Shown here: positions 1 through 64,000 of the stretch, one piece after another
Layout of the letters: each line of letters starts with the position of its first letter
How positions within the stretch are numbered: the stretch's first letter is position 1
NCBI GenBank assembly: GCA_030386295.1
Contig: JANQAO010000003.1
Span: 369,284 to 433,283, forward strand
Direction: 5' to 3'
Length of the DNA: 64,000 nt
Source of the DNA: Candidatus Persebacteraceae bacterium Df01
GTDB lineage: Bacteria > Pseudomonadota > Gammaproteobacteria > Tethybacterales > Persebacteraceae
Notes under the pieces: generated by a model
Databases searched by the model: none
What the model was told of the DNA's origin: nothing
What the model saw: only the letters and a program-made list of their open reading frames with translations
Made by a program: the position numbers and the translations under genes

Positions 1-324
1 CAACTGCCAACATCTCCACCGGCGACGGAATCCACAAACACACCTACCCCCCAAATTACCGCCCCTTCGAAAAATACCGTTGATAAAAATGTCGTACGGC
101 CCACACCGACACCACTTACTGCCAAATTACCTGCACCTAAGGCAGCACCCATTGCCCAACTGCCAACATCTCCACCGGCGACGGAATCCACAAACACACC
201 TACTCCCCAAATTACCGCCCCTTCGAAAAATACCGTTGATAAAAATGTCGCGCGGCCCACACCGACACCACTTACTGCCAAATTACCTGCACCTAAGGCA
301 GCACCCATTGCCCAACTGCCAACA
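1..324 (+). repeat. 156-bp in-frame tandem repeat, 2 copies plus a stub
   Basis: Copy 1 is 1-156, copy 2 is 157-312, and a 12-base stub follows at 313-324. By eye the two full copies differ at only three bases: one in the ACCTACC/ACCTACT stretch and two in GTCGTA/GTCGCG. The period is a multiple of three, so each unit adds exactly 52 residues to the encoded Pro/Thr-rich linker. More copies may lie upstream of the window. Confidence 0.95.
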
Positions 325-1059
325 CCTTCTGCTATTACCGCACCGACCACACCCGAAACTCCGACAACCGTTTATCCATTAAAAGCTCCCTCGACAACAG
401 TGTCAACCACCACCTCTTTATCCGCAAAAAATTGGAAAAAATTATTAAACTCCTCTGTTAACGACGTTACCGGTGTCGTTAAAAATGGCGCTTCTTCCGC
501 ATGGATTAACGCGCAAAACGTAGTAGAAAAAATCAGAGGCGGCCCCCCTGAAGGTATGCCTTTTTTGCCAGTGCCACCGCCGTCCACAGCGCCAGAAAAC
601 TGTGCCGGCCCCGAAGCCGAAATGTGGGAAAAAATCCGCCAAGGAGATTTGCGCATGGCGCAAGCCGGTAACGCAATCGGGCTACGCAAACGTAATCGTT
701 TCATTGACGACGCTCTGAATTGCTACACCAAAGCTCAGGGACACAAGACCAATGAAACCCTATATCTGAACTGGGGACTGGCATTTTTGGCCAAAGCACT
801 ACATGTGCCAGAAAAAAAACGTGACCCATTCTTCAATGCCGCAGTGGACAAGTTTTTAGCAGGCAACGTTATCAGCCCACACTATTTTGATTTTTCATTA
901 GCATCACTCTATGCCATTATCGGGCTCACGTCAGAGTGTCGTAAGTGGCTGGAAATAGCGCGTGAATCAAACCGCCTAGACGTAGAATCATTGCGACACG
1001 CACCAGATTTTGACAATATGCGGCAACAACCGTGGTTTAACAATTTTTTGAAGGATTAA
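1..1059 (+). CDS. Repeat-bearing TPR-like protein, 5' end outside window
   Basis: The frame is open from base 1 to the TAA at 1059, giving 352 visible residues; the N-terminus lies outside the window. Residues 1-108 are a Pro/Thr/Ala-rich low-complexity linker made of two 52-residue copies plus the first four residues (QLPT) of a third. After about residue 134 the protein becomes folded-looking, and its last ~150 residues (ETLYLNWGLAFLAKAL onward) have the helical-hairpin spacing of tetratricopeptide repeats. No enzymatic motif is visible. The Pro/Thr linker suggests an envelope protein whose TPR domain stands off from an N-terminal anchor, but the anchor is not in view. It sits 2 bp before nadE. 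Specific function unknown; the TPR call is from helix pattern only. Confidence 0.7.
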   Translation, partial: QLPTSPPATESTNTPTPQITAPSKNTVDKNVVRPTPTPLTAKLPAPKAAPIAQLPTSPPATESTNTPTPQITAPSKNTVDKNVARPTPTPLTAKLPAPKAAPIAQLPTPSAITAPTTPETPTTVYPLKAPSTTVSTTTSLSAKNWKKLLNSSVNDVTGVVKNGASSAWINAQNVVEKIRGGPPEGMPFLPVPPPSTAPENCAGPEAEMWEKIRQGDLRMAQAGNAIGLRKRNRFIDDALNCYTKAQGHKTNETLYLNWGLAFLAKALHVPEKKRDPFFNAAVDKFLAGNVISPHYFDFSLASLYAIIGLTSECRKWLEIARESNRLDVESLRHAPDFDNMRQQPWFNNFLKD

Positions 1060-1061
1060 TC

Positions 1062-2657
1062 ATGCAAACACCAACGGTGCTCATGGTGCAGCAAGACTTC
1101 GCGGTTGGGGATTTGACTGGCAACCAGAAAACATTGTTGGCATCCGCCCACCGTGCTCACCAAGCAGGAGCAGCCGTGCTACTGTCACCGGAATTATCAC
1201 TAACCGGCTACTGCCCCGAAGACATGCTGCACGATTCTTCCTTTCTAGCGGACACCAAGCGCGCATTACAAGAACTTATTGCCGTTGCTCCACCCATTTC
1301 AATAATAGTGGGATTGCCTTGGCAGGAAAACGGAAAACTTTTTAATGCTGCGGCGTTAATTCAAAACGGCAGATTGACCGGCGTATACAAAAAACGTAAT
1401 TTACCTAATTATTCGGTATTTGATGAGCGACGTTATTTTGACTCCGACAGTGCCAGTAAACCACTAGTATTTAGCGTTGACGAATGCACTTTTGCCATTC
1501 AAATATGTGCCGACATATGGGCATCATCAATGGCGGAACAAGCGGCGCAAGTACGTGCTGCTGGAGTCAATAATACGCTAGTACTCAATGGCTCGCCATT
1601 TTATCTAGGCAAGCTGGCAGTACGAGTGCAAGAGGCAAAAAACTTTGCAGCAGCAGCTAATTGTGGTGTGTTTTATTGCAATTGTGTTGGCGGGCAAGAC
1701 GAACTAATTTTTGATGGCGCTTCTTTTGCCATTAATGCGGGGGGCAAGATGCTGGCACAGTTTCCTATAATGAAGGCGCATGAAGGTAGCACTGGCGATT
1801 TTTTTCCGGTACAGAGCGACGAAGAAATGCTGTATGAAGCAATTGTTATGGGAGTGCGCGACTATGCCGCCAAAACTGGATTTAACGGTGTACTATTGGG
1901 TTTGTCAGGGGGAATTGATTCTGCGTTGGTAGCAGCTGTCGCAGCAGATGCGCTAGGCGAAAATAATGTACTGTCAGTCATGATGCCCTCACCGTTTACT
2001 TCGTCAGCAAGCAAAGAAGATGCAACCACTATTGCTCTCAATATTGGTTCGGAATTATTAAATATTCCCCTTGAGCCATTAATGGAATCAATTGATGCCG
2101 CCTTGCGCCCGCATTTGTACGCTCGTGACAACGATGTGACAATGGAAAATGTACAGGCGCGGTTACGCGGTCAATTGTTGATGGCGCTGTCCAACAATCG
2201 CAACCTCTTGCTGTTAACCACCGGTAACAAAAGCGAACTAGCTTGTGGGTACGCTACATTGTACGGTGATATGTGCGGCGGTTTTGCTCCACTTAAAGAT
2301 TTAAACAAAACGTGGGTATGGCGCCTAGCTCGCTGGCGCAATCAACAAAAAGAAACTATCCCACAACGAGTGATTAATCGGGCACCCAGTGCTGAACTTC
2401 GCGACAATCAAACCGACCAAGACTCGCTACCACCCTACGAAAAAATTGATGCGGCTATAGCTGCCCGGATGGAAAAGAATGCAACATCCGCAGACATTGC
2501 ACGGGATTTTGGTGATGATTTTTCTGCACAATTTTTTCGCCTACTACAAAATAGTGAATATAAACGGCGTCAGGCAGCACCAGGGCCAAAACTCACACCG
2601 TGTGCCTTTGGTCGCGACTGGCGCATGCCGATTGCCAATCGCTATCGGCATGATTGA
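1062..2657 (+). CDS. nadE: Glutamine-dependent NAD+ synthetase
   Basis: Catalyses the last step of NAD biosynthesis: deamido-NAD + ATP + glutamine to NAD, in the cytosol. The 531 residues match the two-domain form. An N-terminal nitrilase-type glutaminase carries the Glu-Lys-Cys triad: E44 in SPELSLTGY, Lys at about 110-111 in the YKKRNLPNY stretch, and C149 in QICADIW. The C-terminal synthetase has the PP-loop SGGIDS at residues 282-287. The glutaminase domain means glutamine, not only free ammonia, can be the nitrogen donor. The start codon lies 2 bp after the upstream TPR gene, and the last 8 bp overlap tsaE, so the genes are probably co-transcribed. Confidence 0.97.
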   Translation: MQTPTVLMVQQDFAVGDLTGNQKTLLASAHRAHQAGAAVLLSPELSLTGYCPEDMLHDSSFLADTKRALQELIAVAPPISIIVGLPWQENGKLFNAAALIQNGRLTGVYKKRNLPNYSVFDERRYFDSDSASKPLVFSVDECTFAIQICADIWASSMAEQAAQVRAAGVNNTLVLNGSPFYLGKLAVRVQEAKNFAAAANCGVFYCNCVGGQDELIFDGASFAINAGGKMLAQFPIMKAHEGSTGDFFPVQSDEEMLYEAIVMGVRDYAAKTGFNGVLLGLSGGIDSALVAAVAADALGENNVLSVMMPSPFTSSASKEDATTIALNIGSELLNIPLEPLMESIDAALRPHLYARDNDVTMENVQARLRGQLLMALSNNRNLLLLTTGNKSELACGYATLYGDMCGGFAPLKDLNKTWVWRLARWRNQQKETIPQRVINRAPSAELRDNQTDQDSLPPYEKIDAAIAARMEKNATSADIARDFGDDFSAQFFRLLQNSEYKRRQAAPGPKLTPCAFGRDWRMPIANRYRHD

Positions 2658-3102
2658 ATACATAACGGCTTCGCCGGCACAAACCGCCGCTACTGCCAAA
2701 AAATTGGCGCCTTTGTTGCCGCCGCCACCATTTGCCATTCATTTGCACGGCGAACTGGGCACAGGAAAAACATTGTGGGCACGCGCCTTAATTCAAGAAT
2801 TAGGCGGAATACGGGCACCCAGTCCCAGTTTTGCGCTGGTTTTTTCGTACCAGCTGTCAGCACTACCCGTACATCATCTAGATTTATTTCGCTTACCGCA
2901 AGGCACTATTTTGCCCGACGATTTGTGGGAAATATTACACGATGACGCGCTGTGCTTGGTGGAATGGCCAGAACGAGCGGAGGACTTGCCGCCACCGGAT
3001 GTACGATTGACTTTACAAACAAATAAAGATGAAACTCGGCGCCTGTTTTTTTGTGGCGACAGCGAAAAAGGAGAAACATGTTTACGCGCCTTCTCCTCTT
3101 AA
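2650..3102 (+). CDS. tsaE: tRNA threonylcarbamoyladenosine ATPase TsaE
   Basis: TsaE is the ATPase partner of TsaB and TsaD in making t6A at position 37 of ANN-decoding tRNAs. The open frame extends further upstream inside nadE, but the ATG at 2650 gives a normal-length 150-residue protein beginning MIEYITASPAQT and overlapping nadE by 8 bp, so I chose it. The Walker A motif GELGTGKT lies at residues 34-41, and a LVEWPER element typical of the family lies near the C-terminus. The 3' end overlaps the amiC start. tsaE next to amiC and mutL is the common proteobacterial order. Confidence 0.95.
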   Translation: MIEYITASPAQTAATAKKLAPLLPPPPFAIHLHGELGTGKTLWARALIQELGGIRAPSPSFALVFSYQLSALPVHHLDLFRLPQGTILPDDLWEILHDDALCLVEWPERAEDLPPPDVRLTLQTNKDETRRLFFCGDSEKGETCLRAFSS

Positions 3103-4211
3103 TAACCGCGCTATCGCTGGCATTACCGACGGTAGCAAACAATTTACAGGCACGCTTTTGGCCAAATGCAGAAAAGGCGCGATTAGTTATTGAAACGCAG
3201 GCGGCAGTGGAATACAAAATTCTCAGTCTCAACAACCCGCCACGGCTAGTGCTAGATGTAAGCGACAAACGCCATGATGCCAATGAATTAAATCAGGTTA
3301 GCCTGCGCGACGCCGCTTATTTGAAAAAAATTCACACGGCCCGCTATACGACTGACACACTGCGCTTTGTATTCACGCTGGCAGAATCAGTGCAATATGA
3401 AGTGCGTGCCGTAGAACCAATAGGTGGTTATCAGCACCGATTGATTTTTGATATTATTCCAAAAAACCATCCCGACCCGCTGCTGGCGTTAATTCAATCA
3501 CTGGAGGCTACGGAAACTAAAACTCCGCCCTTTCGCTTAGTGATTGATCCTGGACATGGCGGTGAAGACCCCGGCGCCGTAAGCCCCAATCAGCATTACG
3601 AAAAAGACACCGTATTAGCCATTGCCCGCCAACTACGAGATGAAATTAACCGTCGCCCCGGTATGCAAGCTTTTCTCTCACGCGACAAAGATCGCTTTTT
3701 ACCACTAGCACAGCGAGTGCTGGTCGCCCATCGCTTGCAGGCCGACGCTTTCTTGTCATTACACGCCGACTCCGTCAAATCACCTAAAGCGCGCGGCTCC
3801 TCCGTCTTTGTGCTATCGCAGAAAGGAGCCAGTTCAACACTGGCCAAGCGACTAGCACAAAATGCAAATTTATCCGACCTCATCGGCGGCACCACAAATG
3901 ATCCACAAATCAATGCCGCCCTGCTGGCGTTTTCCAAAGACGGCAAGAAACGTGCTTCGCTACGGCTAGCAAAAGCAGTATTAAAAGAAATTGGTCAGAT
4001 TAATACACTGCACAAAAAAAATGTTGAGTCGGCAGGCTTTGCGGTTCTCAAATCACCCGCTATTCCCTCAATTTTGGTGGAAACGGCTTTTATTAGCAAT
4101 CCGCAAGAGGAAAAAAAATTGCTTAGCAAATCATTTCAAAAACAAATGGCTACCGCTATTGCCAATGGTGTAGAAAAATACAAAACCCTATATCATGTGC
4201 CAGATTTATGA
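3078..4211 (+). CDS. amiC: N-acetylmuramoyl-L-alanine amidase (AmiC type)
   Basis: Periplasmic Zn amidase that cleaves the amide bond between N-acetylmuramate and L-Ala, needed for daughter-cell separation. I chose the ATG at 3078 because a GGAG box sits 6 bp upstream and the product then begins with a clean signal peptide (MFTRLLLLITALSLALP, cut near VANN). After it come an AMIN-type beta domain (about residues 25-130) and an Amidase_3 catalytic domain with the zinc-site motif DPGHGGEDPGA, a SLHAD motif and the catalytic ILVETAFISN stretch near the C-terminus. Length is 377 aa. It overlaps tsaE upstream and shares an ATGA with mutL downstream. Confidence 0.94.
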   Translation: MFTRLLLLITALSLALPTVANNLQARFWPNAEKARLVIETQAAVEYKILSLNNPPRLVLDVSDKRHDANELNQVSLRDAAYLKKIHTARYTTDTLRFVFTLAESVQYEVRAVEPIGGYQHRLIFDIIPKNHPDPLLALIQSLEATETKTPPFRLVIDPGHGGEDPGAVSPNQHYEKDTVLAIARQLRDEINRRPGMQAFLSRDKDRFLPLAQRVLVAHRLQADAFLSLHADSVKSPKARGSSVFVLSQKGASSTLAKRLAQNANLSDLIGGTTNDPQINAALLAFSKDGKKRASLRLAKAVLKEIGQINTLHKKNVESAGFAVLKSPAIPSILVETAFISNPQEEKKLLSKSFQKQMATAIANGVEKYKTLYHVPDL

Positions 4212-5989
4212 AACAGCGAATTAAACAACTCTCTCCAGAAGTTGCCAACCAAGTAGCAGCGGGCGAAGTAATCGAACGGCCAGCAGCAGCACTTAAAGAA
4301 TTAATAGAAAACTCTCTGGATGCCGATGCCACATCGATAGAAATTATCATTGTCGGCGGCGGTGCCGATATGCTGGAAGTGCAAGACGACGGCATCGGAA
4401 TTGTTGTGGATGACCTACCGCGCACGCTATTTCGCCACGCCACCAGCAAAATTGAAACAGTAGAGGATTTTTTATCCATTAATACTTACGGTTTTCGTGG
4501 AGAAGCGCTGGCGAGTCTTGCCGCTGTATCAGATTTTTCCATCGCGAGCCGTGCCGCCGATGACGATCATGGGTATATTTTTTCGCCAGCTATAGTATCT
4601 CCCCGACCGCAACCAATGGCTGTTGGCACAATCGTCACCGCTCGAGGATTATTCGCCAATTTGCCGGCGCGACGTCGTTTTTTGCGCACTGCCAGCACCG
4701 AAGGTGCGCACTGCGCCAATACTGCCATCATTGCTGCGCTAGCAGCATATACAACTGCATTTAAAGTGACGAGCAATGGTCGTGAACGCCTGAATTTACC
4801 AGTGGCAACTGACGGCGGAGAAAGATTAGAAAAATTATTTCCACGGTTACAAGGGTATACGCTACCAGTACACGATGCTGCTAGCGCGTTAACGCTGAAT
4901 GGACATGTTTTTTCACCAACACTTGGTGCAACTGGAAAAAGTATTGGTCAATTTTTATATGTTAACGGGCGTTTTGTACGCGACCGACTTCTACGGCGTG
5001 CCGTTTCCGATGCCTTGCGCAGCATGTCGCACGATGGTGAACCGGGATACGCACTGTTTCTAACCTTGCCGACCGAAGCGGTGGATGTCAATACGCATCC
5101 CGCTAAATTAGAAGTTCGCTTTATTGAGCCACGTGCAGTTTTTGAATTCGTTCGCCGTGCTGTTGATAAAGCTCTCGCTATACCACTGGGAGTACCACTA
5201 AGTGCTCCAAATAATAATTCGCGGGCCACGACGATAACGCAGTCCGCTACACCATTTTCTACCGCTTCCACTCTCTCCACAACGCGCTTGCCAACTACAC
5301 CACAACCGCAAGCAGGCAGCAATAAAGAAGCTGTAGAAGCTTGGCGACGTATGTTTAACGAAGCGAAAATAGCAGCGCCGGCACTACCCACCACGGCACT
5401 GTTTGGAGAAGAACCGCTGGGACGAGCACTAGGACAATTGCACAACATTTATATCATCGCCGAAAATAACAACGGCTTAGTCGTGGTGGACATGCACGCC
5501 GCGCACGAACGCATTTTGTATGAAGACTTAAAAACCGCTTATGACAATGGCAAACTTATAATGCAGCCATTATTGGCGCCAGTATGTGTGCCACTCTCAC
5601 CAGTGCAAGCGGCAACACTAGCCGAATTTGCTGGAGAATTGGTAGGCATCACGGCAACACCGACTGACAACGACGACGGTAACGTCTCGGCGGTGGCGTC
5701 CATTATCGCTGGGCGCGCCGACCCTGCAACGCTATTGGTAGAAATGCTTGATGCTGTCTCCCAAGATACTGCCGCAGGAGAAACTCGTTCGGCACGCGAC
5801 AGCATTTTGTCTTCGGCGGCCTGCCACGCTGCGGTACGCGCCAACCACCATCTAAATATAGACGAAATGAATGCACTACTACGACGCATGGAAATAACAG
5901 AACGTTCCGGCTCCTGTAATCACGGCCGTCCTTGCTGGCAACAAATTGAACGCGGTTATTTTGACCGCATTTTTCGCCGCGGGCAATGA
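4208..5989 (+). CDS. mutL: DNA mismatch repair protein MutL, endonuclease-type C-terminus
   Basis: Links MutS mismatch recognition to strand removal. The N-terminal GHKL ATPase shows ELIENSLDA, DDGIG and YGFRGEALASL. A Ser/Thr/Pro-rich linker (about residues 335-380) precedes the dimerisation domain. That domain keeps metal-dependent endonuclease signatures absent from E. coli MutL: D428-M-H-A with E434 and E439 (family DQHAxxExxxxE, here Q to M), ACHAAVRA around C539, and CNHGRP at C570. This suggests a nicking MutL of the MutH-independent kind. The ATG shares ATGA with the amiC stop, and the end overlaps miaA in the same way. Length is 593 aa. Confidence 0.96.
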   Translation: MKQRIKQLSPEVANQVAAGEVIERPAAALKELIENSLDADATSIEIIIVGGGADMLEVQDDGIGIVVDDLPRTLFRHATSKIETVEDFLSINTYGFRGEALASLAAVSDFSIASRAADDDHGYIFSPAIVSPRPQPMAVGTIVTARGLFANLPARRRFLRTASTEGAHCANTAIIAALAAYTTAFKVTSNGRERLNLPVATDGGERLEKLFPRLQGYTLPVHDAASALTLNGHVFSPTLGATGKSIGQFLYVNGRFVRDRLLRRAVSDALRSMSHDGEPGYALFLTLPTEAVDVNTHPAKLEVRFIEPRAVFEFVRRAVDKALAIPLGVPLSAPNNNSRATTITQSATPFSTASTLSTTRLPTTPQPQAGSNKEAVEAWRRMFNEAKIAAPALPTTALFGEEPLGRALGQLHNIYIIAENNNGLVVVDMHAAHERILYEDLKTAYDNGKLIMQPLLAPVCVPLSPVQAATLAEFAGELVGITATPTDNDDGNVSAVASIIAGRADPATLLVEMLDAVSQDTAAGETRSARDSILSSAACHAAVRANHHLNIDEMNALLRRMEITERSGSCNHGRPCWQQIERGYFDRIFRRGQ

Positions 5990-6927
5990 CGTTGTCGGCA
6001 CTGGCAATCGCCGGTCCTACTGCTTGCGGGAAAAGCGACATAGCGCTGCAAGTGGCTACAGCAACAAACGGAGAAATCGTCAACGTTGATTCAGGATCTG
6101 TCTATTGCGATATGGATATTGGTACTGCCAAACCAACACCAGTAATGCGCGCTGCTGTGCGACACCATTTGCTAGATGTCTGTCCACCAAATGAATCGTT
6201 TGATGCCGGAAAATTTTGTCGTTTAGCTACCAAAGCAATTCGTGACATTCAAGCACGCGGGAAATTGCCGATTTTGACTGGCGGTACGATGATGTATTTT
6301 CGTGCATTAACTGCAGGACTGCATCAATTGCCACCCTCCCCTCCAGCAGTACGCCAAGCAATACAAAAAGATTGGCACACGATGGGAGCTGCAGCTATAT
6401 ACCAGCGTCTGAAGGCACTAGATGCGACAACAGCGGCACGGTTGGCACTAACGGATAAGCAGCGCATCACACGAGCGCTGGAGATTGTTACCGCCACCGG
6501 CAAGCCACTATCAGCGTGGTTAGCCGATGATAAACCAGTGCCGCAGTTAGATGCGCGATTTGTTTTACTCATTCCATCCGACCGCAAACAATTGCGCCAG
6601 CGTATTGCTACGAGGCTAGAGAAAATGTTCACTGGGGGGTTAGTAGAAGAAACGCAGCAATTAATTGAACGCTGGAAGTTATTACCAACAGCACCGCCAC
6701 TGCGTTTAGCAGGATATTGCCAAGCAGCAGCTTTTTTACGTGGGGAAATAAATAACAACACCATGCGCGACAAGGCATATTACGCCACCTGCCAATTAGC
6801 AAAACGTCAATTAACTTGGCTACGGCACTGGCCAAATACGCCGACAACAGTAGACCCTTTTTCTGGCTGCGCATCGGCGCGCTTGATGCAACTGACAACA
6901 ACAATTACGAAAACACCAAAAACCTAA
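5986..6927 (+). CDS. miaA: tRNA dimethylallyltransferase
   Basis: Transfers a dimethylallyl group from DMAPP to N6 of A37 in UNN-decoding tRNAs, the first step of ms2i6A. The P-loop GPTACGKS is at residues 10-17, followed by NVDSGSVYCDMDIGTAKP (normally DSxQVYRxMDIGTAKP), the TGGTMMYFRAL element and a C-terminal LAGYCQAAAFLRG stretch matching the family's GYRQ motif region. Length is 313 aa, normal. The ATG overlaps the mutL stop. Its substrate DMAPP comes from the DXP pathway, one gene of which (dxr) lies 2.3 kb downstream. No hfq follows, unlike in enterics. Confidence 0.94.
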   Translation: MTLSALAIAGPTACGKSDIALQVATATNGEIVNVDSGSVYCDMDIGTAKPTPVMRAAVRHHLLDVCPPNESFDAGKFCRLATKAIRDIQARGKLPILTGGTMMYFRALTAGLHQLPPSPPAVRQAIQKDWHTMGAAAIYQRLKALDATTAARLALTDKQRITRALEIVTATGKPLSAWLADDKPVPQLDARFVLLIPSDRKQLRQRIATRLEKMFTGGLVEETQQLIERWKLLPTAPPLRLAGYCQAAAFLRGEINNNTMRDKAYYATCQLAKRQLTWLRHWPNTPTTVDPFSGCASARLMQLTTTITKTPKT

Positions 6928-7041
6928 CAAAGCCATAGTGACGCCCCAGCAATGTTGAAAGTAATACGAATAAAAATATTCACGGCGGTACATGCAGCGC
7001 CTCTTATTTGCTTTTTTATAACCCCAAAAGGCGTTACGGCT

Positions 7042-7069
7042 TTGTAAGCAGATGAGTTCAGAGTAAAAT
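7042..7069 (+). promoter_or_regulatory. Sigma70-like promoter of tRNA-Arg/frr
   Basis: A TTGTAA hexamer at 7042-7047, a 16-bp spacer, and TAAAAT at 7064-7069. The -10 ends 9 bp before the first base of the tRNA, the expected distance for a tRNA promoter. The same TTGTAA -35 hexamer precedes the tRNA-Ala/Glu pair at 33.4 kb. Confidence 0.65.
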
Positions 7070-7078
7070 CGTTTTTAA

Positions 7079-7155
7079 GCGCCCGTAGCTCAGTTGGATA
7101 GAGCGCCAGGCTACGAACCTGGAGGTCATGAGTTCGAATCTTGTCGGGCGCGCCA
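7079..7155 (+). tRNA. tRNA-Arg(ACG)
   Basis: A 77-nt cloverleaf with acceptor arms GCGCCCG (7079-7085) and CGGGCGC (7145-7151), discriminator G and genomically encoded CCA at 7153-7155. The anticodon loop CTACGAA gives ACG; the A34 is presumably edited to inosine by TadA, as is usual in bacteria. The D arm has AGCTCAGTTGGATAGAGC and the T loop TTCGAAT. It lies 24 bp upstream of frr and is likely to share its promoter. Confidence 0.97.
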
Positions 7156-7179
7156 TTTATTTTACTTTGGAGTAGTGCA

Positions 7180-7731
7180 ATGAGCGTGGAAGACGATATT
7201 AAGAAACGCATGCAAAAAACATTGGACGCCTTGCGCACCGATTTGGCAAAAATGCGCAGTGGTCGAGCACATTTGGGATTGTTGGATGCCGTTGTCGTTT
7301 CCTGCTACGGTGCGGAAATGCCGCTTGCACAAACAGCAACCGTGACCGTGGCCGATGCGCGTACACTGATGGTATCGCCATGGGACCAAAGCAACGCTGC
7401 TGCTATTGAAAAAGCCATTCGTGATTCAGACTTGGGAGTTAATCCCGCATCTGGCGGTTCTGGTATTCGCGTTACGTTACCACTGTTGTCGGAAGAACGC
7501 CGCCACGACATGGTCAAAATTATCAGCCGCGAAGGTGAAACTGCCCGCATTGCCGTGCGTAATATCCGCCGTGACGCACTGGCGGATATTAAATCTCAAG
7601 TTAAAGAAAGCGCATTAAGCGAAGATGAGGGCAGACGGTTAGAGCAATTAATGCAAAAAATAACTGACGCCAGCATTAGCGAGGCTGATGCCATGATTGA
7701 AGAAAAGAAACAAGAATTAATGACCGTCTAA
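7180..7731 (+). CDS. frr: Ribosome recycling factor
   Basis: With EF-G it splits post-termination ribosomes. The ATG at 7180 is chosen over the longer open frame because that frame runs through the tRNA. A GGAG box stands 7 bp upstream, and the product starts MSVEDDIKKRMQKTLDALRT like other RRFs. Length is 183 aa (family about 185), ending in the C-terminal helix with ITDASISEADAM. It is followed 1 bp later by the GTG of uppS. The usual tsf and pyrH genes, which precede frr in most proteobacteria, are absent here; instead a tRNA gene precedes it. Confidence 0.96.
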   Translation: MSVEDDIKKRMQKTLDALRTDLAKMRSGRAHLGLLDAVVVSCYGAEMPLAQTATVTVADARTLMVSPWDQSNAAAIEKAIRDSDLGVNPASGGSGIRVTLPLLSEERRHDMVKIISREGETARIAVRNIRRDALADIKSQVKESALSEDEGRRLEQLMQKITDASISEADAMIEEKKQELMTV

Positions 7732-7732
7732 A

Positions 7733-8446
7733 GTGGGTACACCACTTGACAGTTCTGCTGCCGCATTACGACATATCGCGGTCATTATGGACGGCAATGG
7801 ACGTTGGGCAAAACAACGCCACCTGCCACGTTACGAAGGACATCGTCGCGGCTTGCAAGTTGCTCGAGCTATGGTGCGAGCTTGTGCCGAACGTCACATT
7901 CCTTACCTCACCTTGTTTGCATTTAGCAGTGAAAACTGGCGGCGACCAGCCGTGGAAATTAACGCACTGCTAACCTTATTTGGTGAGGCTGCTACATTAT
8001 TAAGTGAAGAAATGGTAAACAATGGCGTGCGCGTAGTATTTATTGGTGAGCGGACACGGTTTCCCGTCAAATTACAACGCACCATGACGAATATGGAAAC
8101 CGTAACCGCCGGAGGCAAAACGTTAAATTTGACGATTGCGGTCAGTTATAGCGGTCGCTGGGATATTGTCCAAGCAGCGGCGGCTATCGCCAGTAACGGT
8201 GGTGATTTCACCGAAGATAATTTCAACCTTCACCTTGCCACCACCGATGCACCACCCGTGGATTTGCTAATTCGCACCGGCAATGAACAGCGAATTAGCA
8301 ATTTCATGTTGTGGCAAGCTGCTTATGCCGAACTATATTTTTCGGAAAAACTGTGGCCCGACTTTGAAAAAACTGATTTTTATTCGGCGATAGATGATTT
8401 TTCCGGACGCGAACGACGCTTCGGCGATGTGGGTAAAGCATGTTAA
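7733..8446 (+). CDS. uppS: Undecaprenyl diphosphate synthase
   Basis: Cis-prenyltransferase that makes the C55 lipid carrier for peptidoglycan and O-antigen. The catalytic HIAVIMDGNGRWA motif includes D20, followed by GHRRG. The C-terminal FPP/IPP-binding segment reads LIRTGNEQRISNFMLWQAAY, with the conserved arginines. It uses a GTG start 1 bp after the frr stop and overlaps cdsA by 7 bp. Length is 237 aa, at the short end of the normal range. It feeds the lipid II and lipid A-linked processes encoded by its neighbours. Confidence 0.96.
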   Translation: MGTPLDSSAAALRHIAVIMDGNGRWAKQRHLPRYEGHRRGLQVARAMVRACAERHIPYLTLFAFSSENWRRPAVEINALLTLFGEAATLLSEEMVNNGVRVVFIGERTRFPVKLQRTMTNMETVTAGGKTLNLTIAVSYSGRWDIVQAAAAIASNGGDFTEDNFNLHLATTDAPPVDLLIRTGNEQRISNFMLWQAAYAELYFSEKLWPDFEKTDFYSAIDDFSGRERRFGDVGKAC

Positions 8447-9225
8447 TGTCGCGGCTACTCGTTGCCATACCGCTTTTAGTGGCGGCATTGGCTTTGATTA
8501 TCTGGGGAACGCTACCAATGTGGAAGACGACAATGACAATCGTGGTCTTACTCGCAGCATGGGAATGGGCGCGACTAGCCGGTTTTTCCGGCACTGCCAG
8601 CATCGTTTATGTGTTTTTTTTCGCCATTCTTCTCGCCGCTGGCGATACTTTGTTAGCAGGTAATTTACCGGCATCATCTACCGTGTTTGAAAGCGTTTGC
8701 TTTTTCTGGATAGTTGGTGCACCTCTTTATATTTTGTTAAATCGGCGATGGCACCCAACAATTTTTGGCGGCCTGGGTATGGTAATTTTGTTTGCTACTT
8801 GGCATGCCGCAAACACGCTATTTGCGCAAAATTTGTATACACTGCTAGGGGCATTGGCTGTAGTTTGGACAGCCGATACGGCGGCATATGCTGCCGGAAA
8901 AATAGCAGGAAAAACGCCAATGGCACCGACAGTAAGTCCGGGCAAAACGTGGGAAGGATTTTTTGGCGGCATGCTCGCCGTACTATTACTGAGTTATGTA
9001 GCACATAAAACGTTTGAACTGCCGTCGCTATTATTATTGGTATCGGCTTTTGCCTTGCTGGCACTATCAGTGCTGGGGGATTTATTTGAATCCGCCGCCA
9101 AACGCCATGGTGGCGTCAAAGATAGCGGTACATTACTGGGGGGGCACGGTGGTGTACTAGACAGACTGGACGCCATGTTGCCAACATTACCGTTTGCCGC
9201 ACTTTTGTCGCCGTGGCTGATATGA
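8440..9225 (+). CDS. cdsA: Phosphatidate cytidylyltransferase
   Basis: Integral inner-membrane enzyme making CDP-diacylglycerol from phosphatidate and CTP. Several hydrophobic helices span the first 200 residues. The family signature lies near the C-terminus as SAAKRHGGVKDSGTLL followed by GGHGGVLDRLDA, containing the metal- and substrate-binding Asp and Lys residues. Length is 261 aa. The ATG at 8440 lies within the end of uppS (ATG 8446 is an alternative), and the TGA shares an ATGA with dxr. Confidence 0.95.
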   Translation: MLMSRLLVAIPLLVAALALIIWGTLPMWKTTMTIVVLLAAWEWARLAGFSGTASIVYVFFFAILLAAGDTLLAGNLPASSTVFESVCFFWIVGAPLYILLNRRWHPTIFGGLGMVILFATWHAANTLFAQNLYTLLGALAVVWTADTAAYAAGKIAGKTPMAPTVSPGKTWEGFFGGMLAVLLLSYVAHKTFELPSLLLLVSAFALLALSVLGDLFESAAKRHGGVKDSGTLLGGHGGVLDRLDAMLPTLPFAALLSPWLI

Positions 9226-10376
9226 CTCGCCGCCTGTGCGTGCTGGGAGCAACAGGCAGTGTCGGTAGTGCAACACTGGAGATAGCACGCACTCATCCGT
9301 CACGATTTGAGCTTGCCGTTTTAGCGGCTGGAAATGATGACACCACTATGACGCAATTGTGCGCAGAGTTTCGTCCACCGCTAGCAATAATGAATGATGA
9401 AGCGGCGGCACAGCGATTAGACCGTAAATTACGCGCTGAACACATTCCCACTCGCGTGACCGGTGGAACAGAAGCAGTCCGAACTGCACCGCTAGAAGAA
9501 TCTTGTTGTACTGTGGTTGCCGCTATTAGTGGTGCTTGTGGTTTGCCACCGGTACTAACGGCCGCACAAAACGGTTTACGATTGCTGTTAGCCAATAAAG
9601 AAGCACTGGTTATAGCTGGCGAATTGGTTATGAACACGGCACGCGCTAATGGTGCCGAAGTGTTACCTATTGACAGTGAGCATGCGGCACTTTTTGAATT
9701 ACTTGCCGGCAATGACGAATTTGAAAAATTATGGCTTACCGCCTCAGGTGGCGCCTTGTCAAAACTTCCCCTAAACCAATTTGATACGGTTTCTCCGGCA
9801 CAAGTGTTAGCACATCCAACTTGGTCTATGGGACCAAAAATAACCGTTGATTCAGCAACAATGATGAACAAAGCGTTGGAAGTCATAGAAGCCTCCGTAT
9901 TGTTTAGTGCTGCATCGGAAAATATCGGTGTTGTGTTGCATCCGCAGAGTATCGTTCACGCCTTAGTAGAAAAAAACGACGGCTCACTTATTGCCCAGTT
10001 ATCCTCGCCCGACATGCGACAGCCCATTGCCCGTATGCTATCGTGGCCCGATGACAATACCGGCTTTAGGCAATCACCGCCCAAGTGGGAGACATTGTCG
10101 TCTTTAACTTTTGCAAAACCGGAAGCGACACGATACCCTTGTTTGCAGTTAGCGCGAGATGCGCTGGCTATTGGCGGTGCCGCACCCGCAGTATTGTCAG
10201 CCGCAAATGAGGTAGCAGTAACGCGTTTTTTACGCGGTGACATTAAATTTACCCGCATTGCCCACATTAATACCGAAGCGCTTGAGCAATATGCGCATCA
10301 CGCGGCAACTACATTAGAAGATTTATGGGCAGCGGATAGCAGTGCGCGTTTATGGGCAGCGGAGGCAACGGCATGA
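9222..10376 (+). CDS. dxr: 1-deoxy-D-xylulose 5-phosphate reductoisomerase
   Basis: Second enzyme of the MEP isoprenoid pathway; it converts DXP to MEP with NADPH. The N-terminal dinucleotide motif is GATGSVGSATL, then NKEALVIAGELV and the metal-binding segment LPIDSEHAALFE, with the SGGAL and MGPKITVDSATMMNKALE blocks that bind the substrate. I chose ATG 9222, which shares ATGA with the cdsA stop, over an in-frame GTG at 9213; this gives 384 aa. It supplies precursors for uppS and miaA in the same window. Confidence 0.96.
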   Translation: MTRRLCVLGATGSVGSATLEIARTHPSRFELAVLAAGNDDTTMTQLCAEFRPPLAIMNDEAAAQRLDRKLRAEHIPTRVTGGTEAVRTAPLEESCCTVVAAISGACGLPPVLTAAQNGLRLLLANKEALVIAGELVMNTARANGAEVLPIDSEHAALFELLAGNDEFEKLWLTASGGALSKLPLNQFDTVSPAQVLAHPTWSMGPKITVDSATMMNKALEVIEASVLFSAASENIGVVLHPQSIVHALVEKNDGSLIAQLSSPDMRQPIARMLSWPDDNTGFRQSPPKWETLSSLTFAKPEATRYPCLQLARDALAIGGAAPAVLSAANEVAVTRFLRGDIKFTRIAHINTEALEQYAHHAATTLEDLWAADSSARLWAAEATA

Positions 10377-11707
10377 CAACGCTGTTAGCTTTTGCTGCAA
10401 TGATTATGCTGGTGGTAGCTGTACACGAATGGGGACACTATCTGGCAGCACGCTATTTTGGTGTGCGCGTGTTGCGTTTTTCAGTTGGATTTGGTTCACC
10501 TCTACTCAAAAAAACAGACACGAATGGTACAGAATGGGTACTCGCACCAATTCCACTTGGTGGTTATGTGCGCTTGCTAGACAAACACACCGCCGAAAGC
10601 ATGCCGGATGCCAATACGCAACAGACAATGGAAGCGCAAAGTAATTGGGCGCGTTTTGTGATTTATGCTGCCGGACCGATGGCTAACATCGTGCTTGCTT
10701 TTATTGTTTTAACCGGCGTGTTGATGGCAGGAGAAAGCGGTCTGTTGGCTCGCATTGGCAAAGTAGAAATCAATTCTCCAGCCATGCAAGCGGGGTTAGC
10801 TGGGGGGGACGACATTATGCGTATCAACGGTCAAAAAACCATGCTATGGCGACAGGCACTGCCAGCCATGGCAAATGCGGTGGTTTCAGGTCAAGCTATG
10901 AAAATAGAAACCGACAGTGGCGTTTACACTATTCCTGCTGGCACATTGCTACCGGCGGCGGTAGAAGAGGAATTTCTAAAAGCAGTGGGGACATACCCCG
11001 ACGTTAGCTATTTAACGCCAGTTATTACCGCAGTAGCGCCAGATTCAGCTGCTGCTGCTGCCGGCATTGTTCCCGGTGACACCATTGTTGCAGTAAATGA
11101 CACGGTTGTTGAAGACTGGCAGGATTTGGTAGATGTAGTGAAAGGACGAGCAGGAATGCCAACTCCCATCATCCTGTGGCGCGACAGCGTTGCCATTACG
11201 GTAATGGCAACGCTAGCGACAGCACAAATTGGCAGACAAGTAATTGGTCGCTTAGGCGTTTCGCCGTCTGTGTCATTGGAAAAAATGAACGCGCTATTAG
11301 TAACAGTGCAACTGGGACCGTTCGCTGCATTAGCGCAAGCTGCGAAAAGAACCAGTCGCGATGCCATTGGCACATTTGCGTTTTTGGGGCGAATTTTAAG
11401 CGGCGATTTATCGTTGCAAAAGAATGTTAGTGGCCCCGTAGGAATTGCCGTAGGTGCAGGTGCAGCAGCCAATGCCGGTTTCATCGCTTGGTGGGGCTTT
11501 GTCGCGCTCATTTCCATTAGCTTGGCGGTATTCAACTTGCTGCCGTTGCCGCTACTGGATGGCGGACAGATGGTAATTTGTATAGTACAATCTATCATTC
11601 GGCGGCCACTCCCTGACAAAATAATCGGCATTATTGATCGGCTAGGAATCGCATTATTATTATGTATGATGGGAGGGATTATTTTTCTTGATCTCGCAAA
11701 ATTATGA
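10373..11707 (+). CDS. rseP: Site-2 intramembrane zinc protease RseP
   Basis: Cleaves the anti-sigma factor RseA and remnant signal peptides within the inner membrane. The zinc motif HEWGH is at residues 18-22 in the first helix, and the third metal ligand is in the LPLPLLDGGQ motif of a C-terminal helix. Two PDZ domains lie between, around the LARIGKVEINSPA and VITAVAPDSAAAA stretches. I chose ATG 10373 (ATGA overlap with dxr) over a longer frame inside dxr. Length is 444 aa. dxr-rseP-bamA is the standard gammaproteobacterial order. Confidence 0.95.
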   Translation: MTTLLAFAAMIMLVVAVHEWGHYLAARYFGVRVLRFSVGFGSPLLKKTDTNGTEWVLAPIPLGGYVRLLDKHTAESMPDANTQQTMEAQSNWARFVIYAAGPMANIVLAFIVLTGVLMAGESGLLARIGKVEINSPAMQAGLAGGDDIMRINGQKTMLWRQALPAMANAVVSGQAMKIETDSGVYTIPAGTLLPAAVEEEFLKAVGTYPDVSYLTPVITAVAPDSAAAAAGIVPGDTIVAVNDTVVEDWQDLVDVVKGRAGMPTPIILWRDSVAITVMATLATAQIGRQVIGRLGVSPSVSLEKMNALLVTVQLGPFAALAQAAKRTSRDAIGTFAFLGRILSGDLSLQKNVSGPVGIAVGAGAAANAGFIAWWGFVALISISLAVFNLLPLPLLDGGQMVICIVQSIIRRPLPDKIIGIIDRLGIALLLCMMGGIIFLDLAKL

Positions 11708-13995
11708 AAATATCTAAGTTTTTGACACTGATAGTTAATTTTTTAGCGTGTTCCATATTACTATGGTCAGCGCCAGCAACTGCTCAATCTTTTGAGCCTT
11801 TTATCGTGAAAGATATTCGTGTTGATGGCTTGCGACGATTTGATCCTGGGGTAGTGTTTAGCCGGTTAGATGTAGAAATTGGCGACACACTAACCGAAGA
11901 GCAGGCGGACGATATTATTAATAAATTGTTTGGAAGTGGTTTCTTTCGCTCCGTAGATGTACTACGCAACGATGATGTATTGGTCGTTGCAGTGGAGGAA
12001 AACCCCACTATCGCCGAGGTAGCTTTTTCGGGAACAGATGACTTACCTAAAGGAACTTTGGAAAACATGCTCAAGCAAGCCGGCATTGTAAAAGCGCGCG
12101 TTTATGACCCAGCACTGACAGATGCCGCAACGACAGCACTTAAGTCCATTTATAAAGAGCGCAGTTTTTATCAAGTGAAAGTAGAAACGGTAGCATCACC
12201 GCTACCACGTAACCGTATTGCGCTACTGTTTAATGTGGATGAAGGACCGCAGGCGATTATTCGTTCAATTAAGTTCTCCGGTAGTGAACAATTTTCTTCT
12301 TGGACGATAAAGCGGCAGATGAATTTGGAAACACGTGGCCTGCTTAATTATTTCAGCGATAATTATCTGTTTTCAGAAAGCCGTTTAAAATCTGATTTGC
12401 AGCGCATTCGTACACTTTATTTGGGAGCTGGGTATTTGCGTTTTGAAGTAGAGTCAGAAGAAGTGGAAGTGTCGGCCGACAAACGCTACATTGATATTCG
12501 TATTCGACTAAACGAAGGCGGACGCTATGCAGTAAACGAAGCCGTTTTTGCCGGCGAACTACCTCCCGAGGTAAGTGAAGATAATCTGCGTGAACTAGTG
12601 GAACAAGTGCCCGGCGAATTATTCAGCAGCCAAGCAACTGGAGAAACAGTGGAACGCATACGCAACTTGCTAGGTGATTTGGGTTATGCCAACGCCAACG
12701 TATCTTATACAAACCAATTAAACGATGATGACTTAACTGTACTGGTAACCTACAAAATTAATCCCGGTCCGGTAATATACGTGCGCAATATCAATATTGT
12801 CGGCAACGAGCGGACACGTGACGAAGTGATTCGGCGTGAATTACAACAATATGAGCGCGAGCGTTATTCGCTTACTAAAATCAACCGTTCACAACGACGG
12901 GTGCGGCGATTGGGGTATTTCACTAGCGTTAATGTTAGCGAAAAAAATGTGGCTGGCCATACTGACGAAGTAGATTTGACGATAGAAGTCAAAGAAGCCA
13001 GTGTTGGCCATTTCAAAATTGGCGGCGGCTTTTCCACTGATAACGAGCTGTCTTTTGACGCCGGCTTAGACACTCCTAATATCTTTGGTAGCGGCAATGA
13101 CTTTCGCACCGATCTTTCTTGGGGTGACACTGATAAAGATTTATCTTTAGAATTGGATGAGTTCTATCATACCGATGAGGGAATATCTCGCCACATAGGC
13201 ATAAGTTTTGGTGACAGCTCGTCCAGTGACAACTCTTCCTCTTACAGTATCGACGGTTTTGCTGCCGAGTATGGCTACGGCATTCCCTATTCGGATGACG
13301 GCAAATATTTTCTCTATTTATCCTATGAAAAAATTAAAGTCAATCGTGCCAGCGCTTACACTAATTTCACCGATAAGCACGGCAATAATTTAGATTTACT
13401 GGTAATCAAATACGGATTAACACACGATACCCGTTCCTCTTATTACTCGCCCACGGACGGTCATCGGATTCAGGTAAACAGTGATTTAGCTATACCACCG
13501 CTAGATTTAAAATATTACACGATGGAATATGCACACGACTACTATTATGATATGGCGCGATGGCCGGCACGTCCTATTTTACATTTGGAATTGGGCGCAG
13601 GATTTGGCGATAGTTATGGCGGTGACATATACCCCTTTTATGAGCGCTTTTTTGTCGGTGGAACAGGCACCTTACGCGGATTTGACAGCAATTCCGTTGG
13701 TTATGCCAAAGACAGCTCTGGCAACTCACTGGGCGGTAAAAGCCGCTTATACGGCACAGTAGAATTTGCCATAGATACCAAGCTCTTTGACACGCAAAAA
13801 ATTGACTTAGCACCATATCTGGACTTTGGCTCGGTAGGTGAAACAACTAGCAAACTAGGCGATTTTCGCGTGTCCGCCGGTATGGAAATTCGCTGGACAT
13901 CTCCCATTGGACCGTTAAAATTTTCGTGGGGTAAGGCTCTAAAAAGCAAATCCGATGACAAGCTACAAGATTTACAATTTTCAATCAGTTACTAA
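11704..13995 (+). CDS. bamA: Outer membrane protein assembly factor BamA
   Basis: Central Omp85 pore of the BAM complex, which folds beta-barrel proteins into the outer membrane. A signal peptide ends at about APATAQS, then five POTRA modules (the first starts FIVKDIRVDGLRRFDPGVV), then a 16-strand barrel. The barrel has the lid-loop VRGF-equivalent in GTGTLRGFDS and ends in QFSISY, with the terminal aromatic typical of outer-membrane proteins. Length is 763 aa. The start overlaps the rseP stop (ATGA). It is followed by its periplasmic chaperone partner Skp. Confidence 0.97.
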   Translation: MKISKFLTLIVNFLACSILLWSAPATAQSFEPFIVKDIRVDGLRRFDPGVVFSRLDVEIGDTLTEEQADDIINKLFGSGFFRSVDVLRNDDVLVVAVEENPTIAEVAFSGTDDLPKGTLENMLKQAGIVKARVYDPALTDAATTALKSIYKERSFYQVKVETVASPLPRNRIALLFNVDEGPQAIIRSIKFSGSEQFSSWTIKRQMNLETRGLLNYFSDNYLFSESRLKSDLQRIRTLYLGAGYLRFEVESEEVEVSADKRYIDIRIRLNEGGRYAVNEAVFAGELPPEVSEDNLRELVEQVPGELFSSQATGETVERIRNLLGDLGYANANVSYTNQLNDDDLTVLVTYKINPGPVIYVRNINIVGNERTRDEVIRRELQQYERERYSLTKINRSQRRVRRLGYFTSVNVSEKNVAGHTDEVDLTIEVKEASVGHFKIGGGFSTDNELSFDAGLDTPNIFGSGNDFRTDLSWGDTDKDLSLELDEFYHTDEGISRHIGISFGDSSSSDNSSSYSIDGFAAEYGYGIPYSDDGKYFLYLSYEKIKVNRASAYTNFTDKHGNNLDLLVIKYGLTHDTRSSYYSPTDGHRIQVNSDLAIPPLDLKYYTMEYAHDYYYDMARWPARPILHLELGAGFGDSYGGDIYPFYERFFVGGTGTLRGFDSNSVGYAKDSSGNSLGGKSRLYGTVEFAIDTKLFDTQKIDLAPYLDFGSVGETTSKLGDFRVSAGMEIRWTSPIGPLKFSWGKALKSKSDDKLQDLQFSISY

Positions 13996-14028
13996 GTTTT
14001 ATCATTAATTTAAATAGGTAATATTATT

Positions 14029-14598
14029 ATGAAAATAAAAACAGCGATATTGATAACAGCACTAACCATTGCCATAAGTGGGGGAGCGCAGGCACAGGAA
14101 AGCCAAGTTGCCTTTGTCAATTTTGAACGTATTTATCAAGAATCTAAAGTAGTCAAAGCAGTGCGCGACGAAATTAATGTTACTTTTCGCTCCCGCGAAA
14201 AAAAACTGGAAGAACAGGGAGACAAATTGCGCGCTTTGCAGGAAGAATTGCAAAAAGAATCACTCACATTTAGCGAGGCTCAAAAAGAATCACGCATCAG
14301 CGAGATAGAGCAAAAAGGGCGGCAATTCGAACGTGACCGGCGGGCCTTGCTAGAAGACCGCGGTGCCATGTTGCAGGAACAACGGCGAACGCTAGACGTG
14401 GAAATCGCAAAAATCATAGAGGCCATTGCACGAGAGAAAAAATACAGCATGGTACTTAATCCGTACTTGACCTTGCCGATTTCTGACAACCGCACGCTAA
14501 CACACAATATTTTGCTGTACGCAGACGCCAGCGCAGATATTACCGGTGATGTCATTGAACGTTTTGACAAGCAGGCACGGTTGAATATTTCACAGTAA
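14029..14598 (+). CDS. skp: Periplasmic chaperone Skp/OmpH
   Basis: Holds unfolded outer-membrane proteins on their way to BAM. A cleavable signal peptide (about 23 residues, ending GGAQAQE) precedes the conserved [13 protein letters not shown] strand. Residues 45-130 form a long charged coiled coil, which in the family makes the tentacles of a trimeric jellyfish shape. Length is 189 aa. It lies 33 bp after bamA with an AGG-type ribosome site, and 10 bp before lpxD, so it belongs to the envelope operon. Confidence 0.93.
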
Positions 14599-14608
14599 CC
14601 GTACCCAC

Positions 14609-15589
14609 ATGCCCTCTCTCACCGATATTGCCAAACAATTGGGCGGCTCTGTTATCGGTGATGGTACAGTAGCGATTGATGGCGTGGCTTCGTTGACCAG
14701 CGCACAACGACAACACTTGGCCTTTTATGAATCCCCTGCTCACAAAGATAAACTAGCACGCTCTAAAGCTGGGGCATTACTTGTTGACCAAACCTGCGCC
14801 GAAATTGATACCCGTCCACGCTGGGTCGTAAAATCTGCGCCACGACTGCATTTTGCACGACTCGCACAATGGTTACACGCTCCTCAAAAACCAGTGCCGG
14901 GTATTCACGCCACAGCCAGAATTTCAGGCAATGCCACAGTACATGAAACCGCAACGATTGATGAAAATGCTGTTATCGGTGCCCAAACTCAAATTGGTCG
15001 CAACTGTATCATCGGTGCTGGTGCCGTCGTAGGAAAAAACGCGGTAGTCGGAGATGAATCAATATTGCATCCACGCGCCGTTTTGCACGCAAATACGGTT
15101 GTGGGGCGGCGCTGTTTGATTCACAGTGGCGCCGTGTTGGGAACAGACGGCTTTGGTTTTGTGCGTGATGAGCACGGACGGCAGTACAAAATTCCACAGT
15201 TAGGTAGCTTACGACTGGGCGATGATGTTGAAGTTGGTGCCAACAGCGCCATTGACCGCGGAACACTGGATGACACCGTTATCGGCAATAGGGTCAAAAT
15301 AGACAATTTAGTACAAATCGGCCACAATGTGCAAATTGGTGATGATACCGTTATTTGCGGTTGCGTTGGTATTGCAGGAAGCGCTACTATCGGTAACGGC
15401 TGCATGATTGGCGGCGGTGCTGGCATTATAGGACATATCACTATTGGTGATGGTGCCATGATTGCTGCCCGAGCAACAGTAACGCACTCGGTACCAGCCG
15501 GACAGGCTGTCTCTTCTATCTGGCCGGCGATGCCTATTACGCAATGGCGGCGGCTAGTAGCAACCATGCGGCGGCGCTTTCTCAACTAA
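14609..15589 (+). CDS. lpxD: UDP-3-O-(3-hydroxyacyl)glucosamine N-acyltransferase
   Basis: Third step of lipid A synthesis: N-acylation of UDP-3-O-acyl-glucosamine by hydroxyacyl-ACP. An N-terminal alpha/beta domain (residues 1-95, with the [11 protein letters not shown] stretch) precedes a left-handed beta-helix of hexapeptide repeats ([14 protein letters not shown] and similar, to about residue 295). The catalytic-His region is [14 protein letters not shown]. Length is 326 aa. The ATG follows the skp stop by 10 bp. Confidence 0.95.
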
Positions 15590-15619
15590 TTTATATAATC
15601 AGAAAATGGAACGACAACA

Positions 15620-16078
15620 ATGAGCGCAGAAATCAACAATACTGACGGCAACTTGATATTGCAGGCTTTACCTCATCGCCATCCTTTTCTATTTGTGGAC
15701 AAGGTGCTCTCTTATGAATCAGGAAAATCCATTGTCGCGCAAAAAAATGTGAGTATTTCTGAACCCTGCTTTGCTGGACATTTTCCAGAAATGCCGGTTT
15801 TGCCCGGAGTTATTATTATTGAAGCACTCGCACAAGCGAGCGCGGTGCTGTCTTATTTATCTCGTGACGATACCGAGACGGATAGCTCTAATTATTTTTA
15901 TCTTGCCGGAGTGGACAAGTGCCGTTTTCGCCGCATGGTAGTACCAGGTGATACGCTGATACTACACTGTGCTTTACAGCGACATGCTAGAAACTTATTT
16001 CGTTTTAACACCCGCGCCGAGGTCAATGGCACAGTAGCTTGTGAGGCGCAGTTGTTAGCTGCACGCCAGAACGATTAA
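15620..16078 (+). CDS. fabZ: 3-hydroxyacyl-ACP dehydratase FabZ
   Basis: Dehydrates 3-hydroxyacyl-ACP in fatty-acid elongation; it competes with LpxA and LpxD for the same acyl pool, which explains its place between them. Hot-dog fold signature: LPHRHPFLFVDKV, then AGHFPEMPVLPGV with the catalytic His at residue 54 and Glu at 68. Length is 152 aa. The gene starts 30 bp after lpxD and ends 5 bp before lpxA. Confidence 0.96.
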   Translation: MSAEINNTDGNLILQALPHRHPFLFVDKVLSYESGKSIVAQKNVSISEPCFAGHFPEMPVLPGVIIIEALAQASAVLSYLSRDDTETDSSNYFYLAGVDKCRFRRMVVPGDTLILHCALQRHARNLFRFNTRAEVNGTVACEAQLLAARQND

Positions 16079-16083
16079 TTGTT

Positions 16084-16881
16084 ATGACGACTATAGAAAC
16101 AGGCGCTTTTGTTGCTCCCACCGCTGAGCTAGCAGACGATGTTGTCATTGGTCGTAACGCCATCGTTGAAGCCGGTTGCAACATTGAATCCGGTAGTCGC
16201 GTGGGCGCACATTCAATTATTTGGCGCGGTACACATATCGGCAAAAACAATCGCATTTTTCCGTTTTGCTCCATTGGCGCCGAGCCACAGGACAAAAAGT
16301 TTAAGGGTGAAGAAACAACATTACTCGTCGGCGACGACAACACCATTCGCGAATATTGTTCATTTAATCGCGGCACAGCACTCGGCGGTGGACAAACGCG
16401 GATTGGCAACGGCAATTGGGTAATGGCTTATGTGCATGTCGCACACGATTGTTGTATTGGCAACAATACCATCATCTCTAATTGCGCGCAATTTTCCGGT
16501 CACGTAGAAATTGACGATAGTGCGATTATCGGTGGCGGTTCGTTGTTTCACCAATTTCGCCATGTTGGTGCTGGCGCCATGGTGGGTGGCGGAGAAGCCA
16601 TCCGACAGGATATTCCACCATACGCTTTATTCGCCCGCGGCACTATAGCTGTCAATACTGAAGGGATGCGACGCAACGGCTTTTCCTCACACACCATTGT
16701 CCGCATGAAAGCAGCCTTTCGCTGCTTATACCGTGCTGATTTACCGCTCGCTCAAGCGCAACAACACATTACCCTCATGGCTGATGAAGAAAATGACGAT
16801 ACGGCGGTAGCATTGCGGAAATTAGCTGATTTTTTGCAGCTAGACAAACTAGAACTTATGCGCCCCACCGTGCGCGCATGA
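16084..16881 (+). CDS. lpxA: UDP-N-acetylglucosamine O-acyltransferase
   Basis: First committed step of lipid A: transfers 3-hydroxyacyl from ACP to the 3-OH of UDP-GlcNAc. Left-handed beta-helix of hexapeptide repeats, followed by the C-terminal helical domain (VRMKAAFRCLYRADLPL). The catalytic His is H121 in YVHVAHDCC, and the acyl-ruler region follows. Length is 265 aa, normal. It shares an ATGA with lpxB. Confidence 0.96.
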   Translation: MTTIETGAFVAPTAELADDVVIGRNAIVEAGCNIESGSRVGAHSIIWRGTHIGKNNRIFPFCSIGAEPQDKKFKGEETTLLVGDDNTIREYCSFNRGTALGGGQTRIGNGNWVMAYVHVAHDCCIGNNTIISNCAQFSGHVEIDDSAIIGGGSLFHQFRHVGAGAMVGGGEAIRQDIPPYALFARGTIAVNTEGMRRNGFSSHTIVRMKAAFRCLYRADLPLAQAQQHITLMADEENDDTAVALRKLADFLQLDKLELMRPTVRA

Positions 16882-18002
16882 CCGATATTGTCATGGCCGC
16901 CGGCGAGGCATCCGGTGACTGGCTGGCAGCACAGTTAGCCAATGACTTGCGGCGATTGCGCCCCGACATTCACATTGCCGGCGTAGGCGGTCCCCTCATG
17001 CGGGCAGCAGGCGTAGAACTCCTTGCTGATTGCGCACCACTTTCAGTGATGGGCTATTGGGACGCCATTAAACGATTGCCTGCTATTTTATCTGTACGCC
17101 GGCGCTTGCTGGCGGCAATACAAAACCGCCGTCCTGCGTTATTTATCGGCATAGACGCCCCTGATTTCAATTTAGGTGTATCACAGCGGGCGCACAGCTG
17201 GGGAATAAAAACAGCACAATACGTCAGCCCTAGCGTTTGGATGTGGAGAGCTAATCGCATTCAAAACATTCGTCTCGCTGTTGATTCTGTTTTGTGCTTA
17301 TTTCCTTTTGAGCTGGCTTACTATGAAAAAAGCGGCGTTACTGCCCATTTTGTTGGTCATCCAGCAGCGAAAACACCAGTGCCGGATAGAGCACGCGCAC
17401 GCGCCGCATTAAGTATTTCCGATAATGAGCGAGTGATTGCGTTGATGCCCGGTAGCCGTTCTACTGAGTTGCGGCAACATTTGCCATTGTTTGCTGAAAC
17501 GATTCGGCGCTTATCAGAAATATCAGAAACGGCACGAAAAAATGGACGATTGATTGCTTTAGCCACCGATGAATTGTCCGCAAAAAATATACGCATCGGC
17601 TTGCCCAGCGTTGAAGTCCGTGTGGGCGCGACTCAAGAGATATTAGCAGCTGCCGATGTGGCTATGGTCAAATCTGGCACATCCACTTTGCAAGCAGCAC
17701 TACTTGGCGTGCCGATGGTCATTGTTTATAAATTGTCAACTGTAGCTCACGCGGTAGGTGCGTGGAGACAATTCCGATTACCATTTTTTGGGCTGCCAAA
17801 TATTTTGTGTGGACGTTTTGTGGTACCAGAATTACTACAAAATGAATTTCAGCCCGTTACAGTAGCGACCGAGCTAAAACGCTTACTTGAATATGAACAG
17901 TACCAAACCTCACAAACAGCAGCATTTACAGATATTCGTCAGCGACTGGCCAATGTTGAGGAAATGGCAGCAGCAAAAGCTACACTGGCTATGTTGCCAT
18001 GA
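16878..18002 (+). CDS. lpxB: Lipid-A-disaccharide synthase
   Basis: GT19 glycosyltransferase that joins UDP-2,3-diacylglucosamine and lipid X into the disaccharide of lipid A at the inner membrane. Motifs are AGEASGDWLAAQL at the N-terminus, IGIDAPDFNLGV, YVSPSVWMWRANR, and the C-terminal nucleotide-binding MVKSGTSTLQAALLGVPMVI and ILCGRFVVPELLQNE. Length is 374 aa. It overlaps lpxA and rnhB by ATGA at both ends, as in many gammaproteobacteria. Confidence 0.96.
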   Translation: MTDIVMAAGEASGDWLAAQLANDLRRLRPDIHIAGVGGPLMRAAGVELLADCAPLSVMGYWDAIKRLPAILSVRRRLLAAIQNRRPALFIGIDAPDFNLGVSQRAHSWGIKTAQYVSPSVWMWRANRIQNIRLAVDSVLCLFPFELAYYEKSGVTAHFVGHPAAKTPVPDRARARAALSISDNERVIALMPGSRSTELRQHLPLFAETIRRLSEISETARKNGRLIALATDELSAKNIRIGLPSVEVRVGATQEILAAADVAMVKSGTSTLQAALLGVPMVIVYKLSTVAHAVGAWRQFRLPFFGLPNILCGRFVVPELLQNEFQPVTVATELKRLLEYEQYQTSQTAAFTDIRQRLANVEEMAAAKATLAMLP

Positions 18003-18580
18003 GCAAAATATTAATATGTGGAGTGGACGAAGCTGGACGTGGTCCGTTAGCAGGGCCAGTGGTAGCCGCTGCGGTAGTATTAGGTGGCAATATTATTGAA
18101 GGCCTGCGCGATTCTAAAAAACTCAGCAATGCACAACGACGACGTTTGGCACCGCGTATTCGCGACCATTGTTTATCTTATGCACTTGGCGTTTCTACTG
18201 TAGAAGAAATTGACCACTACAATATTCGGCGAGCGACGATGTTTGCTATGCAACGGGCGGTAAGTGGTATTATCGTTTGTCCCGATGAAGTATTAGTAGA
18301 CGGAGATTTTGTTCCTGATTTTCCATATCCGTCTAAACCCTTGATTGGCGGCGACAACTTGGTTGAAGAAATTATGGCGGCTTCTATTCTCGCCAAAACA
18401 ATGCGCGACGACATCATGCTCAAATATGACGCCGACTATCCAATTTATGGTTTTGCACAACACAAAGGATATTGCACAACCACACACCTGCAGGCATTAG
18501 CAGAAAATGGTCCCTGCCCTATTCATCGCCACAGCTTTGCTCCAGTAAAAAAAGCAATGGTAGTGCGCAAAGAACCATAA
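17999..18580 (+). CDS. rnhB: Ribonuclease HII
   Basis: Cuts RNA of RNA/DNA hybrids and removes misincorporated ribonucleotides. The catalytic acidic pair is D10-E11 in GVDEAGRGPLAGPVV; a third Asp lies in EVLVDGDFVP and a fourth in ILAKTMRDDIM. Length is 193 aa. It is the last gene of the envelope operon. Downstream, 18581-18665 is AT-rich with T-runs but without a convincing GC stem, so I could not define a classical terminator before the convergent ptsI. Confidence 0.95.
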   Translation: MSKILICGVDEAGRGPLAGPVVAAAVVLGGNIIEGLRDSKKLSNAQRRRLAPRIRDHCLSYALGVSTVEEIDHYNIRRATMFAMQRAVSGIIVCPDEVLVDGDFVPDFPYPSKPLIGGDNLVEEIMAASILAKTMRDDIMLKYDADYPIYGFAQHKGYCTTTHLQALAENGPCPIHRHSFAPVKKAMVVRKEP

Positions 18581-18665
18581 CAATTGTGTTTTTAGAAAGC
18601 AATATATAAAATTCAAGTTGGCTAATTGTTAAATGTTTTTTTTACTTTTTAATCGTTCCTTAAAT

Positions 18666-20717
18666 TCATGTTGACGCACCGTTGATTTTATTATTGTGTG
18701 CCCACGCTGCTTCAGGTGTAGCCGCACTCAAAAATCGGCGCCGATGAACGGTCAATTCTTTGTTGTTGAGCCTGGGTATCAAATCTCGCACGGCAGCCAT
18801 TTGCGGCACGTTCATGGACAAATTTGTCAATCCCAGCGACAATAACAAGCGCGTCATTGCCGGATCGCCAGCCATTTCTCCGCACAGCGTGACAGGCTTA
18901 CGAGCGCGGCGAGCATTATCCACAATGTTCGCCAAGAAATGAATCACCGCCGGATGCATATGTTCATAATAACGTGCTAACCGTTCGTCACTACGATCCA
19001 CGGCAAGCGTATATTGTGTGAGGTCGTTAGTCCCAATAGAAAAAAAGTCTAAATAGCGAGCAAATGCGCGCATCACATAAATAGAAGCCGGCACTTCTAT
19101 CATGCCACCGATAGGTAGCTCTGTCGCTTGCTTACGCCGTGCCATACGCAACTGTTCACGGGCATTTTTGATAAGCACCATCGTTTGCTCCAACTCCGCC
19201 GGATGCGAAAGCATTGGTAGCAAAATTTTCATATTACCGGCAACCGCCGCACGCAACAAGGCTCGCAGCTGCGTGAGAAATATTTTTGGCTCAGCCAAAC
19301 AATAACGAATAGCCCGTAATCCCAAAGGATTGGTATCCACTTGATCACCGGCAGTCGATTTGTCCAACCCGATGTCAATGGTGCGAATCACCACCGGCAG
19401 TGGTGCTAAGCGTTTGAGTACATAACGGTAAACTTCAAATTGCTCATCCTCATTTGGTGGCTCATCACGATTAAGAAATAAAAATTCGGTACGAAATAAT
19501 CCGACCCCATCGGCAACTGCGTCCAGCACTCCAGCTGTTTCTTCCGGCAATTCTATATTTGCTTGCAACAAAATACTGTCACCGTCTTTAGTTTTAACGC
19601 CCGCACCACGCCGCCGGTGAATGCGCTTATGCGGTGCCGCCTCCGCCGTGCGATTTCTTTCAGCACGATAATGCGCCAATGCCCCTTTGTCTGCATTAAC
19701 AATAACAGCATTATTGTCCATATCCAGAACCAGCGTGTTACCGTTTTCCACTGCCGCCAGTACACCATTGGCGCCAACAATGGCGGGCATATTCATACTG
19801 CGCGCCAGAATAGCCGTGTGCGAAGTGCTGCCACCGGTTTCACAAACAAAACCAACAGCCCCTTCGTGCTTTATCGCAATGACGTGTGCCGGATCCAATT
19901 CGGAAGTAACTAAAATATTTCCTGAAACGGAAGCAGCGGTTTTGCGCCTGCCAGGTTTGAGTGCTACTAGCAAGCGATTCATAACGTGCTGAATGTCTTT
20001 GCCACGCTCCTGCAAATACGAATCTTGAACAGTCAAAAAATGGGCGCTAACCGCGTTGGTACGACGCTTGATTGCCCATTCCGCATTGCATCGCTCACAC
20101 GCAATAATGTTTCGCGTTTCTCGACTTAATGCAGGATCATCCAGCAGCAGGCGATACAAGTCCATAAAGGGAAACATCTCCGTAGCACCTTGCATATTTG
20201 CCACTTTTTCACACATATCAGACAAATCTTTACGCACTTTTTCCAGCGCCTCGTTAAAGCGTTTTTGCTCGCGGGCAACTTGATTGGCACGCAACGTATA
20301 ACGCGGAATATCAGATTCGCCAGGCAAGCGCACGTAAGCAGTACCGATTAGCACTCCGGTAGCAACTCCAATACCATCAAATTTTTGCATACCTGACACC
20401 ACTGCCGGTGCTCCGACAGTAGACGGATTTTTCGCTACAGCAGGACTATCCACACCGTCCTGAAAACCGGCGGCAATAAGTTCCAAAATAGCCGCCACCG
20501 CTTTTTTTTCATCTTTGCCTCGAGCGCTAATAATCAATTCGGTATCTTTAGGCGCCACCAACATAAGTAAAGAAGCAATGCTACTAGCATTGGCCGTACG
20601 CTTGCCTTTGCTTATTTTAATTTCGCTGCTGAACTGTGATGCCAATTTAGCCAATTGTGATGACGGCCTTGCGTGCAAGCCACGCGCATTAACTATGGTG
20701 GCGCACGCCGTTATCAC
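18666..20717 (-). CDS. ptsI: HPr-Enzyme I fusion of the phosphotransferase system
   Basis: PTS energy-coupling protein; EI takes phosphate from PEP and passes it to HPr. Here both are one chain. Residues 1-85 are an HPr domain with the phosphorylatable H15 in RGLHARPSS and S46 in NASSIASL, the site used by HPr kinases. A linker (about 86-110) leads to EI with the active H300 in GGSTSHTAIL and the PEP-binding LFRTEFLFLNR region. Length is 683 aa. The GTG start overlaps the EIIA stop (GTGA). No sugar-specific EIIB or EIIC gene is nearby, so a regulatory PTS seems likely. Confidence 0.9.
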   Translation of the reverse strand: MITACATIVNARGLHARPSSQLAKLASQFSSEIKISKGKRTANASSIASLLMLVAPKDTELIISARGKDEKKAVAAILELIAAGFQDGVDSPAVAKNPSTVGAPAVVSGMQKFDGIGVATGVLIGTAYVRLPGESDIPRYTLRANQVAREQKRFNEALEKVRKDLSDMCEKVANMQGATEMFPFMDLYRLLLDDPALSRETRNIIACERCNAEWAIKRRTNAVSAHFLTVQDSYLQERGKDIQHVMNRLLVALKPGRRKTAASVSGNILVTSELDPAHVIAIKHEGAVGFVCETGGSTSHTAILARSMNMPAIVGANGVLAAVENGNTLVLDMDNNAVIVNADKGALAHYRAERNRTAEAAPHKRIHRRRGAGVKTKDGDSILLQANIELPEETAGVLDAVADGVGLFRTEFLFLNRDEPPNEDEQFEVYRYVLKRLAPLPVVIRTIDIGLDKSTAGDQVDTNPLGLRAIRYCLAEPKIFLTQLRALLRAAVAGNMKILLPMLSHPAELEQTMVLIKNAREQLRMARRKQATELPIGGMIEVPASIYVMRAFARYLDFFSIGTNDLTQYTLAVDRSDERLARYYEHMHPAVIHFLANIVDNARRARKPVTLCGEMAGDPAMTRLLLSLGLTNLSMNVPQMAAVRDLIPRLNNKELTVHRRRFLSAATPEAAWAHNNKINGAST

Positions 20718-21118
20718 GAGCTTTGCACCACTGATTCACGCCCCATCTCAGCAACTTTGGTAGCAACATTTTTTAACGGCTGACAACGCCGCGTGTACGC
20801 TTCCATCAGCATAGCCAAATTTAACCCGCTCACACAAGCGATCTTTTTGTCATCGGTGCTAATTTCACAAGCGATATTGGCGTGTGTAGAGCCAAACAAA
20901 TCACATAAAATTAATACACCATCGACAGTTTGCCGCAACGCAGTAATGGTTCGTCGCAAACGGGAAGTCATCTCCCCGCAATTTTCATTGCCCAGCAAAG
21001 GGATGTCAATAACTTGCTGCAACGGTTCGCCTAAAAAGTGCTGCGCCGCTTCTAACAAACATTCCCCTTGTCGAGATTGCGTAAGCAAAATAATGCCCAA
21101 CGTTTTTTTTTGCGGCAT
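20714..21118 (-). CDS. Mannose-type EIIA domain protein lacking the active His
   Basis: A 134-aa protein (ATG 21118; a GTG at 21124 adds two residues) with the EIIA-Man fold pattern: a first strand LGIILLT, then QGECLLEAA, LILCDLFGSTHANIA and a C-terminal AxxxGRESV tail. In this family the first strand ends THGxxGEAL with the phosphorylated His. Here the codon is CAA, giving Gln (Q14) in LLTQSRQGE. The second signature (usually DxFGGTPSN) is also altered to DLFGSTHAN. It should therefore be unable to accept phosphate at the classical site. It lies between ilvD and the HPr-EI fusion, overlapping the latter. Confidence 0.8.
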   Translation of the reverse strand: MPQKKTLGIILLTQSRQGECLLEAAQHFLGEPLQQVIDIPLLGNENCGEMTSRLRRTITALRQTVDGVLILCDLFGSTHANIACEISTDDKKIACVSGLNLAMLMEAYTRRCQPLKNVATKVAEMGRESVVQSS

Positions 21119-21159
21119 GACCACAGCGATGATTGTATTTTTCTTTCTTCGCTCTTCGT

Positions 21160-22824
<1,665 letters not shown>

Positions 22825-22869
22825 AAAAATCTCCTAACAAACGGATGCGGAATGTGCGATCATTATAAC

Positions 22870-22898
22870 TTGACTAGCGCCTCCTTGTAGGCTACTAT
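22870..22898 (+). promoter_or_regulatory. Sigma70-like promoter for the HD/amine operon
   Basis: TTGACT at 22870-22875, a 17-bp spacer and TACTAT at 22893-22898, reading toward the HD-domain gene with a leader of about 105 nt. A second -10 candidate, TATAAT at 22974-22979, has no good -35 but would leave a short leader ending in AGAGAGGA. The region also holds the oppositely oriented ilvD start region, so the two operons are divergently transcribed. Confidence 0.55.
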
Positions 22899-23010
22899 CG
22901 CACAGATAAAAAGTGCATTTACAGTCAATTTTCAGATAAAAAACTGTTGTGGCAGTATGTGTTGAGGCACGCGTATAATCCCGTCCGTTCAACTAAGAGA
23001 GGATTCTTCT

Positions 23011-23583
23011 ATGAAAAAAACAGCATCTTTTACACAGATGAAATACGGGACCAAAGAGGACTATGAATTGTTGGAATCTCTGGAGCGCGACTATGTACGC
23101 ACCCTACCCGATCGGTTACTGGCTGCGTTGCGTGGTTTGGAACACACATTATCTGGATATCGTGTGTCACGCTTAGAACACTCTCTGCAATCAGCTACCC
23201 ACGCTTATGACGCCGGTGAAAGTGAAGAAATGGTCGTAGCCGCATTGCTACACGATATCGGCGACGAACTGGCACCTTACTCACATAGCGAAATGGCAGC
23301 AGCAATATTACGCCCCTATGTATCCGAAAAAATTCATTGGATTATTAAGTATCACGGTCTTTTTCAAATGTATTATTACGCCCACCATGTGGGTGGTGAT
23401 CGTCACGCCCGCGATCGCTTTCAAGAACATCCATTTTTTGATGAGGCAGTACGTTTTTGTGAAAAATATGACCAAAATTGTTTTGACCCGCAGTTTCAAT
23501 CAAAACCGCTGGAGTTTTTTGAGCAAATAGTGCGGCGAATATTTTCCGCGCCGCCACGTGATTTAAGTGCCACTACTGCATGA
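23011..23583 (+). CDS. HD-domain protein, possible PhnZ-like diiron oxygenase
   Basis: 190 aa, cytosolic, start chosen for the AGAGAGGA site 9 bp upstream. Visible HD-superfamily ligands: H57 (LEHSLQSA), H81-D82 (LLHDIG), H92 (YSHSEM), H115 (KYHG), D154 (KYDQ). Two extra histidines between the HD pair and the last Asp are typical of the mixed-valent diiron oxygenases PhnZ and MIOX, whereas simple HD phosphohydrolases use H-HD-D. The H57 to H81 spacing of 24 equals that in PhnZ as I remember it; later spacings differ. It overlaps the nitrilase by ATGA and starts the amine operon. Substrate unknown; a phosphohydrolase remains possible. Confidence 0.75.
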   Translation: MKKTASFTQMKYGTKEDYELLESLERDYVRTLPDRLLAALRGLEHTLSGYRVSRLEHSLQSATHAYDAGESEEMVVAALLHDIGDELAPYSHSEMAAAILRPYVSEKIHWIIKYHGLFQMYYYAHHVGGDRHARDRFQEHPFFDEAVRFCEKYDQNCFDPQFQSKPLEFFEQIVRRIFSAPPRDLSATTA

Positions 23584-24455
23584 CGACAATTACCGTTGCA
23601 GCAATACAGGCGGAACTGGGTGATACTCCCGCCGGCAATTTAGCGCGAATGGAAAGCCTAGCACGGCAGGCAGCGGGAGCGCACATTATTTTGCTTCCTG
23701 AACTTATTGAATATCCTTATTTTTGCAAAACTCAACGCGCTGAATTAATGCACTATGCCACCACCGTCACAGAAAATCGCGCCGTTACCGCGATGCAACT
23801 ATTAGCTGCCGAATTGCGCGCTGTCATTCCGGTCAGTTTTTATGAAAAGGCTGGACAAGCACTATTTAATTCTTTGGCAATCATTGACGCCGACGGTACA
23901 CTTTTAGGTGTGTACCGAAAATCTCACATTCCTGACGGCCCGGGGTATCAAGAAAAATTTTATTTTGCGCCCGGTGATACTGGCTTTCGCGTCTGGCATA
24001 CCCAGCACGGCGTTGTCGGTGCCGGCGTGTGTTGGGACCAGTGGTTTCCCGAAGCGGCACGGGCAATGGCGTTACAAGGTGCGGAGATATTGCTGTACCC
24101 AACCGCCATTGGTAGCGAACCGCAATTACCGGATTTACATTCCGCCGCACACTGGCGCACTGTCATGTGCGGTCATGCTGCCGCCAATATGATGCCGTTA
24201 GCAGCGGCCAATCGCATCGGCTGCGAGCGTCAAAATGACACTTTCGGTCACTCGGTAGAAGTGGCATTTTATGGACATTCATTTATCGCCGATGAATGCG
24301 GCTCCGTTTGCGCCGATGCTGGTAAAACAGAGGCGGTTATCACTGCTGAAGTAGACTTAGCAGCTATTGCTGATAAACGGCAGCAATGGGGAATATTTAG
24401 AGACCGTCGTCCTGACTTGTACGGCGCACTACTCACTCGAGATGGAAGCTCATGA
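23580..24455 (+). CDS. Nitrilase-family amidohydrolase, N-carbamoylputrescine amidase-like
   Basis: Carbon-nitrogen hydrolase with the family triad E41 (LLPELIEYPYF), K114 (VYRKSHIPDGPGY) and C151 (GAGVCWDQWFPE). The YRKSHIPDGPGYxEKFYF and CWDQWFPEAAR stretches are those of AguB, which hydrolyses N-carbamoylputrescine to putrescine, CO2 and ammonia; beta-ureidopropionase-like activity is the main alternative. Length is 291 aa, the AguB norm. It overlaps both neighbours by ATGA, which argues for coupled translation with the HD protein and the aminotransferase. Confidence 0.85.
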   Translation: MTTITVAAIQAELGDTPAGNLARMESLARQAAGAHIILLPELIEYPYFCKTQRAELMHYATTVTENRAVTAMQLLAAELRAVIPVSFYEKAGQALFNSLAIIDADGTLLGVYRKSHIPDGPGYQEKFYFAPGDTGFRVWHTQHGVVGAGVCWDQWFPEAARAMALQGAEILLYPTAIGSEPQLPDLHSAAHWRTVMCGHAAANMMPLAAANRIGCERQNDTFGHSVEVAFYGHSFIADECGSVCADAGKTEAVITAEVDLAAIADKRQQWGIFRDRRPDLYGALLTRDGSS

Positions 24456-25819
24456 ACAACACCAAATTAACAAGTACCGCAGCCTATCAGCAGGCAGATG
24501 CAGCACATTATCTGCATCCATTCACAGACAACGGCGCGCTAGGAAATAACGCACGTATTATCTGCCGCGCCGACGGCGTATATCTATGGGATACCGACGG
24601 TAACCAGCTACTTGATGGTATGTCTGGCTTATGGTGCGTTAACGTCGGCTACGGACGCGCCAGTATTACACAAGCAGTAGCAAAACAAATGGATAAGCTG
24701 CCATATTACAACAGCTTTTTTCAATGCGCCACGCCACCGGCAATAGAGCTAGCGCAAACACTAACCGAAGTAGCGCCTCCTGGCTTCAATCGCGTCTTTT
24801 TTGCTGGCTCCGGCTCTGAAGCCAATGATACGGTGGTACGTATGTGCCGCTATTATTGGCAATTACGCGGTCAACCACAGCGCACCGTTTTTATCTCGCG
24901 TCACAACGCCTATCACGGCAGCACCGTTGCCGGCGTTTCTCTCGGCGGCATGAAGGGCATGCACGCACAAGGTGGACCATTGATTCCCGACATTGTTCAT
25001 GTGCGGCAACCGTACTGGTACGAAGAAGGACGCGACATGACGCCGGCTGTTTTTGGTCACCAAGCAGCAACTGCCGTTGCCGAAAAAATTGAAGAAATCG
25101 GTGCCCATCGTGTGGCGGCATTTATCGGAGAGCCGGTGCAAGGTGCTGGCGGCGTTATCATTCCGCCTGATAGTTACTGGCCGGAAGTACAAAAAATATG
25201 TGCGCACTACGACATACCAATTGTCGCCGATGAGGTGATTTGCGGCTTTGGTCGACTGGGAGAGTGGTTTGGATCTCAGCGACTCAATATTGACGCCAAA
25301 ATAATGCCTATTGCTAAGGGATTAACTTCTGGTTACCTTCCCATGGGTGGAGTGCTGGTGCACGACGATATTGCCGACGTATTGATTAAAAGCGGCGAAT
25401 TCGCTCATGGCTTTACCTACAGCGGGCATCCGACATGTGCCGCAGCAGCATTGGAAAATATACGCATCTTACGTGAAGAAAATATAATCTCTCGTGTGCG
25501 CGATGAGGTTGCACCGTATTTTCAAAAACGCTGGGCTACGTTAGAATCGCACCCGCTAGTGGGAGAAACCCGCGGCATAGGAATGGTAGCGGCACTGGAA
25601 TTGGTTGCTGACAAGGCTTCTGGACAACGCTTTAATTTTGTCCCCGGCGCCGGTGTGCGTTGTCGTGAACATAGTGCCGCTGCGGGACTTATTATGCGTG
25701 CCGTGTCCGACACTATGATTGTGGCACCGCCATTGATTATTTCACCAGCACAAATAGACGAACTCGTTGCTAAAGCACGTCAAGCATTGGATGCGCTAGC
25801 AAATGAAATAATAGGATAG
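24452..25819 (+). CDS. Class III omega-aminotransferase (putrescine/taurine-pyruvate type)
   Basis: PLP enzyme of 455 aa. The PLP-phosphate site is SGSEANDTVVRM, the Asp pocket is IVADEVICGFGR, and the PLP lysine is K289 in IAKGLTSGYLPMGG. The LHPFTDN opening and overall pattern fit the pyruvate-dependent group that includes putrescine-pyruvate (SpuC) and taurine-pyruvate aminotransferases. After an N-carbamoylputrescine amidase, putrescine is the most economical substrate guess, giving 4-aminobutanal and alanine. The alanine dehydrogenase gene 47 bp downstream would regenerate pyruvate and release ammonia. Confidence 0.85.
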   Translation: MNNTKLTSTAAYQQADAAHYLHPFTDNGALGNNARIICRADGVYLWDTDGNQLLDGMSGLWCVNVGYGRASITQAVAKQMDKLPYYNSFFQCATPPAIELAQTLTEVAPPGFNRVFFAGSGSEANDTVVRMCRYYWQLRGQPQRTVFISRHNAYHGSTVAGVSLGGMKGMHAQGGPLIPDIVHVRQPYWYEEGRDMTPAVFGHQAATAVAEKIEEIGAHRVAAFIGEPVQGAGGVIIPPDSYWPEVQKICAHYDIPIVADEVICGFGRLGEWFGSQRLNIDAKIMPIAKGLTSGYLPMGGVLVHDDIADVLIKSGEFAHGFTYSGHPTCAAAALENIRILREENIISRVRDEVAPYFQKRWATLESHPLVGETRGIGMVAALELVADKASGQRFNFVPGAGVRCREHSAAAGLIMRAVSDTMIVAPPLIISPAQIDELVAKARQALDALANEIIG

Positions 25820-25866
25820 TTACTTTTTTTGTTAATCAATTCAATCAATCTAAATAAGGAGAAAAT

Positions 25867-26985
25867 ATGATTATTGGCGTCCCTAAAGAAATTAAAAATC
25901 GCGAATTTCGTGTAGGCATGACCCCCGAAGCGATTCATCAAGCAACACACCGTGGTCACAAAACGGTGGTGCAACACTTAGCTGGAGAAGGTATCGGTGT
26001 TGCGGACAACGACTATCGTGCTGCCGGCGCTAAAATCGTTAAAACGGCGCAAGAGGTATTTAAAGCCGCCGACATGATTGTTAAAGTCAAAGAACCACTA
26101 GCGAAAGAGCGACGGATGTTGCGCAAAGGTCAAACCTTGTTTACTTATCTACATTTGGCCGCCGACAAAACACTAACGCAGGAGTTGATGAAAAGCAGTG
26201 CTGTGTGCATTGCTTACGAAACCGTTACCGACGCCGCAGGACGATTGCCACTTCTGGCACCAATGTCCAAAGTTGCTGGACGATTAGCAACGCAAGCGGC
26301 AGCACACTATCTACAACGTTTTGCTGGCGGCATGGGCAAACTCATTGGTGGTGTTCCCGGCGTATTGCCGGCTAGCGTACTGGTATTAGGAGGTGGCATG
26401 GTCGGACGTAATGCCGCACGTATTGCCTTAGGCATGGGTGCAATGGTAACTATCGTAGACAAAAGCGCTGATGTGATGGATGACATTACGCGCGAGTTTA
26501 ACGGCGCAGTAACAACTTTACACTCTACCCCAGCAGCGCTTGCTGCTGCCGTAGCGCAAGCAGATGTCGTCATTGGTGGTATCTTAGTGGCAGGCGCAGC
26601 AGCTCCTAAAATTATCAGCGACAAGATGGTGAAATCCATGCGCGCCGGTAGCGTCATCGTCGACGTGGCCATTGACCAAGGCGGCTGTATTGCCACCGCT
26701 AAGCCAACCACACACGATAATCCGGTATACAAAAAACACGGCGTAATACACTATTGCGTAACCAACATGCCAGGTGCAGTACCGCACACTTCCACTTACG
26801 CGCTAAACAATGTGACTGTGCCATTGGCGTTGGAAATTGCTGACAAGGGATGGAAGCGTGCAACACAGGAAAATTTGCACTTACAAAATGGCCTCAGTGT
26901 AGTGCAGGGCGCTCTAACCTGCCCACACTCCGCAGCGTCGCTCAAAATAAAATACACCGCGGCGAAAGATATCCTAAATATTTAA
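25867..26985 (+). CDS. ald: Alanine dehydrogenase
   Basis: NAD-dependent interconversion of L-alanine with pyruvate and ammonia. The N-terminus MIIGVPKEIKNREFRVG is diagnostic, followed by VKVKEPLAKE, the AAHYLQ stretch, the nucleotide motif VLVLGGGMVGRNAA and VDVAIDQGG. Length is 372 aa, standard. AAGGAG stands 7 bp before the ATG. In this operon it most likely closes the pyruvate/alanine cycle opened by the aminotransferase, so that amino groups leave as ammonia. Confidence 0.95.
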   Translation: MIIGVPKEIKNREFRVGMTPEAIHQATHRGHKTVVQHLAGEGIGVADNDYRAAGAKIVKTAQEVFKAADMIVKVKEPLAKERRMLRKGQTLFTYLHLAADKTLTQELMKSSAVCIAYETVTDAAGRLPLLAPMSKVAGRLATQAAAHYLQRFAGGMGKLIGGVPGVLPASVLVLGGGMVGRNAARIALGMGAMVTIVDKSADVMDDITREFNGAVTTLHSTPAALAAAVAQADVVIGGILVAGAAAPKIISDKMVKSMRAGSVIVDVAIDQGGCIATAKPTTHDNPVYKKHGVIHYCVTNMPGAVPHTSTYALNNVTVPLALEIADKGWKRATQENLHLQNGLSVVQGALTCPHSAASLKIKYTAAKDILNI

Positions 26986-27238
26986 CGGCGCTTAAAAATC
27001 AATCCGGAAAAGTCTCCAAGTTAGTCAATAAAGTAACTTAACCTTTAGTAACTGGCATAACGCGCCAGTTAACTTAAAGGCTTGGAAAACAAAAAATTGG
27101 AGACAATTCCATATTCCCCGCTCTTGTGCGGGAAAGTGGTCGAGAAACGACGTATTAAAGCTTGCCTAATTTATTGGCAAACACGTTTATTAACTTAGGA
27201 TAAATATCCGCCTGTCGACTAATAACTGATTATCAGAC
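26986..27238. other. Structured intergenic region between convergent genes
   Basis: No ORF. On the + strand a perfect 8-bp pair GTCTCCAA (27012-27019) / TTGGAGAC (27097-27104) encloses a hairpin with AACTGGC (27050-27056) / GCCAGTT (27064-27070) and CCTTTA (27042-27047) / TAAAGG (27075-27080). Further stems follow: CCCGC / GCGGG (27117-27132), GTCG / CGAC (27139-27151) and TTGCC / GGCAA (27162-27180). None is followed by a T-tract, so they are not textbook terminators. The region ends at the stop of the convergent cytochrome c4 gene. Either a bidirectional transcript end or a structured RNA; no known RNA family recognised. Confidence 0.5.
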
Positions 27239-27847
27239 TTAAGGTGCTAACCCTGAAATGTAAGCGGCCAACGAGGTAATTTGCTCATCACTAAGTTTAG
27301 TGGCAATCGCCTGCATAATGCTGTTTTCACGCTCACCTGAAGCGTAAGCACGCAACGACGACGCGGTATATTCGGCATGCTGCCCTGATAGTCGCGGATA
27401 CACCGGCTCAATACCTTCACCAGCAGGGCCGTGACAAGAAGCGCAAGAGGGGATACCGTCAGCAATAACACCACCACGATACAATTTTTCAGCACTTTGG
27501 GCTAGTTCCATATCTGCCGCACCAGCAATAACAGGTTGCTGCTCGCTCAAATAAGCAGCAACGTTAGCAATTTCAGCATCACTAAGTCCTTGTGCCATTG
27601 CGGACATGATTGCATTTTTGCTCATGCCATCACGAAAGTATTGCACTTGTTTGTAAAGATACTCGCCATGCTGCCCAGCTAAAATGGGATTGGCTGGAAT
27701 GATACTAACACCCGCTACCCCGTGACAGGCTAAACATTTGCTTTGGTACAGCGTTTGACCTGCCGCTGTATCGGCGCTAACTAAGTCATTAGCGATAGCG
27801 CCAGCGGCAACGAAAAAAGAAAAAATAAGAGTGATAAATTGATGCAT
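27239..27847 (-). CDS. Diheme cytochrome c4
   Basis: Periplasmic electron carrier, usually feeding terminal oxidases. A signal peptide of about 18 residues ends AGAIAN. Two homologous cytochrome halves follow, each with a CxxCH heme site (CLACHGVAGVS and CASCHGPAGEG) and a distal Met in NAIMSAMAQ and NSIMQAIAT. Length is 202 aa, typical of c4. The gene stands alone; 190 AT-rich bases without features separate it from the permease gene upstream. Confidence 0.93.
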   Translation of the reverse strand: MHQFITLIFSFFVAAGAIANDLVSADTAAGQTLYQSKCLACHGVAGVSIIPANPILAGQHGEYLYKQVQYFRDGMSKNAIMSAMAQGLSDAEIANVAAYLSEQQPVIAGAADMELAQSAEKLYRGGVIADGIPSCASCHGPAGEGIEPVYPRLSGQHAEYTASSLRAYASGERENSIMQAIATKLSDEQITSLAAYISGLAP

Positions 27848-28036
27848 AGTGAATTATTCTAACATCTTTCACTACTACAATTCAGATTACTGTACAAGTC
27901 AAAGTGCATAACGTCTTTTTTCTCATCTATTTTAAATACGCGAGCCACTTTAAAGAGCGAGCATCAACATCGGCAAAAATACGTCAAGCTTTTATATGTA
28001 ATTTATATATGTATATGATTTAATTATATTTAACTA

Positions 28037-29389
28037 CTACAGCAATTTTGTTGTAGCTCCCTGCATTAGCGGTTGCAGTATGCGTCGTTGCGAAACTAAA
28101 ATAAACAAACTTGGCAGCACCATCAACATGGTGATGATAAAAAACAACGTCCAGTTGCCGCCCAACCCGTCGACCAAAAAACCGCTTGCTGCCGCCATGG
28201 TGGTACGCGATAAATTTCCTAACGACGCCAGCGCCGCGTAATGTGTGGCGGTGTGGGCTCGATCGCACAACTGAGACAAAAAAGCAACAAAAGCCACCGT
28301 GGAAATCGCCGTAGTAAATTGGTCGGTCACCACTGCCGTGATAAACAGCCAGCGTTCGGGAAAAAACGCCAGTACCGCAAACAGTAAGTTGGTTGATGCC
28401 ATCGCGATGCCACCAAGCAAAATGCCACGAAACAGACCGTAGCGGGCGTTAATAAAACCACCTAATATGGAAAAAGCACTCACTGTTATCGCTCCCAACC
28501 CTCCAGAAACAAGTCCAATTTCAGATTTAGTAAAGCCGATTTCTTTGTAAAAAAGTAATGACATGCGTCCCAAAAAAGCTTCGCCAATTTTGAAAAAGAA
28601 AATAAATGTAAGCAAAAGCAAACCCAGTTGAAGTGAATATTTCACCACAAAACTCTTTATCGGTTGTACATAAGCGTTTACCGCCAATGTGGGCATACCT
28701 TCCCAGTTGAACGTGGGAGCTGCAGATATTGGCGCCTCGCGCACAAACCACACCAACAACAACATACTCAGCACAACAACCACAATCAACCCAGCGTAAC
28801 CGGCTTGCCATGCATTCACGATGCCCGATTCTTGTAACCATTGCACAAAAGGCAGCGCCAACACTTTACCGCCACCAAAACCCAACCACCACCCCGATGT
28901 CGTCATCGCCGCACCGGCGCCCAATTTTTGAGGTTCCTCATGACGAACCTGTTCAATGCGCAAGGCGTCAATCGCCACATCCTGTGTGGCACTGGCCAAC
29001 GCGATAATAAAAATAAGCAAGGACAGCAACCACAACCCACCTTCCTCAGCGGCGTCCACATAAAACGCAATGCCCAACATAGCGATGGCAATAACGCTCT
29101 GCATTAGCACAATCCACGCCCGCCTCCGTCCAAGCATCTGGGAAAGAAATGGAATGCGAACACTGTCCACTACCGGCGCCCACAAAACGTTAAAAGCGTA
29201 CACCGAAAACACCAAACCAAATAACCCAATGCCAGAACGCGAAATACCTTCTTCTTTGAGCCACAGCACCACCATAGAGCTAATGAGCAGCCACGGAAAA
29301 CCGCTGATAAATCCCAACAATAAAATTTTTGCCATGCGTGCATCGCGATAGACCACTAATGTTTCGCGCCAATTATTAGAATTTGTCAT
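28037..29389 (-). CDS. ampG: AmpG-like MFS permease
   Basis: Major facilitator protein, 450 aa from ATG 29389 (a TTG at 29407 would add six residues; no clear SD at either). It has 12 or more hydrophobic segments; the opening WRETLVVYRDARMAKILLLGF and the ATQDVAIDALRIE motif are characteristic of AmpG, which imports anhydromuropeptides for peptidoglycan recycling. Substrate assignment is by family only. No ampC, ampR or nagZ is near it. An AT-rich inverted repeat at about 29459-29490 (TTATTTTTATT / AATAAAAATAA) lies between it and argB. Confidence 0.82.
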   Translation of the reverse strand: MTNSNNWRETLVVYRDARMAKILLLGFISGFPWLLISSMVVLWLKEEGISRSGIGLFGLVFSVYAFNVLWAPVVDSVRIPFLSQMLGRRRAWIVLMQSVIAIAMLGIAFYVDAAEEGGLWLLSLLIFIIALASATQDVAIDALRIEQVRHEEPQKLGAGAAMTTSGWWLGFGGGKVLALPFVQWLQESGIVNAWQAGYAGLIVVVVLSMLLLVWFVREAPISAAPTFNWEGMPTLAVNAYVQPIKSFVVKYSLQLGLLLLTFIFFFKIGEAFLGRMSLLFYKEIGFTKSEIGLVSGGLGAITVSAFSILGGFINARYGLFRGILLGGIAMASTNLLFAVLAFFPERWLFITAVVTDQFTTAISTVAFVAFLSQLCDRAHTATHYAALASLGNLSRTTMAAASGFLVDGLGGNWTLFFIITMLMVLPSLFILVSQRRILQPLMQGATTKLL

Positions 29390-29528
29390 ATTCTGCGTCC
29401 ATATCAATTAATTTAATTTTATAGGACATTCGTTTTTATTATTGTTTTTTTCTTTACAATTATTTTTATTCGCTCAAAAATAAAAATAACCTTTACGAGT
29501 CCGCCTTTATCTGCAAATCAAATAACAC

Positions 29529-30395
29529 TCACGGCAAAATTCTGGTCCCCGCACCGACATCGGTAAAGCATTCCAACAGTAGCGAATGCCGCGCCGTTCC
29601 GTTGATAATACGGCATGAACGCACCCCTCCCTTAACCGCTTCTAGCGCGCAATCCACCTTGGGCTTCATGCCGCCGGCAATCACGCCATCGCGTAACATC
29701 TTGCGTGCCGCCGCCGCGTTGAGTTCAGTGACTAATTTGTTTTTTTTATCCAACACACCCGCCGTATTTGTTAATAAAAACAGCGAATCAGCCGCCAGCG
29801 CAACAGCAATGCGCGAGGCAACCAAATCCGCATTAATATTAAGTGTTCTGCCCTTGTCATCGGCGCCAATAGGCGCAATGACGGGAATAAAATCCGCACC
29901 GTCCAATGTCACCAGCAAATCAGCATCAACAGATTCGACTTTGCCAACCAACCCAATATCCACTTCACCGGCAGCACCAGCTTTCATTTGGCGAGCGCGA
30001 ATGAGACCACCGTCTTTACCGGTCATGCCCACTGCTCGCGCTCCGTGAGAATTTATTAACTGTACAATTTGTTGATTGACCAGTCCGCCTAACACCATTT
30101 CAACGATATCCATAGTATCACTATCGGTATAACGCATACCCTCCACAAAGCGGCTCTTAAGCCCCACTCGCTCCAATGTACGGTTGATTTGCGGCCCACC
30201 GCCATGTACCACCACTGGATTAATACCAACCAATTTTAATAGTGTCACATCAGCAGCAAAAGCCTTTTGCAAATCCTCATCAATCATGGCGTTACCACCG
30301 TATTTAATAACGATAGTTTTGCCGTGATAACGACGAATGTAAGGTAGTGCCTCGGCGATAACGTGAACTTTACTGGCGTTTTCGGAAGGAGTCAT
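29529..30395 (-). CDS. argB: Acetylglutamate kinase
   Basis: Second step of arginine synthesis: phosphorylates N-acetylglutamate. Motifs are TIVIKYGGNAMID, VVVHGGGPQINRTLE, GMRYTDSDTMDIVEMVL and NADLVASRIAVAL, with GMKPKVDCALEAV near the end. Length is 288 aa. It is 28 bp downstream of dprA on the same strand. Arginine is also a route to agmatine and N-carbamoylputrescine, the likely feedstock of the 23.5 kb amidase, though no direct link is shown. Confidence 0.96.
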   Translation of the reverse strand: MTPSENASKVHVIAEALPYIRRYHGKTIVIKYGGNAMIDEDLQKAFAADVTLLKLVGINPVVVHGGGPQINRTLERVGLKSRFVEGMRYTDSDTMDIVEMVLGGLVNQQIVQLINSHGARAVGMTGKDGGLIRARQMKAGAAGEVDIGLVGKVESVDADLLVTLDGADFIPVIAPIGADDKGRTLNINADLVASRIAVALAADSLFLLTNTAGVLDKKNKLVTELNAAAARKMLRDGVIAGGMKPKVDCALEAVKGGVRSCRIINGTARHSLLLECFTDVGAGTRILP

Positions 30396-30422
30396 TACAG
30401 CGGAATTATGACAGATGTACCT

Positions 30423-31496
30423 TCAAACTCGCTGGTAAGTACCGCCCGCGGCGGGAAGAATTTTACCTTCCATTTCCAATATCAACAGCTCGGGCAACAA
30501 TACCTGCGCTACCATACCGCTACGTTCGGCAATATCATCCACCGACGTTGGCTCAAAATCAATAAAAGAAAGCAGTTCACCCGGTTTTGGTGGCGGTGGC
30601 AACGGCGTTTTCGGCGCGCGCAATTTTAATTCTTCCAGCACATCGCTAACATTTTCGGCTAATTTAGCTCCCTGTTTAATCAACCGATGACAACCGCGAT
30701 GCAGCGGCGAATTGATAGAACCGGGTACGGCGAAAACCTCACGTCCCTGCTCCGCAGCCAATTCAGCGGTGATAAGTGAGCCACTTTTTACCGTTGCTTC
30801 TACTACCAAACAGGCACGCGCTAACCCGCTGATAATACGGTTGCGGCGCGGAAAATTGCCCGCCATCGGCGGCGTGCCTAAAGGAAAATCACTCACCATC
30901 AAGCCACCCTCTTGCACGATTTTCATAGCGATTGTGCGGTTTTGCTTAGGATAAATAATATCTATACCCGTACCAAGCACCGCCACCGTACCCGCCGGAC
31001 CTTGCAGTGCGCCACGGTGGGCGGCGCTATCCACACCTTGCGCCATACCACTGACCACACCCACGCCGGCTTCCGACAAGGCTCGGGCAAAAATTTCGGT
31101 GTTTTTTACTCCGGCCGACGACGCACTGCGACTGCCCACTACCGCTACCAACGGTCGGTTTGTCAGCACGTGACTGTCACCCATCGCATACAGCAGTGGC
31201 GGTGCATCAGTAATCTCCAAAAGCAACGGAGGATAATCCTTATCCGCCAACGTTAAAATTCGGCAATTCTCCCGTTCTGCCCAACGACAAGCTGCCTTTA
31301 CGTCTTTTTCGTTATTATCGTTTTTGATGTTTCGTGCCACTCTTGCTGGTACGCAAGCACTCAACTCGGCAATACCGGCACGCCGTGTCTGACCGGGACT
31401 GCCAAAAACGCGTAATAATTTGCGCATAGTGGTCGGTCCGACCCCGTCAGTCATAGACAGCGCTAACCAATCTTTCAATGCAAAATCATCAGGCAT
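30423..31496 (-). CDS. dprA: DNA processing protein DprA
   Basis: Loads RecA onto incoming single-stranded DNA in natural transformation; present in many non-competent bacteria as Smf. Rossmann-like core with VAVVGSRSASSAG, SGMAQGVDSAAHRGAL and the block FPRRNRIISGLARACLVVEA, followed by SGSLITAELAAEQGREVFAVPG. A C-terminal winged-helix segment follows (about residues 295-357). Start ATG 31496 gives 357 aa; a GTG at 31511 is possible. A TATTTT box lies 6 bp upstream of the ATG. Divergent from def. Confidence 0.94.
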   Translation of the reverse strand: MPDDFALKDWLALSMTDGVGPTTMRKLLRVFGSPGQTRRAGIAELSACVPARVARNIKNDNNEKDVKAACRWAERENCRILTLADKDYPPLLLEITDAPPLLYAMGDSHVLTNRPLVAVVGSRSASSAGVKNTEIFARALSEAGVGVVSGMAQGVDSAAHRGALQGPAGTVAVLGTGIDIIYPKQNRTIAMKIVQEGGLMVSDFPLGTPPMAGNFPRRNRIISGLARACLVVEATVKSGSLITAELAAEQGREVFAVPGSINSPLHRGCHRLIKQGAKLAENVSDVLEELKLRAPKTPLPPPPKPGELLSFIDFEPTSVDDIAERSGMVAQVLLPELLILEMEGKILPAAGGTYQRV

Positions 31497-31544
31497 GGCG
31501 TTAAAATACACATTTTACTCCGCTCATTATCATCTATTATCCTT

Positions 31545-32069
31545 ATGCTTCCCATTGTCAAATATCCACATCCCATTTTGCGCACTCCGGCACAAGAAAT
31601 TAGCACCATTAGTGATGAGTTACGGACGTTGGCCGATGAGATGTACGCCACCATGCTGGCAGTACGCGGCATTGGTCTCGCCGCACCGCAAATCGGACGC
31701 AGCCTGCGATTAATTGTCGTTGATGTGAGCAAAGAACGCAACCAACGCATCACGCTTTTTAATCCGCGTATCACCACCCAAGAAGGCACAGGTGAAGGAG
31801 AAGAAGGTTGCCTTTCTATTCCCGGCGTCAGCGCCACTATCAAACGCACTGCTTCCGTATGCGCAAGTGGTCTCAACAGCCAAGGTGAAATCCATGAGAT
31901 AAAAGCCGAAGGCTTACTCGCTGTCTGCCTGCAACATGAAATAGACCATTTAAATGGCGTGCTGTTTGTAGATCATTTAAGTCGTTTTAAGCGCGAACGA
32001 TTGTTGGGGAAATACCACAAACTGCAAGAAACAAACTTAAAAAATAACGGCACACTGCCTACCCAATGA
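31545..32069 (+). CDS. def: Peptide deformylase
   Basis: Removes the formyl group from nascent N-terminal Met. The three family motifs are present: GIGLAAPQIG (residues 42-51), EGCLSIP with metal ligand C89, and QHEIDHLNG with H131, E132 and H135. Length is 174 aa. It is coupled by ATGA to fmt, which performs the opposite reaction on initiator tRNA. The start lies only 4 bp after a TATTAT hexamer, and no Shine-Dalgarno is visible. Confidence 0.97.
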   Translation: MLPIVKYPHPILRTPAQEISTISDELRTLADEMYATMLAVRGIGLAAPQIGRSLRLIVVDVSKERNQRITLFNPRITTQEGTGEGEEGCLSIPGVSATIKRTASVCASGLNSQGEIHEIKAEGLLAVCLQHEIDHLNGVLFVDHLSRFKRERLLGKYHKLQETNLKNNGTLPTQ

Positions 32070-32974
32070 AGCTGATTTTTTTTGGCGCCGGTAGCTTTGC
32101 TATCCCTGCTTTGCAAGCGCTCGTGAACATACACGACATCTGTCTTGTTATTTGCCCACCACCCAAACCTGTCGGTAGAAACATGCAACAAAAATCTTGC
32201 CCACTCGCACAAGTGGCACAAACACTGGCATTACCCCTTATAGAAAATACGGAGGTGGCTACTATCCGTAGTGATATTCGTCAGCAACAAGCCGACGCGC
32301 TCGTCGTCTGTGACTACGGTCATCTGTTGCCAACGGACATGCTAACTCTGACACCACGCGGCGCACTCAACATTCATTCATCATTACTGCCACGGTGGCG
32401 CGGCGCAGCTCCCATCCTGCGGGCGCTACTCGCCGGCGATAACGAAACCGGCGTAACCATCATGCAAATGGATGCCGGTTTGGATAGCGGTAAAATATTA
32501 CTGCAGCAAAAAACGCCCATCATGCCAACCACAACTGGCAGCGAATTACATGACACGCTAGCAATGATAGGCGCGCAACTAATTATTCAGGTATTGAGCG
32601 AAAATCCAACCGCAGTAGCGCAAGACGACTCACAAGCAACTTATGCAAAAAAAATTACTAATGTTGATCGCCAGTTAAATTTTAATCAACCCGCCATAGC
32701 AGCTTGGCGACAAGTCCGCGCCTTTGCGCCGCAACCGTGCGCTTATACAGTGCTAGCCGACAAACACATCAAAGTGCGCACCGCCACTGTGCGCAATGTT
32801 CAAGGTACACCAGGAGAAATTTTGTCAATCAGTTCCGACGGTATTGTAATTGCCTGCGCAAATAATGCGCTAGCACTATTAGAAGTTCAGCGGGCTGGCA
32901 AGCGGTTTATTACGGCGGCAGATTTTTTGCGCGGCTTCAAGTTGCCTATACAGAAAACGGCGAGCATAATTTAG
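32066..32974 (+). CDS. fmt: Methionyl-tRNA formyltransferase
   Basis: Formylates Met-tRNAfMet using 10-formyl-tetrahydrofolate. The N-terminal Rossmann core has FFGAGSFAIPALQAL, and the folate/catalytic block reads NIHSSLLPRWRGAAPI (family N-x-H-x-S-LLP), with the downstream Asp in TIMQMDAGLDSG. A C-terminal OB-like tRNA-binding domain follows. Length is 302 aa, slightly short. A tRNA gene begins 8 bp downstream and may be part of the transcript. The rsmB/sun gene that often follows fmt is absent. Confidence 0.96.
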   Translation: MKLIFFGAGSFAIPALQALVNIHDICLVICPPPKPVGRNMQQKSCPLAQVAQTLALPLIENTEVATIRSDIRQQQADALVVCDYGHLLPTDMLTLTPRGALNIHSSLLPRWRGAAPILRALLAGDNETGVTIMQMDAGLDSGKILLQQKTPIMPTTTGSELHDTLAMIGAQLIIQVLSENPTAVAQDDSQATYAKKITNVDRQLNFNQPAIAAWRQVRAFAPQPCAYTVLADKHIKVRTATVRNVQGTPGEILSISSDGIVIACANNALALLEVQRAGKRFITAADFLRGFKLPIQKTASII

Positions 32975-32982
32975 AGTTTCGC

Positions 32983-33059
32983 GCCCCGGTAGCTCAAAAG
33001 GATAGAGCAGGCCCCTCCTAAGGGCAAGGTTGGACGTTCGAGTCGTCTCTGGGGCGCCA
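32983..33059 (+). tRNA. tRNA-Arg(CCT)
   Basis: Acceptor arms GCCCCGG (32983-32989) and CTGGGGC (33049-33055) with one G-T pair, discriminator G and encoded CCA at 33057-33059. The anticodon loop CTCCTAA gives CCT, which reads AGG. The 27-43 pair is a G-A mismatch; the remaining anticodon-stem pairs are normal. The T arm is GGACG-TTCGAGT-CGTCT. It follows fmt by 8 bp. Confidence 0.93.
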
Positions 33060-33202
33060 CTGGTTTTTAGCTTGCACTTCACGCCTTGCAATCGGACAAT
33101 TGCAAGCATTGTGAATTTTCAATTTTGGCGAAACATCCTTTTTTATATTTTTAGAATGACAATTCTCACCAAAAAATCACGCTAACTGATGCCTAAAAAA
33201 GG

Positions 33203-33275
33203 CATCCCCAAGGGGATTTGAACCCCTGTTGCCGCCGTGAAAGGGCGGTGTCCTAGGCCTCTAGACGATAGGGAC
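33203..33275 (-). tRNA. tRNA-Glu(TTC)
   Basis: A close match to enterobacterial tRNA-Glu, including GTCTAGAGGCC and the anticodon stem-loop CCGCCCTTTCACGGCGG with anticodon TTC. Acceptor arms are GTCCCTA and TGGGGAT, with a terminal G-T pair. The 3' end reads G-CCT, so the CCA is not fully encoded and must be added by nucleotidyltransferase. It lies 12 bp downstream of tRNA-Ala in the same transcript. Confidence 0.95.
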
Positions 33276-33287
33276 ATCATACTTTTG

Positions 33288-33360
<73 letters not shown>

Positions 33361-33373
33361 GAACGGAAGCCGT

Positions 33374-33402
33374 ATTGTAGGATATTTCAAAGCCTCTTAC
33401 AA
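33374..33402 (-). promoter_or_regulatory. Promoter of the tRNA-Ala/tRNA-Glu pair
   Basis: On the minus strand a TTGTAA -35 (plus 33397-33402), an exact 17-bp spacer, and a TACAAT -10 (plus 33374-33379), ending 13 bp before the first base of tRNA-Ala. It shares the TTGTAA hexamer with the promoter of the tRNA-Arg at 7.1 kb. Confidence 0.7.
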
Positions 33403-33819
33403 AACTGCATACTACCATCCGTAACGTAATATATCAGAAAGAAGATTGTGCCACTTTGAATTATAAAAAAATTGACTATGTTTATTTGCAATTAGTAGCA
33501 CAAAAGAATCCACTCATCACAACATGCCAAACACTTTTTTGTCTACTGAAATCATCAATTATAAAAAAAACGTTCGTTCGGTGTCATCCCTCTCTTCGCA
33601 ACTAAAAATAACACCGGTGACATCGCTAAAAAAATAAAAAATTCCGCAGTATTACCATTGCCGAACCATACTCAACTAAAAATCGCTTGGCAAAATTAAC
33701 AGTAACCTTGCGATAAGACAATAGACATTTCTTACTCAGCAAACGTTTTCTCAGTCACTGTAGTCAAGTTTCATAAAATATTTTATAGTGCTTTTCTCCC
33801 TCATCGGATTAAAGTTGAA

Positions 33820-33848
33820 TTGTCACGCCAATCAAAATCACTTATATT
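33820..33848 (+). promoter_or_regulatory. Promoter of the gmaS-mgs operon
   Basis: TTGTCA at 33820-33825, a 17-bp spacer and TATATT at 33843-33848. The predicted leader is about 80 nt and ends in the purine run AGAGAGAGAGGGAAA immediately before the start codon at 33936. No TGGCAC-N5-TTGCW sigma54 site was noticed, although nitrogen genes often have one. Confidence 0.55.
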
Positions 33849-33935
33849 CTTAACTTGCACTAAAGGCAAATGTGAGGTATATTTCGCCGAAACATTCCAT
33901 TACGTTATTTTCTAAAAGAGAGAGAGGGAAATGCA

Positions 33936-35408
33936 ATGACGGCATTAGACGAGCATATTTCGCAGCCTGGGCGAAATGATTTAGTTAAGCAGGTACGTGA
34001 AAAAATTGATGCCCTTGGCATTGATTACGTTTATTATCAATTTATCTCGGTGACTGGCAGAATTGTGGGCAAAGGTATCCCCTCTGACCACTGGGAGCGT
34101 ACGGCGCGAAATGGCTTTCAGTTGGTGTATGGAGCAACGGCTAATTTGTACACTGACCGCCACAATAACTACATCGGCTATGGCGCAGAATCATCGGAAC
34201 TGGTCGGCATTCCTGACCCAGAAACTTTTGTACAATTGCCGTGGGATAAGCGCGTGGCTCGAGTATTTTGCACCTGCTTTCGCAATCGAGAAGAAAGTGA
34301 AGACCCAGGCGGTTTGCTGGCATCGGATTGTCGCGGCAATTTTCGCCGTATGCATCAGGATTTTGAGCAGGAGCACGGCATGCATTTGCGCTCCGGCATG
34401 GAACCCGAAATGATGTGGCTCAAGCGCGGTGAAAATGGTCTGCCCGACGGGGGCTACACCAAGCCCAATTGCTATCACATTGACCAATTTGAAGCGTTGC
34501 GGCCGATATTTCTGCGGGTAATAGAATATGCTCGCGCAATGGGACTAGACATGGTGCAAGGCGATCACGAAGATGCGCCAGGACAGTTAGAACTTAATTT
34601 TGAGTTCGATGATGCCTTACGCACCTGTGACCGATTGACTACTTATCGACAAATTTGCGCTCAAGTAGCACGTGAAAATGACATCATCGCCTGTTTCATG
34701 CCGAAACCTTTTATGGGAGTCTCAGCTTCCGGCTGCCACCAAAATTTATCACTGTGGCGCGGTGGTAAAGATGAAATTAACATATTAGGGCATAAGACCT
34801 TGCCGGGCATGGAAGGTGCCTACGCGCATCGCAAGGGCGGCGAAAATCTGTTTATGCCCGACCCTGCCGTAGATGCAAAAAAACCGGGGCCGGTAGGGTT
34901 GCAATGTATCGGTGGTGTGGTGGAGCATTTACCCGCATTAACAGCAATTGGTTGCTCAACGGTAAATTCCTATCGTCGCTTGTGGGATACAGGTTTTTGG
35001 GCACCTGTGTATTCGGATTGGGGTTATCAAAATCGTACCTGCGGTTTGCGCGTTTCGGCGCCAGGACGATTTGAGTATCGTGCAGTAGATTCGGCAGTAA
35101 ATCCATATTTGATGTCCTCGGCGGTGCTGGCTTCTTTTAGCGACGGTATCAAAAATAACATGGACCCAGGTGAGCCAGAATCGCGTAACATTTATGAAGC
35201 TATAGAACAAGGTAAAAAAGTTAAAAAATTACCTCTTACTCTTGGTGAAGCTTTGGATCGCTTATCCGAGGATGACGTGATTAAAGACAACGCATTACCG
35301 GAAGAGATGTATCGCGTGTTCATGCATTACAAGCGCAACGAGTGGGAAACATTTTTGGCGACAGTTACCCATTGGGATTTGGAAACCTACTGGGATTGTT
35401 TGCCCTAA
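33936..35408 (+). CDS. gmaS: Glutamine synthetase-family ligase, probable gamma-glutamylmethylamide synthetase
   Basis: ATP-dependent ligase of the GS superfamily, 490 aa. Conserved metal and nucleotide blocks: SGMEPEMMW, QGDHEDAPGQLELNF, ASGCHQNLSLW, NRTCGLRVSAPGRFEYR. It lacks the adenylylation-loop pattern of ordinary GlnA. It is directly followed by three genes homologous to N-methylglutamate synthase subunits, so the likely reaction is glutamate + methylamine + ATP to gamma-glutamylmethylamide. The same gene arrangement in rhizobia is called glnT-glxBCD, where the physiological substrate is less certain. The ATG at 33936 follows a long GA-rich ribosome site; another ATG at 33931 is out of frame. 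Confidence 0.82.
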   Translation: MTALDEHISQPGRNDLVKQVREKIDALGIDYVYYQFISVTGRIVGKGIPSDHWERTARNGFQLVYGATANLYTDRHNNYIGYGAESSELVGIPDPETFVQLPWDKRVARVFCTCFRNREESEDPGGLLASDCRGNFRRMHQDFEQEHGMHLRSGMEPEMMWLKRGENGLPDGGYTKPNCYHIDQFEALRPIFLRVIEYARAMGLDMVQGDHEDAPGQLELNFEFDDALRTCDRLTTYRQICAQVARENDIIACFMPKPFMGVSASGCHQNLSLWRGGKDEINILGHKTLPGMEGAYAHRKGGENLFMPDPAVDAKKPGPVGLQCIGGVVEHLPALTAIGCSTVNSYRRLWDTGFWAPVYSDWGYQNRTCGLRVSAPGRFEYRAVDSAVNPYLMSSAVLASFSDGIKNNMDPGEPESRNIYEAIEQGKKVKKLPLTLGEALDRLSEDDVIKDNALPEEMYRVFMHYKRNEWETFLATVTHWDLETYWDCLP

Positions 35409-35441
35409 TCTACAACACTAAACTAAATAAGGAAATATATT

Positions 35442-36380
35442 ATGTGCGGAATTGCAGGATTAATCCATCGCGGGGAAAGTGCCGATATAGGCGACGAAAT
35501 GACCCGGATGTTGCTAGCACTCAAGCATCGCGGACCGGACTCTACCGGTTATGCCCTTTATGGCGACGGCACTGACGACGATTATGTGATGCGAGTTAAA
35601 CTAGCTGAACAAGCCGACTTACAGAGCGGTTTTGGCATTCACGAGCGTATTCGTGTCCGCCGCGAGGAAGTAATAAACCGCTTGCAGGAGCGCGAGGTTG
35701 AAATCGTACAAAACGAAGACGCCACCGAATATGCGATGCGGGTGCATTTCAAAACTAACGGCGACACACGACATCTAGCCAATTATCTGGAAGACATAGA
35801 TGGCGTAGAAATTTTATCGCTAGGACACTGCTTGGAATTAATTAAAGATTTGGGCGATGCAGATGATGTGAGCAAGCAGTACGGATTGCGCAAATTCCGT
35901 GGCACCCATGCTATCGGTCACACCCGTATGGCAACGGAGTCCGATGTGGACATTCGCTCTGCTCATCCGTATTGGGCTTATCCTTATGCTGATATTTCCG
36001 TCGTTCACAATGGTCAATTAACAAATTACTGGACAATGCGACGGGCACTGGAACGGTGTGGGCATCGCTTTATGTCTAACTGCGACAGCGAACTGTTAGC
36101 AGTATATATCGCTAATCGCACAGATGCCGGAGACGATTTGGAATCCGCCCTACAGCGTTCAGTAGAAGAATTAGACGGCGTATTCACTTACATAGTCGCG
36201 ACATCTAACGCTCTCGGTATGGCCAAAGATGTCATGGCAGCTAAGCCGATGGTATTGTATGAAAGCGATACTTTTATCGCTTTGGCGTCGGAAGAGGTAG
36301 CAATTCGCTCCATTTTTCCACACGAAATAAATTCTTATGACCCCTACGAAGGAGAAGTAAAGATATGGCAGAGGAATTAA
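35442..36380 (+). CDS. mgsA: N-methylglutamate synthase subunit A (class II amidotransferase)
   Basis: Ntn-type glutaminase domain starting MCGIAGLIHRG, with the catalytic Cys exposed as residue 2 after Met removal. ALKHRGPDSTGY, IGHTRMATES and SVVHNGQLTNYW are the usual class II blocks. A charged insertion (about residues 60-130) separates the first two blocks. Length is 312 aa. Known homologues are MgsA and GlxB; in the complex this subunit releases methylamine or ammonia from the gamma-amide and channels it to the synthase. It overlaps the next gene by 16 bp. Confidence 0.85.
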   Translation: MCGIAGLIHRGESADIGDEMTRMLLALKHRGPDSTGYALYGDGTDDDYVMRVKLAEQADLQSGFGIHERIRVRREEVINRLQEREVEIVQNEDATEYAMRVHFKTNGDTRHLANYLEDIDGVEILSLGHCLELIKDLGDADDVSKQYGLRKFRGTHAIGHTRMATESDVDIRSAHPYWAYPYADISVVHNGQLTNYWTMRRALERCGHRFMSNCDSELLAVYIANRTDAGDDLESALQRSVEELDGVFTYIVATSNALGMAKDVMAAKPMVLYESDTFIALASEEVAIRSIFPHEINSYDPYEGEVKIWQRN

Positions 36381-37183
36381 CCGGCGGCGCTCTTATCGGG
36401 CGCAACCAACAAATCTTTTTCAATGCTGAAGCCGGTGATAATCGTTTTGTATATCCCGACTCGGCGGAAGTGGATTTTTCCAATAAGGCAGCTTTTGACG
36501 CTTCTGATATGGATACCACGAAAATCAATAAAAAATTACGGGCATTAATAAGTGATGGTCATGGGCATATCACGATTAAAAACCCGGGTGCTAAACACTC
36601 ACTGGCGGTGGGGATTTTGAATCGCTTGCAGCTGGAAATTGATGGTAGTTTGGGATACTTTGGATGCGGTCTCAATGACGGTCCTACCGTACGCATATCA
36701 GGACGCGTAGGTTGGTCATGCGCCGAAAATATGATGTCAGGCGTCGTAGAAATTGCTAAAAATGCAGGTTCCACATTTGGTGCAGCATTGCGTGGCGGAG
36801 ATTTAGTGTGCCACGGCGATGTTGGCGGTCGTACCGGTATCTGCATGAAAGGCGGCACAATTATTGTTGGCGGTCGTACCGGCGCATTTTCTGGTTTTAT
36901 GATGCAACGAGGTCGTATGATTGTTTTAGGCGATGCCGGTGGAAATCTAGGCGATACCATGTATGACGGTATCATTTACGTTGGAGGAAAGATAGACAAC
37001 CTTGGAGTAGATGCCGTAGAGGGCGAAATGACTGATGCCGACTGTGCATGGCTGCGCCGTAAACTATCACTGTATGGCATGGACGCACCCAACGGTATTG
37101 AAAACATGACTAAAATCGTTTCCGGCAAACAGTTGTGGAATTATGACAATCTAGAGCCGACAGAAAAGAAAATCGTGCTTTAA
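36365..37183 (+). CDS. mgsB: N-methylglutamate synthase subunit B (GXGXG-domain protein)
   Basis: 272 aa resembling the C-terminal GXGXG beta-helix of the large glutamate synthase subunit. Repeating glycine-rich turns are visible (CHGDVGGRTGICMKGG, IIVGGRTGAFSGFMMQRG, VLGDAGGNLGDTMYDG). In GltB this domain is structural and positions the ammonia tunnel. Homologues are MgsB and GlxC. It overlaps mgsA and lies 22 bp before mgsC; the three split parts correspond to one GltB chain. Confidence 0.85.
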   Translation: MAEELTGGALIGRNQQIFFNAEAGDNRFVYPDSAEVDFSNKAAFDASDMDTTKINKKLRALISDGHGHITIKNPGAKHSLAVGILNRLQLEIDGSLGYFGCGLNDGPTVRISGRVGWSCAENMMSGVVEIAKNAGSTFGAALRGGDLVCHGDVGGRTGICMKGGTIIVGGRTGAFSGFMMQRGRMIVLGDAGGNLGDTMYDGIIYVGGKIDNLGVDAVEGEMTDADCAWLRRKLSLYGMDAPNGIENMTKIVSGKQLWNYDNLEPTEKKIVL

Positions 37184-37205
37184 AAAGGTAAGAAAAGAGA
37201 GAACC

Positions 37206-38567
37206 ATGACAAAAAACAAAAATCCTGCCGCGCCGGCCGAAAGCGCGACGCATATTTTAGGGAAAAGCGCGGTCTTTACACCGGATGTTATTAACGACAT
37301 TCACGTCAAGGCCGAGCTGGGGCGCTATCGGATGCGCGGTTTCTCTATGTTTAAGCAAATTCCTAACTGGGATGATTTGACTTTTTTACCTGGTACTTTA
37401 ACGCGCTTTGTGATTGAAGGTTATCGCGAGAAATGTCTGACCCGCACTATCCTTGGTCCTAAAGCTAAACGCCCATTAGAACTGGATATTCCTGTCTATA
37501 TCACCGGCATGAGCTTTGGTGCTCTATCGTATGAAGCAAAAATTGCTCTAGCGCGTGGTGCAACAATGGCCGGAAGCGCCACTTGCTCAGGTGAAGGTGG
37601 GATGATTCCCGATGAACGTCGTTATTCCACCAAGTGGTTTTATCAATGTATTCAATCACGTTACGGCTTCAACCCTCATCATTTACAAATGGCTGACGCT
37701 TGTGAATTTTTTATCGGACAGGGTTGCAAAGTAGGATTGGGCGGGCACTTGATGGGACAAAAAGTCACTGACCAAGTGGCAGAAATGCGTTCACTGCCAG
37801 CAGGGATTGATCAACGCTCACCAGCACGACATCCGGATTGGCTGGGACCTGACGATTTAGCACTCAAGATTAATGAAGTTCGTGAGGCAACGGATTGGGA
37901 AATTCCCATTCAGCTAAAACTCGGATCAGCTCGGGTGTACGACGATGTCCGCATGGCGGCAAAAACCGGTCCGGATATGATTTATATAGACGGAATGGAA
38001 GGTGGCACAGGTGCTGGACCACATCTAGCTACAGAAGAAACTGGGGTACCGGGTATCGCGGCCATTCGCCAAGCAAGAAAAGCGCTGGATGACGTCGGAA
38101 AAACGGGTGAAATCAGTTTAGTATATGCTGGTGGCATTCGCAACGGTGGCGACATAGCCAAAGCATTGGCGCTGGGAGCAGACGCTGTCGCTATCGGTCA
38201 TGCCGCACTCATTGCGCTCAACTGCAACAAAAACACCGCAGAATCGGATTATGAATCGGAAATCGGCGTAAAAGCTGGTAATTGTTATCACTGCCACACT
38301 GGTCGTTGCCCTGTCGGCATAGCCACACAAGACCCAGAATTACGCAAACGCCTAGATCCAGATGAAGCAGCAATACGCGTGTACAACTTTTTACACACAT
38401 TAGCGATTGAATGCCAAATGATGGCACGTGCCTGTGGAAAAACTAATGTACACAGCTTGGAGCCAGAAGATTTAGCAGCATTAACAATGGAGGCGTCAGC
38501 GATGGCAATGGTTCCACTAGCAGGAACACAACACACGGTAGGTCGCCCAGATATGAATCGCTATTAA
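37206..38567 (+). CDS. mgsC: N-methylglutamate synthase subunit C (FMN/Fe-S glutamate synthase domain)
   Basis: 453-aa flavoprotein homologous to the central and FMN domains of glutamate synthase. YITGMSFGALSYEAK and SGEGGMIPDERRYS bind FMN and 2-oxoglutarate; IQLKLGSARVYDDV and IDGMEGGTGAGP complete the barrel. The cysteine cluster NCYHCHTGRCPVGIA matches the 3Fe-4S ligands. The expected role is reductive transfer of methylamine onto 2-oxoglutarate to give N-methylglutamate. No N-methylglutamate dehydrogenase (mgdABCD) genes are in the window. Confidence 0.87.
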   Translation: MTKNKNPAAPAESATHILGKSAVFTPDVINDIHVKAELGRYRMRGFSMFKQIPNWDDLTFLPGTLTRFVIEGYREKCLTRTILGPKAKRPLELDIPVYITGMSFGALSYEAKIALARGATMAGSATCSGEGGMIPDERRYSTKWFYQCIQSRYGFNPHHLQMADACEFFIGQGCKVGLGGHLMGQKVTDQVAEMRSLPAGIDQRSPARHPDWLGPDDLALKINEVREATDWEIPIQLKLGSARVYDDVRMAAKTGPDMIYIDGMEGGTGAGPHLATEETGVPGIAAIRQARKALDDVGKTGEISLVYAGGIRNGGDIAKALALGADAVAIGHAALIALNCNKNTAESDYESEIGVKAGNCYHCHTGRCPVGIATQDPELRKRLDPDEAAIRVYNFLHTLAIECQMMARACGKTNVHSLEPEDLAALTMEASAMAMVPLAGTQHTVGRPDMNRY

Positions 38568-38591
38568 AAATTATTCAAAGAGAGATTAACA

Positions 38592-38933
38592 ATGACAAAT
38601 GCAAATTCTGGAAAAGAGCCTATTGTTGGTTACCGCTACGATGTTAACCTATTGCCTGACATGGATATGCTCACCCCTTTTTTAAAGGAATATTTAAAAA
38701 TCATGAACTGGAAAGATCTGAATTGGCTGGAGGACGTGCATATGGGTTATGAAGAAGGGCGCCCTGCGGTATTTGATCGTAATATCAATGGCTGGGTGAC
38801 AGTCCCTGAAGGTATGGACTTGCCCGACAACCAGCAAGAGCGCGACATGATCGCACGCGAATTGCTCGTAAAGTTTCAAATGTCAGAACGTCATCCGTTA
38901 GTAGCTCTCAAAAAAGCCTACGGCAAAGTATAA
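38592..38933 (+). CDS. Small uncharacterised protein of the methylamine cluster
   Basis: 113 aa, no signal peptide, no membrane segment, no cysteines. Rich in acidic and aromatic residues, with a PFLKEYLKIMNWKDLNWLED core and a basic tail ending KKAYGKV. An AGAGAG ribosome site like those of mgsC and gmaS precedes the ATG, 24 bp after the mgsC stop, so it is the fifth gene of the operon. I do not recognise the family. Possible roles are a complex-assembly or regulatory partner of the synthase, by position only. Confidence 0.8.
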   Translation: MTNANSGKEPIVGYRYDVNLLPDMDMLTPFLKEYLKIMNWKDLNWLEDVHMGYEEGRPAVFDRNINGWVTVPEGMDLPDNQQERDMIARELLVKFQMSERHPLVALKKAYGKV

Positions 38934-38988
38934 CGACAGATTTCTTGTCCAAAATAAAAATATAACTTATTGAATTCTATTTGAATCA

Positions 38989-39008
38989 GGTTATGATTGA
39001 TCATAACC
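38989..39008. promoter_or_regulatory. Perfect palindrome upstream of ffs
   Basis: GGTTATGAT (38989-38997), TG, ATCATAACC (39000-39008): perfect 9-bp arms around a 2-nt centre. It lies 27 bp before the TATAAT of the SRP RNA gene and has no following T-run, so an operator fits better than a terminator. It overlaps the region where a -35 box would be expected. Confidence 0.55.
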
Positions 39009-39034
39009 CTATATGTTGAGCGCAAGCAAAAGCG

Positions 39035-39040
39035 TATAAT
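39035..39040 (+). promoter_or_regulatory. -10 box of the 4.5S RNA promoter
   Basis: A consensus TATAAT ends 5 bp before the first base of the SRP RNA. The -35 position is poor (TATGTT at 17-bp spacing). The palindrome just upstream may compensate or regulate. Confidence 0.6.
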
Positions 39041-39045
39041 TAAAG

Positions 39046-39144
39046 GTGGCGGGTCTCCCCGCATGGCACGATGAAAACCGGGTCAGATTCGGAAGAAAGC
39101 AGCCCTAATTATCCTCTGCCAGTGCCGGGGAAATGACTCGCCGC
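39046..39144 (+). ncRNA. ffs: 4.5S SRP RNA
   Basis: About 99 nt. The conserved domain IV tetraloop region reads CCGGGTCAGATTCGGAAGAA followed by AGCAGCC, matching the Ffh-binding helix of small bacterial SRP RNAs. The outer stem pairs GTGGCGGGTC (39046-39055) with GACTCGCCGC (39135-39144). Together with Ffh it targets nascent membrane proteins. Placement directly before dnaX is seen in many bacteria. Confidence 0.93.
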
Positions 39145-39158
39145 TTAGTTTTCAACAT

Positions 39159-40763
39159 ATGTCTCAACCATTTCTTTCACTGGCGCGCAAATGGCGGCCA
39201 CAGCGTTTTTCCGACTTGGTTGGACATGAACATACTGTACGCGTTTTGCAAAACGCAATGCGCCAAAATCGCCTGCATCACGCTTTTTTATTTACTGGTA
39301 CGCGTGGTGTCGGCAAAACCACACTAGCTCGCATTGTTGCCATGATGGTTAATTGTGACAATAGCGCCGACAGCGAACCTTGCCTACAATGCGACGTCTG
39401 TAAACAAATCGCTGGTGGTCGGCTACTAGACGTTATTGAATTAGACGCAGCCTCTCATACCCAAGTAGACAAGATTCGCGAATTACTGGAAGGTGCTTCA
39501 TACCCACCGTCACAGGGACGCTGCAAAGTCTTTATTATTGACGAAGTACATATGCTCAGTAAATCAGCTTTTGCTGCTATGCTCAAAACACTAGAAGAGC
39601 CGCCTTCCTACGTAAAATTTATTCTCGCCACTACCGACCCCCAAAAACTACCTGCCACTATTTTGTCGCGTTGCCTGCGCTTTAGCTTACGACCATTAAG
39701 CAAAGAACAAATTGCCGCACACTTGGCGGTAATTATGAAAGCAGAAAAACAACAATACAACGATGACGCTTTGATGGAAATTGCCCGGTTGGCGTGTGGC
39801 AGTATGCGAGATGCATTGAGCTTGTTAGAACAAGCTATCGTCCATAGCGATGGCAAACTAGAAGCCGCCGAAGTGCGCCGTATTAGCGGGCAGCCCGATA
39901 TCGGCATATTAGGTGATATTTTACGTGCTGTGGCAACGGTCGACGCTAGTAGCATTGCCAATATTGGTAAAGCATTGGCAATGAATGGTGCCAGTTTTGA
40001 TGCAACTCTCACCCGGCTGGCTGCTCTCATTTACCAAACAGCACTTTCCCGCGTAGCACCAAACGCTGTCGGCGATGATGACGAGGAAACCACACTCATT
40101 AAAGAAATTGCAAAACGTTTTGATGACGAATTGCTGCAAACATTGTATGAAATCGCCGTGCGCGGACGGCGACAATTGCCGCTAGCGCCGGATGAACAGA
40201 CGGGCTTTGAAATGACATTATTGCGAATGATGCTGTTTTCGCCAGCACAGAATTCTGCAGCTTCTGCTGCTACCATCCCTACAGCATTACCTACTACTCA
40301 CGAGGCAGTCACACCAGCCGCCTCCAACAGTCGTTACAGTGCCTCATCACCAAATAAAACTGCGCTGACAAAACCACCTACAGCCAGTAAGAAAACTCCC
40401 AAGAATTGGGAAGAAACACTTCAACAATTACATATCCCAGCGCTGACATTGGCCGAAGTCTGCACCATGCAAACTTTAACCGCTAATGGCGTCAAATTAA
40501 GTCTGGATATCTCACAAAGCAACATTCGGCGATTTTTACCTGAGTTAGAAACACAATTGCGCGATATATTCCACGATCGCTTTACTGTAACCCTTGCGGA
40601 TGGCACCGATAATACTGCAACCACCGCATTGCATGAACGGCGGACGACAGCAGCAAAAGAAAAAACTTTTGTGAGCAACGTGTTAGCCACCGTTCCTTCT
40701 GCTCAACTAATTCCCGACAGCATTCGCTTATTTGAACAGCAAGAGGCCACTCATGATAGATGA
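39159..40763 (+). CDS. dnaX: DNA polymerase III gamma/tau subunit
   Basis: Clamp-loader ATPase and replisome organiser. N-terminal LARKWRPQRFSDLVGHEH, Walker A GTRGVGKTT, the zinc module C-x8-C-x2-C-x2-C starting at the NCDNSADSEPC stretch, Walker B IIDEVHMLS, and the sensor motif LSRCLRFSL. A Ser/Thr/Ala-rich linker (about residues 365-415) leads to a short C-terminal polymerase-binding domain. Length is 534 aa. I saw no A-rich slippery heptamer for a gamma-specific frameshift. It overlaps ybaB by 11 bp. Confidence 0.96.
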   Translation: MSQPFLSLARKWRPQRFSDLVGHEHTVRVLQNAMRQNRLHHAFLFTGTRGVGKTTLARIVAMMVNCDNSADSEPCLQCDVCKQIAGGRLLDVIELDAASHTQVDKIRELLEGASYPPSQGRCKVFIIDEVHMLSKSAFAAMLKTLEEPPSYVKFILATTDPQKLPATILSRCLRFSLRPLSKEQIAAHLAVIMKAEKQQYNDDALMEIARLACGSMRDALSLLEQAIVHSDGKLEAAEVRRISGQPDIGILGDILRAVATVDASSIANIGKALAMNGASFDATLTRLAALIYQTALSRVAPNAVGDDDEETTLIKEIAKRFDDELLQTLYEIAVRGRRQLPLAPDEQTGFEMTLLRMMLFSPAQNSAASAATIPTALPTTHEAVTPAASNSRYSASSPNKTALTKPPTASKKTPKNWEETLQQLHIPALTLAEVCTMQTLTANGVKLSLDISQSNIRRFLPELETQLRDIFHDRFTVTLADGTDNTATTALHERRTTAAKEKTFVSNVLATVPSAQLIPDSIRLFEQQEATHDR

Positions 40764-41073
40764 TACTTTTAACGTAAAAAAACTCGGTTCGCTACTAAAA
40801 AACGCGCGGCGAGTCCAAGAAAATCTAGAAAAAACACAAAGCGAAATAGGTGCCTTGCAAATCACTGGCGAGTCCGGCGGTGGCATGGTACGTATCGTTG
40901 TCAACGGCGAGCGGCTAGTACGCAAAGTGCACATTGACTCCACCCTACTCACTGACGGCGATATGCTACAAGACCTTATAGCCGCCGCTATGAATAATGC
41001 CATGCAAAAAGCGGAGGCGGAAATTAATGAGAAAATTCAATCATCGCTGAACAACGAACTGAATGCCGAGTAA
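40753..41073 (+). CDS. ybaB: Nucleoid-associated protein YbaB/EbfC
   Basis: Small DNA-binding dimer, 106 aa from ATG 40753; an upstream TTG start at 40732 is less likely. It has a central helix with KKLGSLLKNARRVQENLEKTQ and the family strand VRIVVNGERLVRKVHIDSTLL. It follows dnaX as in most bacteria, but recR, normally next, is absent and two cytochrome genes follow instead. Confidence 0.93.
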   Translation: MIDDTFNVKKLGSLLKNARRVQENLEKTQSEIGALQITGESGGGMVRIVVNGERLVRKVHIDSTLLTDGDMLQDLIAAAMNNAMQKAEAEINEKIQSSLNNELNAE

Positions 41074-41084
41074 TTTGGGAATGC

Positions 41085-41090
41085 TATAAT
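41085..41090 (+). promoter_or_regulatory. Extended -10 giving a leaderless cytochrome mRNA
   Basis: TGC-TATAAT is an extended -10 (TGnTATAAT); TATAAT occupies 41085-41090 and only six bases (TTACTA) separate it from the ATG at 41097. Transcription starting at the usual 6-7 bp downstream would begin at the start codon itself. There is no ribosome-binding site between. Confidence 0.6.
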
Positions 41091-41096
41091 TTACTA

Positions 41097-41417
41097 ATGA
41101 AAATACGTTTTTTCCTATCGTTATTGCCCATTTTTTTTGTGACTACCGCACCAGCCGATCAGCCTGGAGACGACGCTTTGGCTAAATCAAATCAGTGTGT
41201 GGGTTGCCACGAAATTCCTGGCTACCGGTCAGTGTTTCCCGAAATATATCCAGTACCAAAAATCGTTGGACAAAGCAGCGAATACATTCAGGCTGCTCTA
41301 CAAGCATACAAAAACGGCGAGCGTTCACATCCATCTATGAATGGCATTGCGGCACAACTGTCAAATGACGATATTAAGTTACTTGCCGACTACTACGCCA
41401 ACGATAACAAGCCATGA
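41097..41417 (+). CDS. Small class I cytochrome c
   Basis: 106 aa with a signal peptide (cut after about TTAPA) and one CxxCH site, NQCVGCHEIPGY. The distal ligand is probably Met in HPSMNGIAAQ. The second half (SEYIQAALQAYKNGERSH) resembles one half of cytochrome c4. Translation of the next cytochrome gene is coupled by ATGA, so the two monoheme proteins together resemble a split c4. Periplasmic electron carrier; partner oxidase not in window. Confidence 0.88.
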   Translation: MKIRFFLSLLPIFFVTTAPADQPGDDALAKSNQCVGCHEIPGYRSVFPEIYPVPKIVGQSSEYIQAALQAYKNGERSHPSMNGIAAQLSNDDIKLLADYYANDNKP

Positions 41418-41728
41418 ACTCACTTTCCATAAAACAATTGCTTGCCAGCGCCTGCATCATTTTTTTTGCTCTGCCTGCCGTTGCCGAAGACATTGAAACT
41501 AAGGTCGCTGTATGTGCTTCTTGTCACGGCGCAGGAGGCAACGCTCCCATAGCCAACTACCCCAAATTAGCTGGTCAAGACCGAAAATATTTACTTTACA
41601 CCTTGCGTTCCTATAAAAGCGGCGCCCGCAAAAACAGTATCATGTCGATACAAGTAGCGACACTTACGAATGAGGATTTACAAGACTTAGCAACGTATTT
41701 TTCTGACCAGCCCGGCGATTTACGCTAA
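41414..41728 (+). CDS. Small class I cytochrome c
   Basis: 104 aa, signal peptide ending about PAVAED, heme site VCASCHGAGGNAP and distal Met in KNSIMSIQVATL. YLLYTLRSYKSGARKNSIM is the cytochrome c4/c553-type motif. It overlaps the preceding cytochrome by ATGA and precedes ctpA by 15 bp. Together with the previous protein it probably forms a periplasmic electron relay. Confidence 0.88.
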   Translation: MNSLSIKQLLASACIIFFALPAVAEDIETKVAVCASCHGAGGNAPIANYPKLAGQDRKYLLYTLRSYKSGARKNSIMSIQVATLTNEDLQDLATYFSDQPGDLR

Positions 41729-41743
41729 CCTAGCACTGATACC

Positions 41744-43087
41744 ATGCGCCACTTTGTAATCTTATCTGTCGCCGTCTTATTATTTATCGGCGGCTATGCA
41801 ACTGGACAATCCGGTTTTTCCGCTTTTGCACAAACAACCCCGATGCCGCTGGAAAAAATGCGCGAGTTTACCGAAGTTTTTCAACACATAAAAAAATTGT
41901 ATGTGGAAGAAGTATCGGATGACGAACTCATGGAAAATGCAATTCGCGGTATGACTAGCGGGCTTGATCCACACTCCACTTATCTGAAGGCCTCCGATTT
42001 AAAAGCATTTGAAGAAAGTGTAAGCGGTGAAGAATATGGCGGTGTCGGCATTTACATTGGCGAAAAAGATGGCTGGGTAGAAATTATTTCACCTATTGAC
42101 AAGTCTCCTGCTGAACGCGCTGGCTTACTGGCAGGAGACTTAATTATTACCATTGACGGCACTTCCACAAAAAACATGCCGATTGAAAAGGCTGTAAGCA
42201 TGATGCGCGGCAAAGTCGGCGATATTCTTACTCTAGAAGTGTTAACACCTCCCGGTGACGAGAACAATGTACCGAGAAAGGTAGAGCTTAGCCGCGAAAA
42301 GATTGTTGCTCCCTCGGTGGTAGCATCGCTGTCTGAGCCAGATTACGGTTATTTGCGCATTAACCGCTTTCAGCGGAACACGGCAGAAGAAGCCGTCAAT
42401 AATTTGAACCGATTGCGTGAAGAAAATAAGCGCTCACTCAAAGGACTGGTTCTAGATCTGCGCAACAACCCTGGCGGTTTGCTAGATGTCAGCGTGGGTA
42501 TAGCCTCTATCTTTTTACCAAAAGGAGTCACCGTAGTTAGTGACCGAGGAAGGCAGCAAGGTGATAAAACATTTGTCGCGCAAGCAAAGTATTATCATAA
42601 CCTACAATTCATCGATGAAGTAAAAAAAATGCGCATTGTAGTACTTGTAAATAACGGTTCGGCATCGGCTTCAGAAATCGTCGCCGGCGCGTTACAAGAT
42701 CATCACCGTGCTGTCATTATGGGAACACCCACCTATGGAAAAGCGTCGGTACAATCCTTGCTGCGCCTGCGATCAACGCAAGGAAAAACTGGTATCAAGC
42801 TCACGGTAGCTCGCTATTTCACTCCAAACAACCGATCCATTCAAGCACGAGGTATTGAGCCTGACATTGAAGTTTCCGCTGGTGATAGTATCAAAACAAA
42901 AGAAACTTTTTCTGTACGTGAAGCCAATTTACTCGGCCATTTGGAAAATGATCAAGGTAGTGAAAACACTACTGCAACACCCGCCGGCGAGGAAGAAATT
43001 GCCGCCCCATTTATTCCCGATGACGATTATCAGTATGACCAGGCACTGCTTATCCTCAAAGCATTGGCTATTGCTGATGGCGCATAA
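41744..43087 (+). CDS. ctpA: C-terminal processing peptidase (S41)
   Basis: Periplasmic serine protease, 447 aa. An N-terminal signal/anchor (VAVLLFIGGYATG) precedes a PDZ domain beginning YGGVGIYIGEKDG and the catalytic domain with LDLRNNPGGLLD, the nucleophile Ser in NNGSASASEIVAGAL and the general-base Lys in GTPTYGKASVQ. CtpA/Prc enzymes trim C-termini of envelope proteins and control peptidoglycan hydrolases. It follows two cytochromes and precedes a tRNA by 19 bp. Confidence 0.94.
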   Translation: MRHFVILSVAVLLFIGGYATGQSGFSAFAQTTPMPLEKMREFTEVFQHIKKLYVEEVSDDELMENAIRGMTSGLDPHSTYLKASDLKAFEESVSGEEYGGVGIYIGEKDGWVEIISPIDKSPAERAGLLAGDLIITIDGTSTKNMPIEKAVSMMRGKVGDILTLEVLTPPGDENNVPRKVELSREKIVAPSVVASLSEPDYGYLRINRFQRNTAEEAVNNLNRLREENKRSLKGLVLDLRNNPGGLLDVSVGIASIFLPKGVTVVSDRGRQQGDKTFVAQAKYYHNLQFIDEVKKMRIVVLVNNGSASASEIVAGALQDHHRAVIMGTPTYGKASVQSLLRLRSTQGKTGIKLTVARYFTPNNRSIQARGIEPDIEVSAGDSIKTKETFSVREANLLGHLENDQGSENTTATPAGEEEIAAPFIPDDDYQYDQALLILKALAIADGA

Positions 43088-43106
43088 CTCGCATTAAAAA
43101 ATCTTG

Positions 43107-43179
43107 GGGGTCGTAGCTCAGCTGGTAGAGCGCAGCGTTCGCATCGCTGAGGTCAGGGGTTCGACTCCCCTCGGCTCCA
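43107..43179 (+). tRNA. tRNA-Ala(CGC)
   Basis: Acceptor arms GGGGTCG (43107-43113) and CGGCTCC (43172-43178), discriminator A, then CCG, so the CCA end is not fully encoded. The anticodon stem-loop CAGCG-TTCGCAT-CGCTG gives anticodon CGC, reading GCG. D arm AGCTCAGCTGGTAGAGC. It is a second alanine isoacceptor beside the GGC gene at 33.3 kb. Confidence 0.93.
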
Positions 43180-43224
43180 CCGCCAAAATGGCAAAAATCT
43201 GCTAACTTATTTTTACTACTGCAG

Positions 43225-44910
43225 TCAATCGTGGGAATTGTTGCGATTTGTCCCCAACATTGATTCGCGGTCTATTACCAGCTCTCGCCAATGACCAGCA
43301 GCTAAATCACGTGGTAGCGAAAACTCCCCCATACGCAAGCGAATTAACCGACTGACCTGCCGCTCAACATGTAAAAATAAGCGACGCACAGCACGATTTC
43401 TCCCCTCCGTAAGAATAACGCGGTACCATTGATTACGCCCTTCAGCGCTACGGTGAAAAGAAAAATGTGCTGGCTTAAGTGGTTTGCCATCTACCAACAC
43501 GCCGGAATTGATAGCTTTGATTTGCTCTGGTGTGAGTTCGCCGTCCACACGCGCTAAATATTCGCGCTCCACAGCGTAACGCGGATGCGCCATCTGCTGT
43601 ACCAACTCGCCATCAGTAGAAAACAGCAACAGCCCCTCCGAATTAACGTCCAACCGTCCAATATTGACCCAACGACCACCAGTAACCAGCGGCAAATCGC
43701 TAAACACTGAATTATCCGCACCACGCTCTACCATTTTTCCGATAGGTTTGTGATAGCACAACAACCTTGCAGTCGCCGCGCGTCGCCGTACCACTTGTCC
43801 GTTTACTGTTAAGCTTGCACGCGGTGTTACTCGCATACCAATACGCGCAACTTTACCATTTACTCGCACTCGCCCTTGTTCAATCAACAGCTCAACGCTC
43901 CGGCGTGAGCCAATACCCAAAGCTGCCAAAACTTTATGCAGTTTTTCATCATTAGTACCACGGAAATCACGCGGTGCGGACCTCACCGGACGGCGAAAAT
44001 CTTTTTCACCTCCTCCGTAGGACGTCTTGTTACTTGACGAACGAAAGCGTTGAGATGACGGTTTATCAAAAGAAGCACCTTCATTGCTACCACGTTTGTA
44101 TGGTGCCTTTCCTTCACTAGAGGCGTGAAAATCACGCGGTGCCGACCTCACCGGACGGCGAAAATCTTTTTCACCTCCTCCGTAGGACGTCTTGTTACTT
44201 GACGAACGAAAGCGTGGCGGTGACGGGTTATCAAATGAAGCACCTTCATTGCTACCACGTTTGTATGGTGCTTTTCCTTCACTAAAAGCGTGAAAATCAC
44301 GCGGTGCTGGCTTCACAGGACGGCGAGAGTCTTTATTACCTCCTCCATAGGATATCTTGTTACTTGACGGACGAAATCGCTGAGATGACGGTTTATCAAA
44401 AGAAGCGCCTTCATTGCTACTACGTTTGTATGGTACCTTTCCTTCACTAGAGGCGTGAAAATCACGCGGTGCCGGCTTCACAGGACGGCGAGAATCTTTA
44501 TTACCTCCTCCATAGGATATCTTGTTACTTGACGGACGAAATCGCTGAGATGACGGTTTATCAAAAGAAGCGCCTTCATTGCTACTACGTTTGTATGGTA
44601 CCTTTCCTTCACTAGAGGCGTGAAAATCACGCGGTGCCGGCTTCACAGGACGGCGAGAATCTTTATCACCTCCTCCGTAGGATGTCTTTTTATTTGATGG
44701 ACGAAAGCGTGGCGATGACGGTTTATCAAACGAAGCTCCTTCATTGCTACTACGTTTGTATGGTGCCTTTCCTTCACTAAAGGTATGAAAATCACGCGGT
44801 GCCGGCTCCACAGGACGGCGAGAGTTTTTACCTCCTCCATAAGATGTTTTGTTGTTGCGGGACGGTTTAGCAGAACGGGAATTTTTCCCTTCTTTGTTTA
44901 ATGTTTTCAT
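43225..44910 (-). CDS. rluB: 23S rRNA pseudouridine synthase RluB with repeat-rich N-terminal extension
   Basis: 561 aa. Residues 1-21 are basic; 22-316 are five near-identical 55-residue Arg/Lys/Ser/Gly-rich units plus a partial sixth, each with a SYGGG core and APRDFHA and EGASFDKPS segments. Residues about 318-380 are an S4 RNA-binding domain (KVLAALGIGSRRSVELLIEQG). The rest is the RsuA/RluB catalytic domain with the nucleophile D421 in GRLDVNSEGLLLF. It isomerises a uridine of 23S helix 89 (U2605 in E. coli). RluB proteins often have disordered basic extensions, but such regular long repeats are unusual. Last gene of the ilvE-to-rluB operon. Confidence 0.93.
   Translation of the reverse strand: MKTLNKEGKNSRSAKPSRNNKTSYGGGKNSRRPVEPAPRDFHTFSEGKAPYKRSSNEGASFDKPSSPRFRPSNKKTSYGGGDKDSRRPVKPAPRDFHASSEGKVPYKRSSNEGASFDKPSSQRFRPSSNKISYGGGNKDSRRPVKPAPRDFHASSEGKVPYKRSSNEGASFDKPSSQRFRPSSNKISYGGGNKDSRRPVKPAPRDFHAFSEGKAPYKRGSNEGASFDNPSPPRFRSSSNKTSYGGGEKDFRRPVRSAPRDFHASSEGKAPYKRGSNEGASFDKPSSQRFRSSSNKTSYGGGEKDFRRPVRSAPRDFRGTNDEKLHKVLAALGIGSRRSVELLIEQGRVRVNGKVARIGMRVTPRASLTVNGQVVRRRAATARLLCYHKPIGKMVERGADNSVFSDLPLVTGGRWVNIGRLDVNSEGLLLFSTDGELVQQMAHPRYAVEREYLARVDGELTPEQIKAINSGVLVDGKPLKPAHFSFHRSAEGRNQWYRVILTEGRNRAVRRLFLHVERQVSRLIRLRMGEFSLPRDLAAGHWRELVIDRESMLGTNRNNSHD
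43963..44847 (-). repeat. 165-bp in-frame tandem repeats inside rluB
   Basis: Five full units (first 162 bp, others 165 bp) plus a 63-bp partial. They encode residues 22-75, 76-130, 131-185, 186-240, 241-295 and 296-316 of RluB. Units 2 and 3 differ by only a few residues, and units 4-6 share F-for-S and RSAP-for-KPAP variants, so recent internal duplication is likely. Confidence 0.95.
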
Positions 44911-44966
44911 CGCTGTTAAATATAGTAAAAAATATGGTGGTCTAGGTCGTATTACCCGCCGTGCTT

Positions 44967-45650
44967 TTATGATGAGATGTTGTCGTTTGTAGAGGCGCCA
45001 TTTTCCGCATCATTGCCGTTTTCAAATAGCGGCGCTATTTCGTTTTCAGTTGCATTGTTTTTTTTCAACGCATGAGCACTGCTTTCCGTCAAGATACCAT
45101 CATCATTTTCAATGTCGGCAAGAGCAGCAGTATCCGCATCATCCGGGGACAGTGACGGCAACGCATCCAACGATGCCACAGCCAAATCATTTAAAAATGT
45201 CTTTGTAGTACAGTATAAAATCGGTCGCCCCGGTGTTTCCCGCCGCCCGACTTCCTCTATCCAGCCCAGTTCCTCCAAAGCGGCGATTTGTACCGATGAC
45301 ACTGCCACTCCCCGCACCCGCTCCACATCTCCGCGCGTGACCGGTTGCTGATAAGTGATCACAGCCAACACTTCCAACAAAGGACGTGATAACCGAGTAT
45401 TTTTTTGCGGTTGCAAGCGACGTAAATAGTCAACATAACCGCTGCGGCTGACAAACTGATAGCCGCTCGCTACCTTCGCAAGCCGCATAGCCCGCTCTTC
45501 CCAATCATTTTCCAATTCGGCAAGCGCAGCGAGAATTACAGATTCTTCAGCATCGTCAGCCAATAACCGCTTCAAATTTGCCATGCCCAGCGGCTCGCCA
45601 GCGGTCAGCAACGAAAATTCTATGATACTTTTAATTTTTCCCGGCGTCAT
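44967..45650 (-). CDS. scpB: Segregation and condensation protein B
   Basis: Regulatory kite subunit of the SMC-ScpAB condensin. Two winged-helix units: SIIEFSLLTAGEPLGMANLKRLL at the N-terminus and LLEVLAVITYQQPVTRGDVE in the centre, with the GRRETPGRPILYCTT loop typical of ScpB. An acidic, low-complexity tail follows residue 185. Length is 227 aa. The start overlaps scpA by 20 bp. Presence of ScpAB implies an SMC, not MukBEF, condensin. Confidence 0.94.
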   Translation of the reverse strand: MTPGKIKSIIEFSLLTAGEPLGMANLKRLLADDAEESVILAALAELENDWEERAMRLAKVASGYQFVSRSGYVDYLRRLQPQKNTRLSRPLLEVLAVITYQQPVTRGDVERVRGVAVSSVQIAALEELGWIEEVGRRETPGRPILYCTTKTFLNDLAVASLDALPSLSPDDADTAALADIENDDGILTESSAHALKKNNATENEIAPLFENGNDAENGASTNDNISS

Positions 45651-46446
45651 TTGAGTTTTCCCTCAATTGCACAAATAATTCATCCTCAGGTCCTGGTTGA
45701 TGCAGCGATACAATATGTTCTGCTGCCAACTGCAATACCGCTAGGAACGAAATTCCTGGCAACCCACGCGACACCAGTGTCCGAAAACCCAACCATCGCT
45801 CACCCGCCAGTCGCCGCAACACGCTACTCATTAGTTCACGCACACTTGCTGTTTTTTTACGCATTTTGTAAGGTGCGAGTTGTCGTGCACGTGCCAACAC
45901 TGCCCAAAAAGCGCTTGCCAGTTGCTCCGGATGCACCACGGGCTTTGTTTTTTTCCGTTCTGGCCATTCCACCGGCACTTGTGGCGAGACAAAATCGCGT
46001 TCCCGCCGTGGCATTTCTCCCAGCCGTTGCGCTGCCTCACGAATGCGTTCATATTCCAGCAAGCGGCGCACTAAATCAGCGCGCGGATCATCTTCTTCAT
46101 CTTCTGCCACCGCTAATTTTGGCAACAGCATTTTGGATTTAATTTCAACTAAAAATGCCGCCATAGTCAGATAATCGGCAGCAATTTCAAGATTATCTTC
46201 AATTTTGAGCGCTTCCTCTACATAAGCGGCATACTGACGGCACAACACCGTCATCGGAATATCCATAATATCAAACCGATGCTTGCGCACTAGATACAAC
46301 AGCAAATCCAATGGTCCCGCAAAGTGCTCCAGCAACACTCGCATCGCCGTCGGCGGAATATATAAAGAACTCGGCGTATCATTCAGTGGCTCTCCATACA
46401 CCAGCGCCATTGGCGTTAGTGCACTATCGTTCAGAGTATCGCTCAT
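45631..46446 (-). CDS. scpA: Segregation and condensation protein A
   Basis: Kleisin bridging the SMC heads. FAGPLDLLLYLVRKHRFDIMD is the diagnostic N-terminal block, followed by YLTMAAFLVEIKSKMLLP and a C-terminal winged helix (LGFRTLVSRGLPGISFLAVLQ). Length is 271 aa. The start shares ATGA with the trpS stop, and the end overlaps scpB. Confidence 0.95.
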   Translation of the reverse strand: MSDTLNDSALTPMALVYGEPLNDTPSSLYIPPTAMRVLLEHFAGPLDLLLYLVRKHRFDIMDIPMTVLCRQYAAYVEEALKIEDNLEIAADYLTMAAFLVEIKSKMLLPKLAVAEDEEDDPRADLVRRLLEYERIREAAQRLGEMPRRERDFVSPQVPVEWPERKKTKPVVHPEQLASAFWAVLARARQLAPYKMRKKTASVRELMSSVLRRLAGERWLGFRTLVSRGLPGISFLAVLQLAAEHIVSLHQPGPEDELFVQLRENSNDAGKN

Positions 46447-47642
46447 GAGACCAAATGCATAAAACGCCGTACCTCTTGCATGGTTTGTTCAGCGGACTTG
46501 GCAGCGCGTAAGGCGCCATCGGCAAGAATATCTTCCACTATGCCTGTTTTATCAACCGCAGCACGACGCTCGCGCAATGGCTCCAAATCGTCATTAACCG
46601 CCGCACTCAAACGCTTTTTACAGTCCACACAGCCAATAGCGGCACTACGGCAACTTTCCGCCACCCCATTTTGCGTGTCCATATCGGAAAACACCCGATG
46701 CAATGACCATACTGGACAGCGTGTTGGTTCGCCTTTGTCACTACGCCGCACCCGCGCCGGGTCGGTTTGCATACGAGCTATTTTTTTCTCAACCGCTTCC
46801 GGCACATCGGTTAAATCAATGGTATTACCGTAAGATTTTGACATTTTACGGCCGTCTGTTCCCGGCAACCGCGGCGCCTGTGTAAGCATCGCTTGCGGCA
46901 CTCGCAACACCTCTTGACCACCGTAGCGCACGTCATCCCGCAACAACTGTTTGGTATTTTCTTCTACCACCAATTCGTCAATCAAACTCACAGCATCGTC
47001 CAACGCCTGTTTGTTGCCGTTTTGCTGATAATCCTTTTGGTACGTTTCTATTGCCGTTTGCACATCAACAGAGAGACTTTTTTTTGTCACCATCAATTTA
47101 CTTTGAAAGTCTTCGGTGTTACCATAAAAACGGTTAAAGCGGCGGGCAATGTCGCGAGTAAATTCCACGTGCGGCACCTGATCCTCGCCCACAGGAACGC
47201 AGTCTGCACCGTAAATCATAATGTCAGCACTTTGTAACAACGGATATCCCAAAAAACCATGAGTGTCCAAATCACGTTGCAAAGCTTCTTTTTGCTCTTT
47301 GTAGGTAGGCAGATGCATCAGCCACGGCAGTGGACAAATCATAGAAAGTAACACAAATAGCTCGGCATGCGCCGGCACATCAGATTGACGAAACATCGTG
47401 GTTTTTTGAGGATCTAAACCTGCCGATAGCCATGACAGAACCATCTCACGAGTATTTACAAATAAATCACCAGGATTTGCATAATCGGTAGTCAGCGCGT
47501 GCCAGTCAGCGATAAAGAAAAAACATTCATTTCCAGCCTCCTGCAAAGCACGCCAGTTGTGTAAGACGCCGCGCCAATGCCCCAAGTGCAAACCGCCAGT
47601 AGGGCGCATGCCAGATAGCACCCGCCGAGAAGGCGACGACAT
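46443..47642 (-). CDS. trpS: Tryptophanyl-tRNA synthetase
   Basis: Class I synthetase, 399 aa from ATG 47642; a TTG at 47651 is possible. HIGH motif as GLHLGHW and KMSKS in DGRKMSKSYGN. It is longer than the ~330-residue E. coli type because of a C-terminal extension region (CPVWSLHRVFSD onward, with cysteines in VDCKK), the form seen with trpS-scpA neighbours. The start is 1 bp from the yciO stop. Confidence 0.95.
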   Translation of the reverse strand: MSSPSRRVLSGMRPTGGLHLGHWRGVLHNWRALQEAGNECFFFIADWHALTTDYANPGDLFVNTREMVLSWLSAGLDPQKTTMFRQSDVPAHAELFVLLSMICPLPWLMHLPTYKEQKEALQRDLDTHGFLGYPLLQSADIMIYGADCVPVGEDQVPHVEFTRDIARRFNRFYGNTEDFQSKLMVTKKSLSVDVQTAIETYQKDYQQNGNKQALDDAVSLIDELVVEENTKQLLRDDVRYGGQEVLRVPQAMLTQAPRLPGTDGRKMSKSYGNTIDLTDVPEAVEKKIARMQTDPARVRRSDKGEPTRCPVWSLHRVFSDMDTQNGVAESCRSAAIGCVDCKKRLSAAVNDDLEPLRERRAAVDKTGIVEDILADGALRAAKSAEQTMQEVRRFMHLVS

Positions 47643-47643
47643 G

Positions 47644-48276
47644 TCAGGCAACTCCTTGTTCTTCTTCCGCAGCGTCTACTTCACCGCCACCTTCTCGCAA
47701 CAATTGCGGCGGGTTTTCGCTAAAGTTAATCACTGTTGTCGGCACCATAACGCAACTACCAGAATCAATCACCGCATCTACTTGCCCACGTAATCGTTCG
47801 CGAAAATCCGCCACATCAAGCGGAGCTTCATCACCAACCAAACGCAGTGTCGTGCTGATAATAGGCTCACCCACTTCTGCAAGCAATGCTTGTGCCACCG
47901 GATGCGACGGAACGCGAAAAGCTACCGTCTTGCGACGCGGATGATGTAGGCGGCGTGACACTTTTTTGGTCGCCGCCAACACAAAAGTATAAGCGCCTGG
48001 CACATGTTTCTTCATGACGCGAAAAGCCGCAGTATCCATCACACCGTAGTCTCCAATCTGCCCCAAGTCTGTGCACGCCAGTGTCATTAAATGTTCCTCT
48101 CCCACACCACGCAACTGTCGCAACCGCGCAATGGCGTCCACATTACCCTGCAGGCAACCCAGCGCATAATATGAATCGGTCGGATATACCACAACCCCCT
48201 TGCGAAAAAATTCTGCCGCCTTCTGAATTAGCCGTGTCTGTGGTGTTTTTGGGTGTACATCAAAAAACTGTGTCAT
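47644..48276 (-). CDS. yciO: YciO/Sua5 family L-threonylcarbamoyladenylate synthase-like protein
   Basis: 210 aa from ATG 48276, chosen for its GAGAGGA site and the ATGA overlap with the zinc-finger gene. YrdC fold with VVVYPTDSYYALGC, PGAYTFVLAATKKV and TVAFRVPSHPVA. YciO-type proteins bind RNA and resemble TsaC, which forms threonylcarbamoyl-AMP for the t6A pathway that also uses TsaE (2650). Whether this copy is the functional TsaC or only YciO cannot be decided from sequence alone. Confidence 0.85.
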   Translation of the reverse strand: MTQFFDVHPKTPQTRLIQKAAEFFRKGVVVYPTDSYYALGCLQGNVDAIARLRQLRGVGEEHLMTLACTDLGQIGDYGVMDTAAFRVMKKHVPGAYTFVLAATKKVSRRLHHPRRKTVAFRVPSHPVAQALLAEVGEPIISTTLRLVGDEAPLDVADFRERLRGQVDAVIDSGSCVMVPTTVINFSENPPQLLREGGGEVDAAEEEQGVA

Positions 48277-48461
48277 GAATCCTCTCTTTTTTCCAGCGAA
48301 TAAATAGTACCGCAATAAGGACACGCGCAACGCGGTGCGCTTGACGACAATGGCAAAAACACGCGCGGATGTTTATCCCATCCTTTTTGACTGGCTGGTG
48401 GGCAACTTAGCGGCAATTCTTTTGGTGTAACCGTGTAGTTACTATTAACAAGCGCTTTCAT
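48273..48461 (-). CDS. CHCC-type zinc-finger protein
   Basis: 62 aa. The C-terminal half reads HPRVFLPLSSSAPRCACPYCGTIYSL: one His and three Cys in the order of the zf-CHCC family. Similar small proteins next to ilvE are common in beta- and gammaproteobacteria; no defined role is known to me. It shares ATGA overlaps with both ilvE upstream and yciO downstream, so it is surely translated with the operon. Confidence 0.88.
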   Translation of the reverse strand: MKALVNSNYTVTPKELPLSCPPASQKGWDKHPRVFLPLSSSAPRCACPYCGTIYSLEKREDS

Positions 48462-49384
48462 GCCGCTGGTGTCAGCCAGTTAGCAGAGCGTGGATGCTTG
48501 CCTGCTACGCAGTCAAAAAACGCTGACTGTAATGCTTCTGTTATCGGACCGCGACCACCGCTACCGATAACCCGACCATCCAATTCTCGAATTGGTGTAA
48601 TTTCCGCTGCCGTACCAGTGAAAAAAGCCTCATCGGCACAATACACTGCATCGCGAGTGATGCGTTTTTCCACCACTTCATAGCCCATATCCTGTGCCAA
48701 CGTCATCACCGTGTCGCGCGTAATACCGCTAAGAACAGAAGTTAACTCGGGGGTGTACAATTGGTTACGCACAACAATAAACAAGTTTTCGCCAGGACCT
48801 TCGGAAACTAATCCATCCACGTCCAACAATAATGATTCATCATAGCCATCCTGTGCTGCTTCCTTGTGCGCCAACACTGAATTTACATAATTACCGCTAA
48901 CCTTGGCACGGCACATCGTGGTATTGACGTGATAGCGAGCATAAGAAGATGTCTTCACTCGAATACCTTTTTCCATCCCTTCTTCACCCAAATAAGCTCC
49001 CCACGGCCAGGCCGCAACGATAACTTGAACCGGATTGGTGTCGACTGCAAGCCCCAACGAATAGGCACCATAAAAAGCCAGTGGTCTAATATAACAAGCA
49101 TTATGGCCACCATCACGGACAACGGCACGCTGTGCCGCATTAATATCATCTTCGCTAAAAGGTATTTTCATTCCGATAATGTGCGCTGATTGAAAAAACC
49201 GCCGCGTGTGATCGGTCAAACGAAAAATTGCTGGTCCAGAATCGGTTTGATAACAGCGCACACCTTCAAAAACGCTTACGCCATAATTTAAAGAATGAGA
49301 CAACACATGAATTTTAGCTTCCCTCCACGGTGTCATTTTGCCGTCAAACCAAATATTTCCTTCTCTTTCCGCTATTGCTGTCAT
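48458..49384 (-). CDS. ilvE: Branched-chain amino acid aminotransferase
   Basis: Class IV PLP enzyme, 308 aa. IWFDGKMTPWREAKIHVLSH and LNYGVSVFEGVRCYQT open the protein; the PLP lysine lies in CRAKVSGNYVNSVLA and the phosphate site in GITRDTVMTLA. ATG 49384 gives the family-typical start; a longer frame adds an unlikely N-terminus. A promoter -10 lies 7 bp upstream, so the mRNA is probably leaderless. It completes valine/leucine/isoleucine synthesis with ilvD at 21-23 kb. Confidence 0.95.
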   Translation of the reverse strand: MTAIAEREGNIWFDGKMTPWREAKIHVLSHSLNYGVSVFEGVRCYQTDSGPAIFRLTDHTRRFFQSAHIIGMKIPFSEDDINAAQRAVVRDGGHNACYIRPLAFYGAYSLGLAVDTNPVQVIVAAWPWGAYLGEEGMEKGIRVKTSSYARYHVNTTMCRAKVSGNYVNSVLAHKEAAQDGYDESLLLDVDGLVSEGPGENLFIVVRNQLYTPELTSVLSGITRDTVMTLAQDMGYEVVEKRITRDAVYCADEAFFTGTAAEITPIRELDGRVIGSGGRGPITEALQSAFFDCVAGKHPRSANWLTPAA

Positions 49385-49391
49385 GCACACA

Positions 49392-49400
49392 ATTATATCA
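49392..49400 (-). promoter_or_regulatory. Extended -10 of the ilvE operon
   Basis: On the minus strand the sequence reads TG-A-TATAAT (TATAAT at plus 49392-49397, TG at 49399-49400), then seven bases TGTGTGC and the ilvE ATG. No Shine-Dalgarno fits in the gap, so transcription would start at or within one base of the start codon. Confidence 0.6.
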
Positions 49401-49537
49401 GTAATACAAAGCCGGTTTGGGGCACCTATCACGCATAAAAAACAGTGGCAAGACAGATTAAACTCGTAATAAATTACTAACAATAACGATAAAATAACCA
49501 CTATGAATCTGTTGATTTATCCGATGCAATAACACCT

Positions 49538-50623
49538 GTGCGCAAAAAATATATTCTGAACGGGCGCCGCCGTGCACTGCGAGCACTTGCCCTTATTACC
49601 AGCGCGCCTTTTCTTGCATTATCTCGCCGTGTGCAGGCGTCTTTTCAAGCGGCACACCATTTAAGTAATGGTACCTTTCGTAATAACTATATTGGCCAAA
49701 TCACCAAATCTTTTTCCGACTTGATGCGCTGGCGCCGTGAGTCCCCCGACCATCCGCTATTGTCCTTTTCACTAGCAGCAAATGACCCTGCTTTTTTGCG
49801 CAACAACCGAAAGGAAGCAACACTTACTTGGCTCGGTCATGCTACCTTATTGTTGCAAGTAGGTGGTGTTAATATTTTGACTGATCCGCATTTTTCCGAT
49901 CGTGCCTCTCCCTTTTCTTTTGTTGGTCCTCGGCGAGGGACACCTCCCGGCATTCCTTTGGATGAATTACCTAATATTGACATTGTGCTTATTTCTCACA
50001 ATCATTATGACCATTTAGATGAGGATTCAATTACAAGACTGTTGCGACGGCGTGCCGACACACATTTTTGTGCGCCGCTCGGGATTAGGCAATGGCTTGC
50101 ACGCGTCGGGGCACAGCACATAACAGAGCTGGATTGGGGCGACAGTGTACGATTGAATAATATGCAATTAACTGCTGCTCCCTGCCAGCACTGGAGTTCA
50201 CGCGCACCGTGGGATCGCAATCGCACTTTGTGGGCATCGTGGGTGGTAGAAAAACCAGGTTTTCGTTTTTTATTTATTGGCGATACTGGCTATTCACAAG
50301 ATTTTTCTGATTTGGGTACACACTATGGTGGTTTCGACGTGGTAGCAATTCCGATTGGTGCTTATGAGCCACGTTGGTTTATGAAACAAGCACACATCAA
50401 TCCCGATGAAGCAGTAAAAATTTTTCAGGATTTGCGCGCCAACACCGCCGTAGCGACACACTGGGGAACATTTCAACTCACGGATGAACCCATGGATGAG
50501 CCACCACAAAAACTGCATGCCGCGTTAAAAGCCGCCGGCATTGATAAAAATATTTTTGCTGTGTTTCAACATGGAGAAACACGTTCGCTAGCACGTTTTA
50601 CCGAGACAAAAAAAACAAATTAA
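49538..50623 (+). CDS. MBL-fold metal-dependent hydrolase, NAPE-PLD/RomA-like
   Basis: 361 aa, GTG start at 49538. A basic then hydrophobic N-terminus (GRRRALRALALITSAPFLAL) suggests a signal or anchor. The metallo-beta-lactamase core has LGHATLLLQVGGVNILTDP, the metal motif SHNHYDHLD, the IGDTGYSQDF strand and a final THWGTF histidine. FVGPRRGTPPGIPLDELP is typical of the N-acyl-phosphatidylethanolamine phospholipase D-like group. Substrate unknown; a phospholipid or quorum-signal-like ester is possible. Confidence 0.85.
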   Translation: MRKKYILNGRRRALRALALITSAPFLALSRRVQASFQAAHHLSNGTFRNNYIGQITKSFSDLMRWRRESPDHPLLSFSLAANDPAFLRNNRKEATLTWLGHATLLLQVGGVNILTDPHFSDRASPFSFVGPRRGTPPGIPLDELPNIDIVLISHNHYDHLDEDSITRLLRRRADTHFCAPLGIRQWLARVGAQHITELDWGDSVRLNNMQLTAAPCQHWSSRAPWDRNRTLWASWVVEKPGFRFLFIGDTGYSQDFSDLGTHYGGFDVVAIPIGAYEPRWFMKQAHINPDEAVKIFQDLRANTAVATHWGTFQLTDEPMDEPPQKLHAALKAAGIDKNIFAVFQHGETRSLARFTETKKTN

Positions 50624-50624
50624 A

Positions 50625-50914
50625 ATGCGTAACCGCCCTCTTATCTTGATAACATTGAGCGGCATTGTGTGCTAACTGTTATTTTATTAATGATGCTTCT
50701 ATTATCGTCAAACAGGTGGTACCACTCATTACCGCAATTAATTCGTACAGTAAAGTACGGAAGTGTAAATCAAGGTAGACAAATGCCCAGTTTCGCTGAT
50801 AAATCGAGTGAGAAAGAAATTCTTGCCTTACTGGCATATGTGCAAAATTTATGGTCGGATGAAACGTACACTATTAGAAGAAGAGAACAAAACATTGAAC
50901 CCGAAAAGGCCTAA
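50625..50914 (+). pseudogene. Decayed class I cytochrome c gene
   Basis: A 16-codon frame from ATG 50625 (RNRPLILITLSGIVC) looks like the start of a signal peptide and stops. In a different frame, 50669-50914 encodes a segment ending GRQMPSFADKSSEKEILALL then AYVQNLWSDE, the C-terminal half of a monoheme cytochrome c with its distal-Met MPSF. No CxxCH site remains between them, so the heme-binding part has been deleted and the reading frame broken. It lies directly upstream of, and overlaps, the next gene. Confidence 0.7.
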
Positions 50915-51371
50915 ATTCGTTGCCGATAATGATAGCGGCACACTTTCTAAATTTTGGTGCAGCTCCCACACCTGGAAGCGTAGTGCTAACAACACCAAAT
51001 GGTGCCTTATCGGCTGCGCCATTGGCGATTTTGGTACCGTGTTATTTTTTCAATTATGCGGCATCGATTGGCCACCTTCGTGGATTTTTTCGCTCGCAAT
51101 TATTAATGGTCTACTCACCAGCATTTGTTTGGAAACCGTCATTTTGGTTCGTAGAGACTTTACCTTAAGCACAGCATTCAAAACCGCTATGGGTATGAGT
51201 TTTATCTCCATGTTGGCAATGGAAACGGCGATGAATGTTACAGATTTTCTTATCACCGGAGGCGCCCACCTAACCACCATTAGCGTACCGATAATGCTAC
51301 TTGTCGGATTTGTCACTCCGTGGCCATACAATTACTGGCGACTCAAAAAATTTGGTAAGGCATGTCACTAA
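50859..51371 (+). CDS. DUF4396-like membrane protein
   Basis: 170 aa from ATG 50859 (upstream start 50808 also open; the true start is uncertain because the 5' part overlaps the cytochrome relic in another frame). It has four hydrophobic segments: WCLIGCAIGDFGTVLFFQL, IFSLAIINGLLTSICLETVI, MGMSFISMLAMETAMNVTDF and TTISVPIMLLVGFVTPWPYN. The SSHTWKRS opening and PYNYWRLKKFGKACH ending match what I remember of the DUF4396 family. Function unknown; some members sit near metal or cytochrome genes, as here. Confidence 0.75.
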   Translation: MKRTLLEEENKTLNPKRPKFVADNDSGTLSKFWCSSHTWKRSANNTKWCLIGCAIGDFGTVLFFQLCGIDWPPSWIFSLAIINGLLTSICLETVILVRRDFTLSTAFKTAMGMSFISMLAMETAMNVTDFLITGGAHLTTISVPIMLLVGFVTPWPYNYWRLKKFGKACH

Positions 51372-51423
51372 TCACACACACTACGGCTAAATATTTTCTC
51401 AAACAAGCCAACACTTATCGCTC

Positions 51424-52242
51424 ATGAAGTGGCATTGTGGAAAATTTATTTTTGACTGCACACAGCCTTTGATTATGGGCGTGGTAAATGTAACGCCAGA
51501 TTCTTTTTCGGATGGTGGCGGCTTTTTATCTACCGATGCGGCGGTGGCACACGGTCGGCAATTGCTAGAAGAAGGTGCTGACATGCTAGATGTGGGCGGT
51601 GAATCCACTCGTCCAGGTGCTGCACCCGTTGATGAAGAAAACGAAAAACAGCGAGTGCTTCCAGTTATTGAACGCTTGGCAGCGCACGGGGCAGCCGTAT
51701 CAGCTGACACGATGAAACCAACGGTCATGCGTGCCGCTTTGCGATCTGGCGCCTGCATATTAAATAGTGTAGTCGGGTTTACCGGTACGAATGCGCTAGA
51801 TATTGCCGCACAATCAGACTGCGGCATTGCCGTCATGCACATGTGTGGCACGCCCTCCACTATGCAACAAGCGCCACAATATAATGATGTGACAACGGAA
51901 GTTAACGCTTTTTTGCAAGCACAAACAACAACGCTACGAACGGCAGGAGTTGCGGCAAATCGTATTTGCGTTGACCCGGGTATTGGTTTTGGCAAAACGA
52001 TTGAACACAATTGGCAGTTACTGCACACGCTACCGCAAATTGGCGGCGGGTACCCAGTACTGCTGGGCGTATCGCGCAAGTCCTTTCTAGGTGCCCTCAC
52101 CGGGCGCAAACGACCAACAGACCGCGATACCGCCAGCGCCGTTTTAGCAGCGCTACTGTACCAGCGCGGCGCACATATTGTACGAACGCACAATGTAACC
52201 GCCACACTGGACGCCCTATCTGTAACGACAATGCTGGATTAA
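51424..52242 (+). CDS. folP: Dihydropteroate synthase
   Basis: Condenses p-aminobenzoate with hydroxymethyl-dihydropterin diphosphate in folate synthesis. TIM barrel with MGVVNVTPDSFSDGG, DVGGESTRPGA, the MHMCGTPSTMQ segment and DPGIGFGKTIEHN; the C-terminal RTHNV closes the pterin site. Length is 272 aa. It precedes glmM by 45 bp, the common proteobacterial order (usually with ftsH upstream, absent here). Confidence 0.96.
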   Translation: MKWHCGKFIFDCTQPLIMGVVNVTPDSFSDGGGFLSTDAAVAHGRQLLEEGADMLDVGGESTRPGAAPVDEENEKQRVLPVIERLAAHGAAVSADTMKPTVMRAALRSGACILNSVVGFTGTNALDIAAQSDCGIAVMHMCGTPSTMQQAPQYNDVTTEVNAFLQAQTTTLRTAGVAANRICVDPGIGFGKTIEHNWQLLHTLPQIGGGYPVLLGVSRKSFLGALTGRKRPTDRDTASAVLAALLYQRGAHIVRTHNVTATLDALSVTTMLD

Positions 52243-52270
52243 ATGCCGGTAAAATTCACCTTTCGCCACC

Positions 52271-52276
52271 TATAAT
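52271..52276 (+). promoter_or_regulatory. -10 box upstream of glmM
   Basis: TATAAT at 52271-52276 stands 11 bases before the glmM ATG (52288), leaving a predicted leader of only about 4-5 nt and no Shine-Dalgarno. The gene may thus have its own promoter in addition to read-through from folP. Confidence 0.45.
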
Positions 52277-52287
52277 TAGATATTGCA

Positions 52288-53622
52288 ATGACACAACGAT
52301 TATTCGGCACTGACGGCGTACGCGGGCGCATTGGCAAACCGCCAATGACTCCCGACGTGTTGGTGCGTTTGGGATTCGCCGCTGGTCAAGTATTAGCAGG
52401 CAACACCGTCGCACCTCAAGTTCTCATTAGCAAAGATACGAGGCTATCCGGTTACATGGTGGAATCAGCGCTAGAAGCCGGCTTTGCTGCCGCTGGTGTA
52501 GATGTATTGCTTTCCGGTCCGCTACCAACGTCGGCGGTATCGTATCTCACACAAACGCTGCGCTTGTCAGCGGGCGTCGTTATCAGTGCCTCTCACAATC
52601 CATACGATGACAATGGCGTTAAATTTTTCGCCGCTGATGGCTGCAAACTACCCGATGAAACAGAAGCGGGCATAGAACAAGCCGCCATGACAACACAGTC
52701 GCTGTCTTTCGTTGGTGAACCCGGGCGAGCTCGACGACTGGATGATGCAGCTGGACGCTATGTAGAATTTTGCAAACGATCATTTCCTTCGAACATGAGC
52801 CTGCGCGGCAAACGAGTACTGGTAGATTGCGCAAACGGCGCTGCTTATCATGTTGCCCCGCCAGTCTTTCACGAGCTCGGTGCTGAAGTCATTCCCTTTT
52901 GCGATAAGCCTGATGGATTTAATATTAATGTAAATTGTGGCGTCATGGAGCCGGCAGCCGCTGCGCAAAAAACTGCGGCATGTGGTGCCAATGTAGGTGT
53001 CATTTTGGACGGCGATGCTGACCGTGTATTTTTGGCTGATGAAACCGGTACCATTCACAACGGTGACGCTCTACTGTATCTTATCGCCCAAGCTGAGCAC
53101 CAGCGCGGCAATACCTTGCAGGGCGTAGCAGGAACCATCATGTCTAATTTGGCCTTAGAACAAGCTTTAGCGACAATGGGAACAGACTTTTATCGTGCCG
53201 ACGTTGGCGACCGTCGAGTGCTACAAGCATTGGTAAAAAACGACTGGCCGCTCGGCGGGGAAACATCAGGTCACATCGTGCTTCGGTGGCTACATTCCAC
53301 TGGAGACGGAATTATTGCAGCACTGCAAGTGCTGGCTATCATGTGTGAAACTGGCAAACCGTTATCGGAACTTTTAGCGAATTTTCACCCGCTCCCACAA
53401 TGCAGCCGTAACGTGAAAGTTGCGGACAAAAGGAAAGCCCTTGAAAACAACGTCGTCCAGCAGGCATTATCTGAAGTAGAAACGCGATTACGCGGACACG
53501 GGCGGATTGTCGTACGTCCATCGGGAACCGAAGAATTCGTCCGCATCATGGTAGAGGCAGAAAATAAAACATTTGCACAAGCGGCAGCAGATGAAATTTA
53601 TGCCGCACTAACTGCAGTTTAA
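52288..53622 (+). CDS. glmM: Phosphoglucosamine mutase
   Basis: Converts glucosamine-6-P to glucosamine-1-P for UDP-GlcNAc, the substrate of lpxA in this window. RLFGTDGVRGRIGK opens the protein; the phosphoserine is S102 in VVISASHNPYDDNG; the Mg-binding loop is LDGDADRVF; the sugar loop is GGETSGHI; and the phosphate-binding C-terminal loop is RPSGTEEFVRIMVE. Length is 444 aa, normal. Last intact gene before a relic region. Confidence 0.97.
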   Translation: MTQRLFGTDGVRGRIGKPPMTPDVLVRLGFAAGQVLAGNTVAPQVLISKDTRLSGYMVESALEAGFAAAGVDVLLSGPLPTSAVSYLTQTLRLSAGVVISASHNPYDDNGVKFFAADGCKLPDETEAGIEQAAMTTQSLSFVGEPGRARRLDDAAGRYVEFCKRSFPSNMSLRGKRVLVDCANGAAYHVAPPVFHELGAEVIPFCDKPDGFNINVNCGVMEPAAAAQKTAACGANVGVILDGDADRVFLADETGTIHNGDALLYLIAQAEHQRGNTLQGVAGTIMSNLALEQALATMGTDFYRADVGDRRVLQALVKNDWPLGGETSGHIVLRWLHSTGDGIIAALQVLAIMCETGKPLSELLANFHPLPQCSRNVKVADKRKALENNVVQQALSEVETRLRGHGRIVVRPSGTEEFVRIMVEAENKTFAQAAADEIYAALTAV

Positions 53623-53738
53623 CTATTTATTATTATTTTCCCATCAATTATGGCTAACCGTTTTTTTTTAACTTTGAGAAATCAGCGAGGGCAGCAAATA
53701 ACGCACGACTATCAAACCGAAATCATTAGTTTTTAGCT

Positions 53739-53945
53739 TTACGCAAATAAGAAACTGTCTAAATTACCAAATTGACGTTCTCGTAATCTAACTCTATTAA
53801 CAAATTTATTTTCAGATTCCGGTAGCAGTAATTCTCTTATCAAATGATTTTTACTACCGTAAAAACCCACATGAGTTTCGCCACTAGCTATCTCTGTCGC
53901 TATAAAGACCACCACCACTACTGCTGGACCAGATAAAACTGTAGT
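53739..53945 (-). pseudogene. Short unrecognised ORF fragment
   Basis: Open for 68 codons on the minus strand, from just after a TGA at 53946-53948 to TAA at 53739-53741. The translation includes GPAVVVVFIATEIASGETHV and LLPESENKFVNRVRLRERQF, with protein-like composition (a hydrophobic strand, then a charged C-terminus ending NLDSFLFA). No ATG; internal GTG codons exist. I do not recognise the family. It looks like the 3' end of a gene whose upstream part has decayed. Confidence 0.4.
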
Positions 53946-53978
53946 TCAAGATAATCTTACACTATCAGAAGACGTATC

Positions 53979-54130
53979 TTAATACCAACGCAAATGAGCG
54001 TTAACACTCCAATTAGAATAAGCACTAGCACCACGAGGTAAAGTTAAATTGCCAACAAGACCGACATATTCACTCTCTCCCGGGACTGACACCAGCAGAC
54101 AAAAACGCCAAAAGCGTTCGTGCTTTTAAA
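53979..54130 (-). pseudogene. Remnant of an outer-membrane beta-barrel gene
   Basis: The minus-strand frame ending at TAA 53979-53981 reads GESEYVGLVGNLTLPRGASA then YSNWSVNAHLRWY. The final alternating pattern with a terminal aromatic residue is that of a beta-barrel C-terminal strand recognised by BamA. Upstream, related-looking segments (NAFGVFV, then SAGVSPGRE) occur in the two other frames within 60 bp, so at least two frameshifts are needed to join them. A stop closes the main frame near 54130. Low-similarity inference; no family assigned. Confidence 0.45.
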
Positions 54131-54409
54131 ACAAAACCTCTAATACCAAATATTGCAATATTGCCCATATCAAACATCTTCTAATCTGATAAAACTATAC
54201 CTATCAGTATTTTAAATGATGAATGACTTCCCTCTCAGTCACCAAAAAAAACTCTCTTCTCTGTAACGAAATGTTGTCGTTTAGCGTAGCAACGAACCAA
54301 ATAACAAACCGTCACCATTGCTCAGCATTCCAAAATCTGATTTTAGGAAGTTAAATATGCAAATTTCTAAGTCATTAACCATCAACGTTTTTTTCGGCAA
54401 ATCACAAAT

Positions 54410-55387
54410 CTAATCCGGCAATAAAATCGTTGAGCCAATAGTTTGGCGAGATTCCAACGCACGGTGCGCTTTAGCCGCTTGCGACAATGGTAGCGTGCTA
54501 CCAATGTTGATTTTCACCCCGGTGCGCAAAGCAAAAAATAAAGCGTCAGCGCTAGCACGTAATTCTTCCGGCATTCCGCAGTAGTTCATCAATGTTGGTC
54601 GTGTAAAAAACAGCGATCCTTTTTGCGCCAACAGTGCCGGAGCAACCGGCGCGACCGGTCCCGAAGCGTTGCCAAATGACACAAACATGCCGCGCTGTGA
54701 TAACGCGTTGAGCGTACCCTCAAACGTCGTCGCGCCGACCGAATCGTAAGCAACAGACACACCGGCGCCATCAGTCAATTTACGCACCGCAGCCGCCACA
54801 TCCTCTCGCCCATAAAAAATCACATGGTCACAACCGTGTGCTCGGGCAAGTTCGGCTTTTTCTTCACTGCCTACCGTGCCAATCACCACTGCGCCAAGTT
54901 GCTTCAACCATTGACAGGCAATCAATCCCACACCACCAGCGATTGCGTGAAATAATACCACATCACCGACATGTGTTGGTCGGACACGACGAATCAAATA
55001 TTCCGCTGTCATGCCTTTGAGCAACACCGCTGCCGCCTGTTCAAAAGACACATCGTCAGGTAATCGCACCGCCTTATTGCTTTTGAGCAACCGACAACCG
55101 GCATATGCGCCCAAGGCACCAGTGCAATAACCAACTCGATCGCCCACCGCTAATCCCTGAACTTCGTCGCCTACAGCCTCCACTACTCCAGCGCCCTCCA
55201 GTCCTAATGTCGCTGGCAACTGTACCGGATACAGACCAGTGCGGTGATACACGTCAATAAAATTAACCCCCACCGCATGCACCCGTACTCGTATTTCATC
55301 CTGCACTGGTGCGGGGATATTGACTTCCTCCGCCAGTAACACTTCGGGACCTCCGTGCGAGTGAATGTTAATCGCTTGTGTTTTCAT
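54410..55387 (-). CDS. qor: Zinc-independent quinone oxidoreductase (MDR family)
   Basis: NADPH-dependent reductase of quinones or enones, 325 aa from ATG 55387. GroES-like N-terminal domain with HAVGVNFIDVYHRTGLYPVQ and GLEGAGVVEAVG; the Rossmann domain has the motif HAIAGGVGLIACQWLKQLGA and ends LIGSTILLP-like. No zinc-ligand cysteines. It is divergent from the SDR gene, with 68 bp between the two starts. Confidence 0.92.
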   Translation of the reverse strand: MKTQAINIHSHGGPEVLLAEEVNIPAPVQDEIRVRVHAVGVNFIDVYHRTGLYPVQLPATLGLEGAGVVEAVGDEVQGLAVGDRVGYCTGALGAYAGCRLLKSNKAVRLPDDVSFEQAAAVLLKGMTAEYLIRRVRPTHVGDVVLFHAIAGGVGLIACQWLKQLGAVVIGTVGSEEKAELARAHGCDHVIFYGREDVAAAVRKLTDGAGVSVAYDSVGATTFEGTLNALSQRGMFVSFGNASGPVAPVAPALLAQKGSLFFTRPTLMNYCGMPEELRASADALFFALRTGVKINIGSTLPLSQAAKAHRALESRQTIGSTILLPD

Positions 55388-55443
55388 TATTACTCTTCTT
55401 TTTCGACGATTATACTGATAATTTATACACATCAAATCCAGCA

Positions 55444-55449
55444 TATAAT
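55444..55449 (+). promoter_or_regulatory. -10 box giving a leaderless SDR mRNA
   Basis: TATAAT at 55444-55449 is followed by six bases (TCTTTC) and the ATG at 55456. A weak -35, TTTATA, lies about 17 bp upstream. No ribosome-binding site is possible in the gap. Confidence 0.6.
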
Positions 55450-55455
55450 TCTTTC

Positions 55456-56283
55456 ATGCGACGTAATATTTTGATTACCGGTTGTTCTAGCGGCATTGGT
55501 CGGCACTGCGCGCTGACTTTGGCAAAACGCCAAGACTGGCGGGTATTTGCTTCCGCTCGCAAAACCGAAGATGTCGAAAAATTGCAAAAAGACGGATTGT
55601 CGGACGCTTTGCAATTGGACTTGGACAGTCCAACAAGTATTCATTCAGCGATGGAGACAGTACTTGCTCAAACCGGCGGCTGTTTGGATGCGCTATTTAA
55701 TAATGGCGCTTACGGTCAACCCGGCGCGGTAGAAGATCTCAGCCGCGACGCTTTACGAGCACAGTTTGAAAGCAACGTTTTCGGCACGCAAGAACTAACT
55801 AATACTGCCATTGCCATCATGCGAAAAGACGGCGGCGGACGTATTATCCAAAATTCATCGGTATTAGGCTTTGTTTGTTTGAAATATCGCGGTGCCTACA
55901 ATGCTTCCAAATATGCACTGGAAGCACTCAGTGATACCATGAGGCTGGAATTAGCCGGCACCAATATTCATATTGCATTGATTGAACCGGGACCTATTGT
56001 CAGTGCTTTTCGCCAAAATGCCGCCACTCATTTTCACCGGCAAATTGATACCGACACCAGCGCCCACCACGATGCCTACGTACGCATGCAAGAAGCGTGG
56101 TCGAAAGGTGCAAGCATGCCCTTCGCGCTGGAGCCTAAAGCGGTGTACAAAAATCTTCTACATGCGCTAAACGCCCGCCGTCCCAAGTTGCGCTATCGGG
56201 TGACTATTCCCACCATCGCTTTTTGGTACCTTAAGAGATTATTGCCCTGCGCTTGGCTAGACAACATTCTTACCCGAGTTTAA
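55456..56283 (+). CDS. Short-chain dehydrogenase/reductase
   Basis: Classical SDR, 275 aa. Cofactor motif TGCSSGIGRHCAL at residues 8-20, NNGAYGQPG in place of NNAG, and the catalytic Y-x3-K in GAYNASKYALEAL; the active Ser lies in QNSSVLGF. The SARKTEDVEKLQ stretch after the second strand (Arg present) suggests NADP use. It resembles sepiapterin/steroid-type SDRs of bacteria with unknown substrate. A longer open frame upstream is ignored because the ATG here sits on the promoter-defined 5' end. Confidence 0.9.
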   Translation: MRRNILITGCSSGIGRHCALTLAKRQDWRVFASARKTEDVEKLQKDGLSDALQLDLDSPTSIHSAMETVLAQTGGCLDALFNNGAYGQPGAVEDLSRDALRAQFESNVFGTQELTNTAIAIMRKDGGGRIIQNSSVLGFVCLKYRGAYNASKYALEALSDTMRLELAGTNIHIALIEPGPIVSAFRQNAATHFHRQIDTDTSAHHDAYVRMQEAWSKGASMPFALEPKAVYKNLLHALNARRPKLRYRVTIPTIAFWYLKRLLPCAWLDNILTRV

Positions 56284-56284
56284 T

Positions 56285-56935
56285 ATCCAAAAACCACCAG
56301 TCATTCGTGGACTATATGCCATTACGCCATCCGGCATTGAAAGCGATTCGGAACTAATGGAACAGTGTGAGGCAGCACTAACCGGTGGCGCCTCCGCGCT
56401 ACAGTACCGAGATAAAAATACTACCGAGGAAAAACGCCAGCAGCGAGCGCTTCGACTAGCAAACATTTGTCGTCGCTATAGTGTTCCATTTATTGTTAAT
56501 GACAGTCCGACATTGGCACAATACGCTGGTGCGGACGGCGTACACTTGGGACGCAGCGATTTAAATATAGAGAAAGCACAAATAATTATGGGAAAACAAA
56601 AAATCATAGGAATGACTTGTCATAATAATTTAGAGTTTGTTCGAGCTGCCAAATTGGCAAGTGCAACTTATTGCGCTTTGGGTGCAGTATTCTTATCTCC
56701 AACCAAACCTCAATCTACCTCTTGCCCTCCGAGCACGATTCTCCACATAAAAAAAATGTGCCCGGGGATTTCAATAATCGCTATCGGTGGCATCAACGCC
56801 AACAATATCGGACAGATAGCCGCTGCCGGTGCAGATGCAGCTGCTGTAATTTCGTCTTTATTTAATGCCGTAGATATTGAAGAAGCAGCACAGCGACTAT
56901 GTACTGCTTTTGGTAAAGATAAAAACGACAGTTAA
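56285..56935 (+). CDS. thiE: Thiamine-phosphate synthase without a canonical start codon
   Basis: TIM-barrel enzyme joining HMP-PP and THZ-P to thiamine phosphate. Motifs: first strand IRGLYAITP (from about 56306), ALQYRDKN for the diphosphate site, PFIVNDSPTLAQ, ADGVHLGRSDL, GAVFLSPTKP and AIGGINANN. The first ATG (56357) would remove the first barrel strand, which the fold needs. The frame is open back to a TAG at 56258-56260, yet no ATG, GTG or TTG occurs before 56357. Translation may use a rare AUC or AUU start or re-initiate after the overlapping SDR stop; a base error is the other option. The start given is tentative. Confidence 0.85.
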   Translation: MQKPPVIRGLYAITPSGIESDSELMEQCEAALTGGASALQYRDKNTTEEKRQQRALRLANICRRYSVPFIVNDSPTLAQYAGADGVHLGRSDLNIEKAQIIMGKQKIIGMTCHNNLEFVRAAKLASATYCALGAVFLSPTKPQSTSCPPSTILHIKKMCPGISIIAIGGINANNIGQIAAAGADAAAVISSLFNAVDIEEAAQRLCTAFGKDKNDS

Positions 56936-56944
56936 AATTAGCTC

Positions 56945-58240
56945 ATGCAACAATCCAACCAGCTTTTTGAGCAGAGCCTTGAAGCCATTCCTGGTGGAGT
57001 TAATTCACCGGTGCGCGCATTTCAAGGAGTCGGAGGAACTCCTGTATTTATTGCCCGCGGTAAAGGTTCACGATTGTATGATGTTGACGACCGTGAATAT
57101 GTTGATTATGTGTGCTCATGGGGGGCGATGATTGTTGGTCATGCGCACAAAGATGTCGTGGCGGCAGCGGCGGCAGCGGCGACAAGCGGCATTAGTTTTG
57201 GCGCACCAACAGAAATAGAATATCGCTTTGCTGACACCATTCGCCGCGCAATGCCTTCAATAGAAATGGTGCGCGCTGTCAATTCCGGCACTGAAGCGAC
57301 GATGAGTGCCATTCGTCTAGCGCGCGGTTATACCGGTCGTGATTTATTAATTAAATTTGCCGGCTGCTATCATGGTCACGCTGATTCGCTGCTGGTTGCC
57401 GCCGGTTCAGGTGTACTCACACAAGGACTACCTGCCTCGGAAGGCGTCCCCGCCGCCGCGGTCGCCGACACATTGGTACTTCCCTACAACGATGCTCAAG
57501 CCGTCACCGACGCTTTTCTCCAGTATGGCGAGCGCATCGCCACCGTAATAGTAGAACCTATCGCCGGCAACATGAATTTGGTGCGCGGCAATGATGATTT
57601 TTTACGCACATTGCGCCAGCAAACCGAAAAATATGGCAGTGTGCTTATTTTTGACGAGGTGATGAGCGGTTTTCGTGTTGCCGCCGGTGGCGCCCAGCAG
57701 TTGCTTAATATTCGCCCCGACTTAACTTGTTTGGGTAAAGTCATTGGTGGCGGATTGGGCGTCGCAGCTTTTGGTGGGCGACAGGATATCATGCATACAC
57801 TAGCGCCACTGGGCAGTGTGTATCAAGCCGGTACGCTATCGGGCAATCCGGTAGCATTATCAGCAGGATTAGCAACGCTTGATATTGTGTTGCAGGAAGG
57901 ATTTCACGACAACCTTCACGCTGCAACTGCTCGCCTAACAAAAGGACTTACTGATGCAGCCAATCAAAGTGACACACCTTTCTGTTGTGACCATATTGGA
58001 GGCATGTGGGGAATGTATTTTCGCTCTACCCCACCTCAAAATTTATCTGAGGCACAAGATGTTAACATGATATCATTTCGCCAATTTTTCCATCTTATGC
58101 TAAAAAAAGGATTTTATTTCGCTCCATCCTCTTATGAAGCCGGCTTTATCAGTGCCGCACACAATGATGCCGACATTCAATCCACACAAGATGCGGCGGC
58201 AGAAAGTTTTACTAAAATTAAAGAAACAAAAAAACAATGA
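56945..58240 (+). CDS. hemL: Glutamate-1-semialdehyde 2,1-aminomutase
   Basis: PLP enzyme that makes 5-aminolevulinate from glutamate-1-semialdehyde (C5 heme pathway), needed for the cytochromes in this window. IPGGVNSPVRAFQGVGGTPVF opens the protein region; SGTEATMSAIRLARG binds PLP phosphate; the lysine is in LGKVIGGGLGVAAFGG. Length is 431 aa. It is 9 bp after thiE, an adjacency (thiE-hemL) common in gammaproteobacteria. A TAAAAT hexamer stands 6 bp before the ATG. It shares ATGA with rfbB. Confidence 0.96.
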   Translation: MQQSNQLFEQSLEAIPGGVNSPVRAFQGVGGTPVFIARGKGSRLYDVDDREYVDYVCSWGAMIVGHAHKDVVAAAAAAATSGISFGAPTEIEYRFADTIRRAMPSIEMVRAVNSGTEATMSAIRLARGYTGRDLLIKFAGCYHGHADSLLVAAGSGVLTQGLPASEGVPAAAVADTLVLPYNDAQAVTDAFLQYGERIATVIVEPIAGNMNLVRGNDDFLRTLRQQTEKYGSVLIFDEVMSGFRVAAGGAQQLLNIRPDLTCLGKVIGGGLGVAAFGGRQDIMHTLAPLGSVYQAGTLSGNPVALSAGLATLDIVLQEGFHDNLHAATARLTKGLTDAANQSDTPFCCDHIGGMWGMYFRSTPPQNLSEAQDVNMISFRQFFHLMLKKGFYFAPSSYEAGFISAAHNDADIQSTQDAAAESFTKIKETKKQ

Positions 58241-59244
58241 GCACAATACTGGTTACTGGCGGTTGCGGTTTTATCGGCACCAATTTTATTCGTCATTGGT
58301 TAAATAATCACTCGGAAGATCGCGTTATTAATTTTGACTCTCTCACCTATGCCGGCAATCTTGAAAATCTAAGCGACGTCGCTGATAACCCACGTTATAC
58401 ATTTATCCACGCCGACATTGCCGACATGAATTCCGTTATAACAACGCTGGAAAAACATAAGCCGGATGTTATTGTTAATTTTGCCGCTGAATCACACAAC
58501 AGCCGTGCAATTGTAGATCCAGGTTCGTTTTTTCGTACCAATGTATTGGGGACACAAACGCTACTAGAAGCAGCTCGGCAGGCAAAAACGCCACGCTTTC
58601 ACCATATTTCTACCTGCGAGGTGTTTGGCGATTTAGCGCTAGATTCAACGGACAAGTTTCAAGAAGATTATCCCTACCGTCCGCGTACACCTTATAACGC
58701 CTCCAAAGCCGGCGCTGACCACGCTGTGCGTGCTTATGTGGAAACTTTTAAATTACCGGCAACTATTTCCATTTGCGCTAACAATTATGGTCCCTATCAA
58801 TTTCCGGAAAAATTAATTCCGCACTTCTGCACTCGCCTGATGCGAGGCGAAAAAATGCCGCTGTACAAAAGCAGCTGCAACCGCCGCGAATGGCTGCACG
58901 TGTTGGACCACTGTCGGGCGGTGGAAAAAATCATTACCGCTGGTCAAATTGGTGAAACTTACAATATCGGTAGCGAAACCGAAATGGACATCGAAGAAGT
59001 TGCTGACCGTTTGTTAACCGCCTTTGGGTTTGATGATTCTTATAAAGAATATGTTCCCGACCGTCCCGGCCACGACCGCCGCTACCTGCTGGACAATATC
59101 AAAATTTGCCGTGAGCTGGGATGGGAAGCAACCATCGGTCTTGATGAGGGATTTGCCGATACCGTCGCCTGGTACCGTAGTAATGAGCAATGGTGGGCGC
59201 CGTTACTAGAGAAAATGGTGGTCAACGAAAGCAACTGGAAATGA
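58237..59244 (+). CDS. rfbB: dTDP-glucose 4,6-dehydratase-like, variant active site
   Basis: Extended SDR of 335 aa. NAD motif GGCGFIGTNFIRH, the Y153-x3-K157 pair in TPYNASKAGADH, and RREWLHVLDHC all fit the RmlB group. The usual catalytic TDE triad (STDEVYG) is T126-C127-E128 here (STCEVFG), and the AESHVDRS block is AESHNSRA. So either it is a divergent RmlB branch or it acts on a related NDP-sugar. It overlaps hemL (ATGA) and rfbA (ATGA), placing it in a deoxysugar pathway with the next two genes. Confidence 0.85.
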   Translation: MSTILVTGGCGFIGTNFIRHWLNNHSEDRVINFDSLTYAGNLENLSDVADNPRYTFIHADIADMNSVITTLEKHKPDVIVNFAAESHNSRAIVDPGSFFRTNVLGTQTLLEAARQAKTPRFHHISTCEVFGDLALDSTDKFQEDYPYRPRTPYNASKAGADHAVRAYVETFKLPATISICANNYGPYQFPEKLIPHFCTRLMRGEKMPLYKSSCNRREWLHVLDHCRAVEKIITAGQIGETYNIGSETEMDIEEVADRLLTAFGFDDSYKEYVPDRPGHDRRYLLDNIKICRELGWEATIGLDEGFADTVAWYRSNEQWWAPLLEKMVVNESNWK

Positions 59245-60116
59245 CGGCGCGGCGCGGCATCTTGCTGGCCGGCGGCGCCAACACACGACTCTATCCGGCA
59301 ACACTGGCAACACCCAAATCGCTGTTGCCTGTCTATGATAAGCCGCTAATTTATTATTCGCTATCCGTGCTCATGCTCGCCGGCATCCGCGACATTTTAG
59401 TCATTACCACACCACAAACACAAGATGCTCACCGCCGCTTGTTCGGTGATGGCAAACGCTGGGGCATGCAATTTTCATATATAGTACAAGACGAGCCGCG
59501 CGGCATTGCTGATGCATTTATTATCGGCGCTGATTTTGTGGACGGTGCTCCTAGCGCACTCGTACTAGCCGACAACATCTACTATGGCGCCGGCTTGGCT
59601 GGACAATTAATAGCAGCTTCAAATACGAAAGCTGGTGCCACTGTGTTTGCCTGCCATGTCCCGAGCCCCGAGCGTTTTGGTGTAGTAGAATTTAATAATG
59701 CGGGTCAGGCAATATCGTTGGAAGAAAAACCGGAAAAACCGAAATCTTCATACGCCATTACTGGGTGTTATTTTTATGATGAGTCGGTTTGTGATGTTGC
59801 CGCTAATCTCAAGCCTTCAGCGCGCGGCGAACTAGAAATCACCGATTTAAACAGAATATATCTGCAACGGAACACTCTCAATGTGCAAACTTTGGGACGC
59901 GGTATGGCGTGGTTTGATACCGGTACCCCAGACAGTCTAGCAGCTGCAGCGGATTTTGTACGTGTAGTACAAAACCAGCAAAACCTAATGATTGCTTGCC
60001 CTGAAGAAGTCGCTTGGCGCAACGGCTGGATGGATAATAGTATGCTGACTGCATGTACTGATGATTTAAAAAAAACGCCTTATGGATGTTATCTACGTAC
60101 AATACTTTCTTCATAA
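59241..60116 (+). CDS. rfbA: Glucose-1-phosphate thymidylyltransferase-like
   Basis: Makes dTDP-glucose from dTTP and glucose-1-P, 291 aa from ATG 59241 (overlapping the rfbB stop). The nucleotide signature reads GGANTRLYPATLATPKSLLP, with Asn where the family usually has Gly (GGxGTRL), and LVLADNIYYG where most have LVLGDNIFYG. The LLPVYDKPLIYYSLSVLML and FDTGTPDSL blocks are standard. Probably active, but the substrate could be a related sugar phosphate. Gene order B-A is the reverse of the common A-B layout. Confidence 0.88.
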   Translation: MTARRGILLAGGANTRLYPATLATPKSLLPVYDKPLIYYSLSVLMLAGIRDILVITTPQTQDAHRRLFGDGKRWGMQFSYIVQDEPRGIADAFIIGADFVDGAPSALVLADNIYYGAGLAGQLIAASNTKAGATVFACHVPSPERFGVVEFNNAGQAISLEEKPEKPKSSYAITGCYFYDESVCDVAANLKPSARGELEITDLNRIYLQRNTLNVQTLGRGMAWFDTGTPDSLAAAADFVRVVQNQQNLMIACPEEVAWRNGWMDNSMLTACTDDLKKTPYGCYLRTILSS

Positions 60117-60189
60117 AACTACTGCCCTACCCAACCTGCCTTTTCCGACAAATTAAGTTAAACTATCCAGTATTATAAGAAATATTACT

Positions 60190-60221
60190 ATGCAAAAAAT
60201 GCATAAACAAGCTACTATAAT
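60190..60221 (+). promoter_or_regulatory. Promoter/operator region of the ketoisomerase gene
   Basis: A TATAAT at 60216-60221 is preceded by the inverted repeat ATGCA-AAAAA-TGCAT (60190-60204), in the place where a -35 box or operator would sit. The leader would be about 70 nt. rfbA ends at 60116, so this gene may be transcribed separately from rfbBA. Confidence 0.4.
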
Positions 60222-60296
60222 AATTGATGGTTACCGATTTTTATGGGATGTAAACTGAATATTAACAGGCAACGTTACGCCGGATAACGAACAATC

Positions 60297-60701
60297 ATGC
60301 AACCCACCATTGTGCAACTACGTCACATTGCCGATTCTCGCGGCACGGTGACTTTTATAGAAAGTGAACGAGATATTCCTTTTGTCGTCAAGCGAGCGTA
60401 TTGGCTGGACAATCTTTCACCAGAGCAAGCCCGCGGCTTTCATGCCCACCAAAATTTACGGCAAGTCGCTTTCTGCCTACGTGGTAACTGTGAAATGGCA
60501 TTAGATAATGGTCATGAGCGACAGACTATTTTATTGGATACGCCAACACGAGGGGTATTGATAGACAAAATGATTTGGCATGAGATGCGGTTTATGGATA
60601 ATGCTTTACTATTAACATTTGCTAGCGATTATTATGATGAAGCTGATTACATTCGTAGCTATGATATTTTTCTAGAGATCATCACCAGAAAAAATCAATA
60701 A
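60297..60701 (+). CDS. dTDP-6-deoxy-hexos-4-ulose 3,4-ketoisomerase-like cupin (FdtA/QdtA family)
   Basis: 134 aa single-cupin enzyme. ADSRGTVTFIE, the paired active-site histidines H49 and H51 in RGFHAHQNLRQ, and the final SDYYDEADYIRSYDIFL stretch are characteristic of FdtA, QdtA and WxcM-type ketoisomerases. These turn dTDP-4-keto-6-deoxyglucose, the RmlB product, into the 3-keto form on the way to Fuc3NAc or Qui3NAc. The partner aminotransferase and acetyltransferase are not in the window. Confidence 0.9.
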   Translation: MQPTIVQLRHIADSRGTVTFIESERDIPFVVKRAYWLDNLSPEQARGFHAHQNLRQVAFCLRGNCEMALDNGHERQTILLDTPTRGVLIDKMIWHEMRFMDNALLLTFASDYYDEADYIRSYDIFLEIITRKNQ

Positions 60702-60796
60702 CCTGTATTAAAAATTCGATTGAGTCAGCAAATGAGCACAATTAAATTAATGTTTCACTCTAAAAATGCTAGGTTACCTTACGACACTTCGCTAAC

Positions 60797-61188
60797 TTGC
60801 AAGAAATCGACCCGTATATGTGGTGGACGAAATACACCAAAATTGAGCCACTCCGCTTCCTCTTTGCAGGCGGCATCAATACTGTTTTTCCCTATTTAAT
60901 CTATCTACTGGCACTGGTAGCGGCCAGTCCCAAGTGGCATATACTATTTTTTTCGTTATCGGCATCGGCATCGTATTTTTTGCACTTAAAAATAACCTTT
61001 CGAGCCGACCATACATGATGCAAATAGCGCATATCCACTTGTCTACGCCGTACAATATCTAATTAGGCTATTCAATTGAAAATAACACTAGTTGCCGGTA
61101 TTATTGGGGAACGGGTTCCGTTATTTATTTTTTCCGTCAATGTCCCGCTAGCTTTTTAATGTCTCGATATATTTTACGACGTTTGTAA
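60797..61188 (+). pseudogene. GtrA-like membrane protein gene with two frameshifts
   Basis: Frame 1 (60797-61018, TTG start or ATG 60818) encodes LRFLFAGGINTVFPYLIYLL and a second helix ending SYFLHLKITFRADHT then stop. A second frame continues with SAYPLVYAVQYLIRLFN and stops; a third continues LKITLVAGIIGERVPLFIFS then VNVPLAFLMSRYILRRL to TAA 61186-61188. Joined, the three give the four-helix GtrA pattern at about the normal 125-130 residues. GtrA-like proteins flip polyprenyl-phosphate sugars. It lies next to the deoxysugar genes, so loss of this locus is under way. Confidence 0.75.
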
Positions 61189-61214
61189 CTTTAGTCGCAA
61201 AATATATCTCGCGA

Positions 61215-63842
61215 TTAATCCCCCACTGATGTTGACGAATTAACGTTTTGATTCACATTGCTTTCTACTTGCTTCATTACAGTATCCTCTTTCGCAGGCG
61301 TTGATGACGGCAAAGCAGATGATTGAGGCAGCTCTTTTACATTGTGAGTGATTTTTACAGGCTCCTTCGCGGTACCAGAACTTTCTATCATTTGTAAAGA
61401 TACCGCCGGTGAGGCGCCGCCCCTACTTTCATTCGGTGTCGAAAATGCCTCATCCGACGTTTTGATTACTTCGGACTTAGCTTTTTTGACTACAGACGTG
61501 CGATTTGACGGTTCTGCCAATTTTTTCGGTGGTACCGCTACAGCTGCCTTCTCTCGTTTATTTTCTTCCCCGCTCGTAGGTAGTTGCGATTTATCAACAT
61601 CATCTTCAGGCTCAAACCACACTTTTTCAGTTCCTTTGTCGGAAGCTCCTACTTTTGGAGTTTCTTTACTCGTGATTTTTGACCGCATCGTTTTATCAGA
61701 ATTAGCCGCACCTTTCTTAGCAGTAGCAACTGGCTTGGTAGTTGTTTCAACTTTTACATCTTCGGCAGCACCGACAACAACAGGGGTGATTTTCTCTTTA
61801 TCAACCTCCGGCTTCTTGGCAACATTAACATTATTAGTAACGTTACTTTCTTTTTTAGCAACAATTTCTGTCGTTGCTTTTTTGGCAATATCAGTGATCA
61901 CTGAATCAGCTTTCTCCTCCGTAATCGTCGCAACAGTTGAAGCAGTATTGCGACGCGTTGATGAACGGCGACTACGCCTTTTTTCAGGTGACTTTTCACT
62001 CGTTGGGGCAGCAGCTGTTTTTTGAGAACCCATACCAGTAGAAGAATCTTTTCGCCCCTGCTTGCTGGCGGCAACATTTTTATTATTTGACCGAGTGTTT
62101 TTTCCATTGCTGTTAGTCGCTGACCGTTTTGTAGAGGTGTTTTTTTCTGTCTTCCAAGCAGAATCGTTAACCACCAACTTTTTCTTTTCTCCGCCAGCGC
62201 TGAATAACTTCTTGCACAGTTTAGTAAAAAAGCCGTCATCTTTTGCACTCGGAGCGCGTGTTTCCGGCATGACGGTATTGATTAGCGGCTTAGTTAATTT
62301 TGAACCCCCGCGCGCAAGCAACCGTTCATGTGCGGCATCAGCATAATCCGTTCCTGTAGCAGTGTCAGATTTATAACTATCCGTTAAACGTCGGTTGTCG
62401 CGAATCGAACGAATGTTGAAATCTGGTGCATACATCTGCTCCGATGGTGCAATAATAATTTCACAGTTACTTTCATCTTCCAATCTACGCAAATCCACCC
62501 GCTTTTCATTGAGTAAGTATATGGCAGTATCTTCCGGCGCTCGAACTACTGCAGCGCTCACTTCATTTTTTTGAGTAGTCGCACGAATCTGCCGCAATAG
62601 CCGCAAGGCAAATGCTTCTGGGCGCCATTGTCTACCAGTACCTTGGCAAGCTTTACAAGGCAAATTTTGTGTGGCCTCGACCGGTCGTGACAACCGCTGA
62701 CGAGAAATTTCCATCAATCCAAAACGTGATAGTGATGTCCATTGAACGCGAGCTCGATCCTTGCGTAACAGCTCGGCAAGATAATTGCCTAACTTAGTGC
62801 GATTTTTCTCGTTCACCATATCAATAAAGTCCACAACAATTAGCCCAGCTAAATCACGCAACCGCAAGTGTAAGGCAATCGTTTCCGCTGCCTCCATATT
62901 GGAGCGCAACGCTGTTTCTTCAATATCACTACTCGTACGCATCTGCGCCGAGTTAACGTCAATTGCCACCAGTGCCTCGGTACTGTCAAACACCACTACG
63001 GCACCAGACGAGGTACGAACTTTTCGCTCGTGTATTTCGTCAATCTGTTTTTCCACTTCTTCCGGCACCATTGTGCCGTTGCCGTCGTGACAGTACAAAT
63101 TGTCGGCGCCGCCGACACTCAATAAAGACAAAAATCGTTTTAATTCATTGTAATCGTCTGGGCTGTCACAATGAATTTCATCTTTGTCTGGACTAAAATA
63201 ATCACGTACCGTACGCAATAGCAAATTGTTTTCCCGGTAAATCAAAATTGGTTTGTCATTTGCCGCAGCAGCCTGTTCAATCGCACCCCACAACTTAAGC
63301 AAATATGATTCCAAATCCCAACGTAATTCTTCAACGCCGCGTTCTTGTCCGGCACTGCGCAAAATAACACTCATACCTTCTGGCAAATCTAGCGATTTAA
63401 AAGCTTCCAACGCTTTCTTTCGCTCCTGCTGATCAACTTGCTTAGACACCAACATCCGTGCTTCGCGGTTGGGACGCAATACCAAATAGCTACCAGCCAG
63501 CGTAATATAAGTGGTTAGACCAGATCCCTTACCACTAACATGGTCTTTTTTGATTTGCACCAAGATGCTATCACCTTCAACAACCTTATTTTTGCCGCCG
63601 CTAGCTCCCAGTAAATTAGGTGCAATATGTTTGAAAGGCAAAAAGCCTTCTTTTTCTTCACCAAAATCAACAAAAACAGCATCAAGGCTTTCCTCAACAC
63701 GGGTAACTACACCTTTGTAAATATCCCCTTTTTTGTTTTCGCTACCGGCAATATCTTGCTCAAATCCAGTTAACTTGCCTTTTTCGGTAATAATAATACG
63801 GTTTTCTTCCGCCTGGCGGGTATTGATGTATATTTGTTTCAT
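61215..63842 (-). CDS. rne: Ribonuclease E
   Basis: Main endonuclease of mRNA decay and rRNA/tRNA processing, 875 aa from ATG 63842 (AGGAAAG site 9 bp upstream; the frame extends farther). MKQIYINTRQAEENRI is the RNase E/G start; an S1 domain spans about 35-115; the catalytic Asp residues lie in VAIDVNSAQMR and LIVVDFIDM; and the zinc-link cysteines are in LPCKACQGTG. From about residue 530 the chain is a disordered Lys/Thr/Ser/Glu-rich tail, as expected for a degradosome scaffold, but with no enolase or PNPase-binding motif that I recognise. Confidence 0.95.
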   Translation of the reverse strand: MKQIYINTRQAEENRIIITEKGKLTGFEQDIAGSENKKGDIYKGVVTRVEESLDAVFVDFGEEKEGFLPFKHIAPNLLGASGGKNKVVEGDSILVQIKKDHVSGKGSGLTTYITLAGSYLVLRPNREARMLVSKQVDQQERKKALEAFKSLDLPEGMSVILRSAGQERGVEELRWDLESYLLKLWGAIEQAAAANDKPILIYRENNLLLRTVRDYFSPDKDEIHCDSPDDYNELKRFLSLLSVGGADNLYCHDGNGTMVPEEVEKQIDEIHERKVRTSSGAVVVFDSTEALVAIDVNSAQMRTSSDIEETALRSNMEAAETIALHLRLRDLAGLIVVDFIDMVNEKNRTKLGNYLAELLRKDRARVQWTSLSRFGLMEISRQRLSRPVEATQNLPCKACQGTGRQWRPEAFALRLLRQIRATTQKNEVSAAVVRAPEDTAIYLLNEKRVDLRRLEDESNCEIIIAPSEQMYAPDFNIRSIRDNRRLTDSYKSDTATGTDYADAAHERLLARGGSKLTKPLINTVMPETRAPSAKDDGFFTKLCKKLFSAGGEKKKLVVNDSAWKTEKNTSTKRSATNSNGKNTRSNNKNVAASKQGRKDSSTGMGSQKTAAAPTSEKSPEKRRSRRSSTRRNTASTVATITEEKADSVITDIAKKATTEIVAKKESNVTNNVNVAKKPEVDKEKITPVVVGAAEDVKVETTTKPVATAKKGAANSDKTMRSKITSKETPKVGASDKGTEKVWFEPEDDVDKSQLPTSGEENKREKAAVAVPPKKLAEPSNRTSVVKKAKSEVIKTSDEAFSTPNESRGGASPAVSLQMIESSGTAKEPVKITHNVKELPQSSALPSSTPAKEDTVMKQVESNVNQNVNSSTSVGD

Positions 63843-64000
63843 GAATGGAATTCTTTCCTGCCGCAAGCGCGACCGCCGGTTTGCATGACACAACAAGAAT
63901 GGTCAACAAACGCAATATTTTGTGCAAATTTTTATTCATCATTTCAGGCGAGCGGTCAAAACCGCTTTTGGGCATAATTCTACCGCTTTTGGCAACACGG
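63843..64000. other. rne upstream region with a small hairpin
   Basis: No complete gene. AGCGGT (63951-63956)-CAAA-ACCGCT (63961-63966) forms a 6-bp stem followed by TTT on the + strand. Either a weak terminator for a + strand transcript or a hairpin in the rne leader, which in E. coli is long and mediates autoregulation. The ACCGCTTTTGG string recurs at about 63983. The rluC gene often found divergent here is not visible. Confidence 0.35.

Follow-up and report, generated by a model that had tools for sequence, protein, structure and literature searches.

Organisation of the cassette

Five genes, here termed GS', A', B', C' and S, follow one another in the window, i.e. the whole 64-kb stretch of DNA that was analysed (Table 1). 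All five frames are open, lie on the same strand and are near-contiguous, the frames of A' and B' sharing 16 bases. They are five real open reading frames forming one cassette, and the five co-directional genes of the original prediction were all recovered at their positions on the plus strand. The A', B' and C' part has an MgsABC-like layout, with class II amidotransferase, GXGXG and FMN glutamate-synthase genes adjacent and in the same order. The stretch preceding GS' is likely the promoter region of the cassette. In a promoter scan of this stretch, promoter-like sites were no more frequent than in shuffled sequence, and a promoter-like match at 33820-33848 (+) was within chance expectation.

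Table 1. Features of the cassette region, with positions given in the window.
Feature	Position	Strand	Description
Intergenic, upstream of GS'	33361-33935	.	575 bp; tRNA-Ala/tRNA-Glu end at 33360
GS'	33936-35408	+	490 aa; GS-fold ligase, separate clade; PF00120 (Gln-synt_C)
A'	35442-36380	+	312 aa; class II glutamine-amidotransferase-type subunit, MgsA paralogue; PF13522/PF13537 (GATase_6/7)
B'	36365-37183	+	272 aa; GXGXG-domain subunit, MgsB paralogue; PF01493
C'	37206-38567	+	453 aa; FMN glutamate-synthase-type subunit, MgsC paralogue; PF01645 (Glu_synthase)
S	38592-38933	+	113 aa; apparently of a new family, predicted to join the A'B'C' enzyme as an additional subunit

Canonical methylamine genes elsewhere in the genome

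Initially, the locus had been read as a methylamine operon lacking mgdABCD, and thus as either a split pathway or a system with another purpose. No mgdABCD homologue was indeed found within the window. A genome-wide search, however, showed that the Mgd step is not missing, as an mgdABCD-like operon is present outside the window, and that the same genome encodes a separate canonical gmaS-amt-mgsABC set. A split MMA pathway was therefore rejected, leaving another purpose as the better of the two options. The genome also encodes a GlnA-type GS, and an open frame of 1512 aa carries a Glu_synthase domain, in keeping with GltB.

The ligase GS'

GS' shares 27% identity with the GMAS of its own genome. 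Against TIGR03105, the GlnT/GMAS model with a cut-off of 469.6 bits, GS' scored 298.6 bits and the own GMAS 655.4 bits. In the tree, GS' falls into a clade of its own (100/100) outside GMAS/GlnT. Tree position and model score together exclude that GS' is gmaS.

At the residue level, the GMAS amine pocket is retained. The residues K30', Y147, Q175, D177, E179, E186, N188 and R312 of RhGmaS correspond to identical residues K46, Y180, Q208, D210, E212, E219, N221 and R367 in 58/58 GS' rows, the numbering offset between both proteins having been derived here. At the position of the ammonium-binding Asp50' all 58 rows carry V64, and a Trp (W355) replaces the Glu of the Glu flap, again in 58/58 rows; the roles of these pocket and catalytic residues, of the ammonium Asp and of the Glu flap follow PMC7948447. 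These pocket residues exclude an ordinary glutamine synthetase, so that the first gene does not belong among ordinary GS proteins. Thus, the original prediction of GMAS and NMGS for the first four genes holds as far as the enzyme types are concerned, but not for the identity of the first gene.

The same source (PMC7948447) gives GMAS a Km of 16 mM for dimethylamine (DMA) versus 27 uM for MMA. Therefore, going by these values, the chemistry is possible, and a dedicated enzyme would be needed. From its sequence, GS' is predicted to be a gamma-glutamyl-dialkylamide (dimethylamide) synthetase. Its nearest relatives outside the cassette are plasmid GS-like ligases from Paracoccus TOH, Ruegeria, Gordonia, Rhodococcus and Streptomyces (39-52%), which share its clade (100/100). 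They differ in that no A'B'C'S genes are annotated alongside (one record carries no annotation), and several lie beside a P450 or a second GS-like gene.

The A'B'C' enzyme and protein S

In the case of the synthase part, identities to the paralogues of the own genome were 33% (A'/MgsA), 40% (B'/MgsB) and 51% (C'/MgsC). The catalytic Cys2 of A' was present in 59/59 relatives that cover the position. C' and MgsC form two distinct clades (100/100 each), C' lying outside the clade of GMAS-linked MgsC. A CxxCxxxxC motif in C' (Cys360, 363 and 368), with its three Cys invariant across 79 relatives, is absent from the MgsC of the own genome.

Like gmaS-mgsABC, the cassette pairs a GS-fold amine ligase with three subunits that agree in domain type and order, keeps the amine-pocket residues and has C1-transfer genes as neighbours. 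It differs by the separate clades of GS' and C', by the Cys motif, by the additional gene S and by a linked FAD oxidoreductase, termed DAO', and its own and many other genomes have it in addition to gmaS-mgsABC rather than in its place. Glutamate synthase (GltB/GOGAT) is likewise made up of an amidotransferase, an FMN domain and GXGXG, and the Cys motif of C' resembles that of the own GltB; in the cassette, however, these parts are three separate genes with no GltD-type partner, and they are combined with an amine ligase whose ammonium site is missing.

The fifth gene had been described as conserved-looking and unknown, and both points stood up. Relatives of S are encoded by 374 stretches in the genome collection; the 80 that were kept have a mean identity of 78.8%, and an alignment of 70 sequences contains 51 invariant columns, from which it follows that S is a real gene. 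Far from being confined to one genome, S lies directly 3' of C' in 79/80 loci. Searches of Pfam, NCBIfam and plasmids gave no match for S, and the best match in a profile search against PDB sequences had E 0.024, although a match may have been missed. The structure model (pLDDT 80.6) had no clear PDB fold match, with none at E<=0.001 in Foldseek and a best Z of 2.2 in VIA. Judging by these searches and alignments, S appears to be a new, very conserved protein family, predicted to be an extra subunit of the A'B'C' enzyme.

Gene neighbourhoods

Several types of genes were found around the cassette. Tdm, Tmm or Tmo-type genes occur in the flanks of 30/80 loci, and ammonium/methylammonium-type transporter genes (18/80), folD (11) and fhs (11) lie nearby. 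In one SAR324 locus (L185), S-C'-B'-A'-GS'-Tdm runs on one strand and adjoins gmaS-mgsABC; in a SAR324 genome, the cassette has tdm and gmaS-mgsABC at one end and DAO' at the opposite end. Genome G062 holds the cassette, Tmm and Tdm inside 17 kb. DAO' was detected in 44/54 genomes and not found in the other 10; it lies directly 5' of GS' in 32 of the 51 loci with room to show it. In the own genome it is unlinked to the cassette (C2:91529-92830).

Co-occurrence with Tdm and apparent replacement of dmmA

The cassette genomes comprise the own genome and the best-scoring 50 of the 80 loci kept from 374, mostly MAGs, and are therefore neither random nor independent; a phylum draw of 396 other Pseudomonadota genomes served as comparison. 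Tdm, the TMAO demethylase that makes DMA, was found in 36/51 cassette genomes, the own included, versus 28/396 in the comparison (35/50 without the own genome, Fisher 4e-23). At the threshold used, no Tdm was seen in the remaining 15 of the 51.

The DMA monooxygenase gene dmmA was sought with one HMM, which recovered 26/28 controls, in the genomes of 50 of the 80 kept loci and in the own genome. No dmmA was detected over cut-off in these 51 genomes, nor any Dmm homologue in the 80 cassette loci. Among genomes with above-cut-off Tdm, dmmA occurred in 25/25 without the cassette and in 0/34 with it (Fisher 3e-17, relatedness ignored), and none of the Alpha-, Gamma- or SAR324 genomes tested broke this exclusion. 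Of the 396 non-own genomes in the phylum draw, one (G062) has S, and it is also the only non-own genome there with above-cut-off Tdm and no dmmA. Cultured carriers of the cassette include Methyloligella halotolerans and Pseudaestuariivita atlantica, both with tdm and without dmm, and Limibaculum sp. NKW23. For the DmmA-family and heme-subunit genes, the own genome had no match to NF041259 or PF11927. PF11927 matches in 11/51 cassette genomes were not counted as Dmm, because no DmmA, B or D homologue lies within the surrounding 7.6-11 kb of any of the 11.

As a separate observation, genome G121, whose Tdm lies under the cut-off (1023 bits), has neither dmmA nor S and a different transporter set alongside; were the rule set more loosely, this genome would genuinely break it.

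Proposed function

We consider it rather likely that GS'-A'-B'-C'-S is the DMA counterpart of gmaS-mgsABC and a non-homologous replacement of Dmm. This reading is based on gene content, gene order, clades, pocket residues and the replacement pattern with dmmA among Tdm genomes. DmmDABC, a heme-dependent oxidative N-demethylase, and the cassette are both predicted to consume Tdm-made DMA, and Tdm genomes carry one of the two. The cassette nevertheless contains no gene homologous to Dmm, and it is predicted to work by glutamylation and FAD oxidation instead of a heme monooxygenase reaction. Tightly conserved and located next to methylamine genes in many marine bacteria, the cassette probably lets its carriers live on DMA while dispensing with the oxygen-dependent enzyme known for this step. 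Some other small amine from this pathway may be the substrate instead.

In the proposed mechanism, GS' would couple DMA to glutamate with ATP, yielding gamma-glutamyl-N,N-dimethylamide. A' would hydrolyse this amide and the freed DMA would be channelled to C' and its FMN site, with B' acting as scaffold and S as extra subunit of the synthase. At this FMN site, DMA would be attached to the alpha carbon of 2-oxoglutarate/glutamate. From the resulting N,N-dimethylglutamate, DAO' and MgdABCD may strip the methyls successively, leading to formaldehyde or methylene-tetrahydrofolate and glutamate. Evenly balanced, in our estimate, is the more specific proposal of a complete monooxygenase-free DMA route made of GS', a four-subunit A'B'C'S in which S is obligatory, and DAO'. 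It would run from gamma-glutamyl-dimethylamide over N,N-dimethylglutamate and N-methylglutamate to glutamate, and those relying on it would be SAR324, SAR116, many Gammaproteobacteria of the sea and relatives with tdm and without dmm. In the literature searched, which covered few subscription papers and preprints, we found, going by titles, abstracts and listings, no bacterial amine-use paper on gamma-glutamyl-dimethylamide or dimethylglutamate, no alternative DMA pathway and nothing on Methyloligella with dimethylamine.

Alternative explanations

The amine pocket equal to that of GMAS and the clear paralogy of A'B'C' to MgsABC, with gene order kept, would also suit a second, parallel MMA system, with GS' standing in for GMAS and A'B'C'S for N-methylglutamate synthase under other conditions; about 14/51 cassette genomes indeed had no other MgsC-like synthase that we could see. 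We regard this as quite unlikely, as about 35/51, the own genome included, encode a second synthase (canonical MgsC or a third type), canonical GMAS shares the locus with the cassette in four cases (L005, L017, L023 and L068) and adjoins it in SAR324, and redundancy leaves the distribution of dmmA among Tdm genomes unexplained.

A cassette acting on a different small primary or secondary amine from the breakdown of marine osmolytes (e.g. one derived from choline, betaine or taurine relatives), the Tdm/Dmm link reflecting shared habitat and lineage, appears unlikely. The cassette genomes without detected Tdm point in this direction, as do the nearest plasmid relatives of GS' (51.6%, Paracoccus TOH and Ruegeria), found in other clusters without A'B'C'S, and, in loci from Alphaproteobacteria, the nitrilase (19/80) and class I amidotransferase (7/80) genes next to the cassette. 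Against it stand the Tdm, Tmm or Tmo-type flanking genes and the completeness of the dmmA exclusion across the groups tested. An ammonia-assimilating glutamine synthetase/glutamate synthase pair would match the overall GS/GOGAT-like domain make-up and the glutamate-synthase-type Cys motif retained in C'. This is very improbable, however, for a ligase without the ammonium-binding Asp and the Glu-flap Glu, in a genome that already has a GlnA-type GS and a GltB-like frame.

Significance

According to Lidbury et al. 2017 (PMC5520151), SAR11 and the abundant Gamma- and Deltaproteobacteria of the sea lack dmmDABC; the authors proposed a DMA bottleneck as a possible explanation of marine aerosol derived from DMA. 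Should the cassette serve as a route for DMA, some of this dmm gap or ‘DMA bottleneck’ would be filled, SAR11 not included, dmm-based estimates of marine DMA use would be too low, and S or GS' would be usable as the missing marker gene. The new protein family S would thereby gain a concrete role and, if the reading is true, the cassette would fill a gap in the marine nitrogen cycle.

Layout and conservation of the cassette

The original prediction had placed a gmaS-mgsABC operon with a conserved-looking fifth gene, lacking mgdABCD, in this window. Five ORFs are indeed found there, which we call GS' (a ligase of glutamine synthetase fold), A', B' and C' (paralogues of the N-methylglutamate synthase subunits MgsA, MgsB and MgsC) and S, a protein of 113 amino acids.

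Features of the cassette and its surroundings (identities are means to the window protein)
Feature	Window position	Strand	Assignment	Mean identity (loci)
Three tandem ORFs	23011-26982		carbon-nitrogen hydrolase-like, aminotransferase-like, alanine-dehydrogenase-like (by eye); possibly a further amine nitrogen route	
Two tRNA genes	33201-33360	-	left border of cassette	
Cassette	33936-38933	+	five ORFs	
GS'		+	GS catalytic domain	70.7% (57)
A'		+	class II amidotransferase domain	68.0% (65)
B'		+	GXGXG domain	68.7% (70)
C'		+	FMN glutamate-synthase domain	85.3% (79)
S	38592-38933	+	no match in Pfam or NCBIfam	78.8% (80)
Small SRP RNA	39048-39145		right border of cassette	
dnaX-like ORF			follows the SRP RNA (named by eye)	

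A single scan of the genome collection yielded 374 stretches encoding S relatives, and 80 were kept. S directly follows C' in 79 of these 80 loci, the exception (L037) having just 67 bases 5' of S. The complete gene order was present in 57, the remainder being truncated by contig ends or only partly recovered by the search. By record title, the carriers include Gammaproteobacteria, Rhodobacteraceae, Rhodovibrionaceae, Kiloniellaceae, SAR116, SAR324, Gemmatimonadetes, Latescibacterota and others.

According to the mean identities, S is conserved above three of its four partners, and its alignment holds 51 invariant columns (70 sequences). Profile, sequence and fold searches gave no recognised family or fold for S; its structure model has a pLDDT of 80.6, with residues 1-17 below 50. 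Its fixed place after C' and its high conservation point to S as an obligatory C' partner. That S docks an electron donor is a guess, drawn from a 2Fe-2S-ferredoxin-like ORF (by eye) right after S in L186.

Residues of GS' and of the synthase paralogues

A 51-row tree, in which long branches were flagged, groups GS' with GS-like proteins of plasmids and actinobacteria (100/100) and separates it from both GMAS/GlnT and GlnA. Residue roles described for RhGmaS in PMC7948447 were mapped by aligning the GMAS (gamma-glutamylmethylamide synthetase) of the Df01 genome to the RhGmaS chain. Eight amine-pocket or catalytic residues were identical in 58/58 GS' and 17/17 GMAS rows. The Glu-flap Glu is Trp and Asp50' is Val/Ala in both sets; the Df01 GlnA differs. 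One neighbouring residue separates the two sets cleanly: RhGmaS Asn176 is Gly209 in all GS'. Because the pocket residues are shared with GMAS, GS' should join an alkylamine to glutamate. PMC7948447 gives RhGmaS a Km of 27 uM for methylamine (MMA) vs 16 mM for dimethylamine (DMA), so that formation of gamma-glutamyl-dimethylamide is chemically possible, yet poor in GMAS. On Paracoccus TOH and Ruegeria plasmids (L082, L083), a divergent GS-like gene and a GS' relative (51.6%) stand in tandem, accompanied by genes for an amidotransferase, a P450 or an aldehyde dehydrogenase; they may belong to a further alkylamine route.

Cys2 of A' is kept in 59/59 relatives. C' and MgsC are sister clades (100/100 each). 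C' carries CxxCxxxxC at 360-368, with three Cys invariant in 79 relatives, which we take, as in glutamate synthases, to be a putative [3Fe-4S] site; the Df01 GltB has CxxxxxC-type Cys at this alignment position. The motif is lost in the Df01 MgsC and most GMAS-linked MgsC aligned (e.g. L105:14409-15716, L158, L160, L162) and kept in a few (e.g. L145, L161, L163). Its retention in C' and loss in canonical GMAS-linked MgsC could reflect a difference in redox wiring.

An extra system in addition to the methylamine genes

The Df01 genome (1.53 Mb, 98.3% complete) has four GS-type genes. Contig C1 encodes GMAS (655 bits, above the GlnT cut-off), an Amt-type transporter ORF, MgsA, MgsB and MgsC, and an mgdABCD/soxBDAG-like operon lies at L109, its SoxB-type subunit scoring 53-56% to plasmid subunits situated near dmm or gmaS. 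The cassette as methylamine operon was therefore rejected, and it is regarded as an extra system. The observation behind the original prediction stands and its interpretation holds in part: the cassette is not the MMA operon, and the dehydrogenase thought missing is encoded at another place. GMAS orthologues also occur inside cassette loci L005, L017, L023 and L068 and near the cassette in L178 and L185.

Two side observations concern related genes. A second soxDA-type pair of the Df01 genome (L111:6070-8939), cut by the contig end, is a possible DMA-route partner. In L180-L184 (Gammaproteobacteria and others), a second MgsABC alternative comprises an A-type amidotransferase, a 650-658-aa FMN-domain protein (40-42% to C') and an 803-848-aa protein; GMAS follows in several, and cassette, Tmm and Tdm are often close.

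Neighbouring genes and the amine concerned

Of the 51 loci that extend 1.6 kb or more beyond the 5' end of GS', 32 have the gene of an FAD oxidoreductase, DAO', as the immediate upstream neighbour of GS' in the same orientation. DAO' is present in 44/54 genomes, Df01 included (C2:91529-92830, unlinked to the cassette); there (L190:8310-10840) it adjoins a Rieske-oxygenase-like ORF (by eye). The flanks hold one or more Tdm, Tmm or Tmo-type genes in 30/80 loci (union counted by hand) and MgdC-type genes in 7/80, and no DMA monooxygenase (Dmm) gene was found in any of the 80. In SAR324 (L185), DAO' and gene c8 are followed by S-C'-B'-A'-GS'-Tdm on one strand, with GMAS-MgsA-MgsB-MgsC on the opposite one. 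In L186, Tdm precedes GS' (two pieces) through S, and Tmo-type genes, an Amt-type gene and MgsCBA-GMAS are nearby. The c8 family (~190-230 aa) stands beside the cassette in 38/80 loci (e.g. L009:8381-8974), often on the opposite strand; one member searched had no Pfam or NCBIfam match.

Gene occurrence was counted in 51 cassette genomes (best 50 of the 80 kept loci plus Df01) and a background draw of 397 Pseudomonadota genomes, counts that take no account of relatedness or habitat, nor of how complete the cassette genomes are. Tdm, the TMAO demethylase that makes DMA, was detected at E<=1e-150 in 36/51 cassette genomes, 33 above cut-off, and in 29/397 of the draw including Df01, i.e. 28/396 others; the Df01 Tdm scores 1187.8, passing the equivalog cut-off of 1100. 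The search for DmmA (NF041259, cut-off 60) covered the 51 cassette genomes plus the 28 Tdm carriers of the background. DmmA was above cut-off in 0/51 of the former (two 21-22-bit matches had an internal stop) and found in 26/28 of the latter, missing in G062 and G121. Within the draw, S occurs in Df01 and G062 only. These are also the only draw genomes with Tdm above cut-off but without dmmA, and both carry the cassette, which in G062 lies within 17 kb of Tmm and Tdm. Altogether, among genomes with Tdm above cut-off, dmmA was present in 25/25 without the cassette vs 0/34 with it.

G121 has neither dmmA nor S, and its Tdm paralogue (L179:5859-12018), under the equivalog cut-off and beside its own transporter-like genes, perhaps has another substrate. 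PF11927 had no match in the Df01 genome; such HODM alpha-like genes occur in 11/51 cassette genomes (L164-L174), and none of them has DmmA, B or D nearby.

Proposed route

DMA from Tdm or seawater would be converted by GS' to gamma-glutamyl-dimethylamide, which A'B'C' with S would turn into N,N-dimethylglutamate. DAO' would then form N-methylglutamate, and Mgd glutamate plus C1. The evidence for this consists of the genes and their pattern, each reaction being proposed from paralogues.

In published work, Dmm was identified, and it was termed intriguing that SAR11 and abundant marine Gamma- and Deltaproteobacteria lack dmmDABC (PMC5520151), the R. pomeroyi TMA cluster includes dmm (PMC13390433), SAR11 glxBCD-glnT was interpreted as NMGS/GMAS (PMC3160333), and GmaS structure and kinetics were published (PMC7948447). 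A literature search for the proposed route, alternative DMA pathways, gamma-glutamyl-dimethylamide and dimethylglutamate found no publication of it.

We consider the metabolic role, the ligase step included, probable, and the complete chemistry evenly balanced between right and wrong. The cassette is most likely a new, DMA-specialised variant of the glutamylation route, which would replace Dmm in its carriers.
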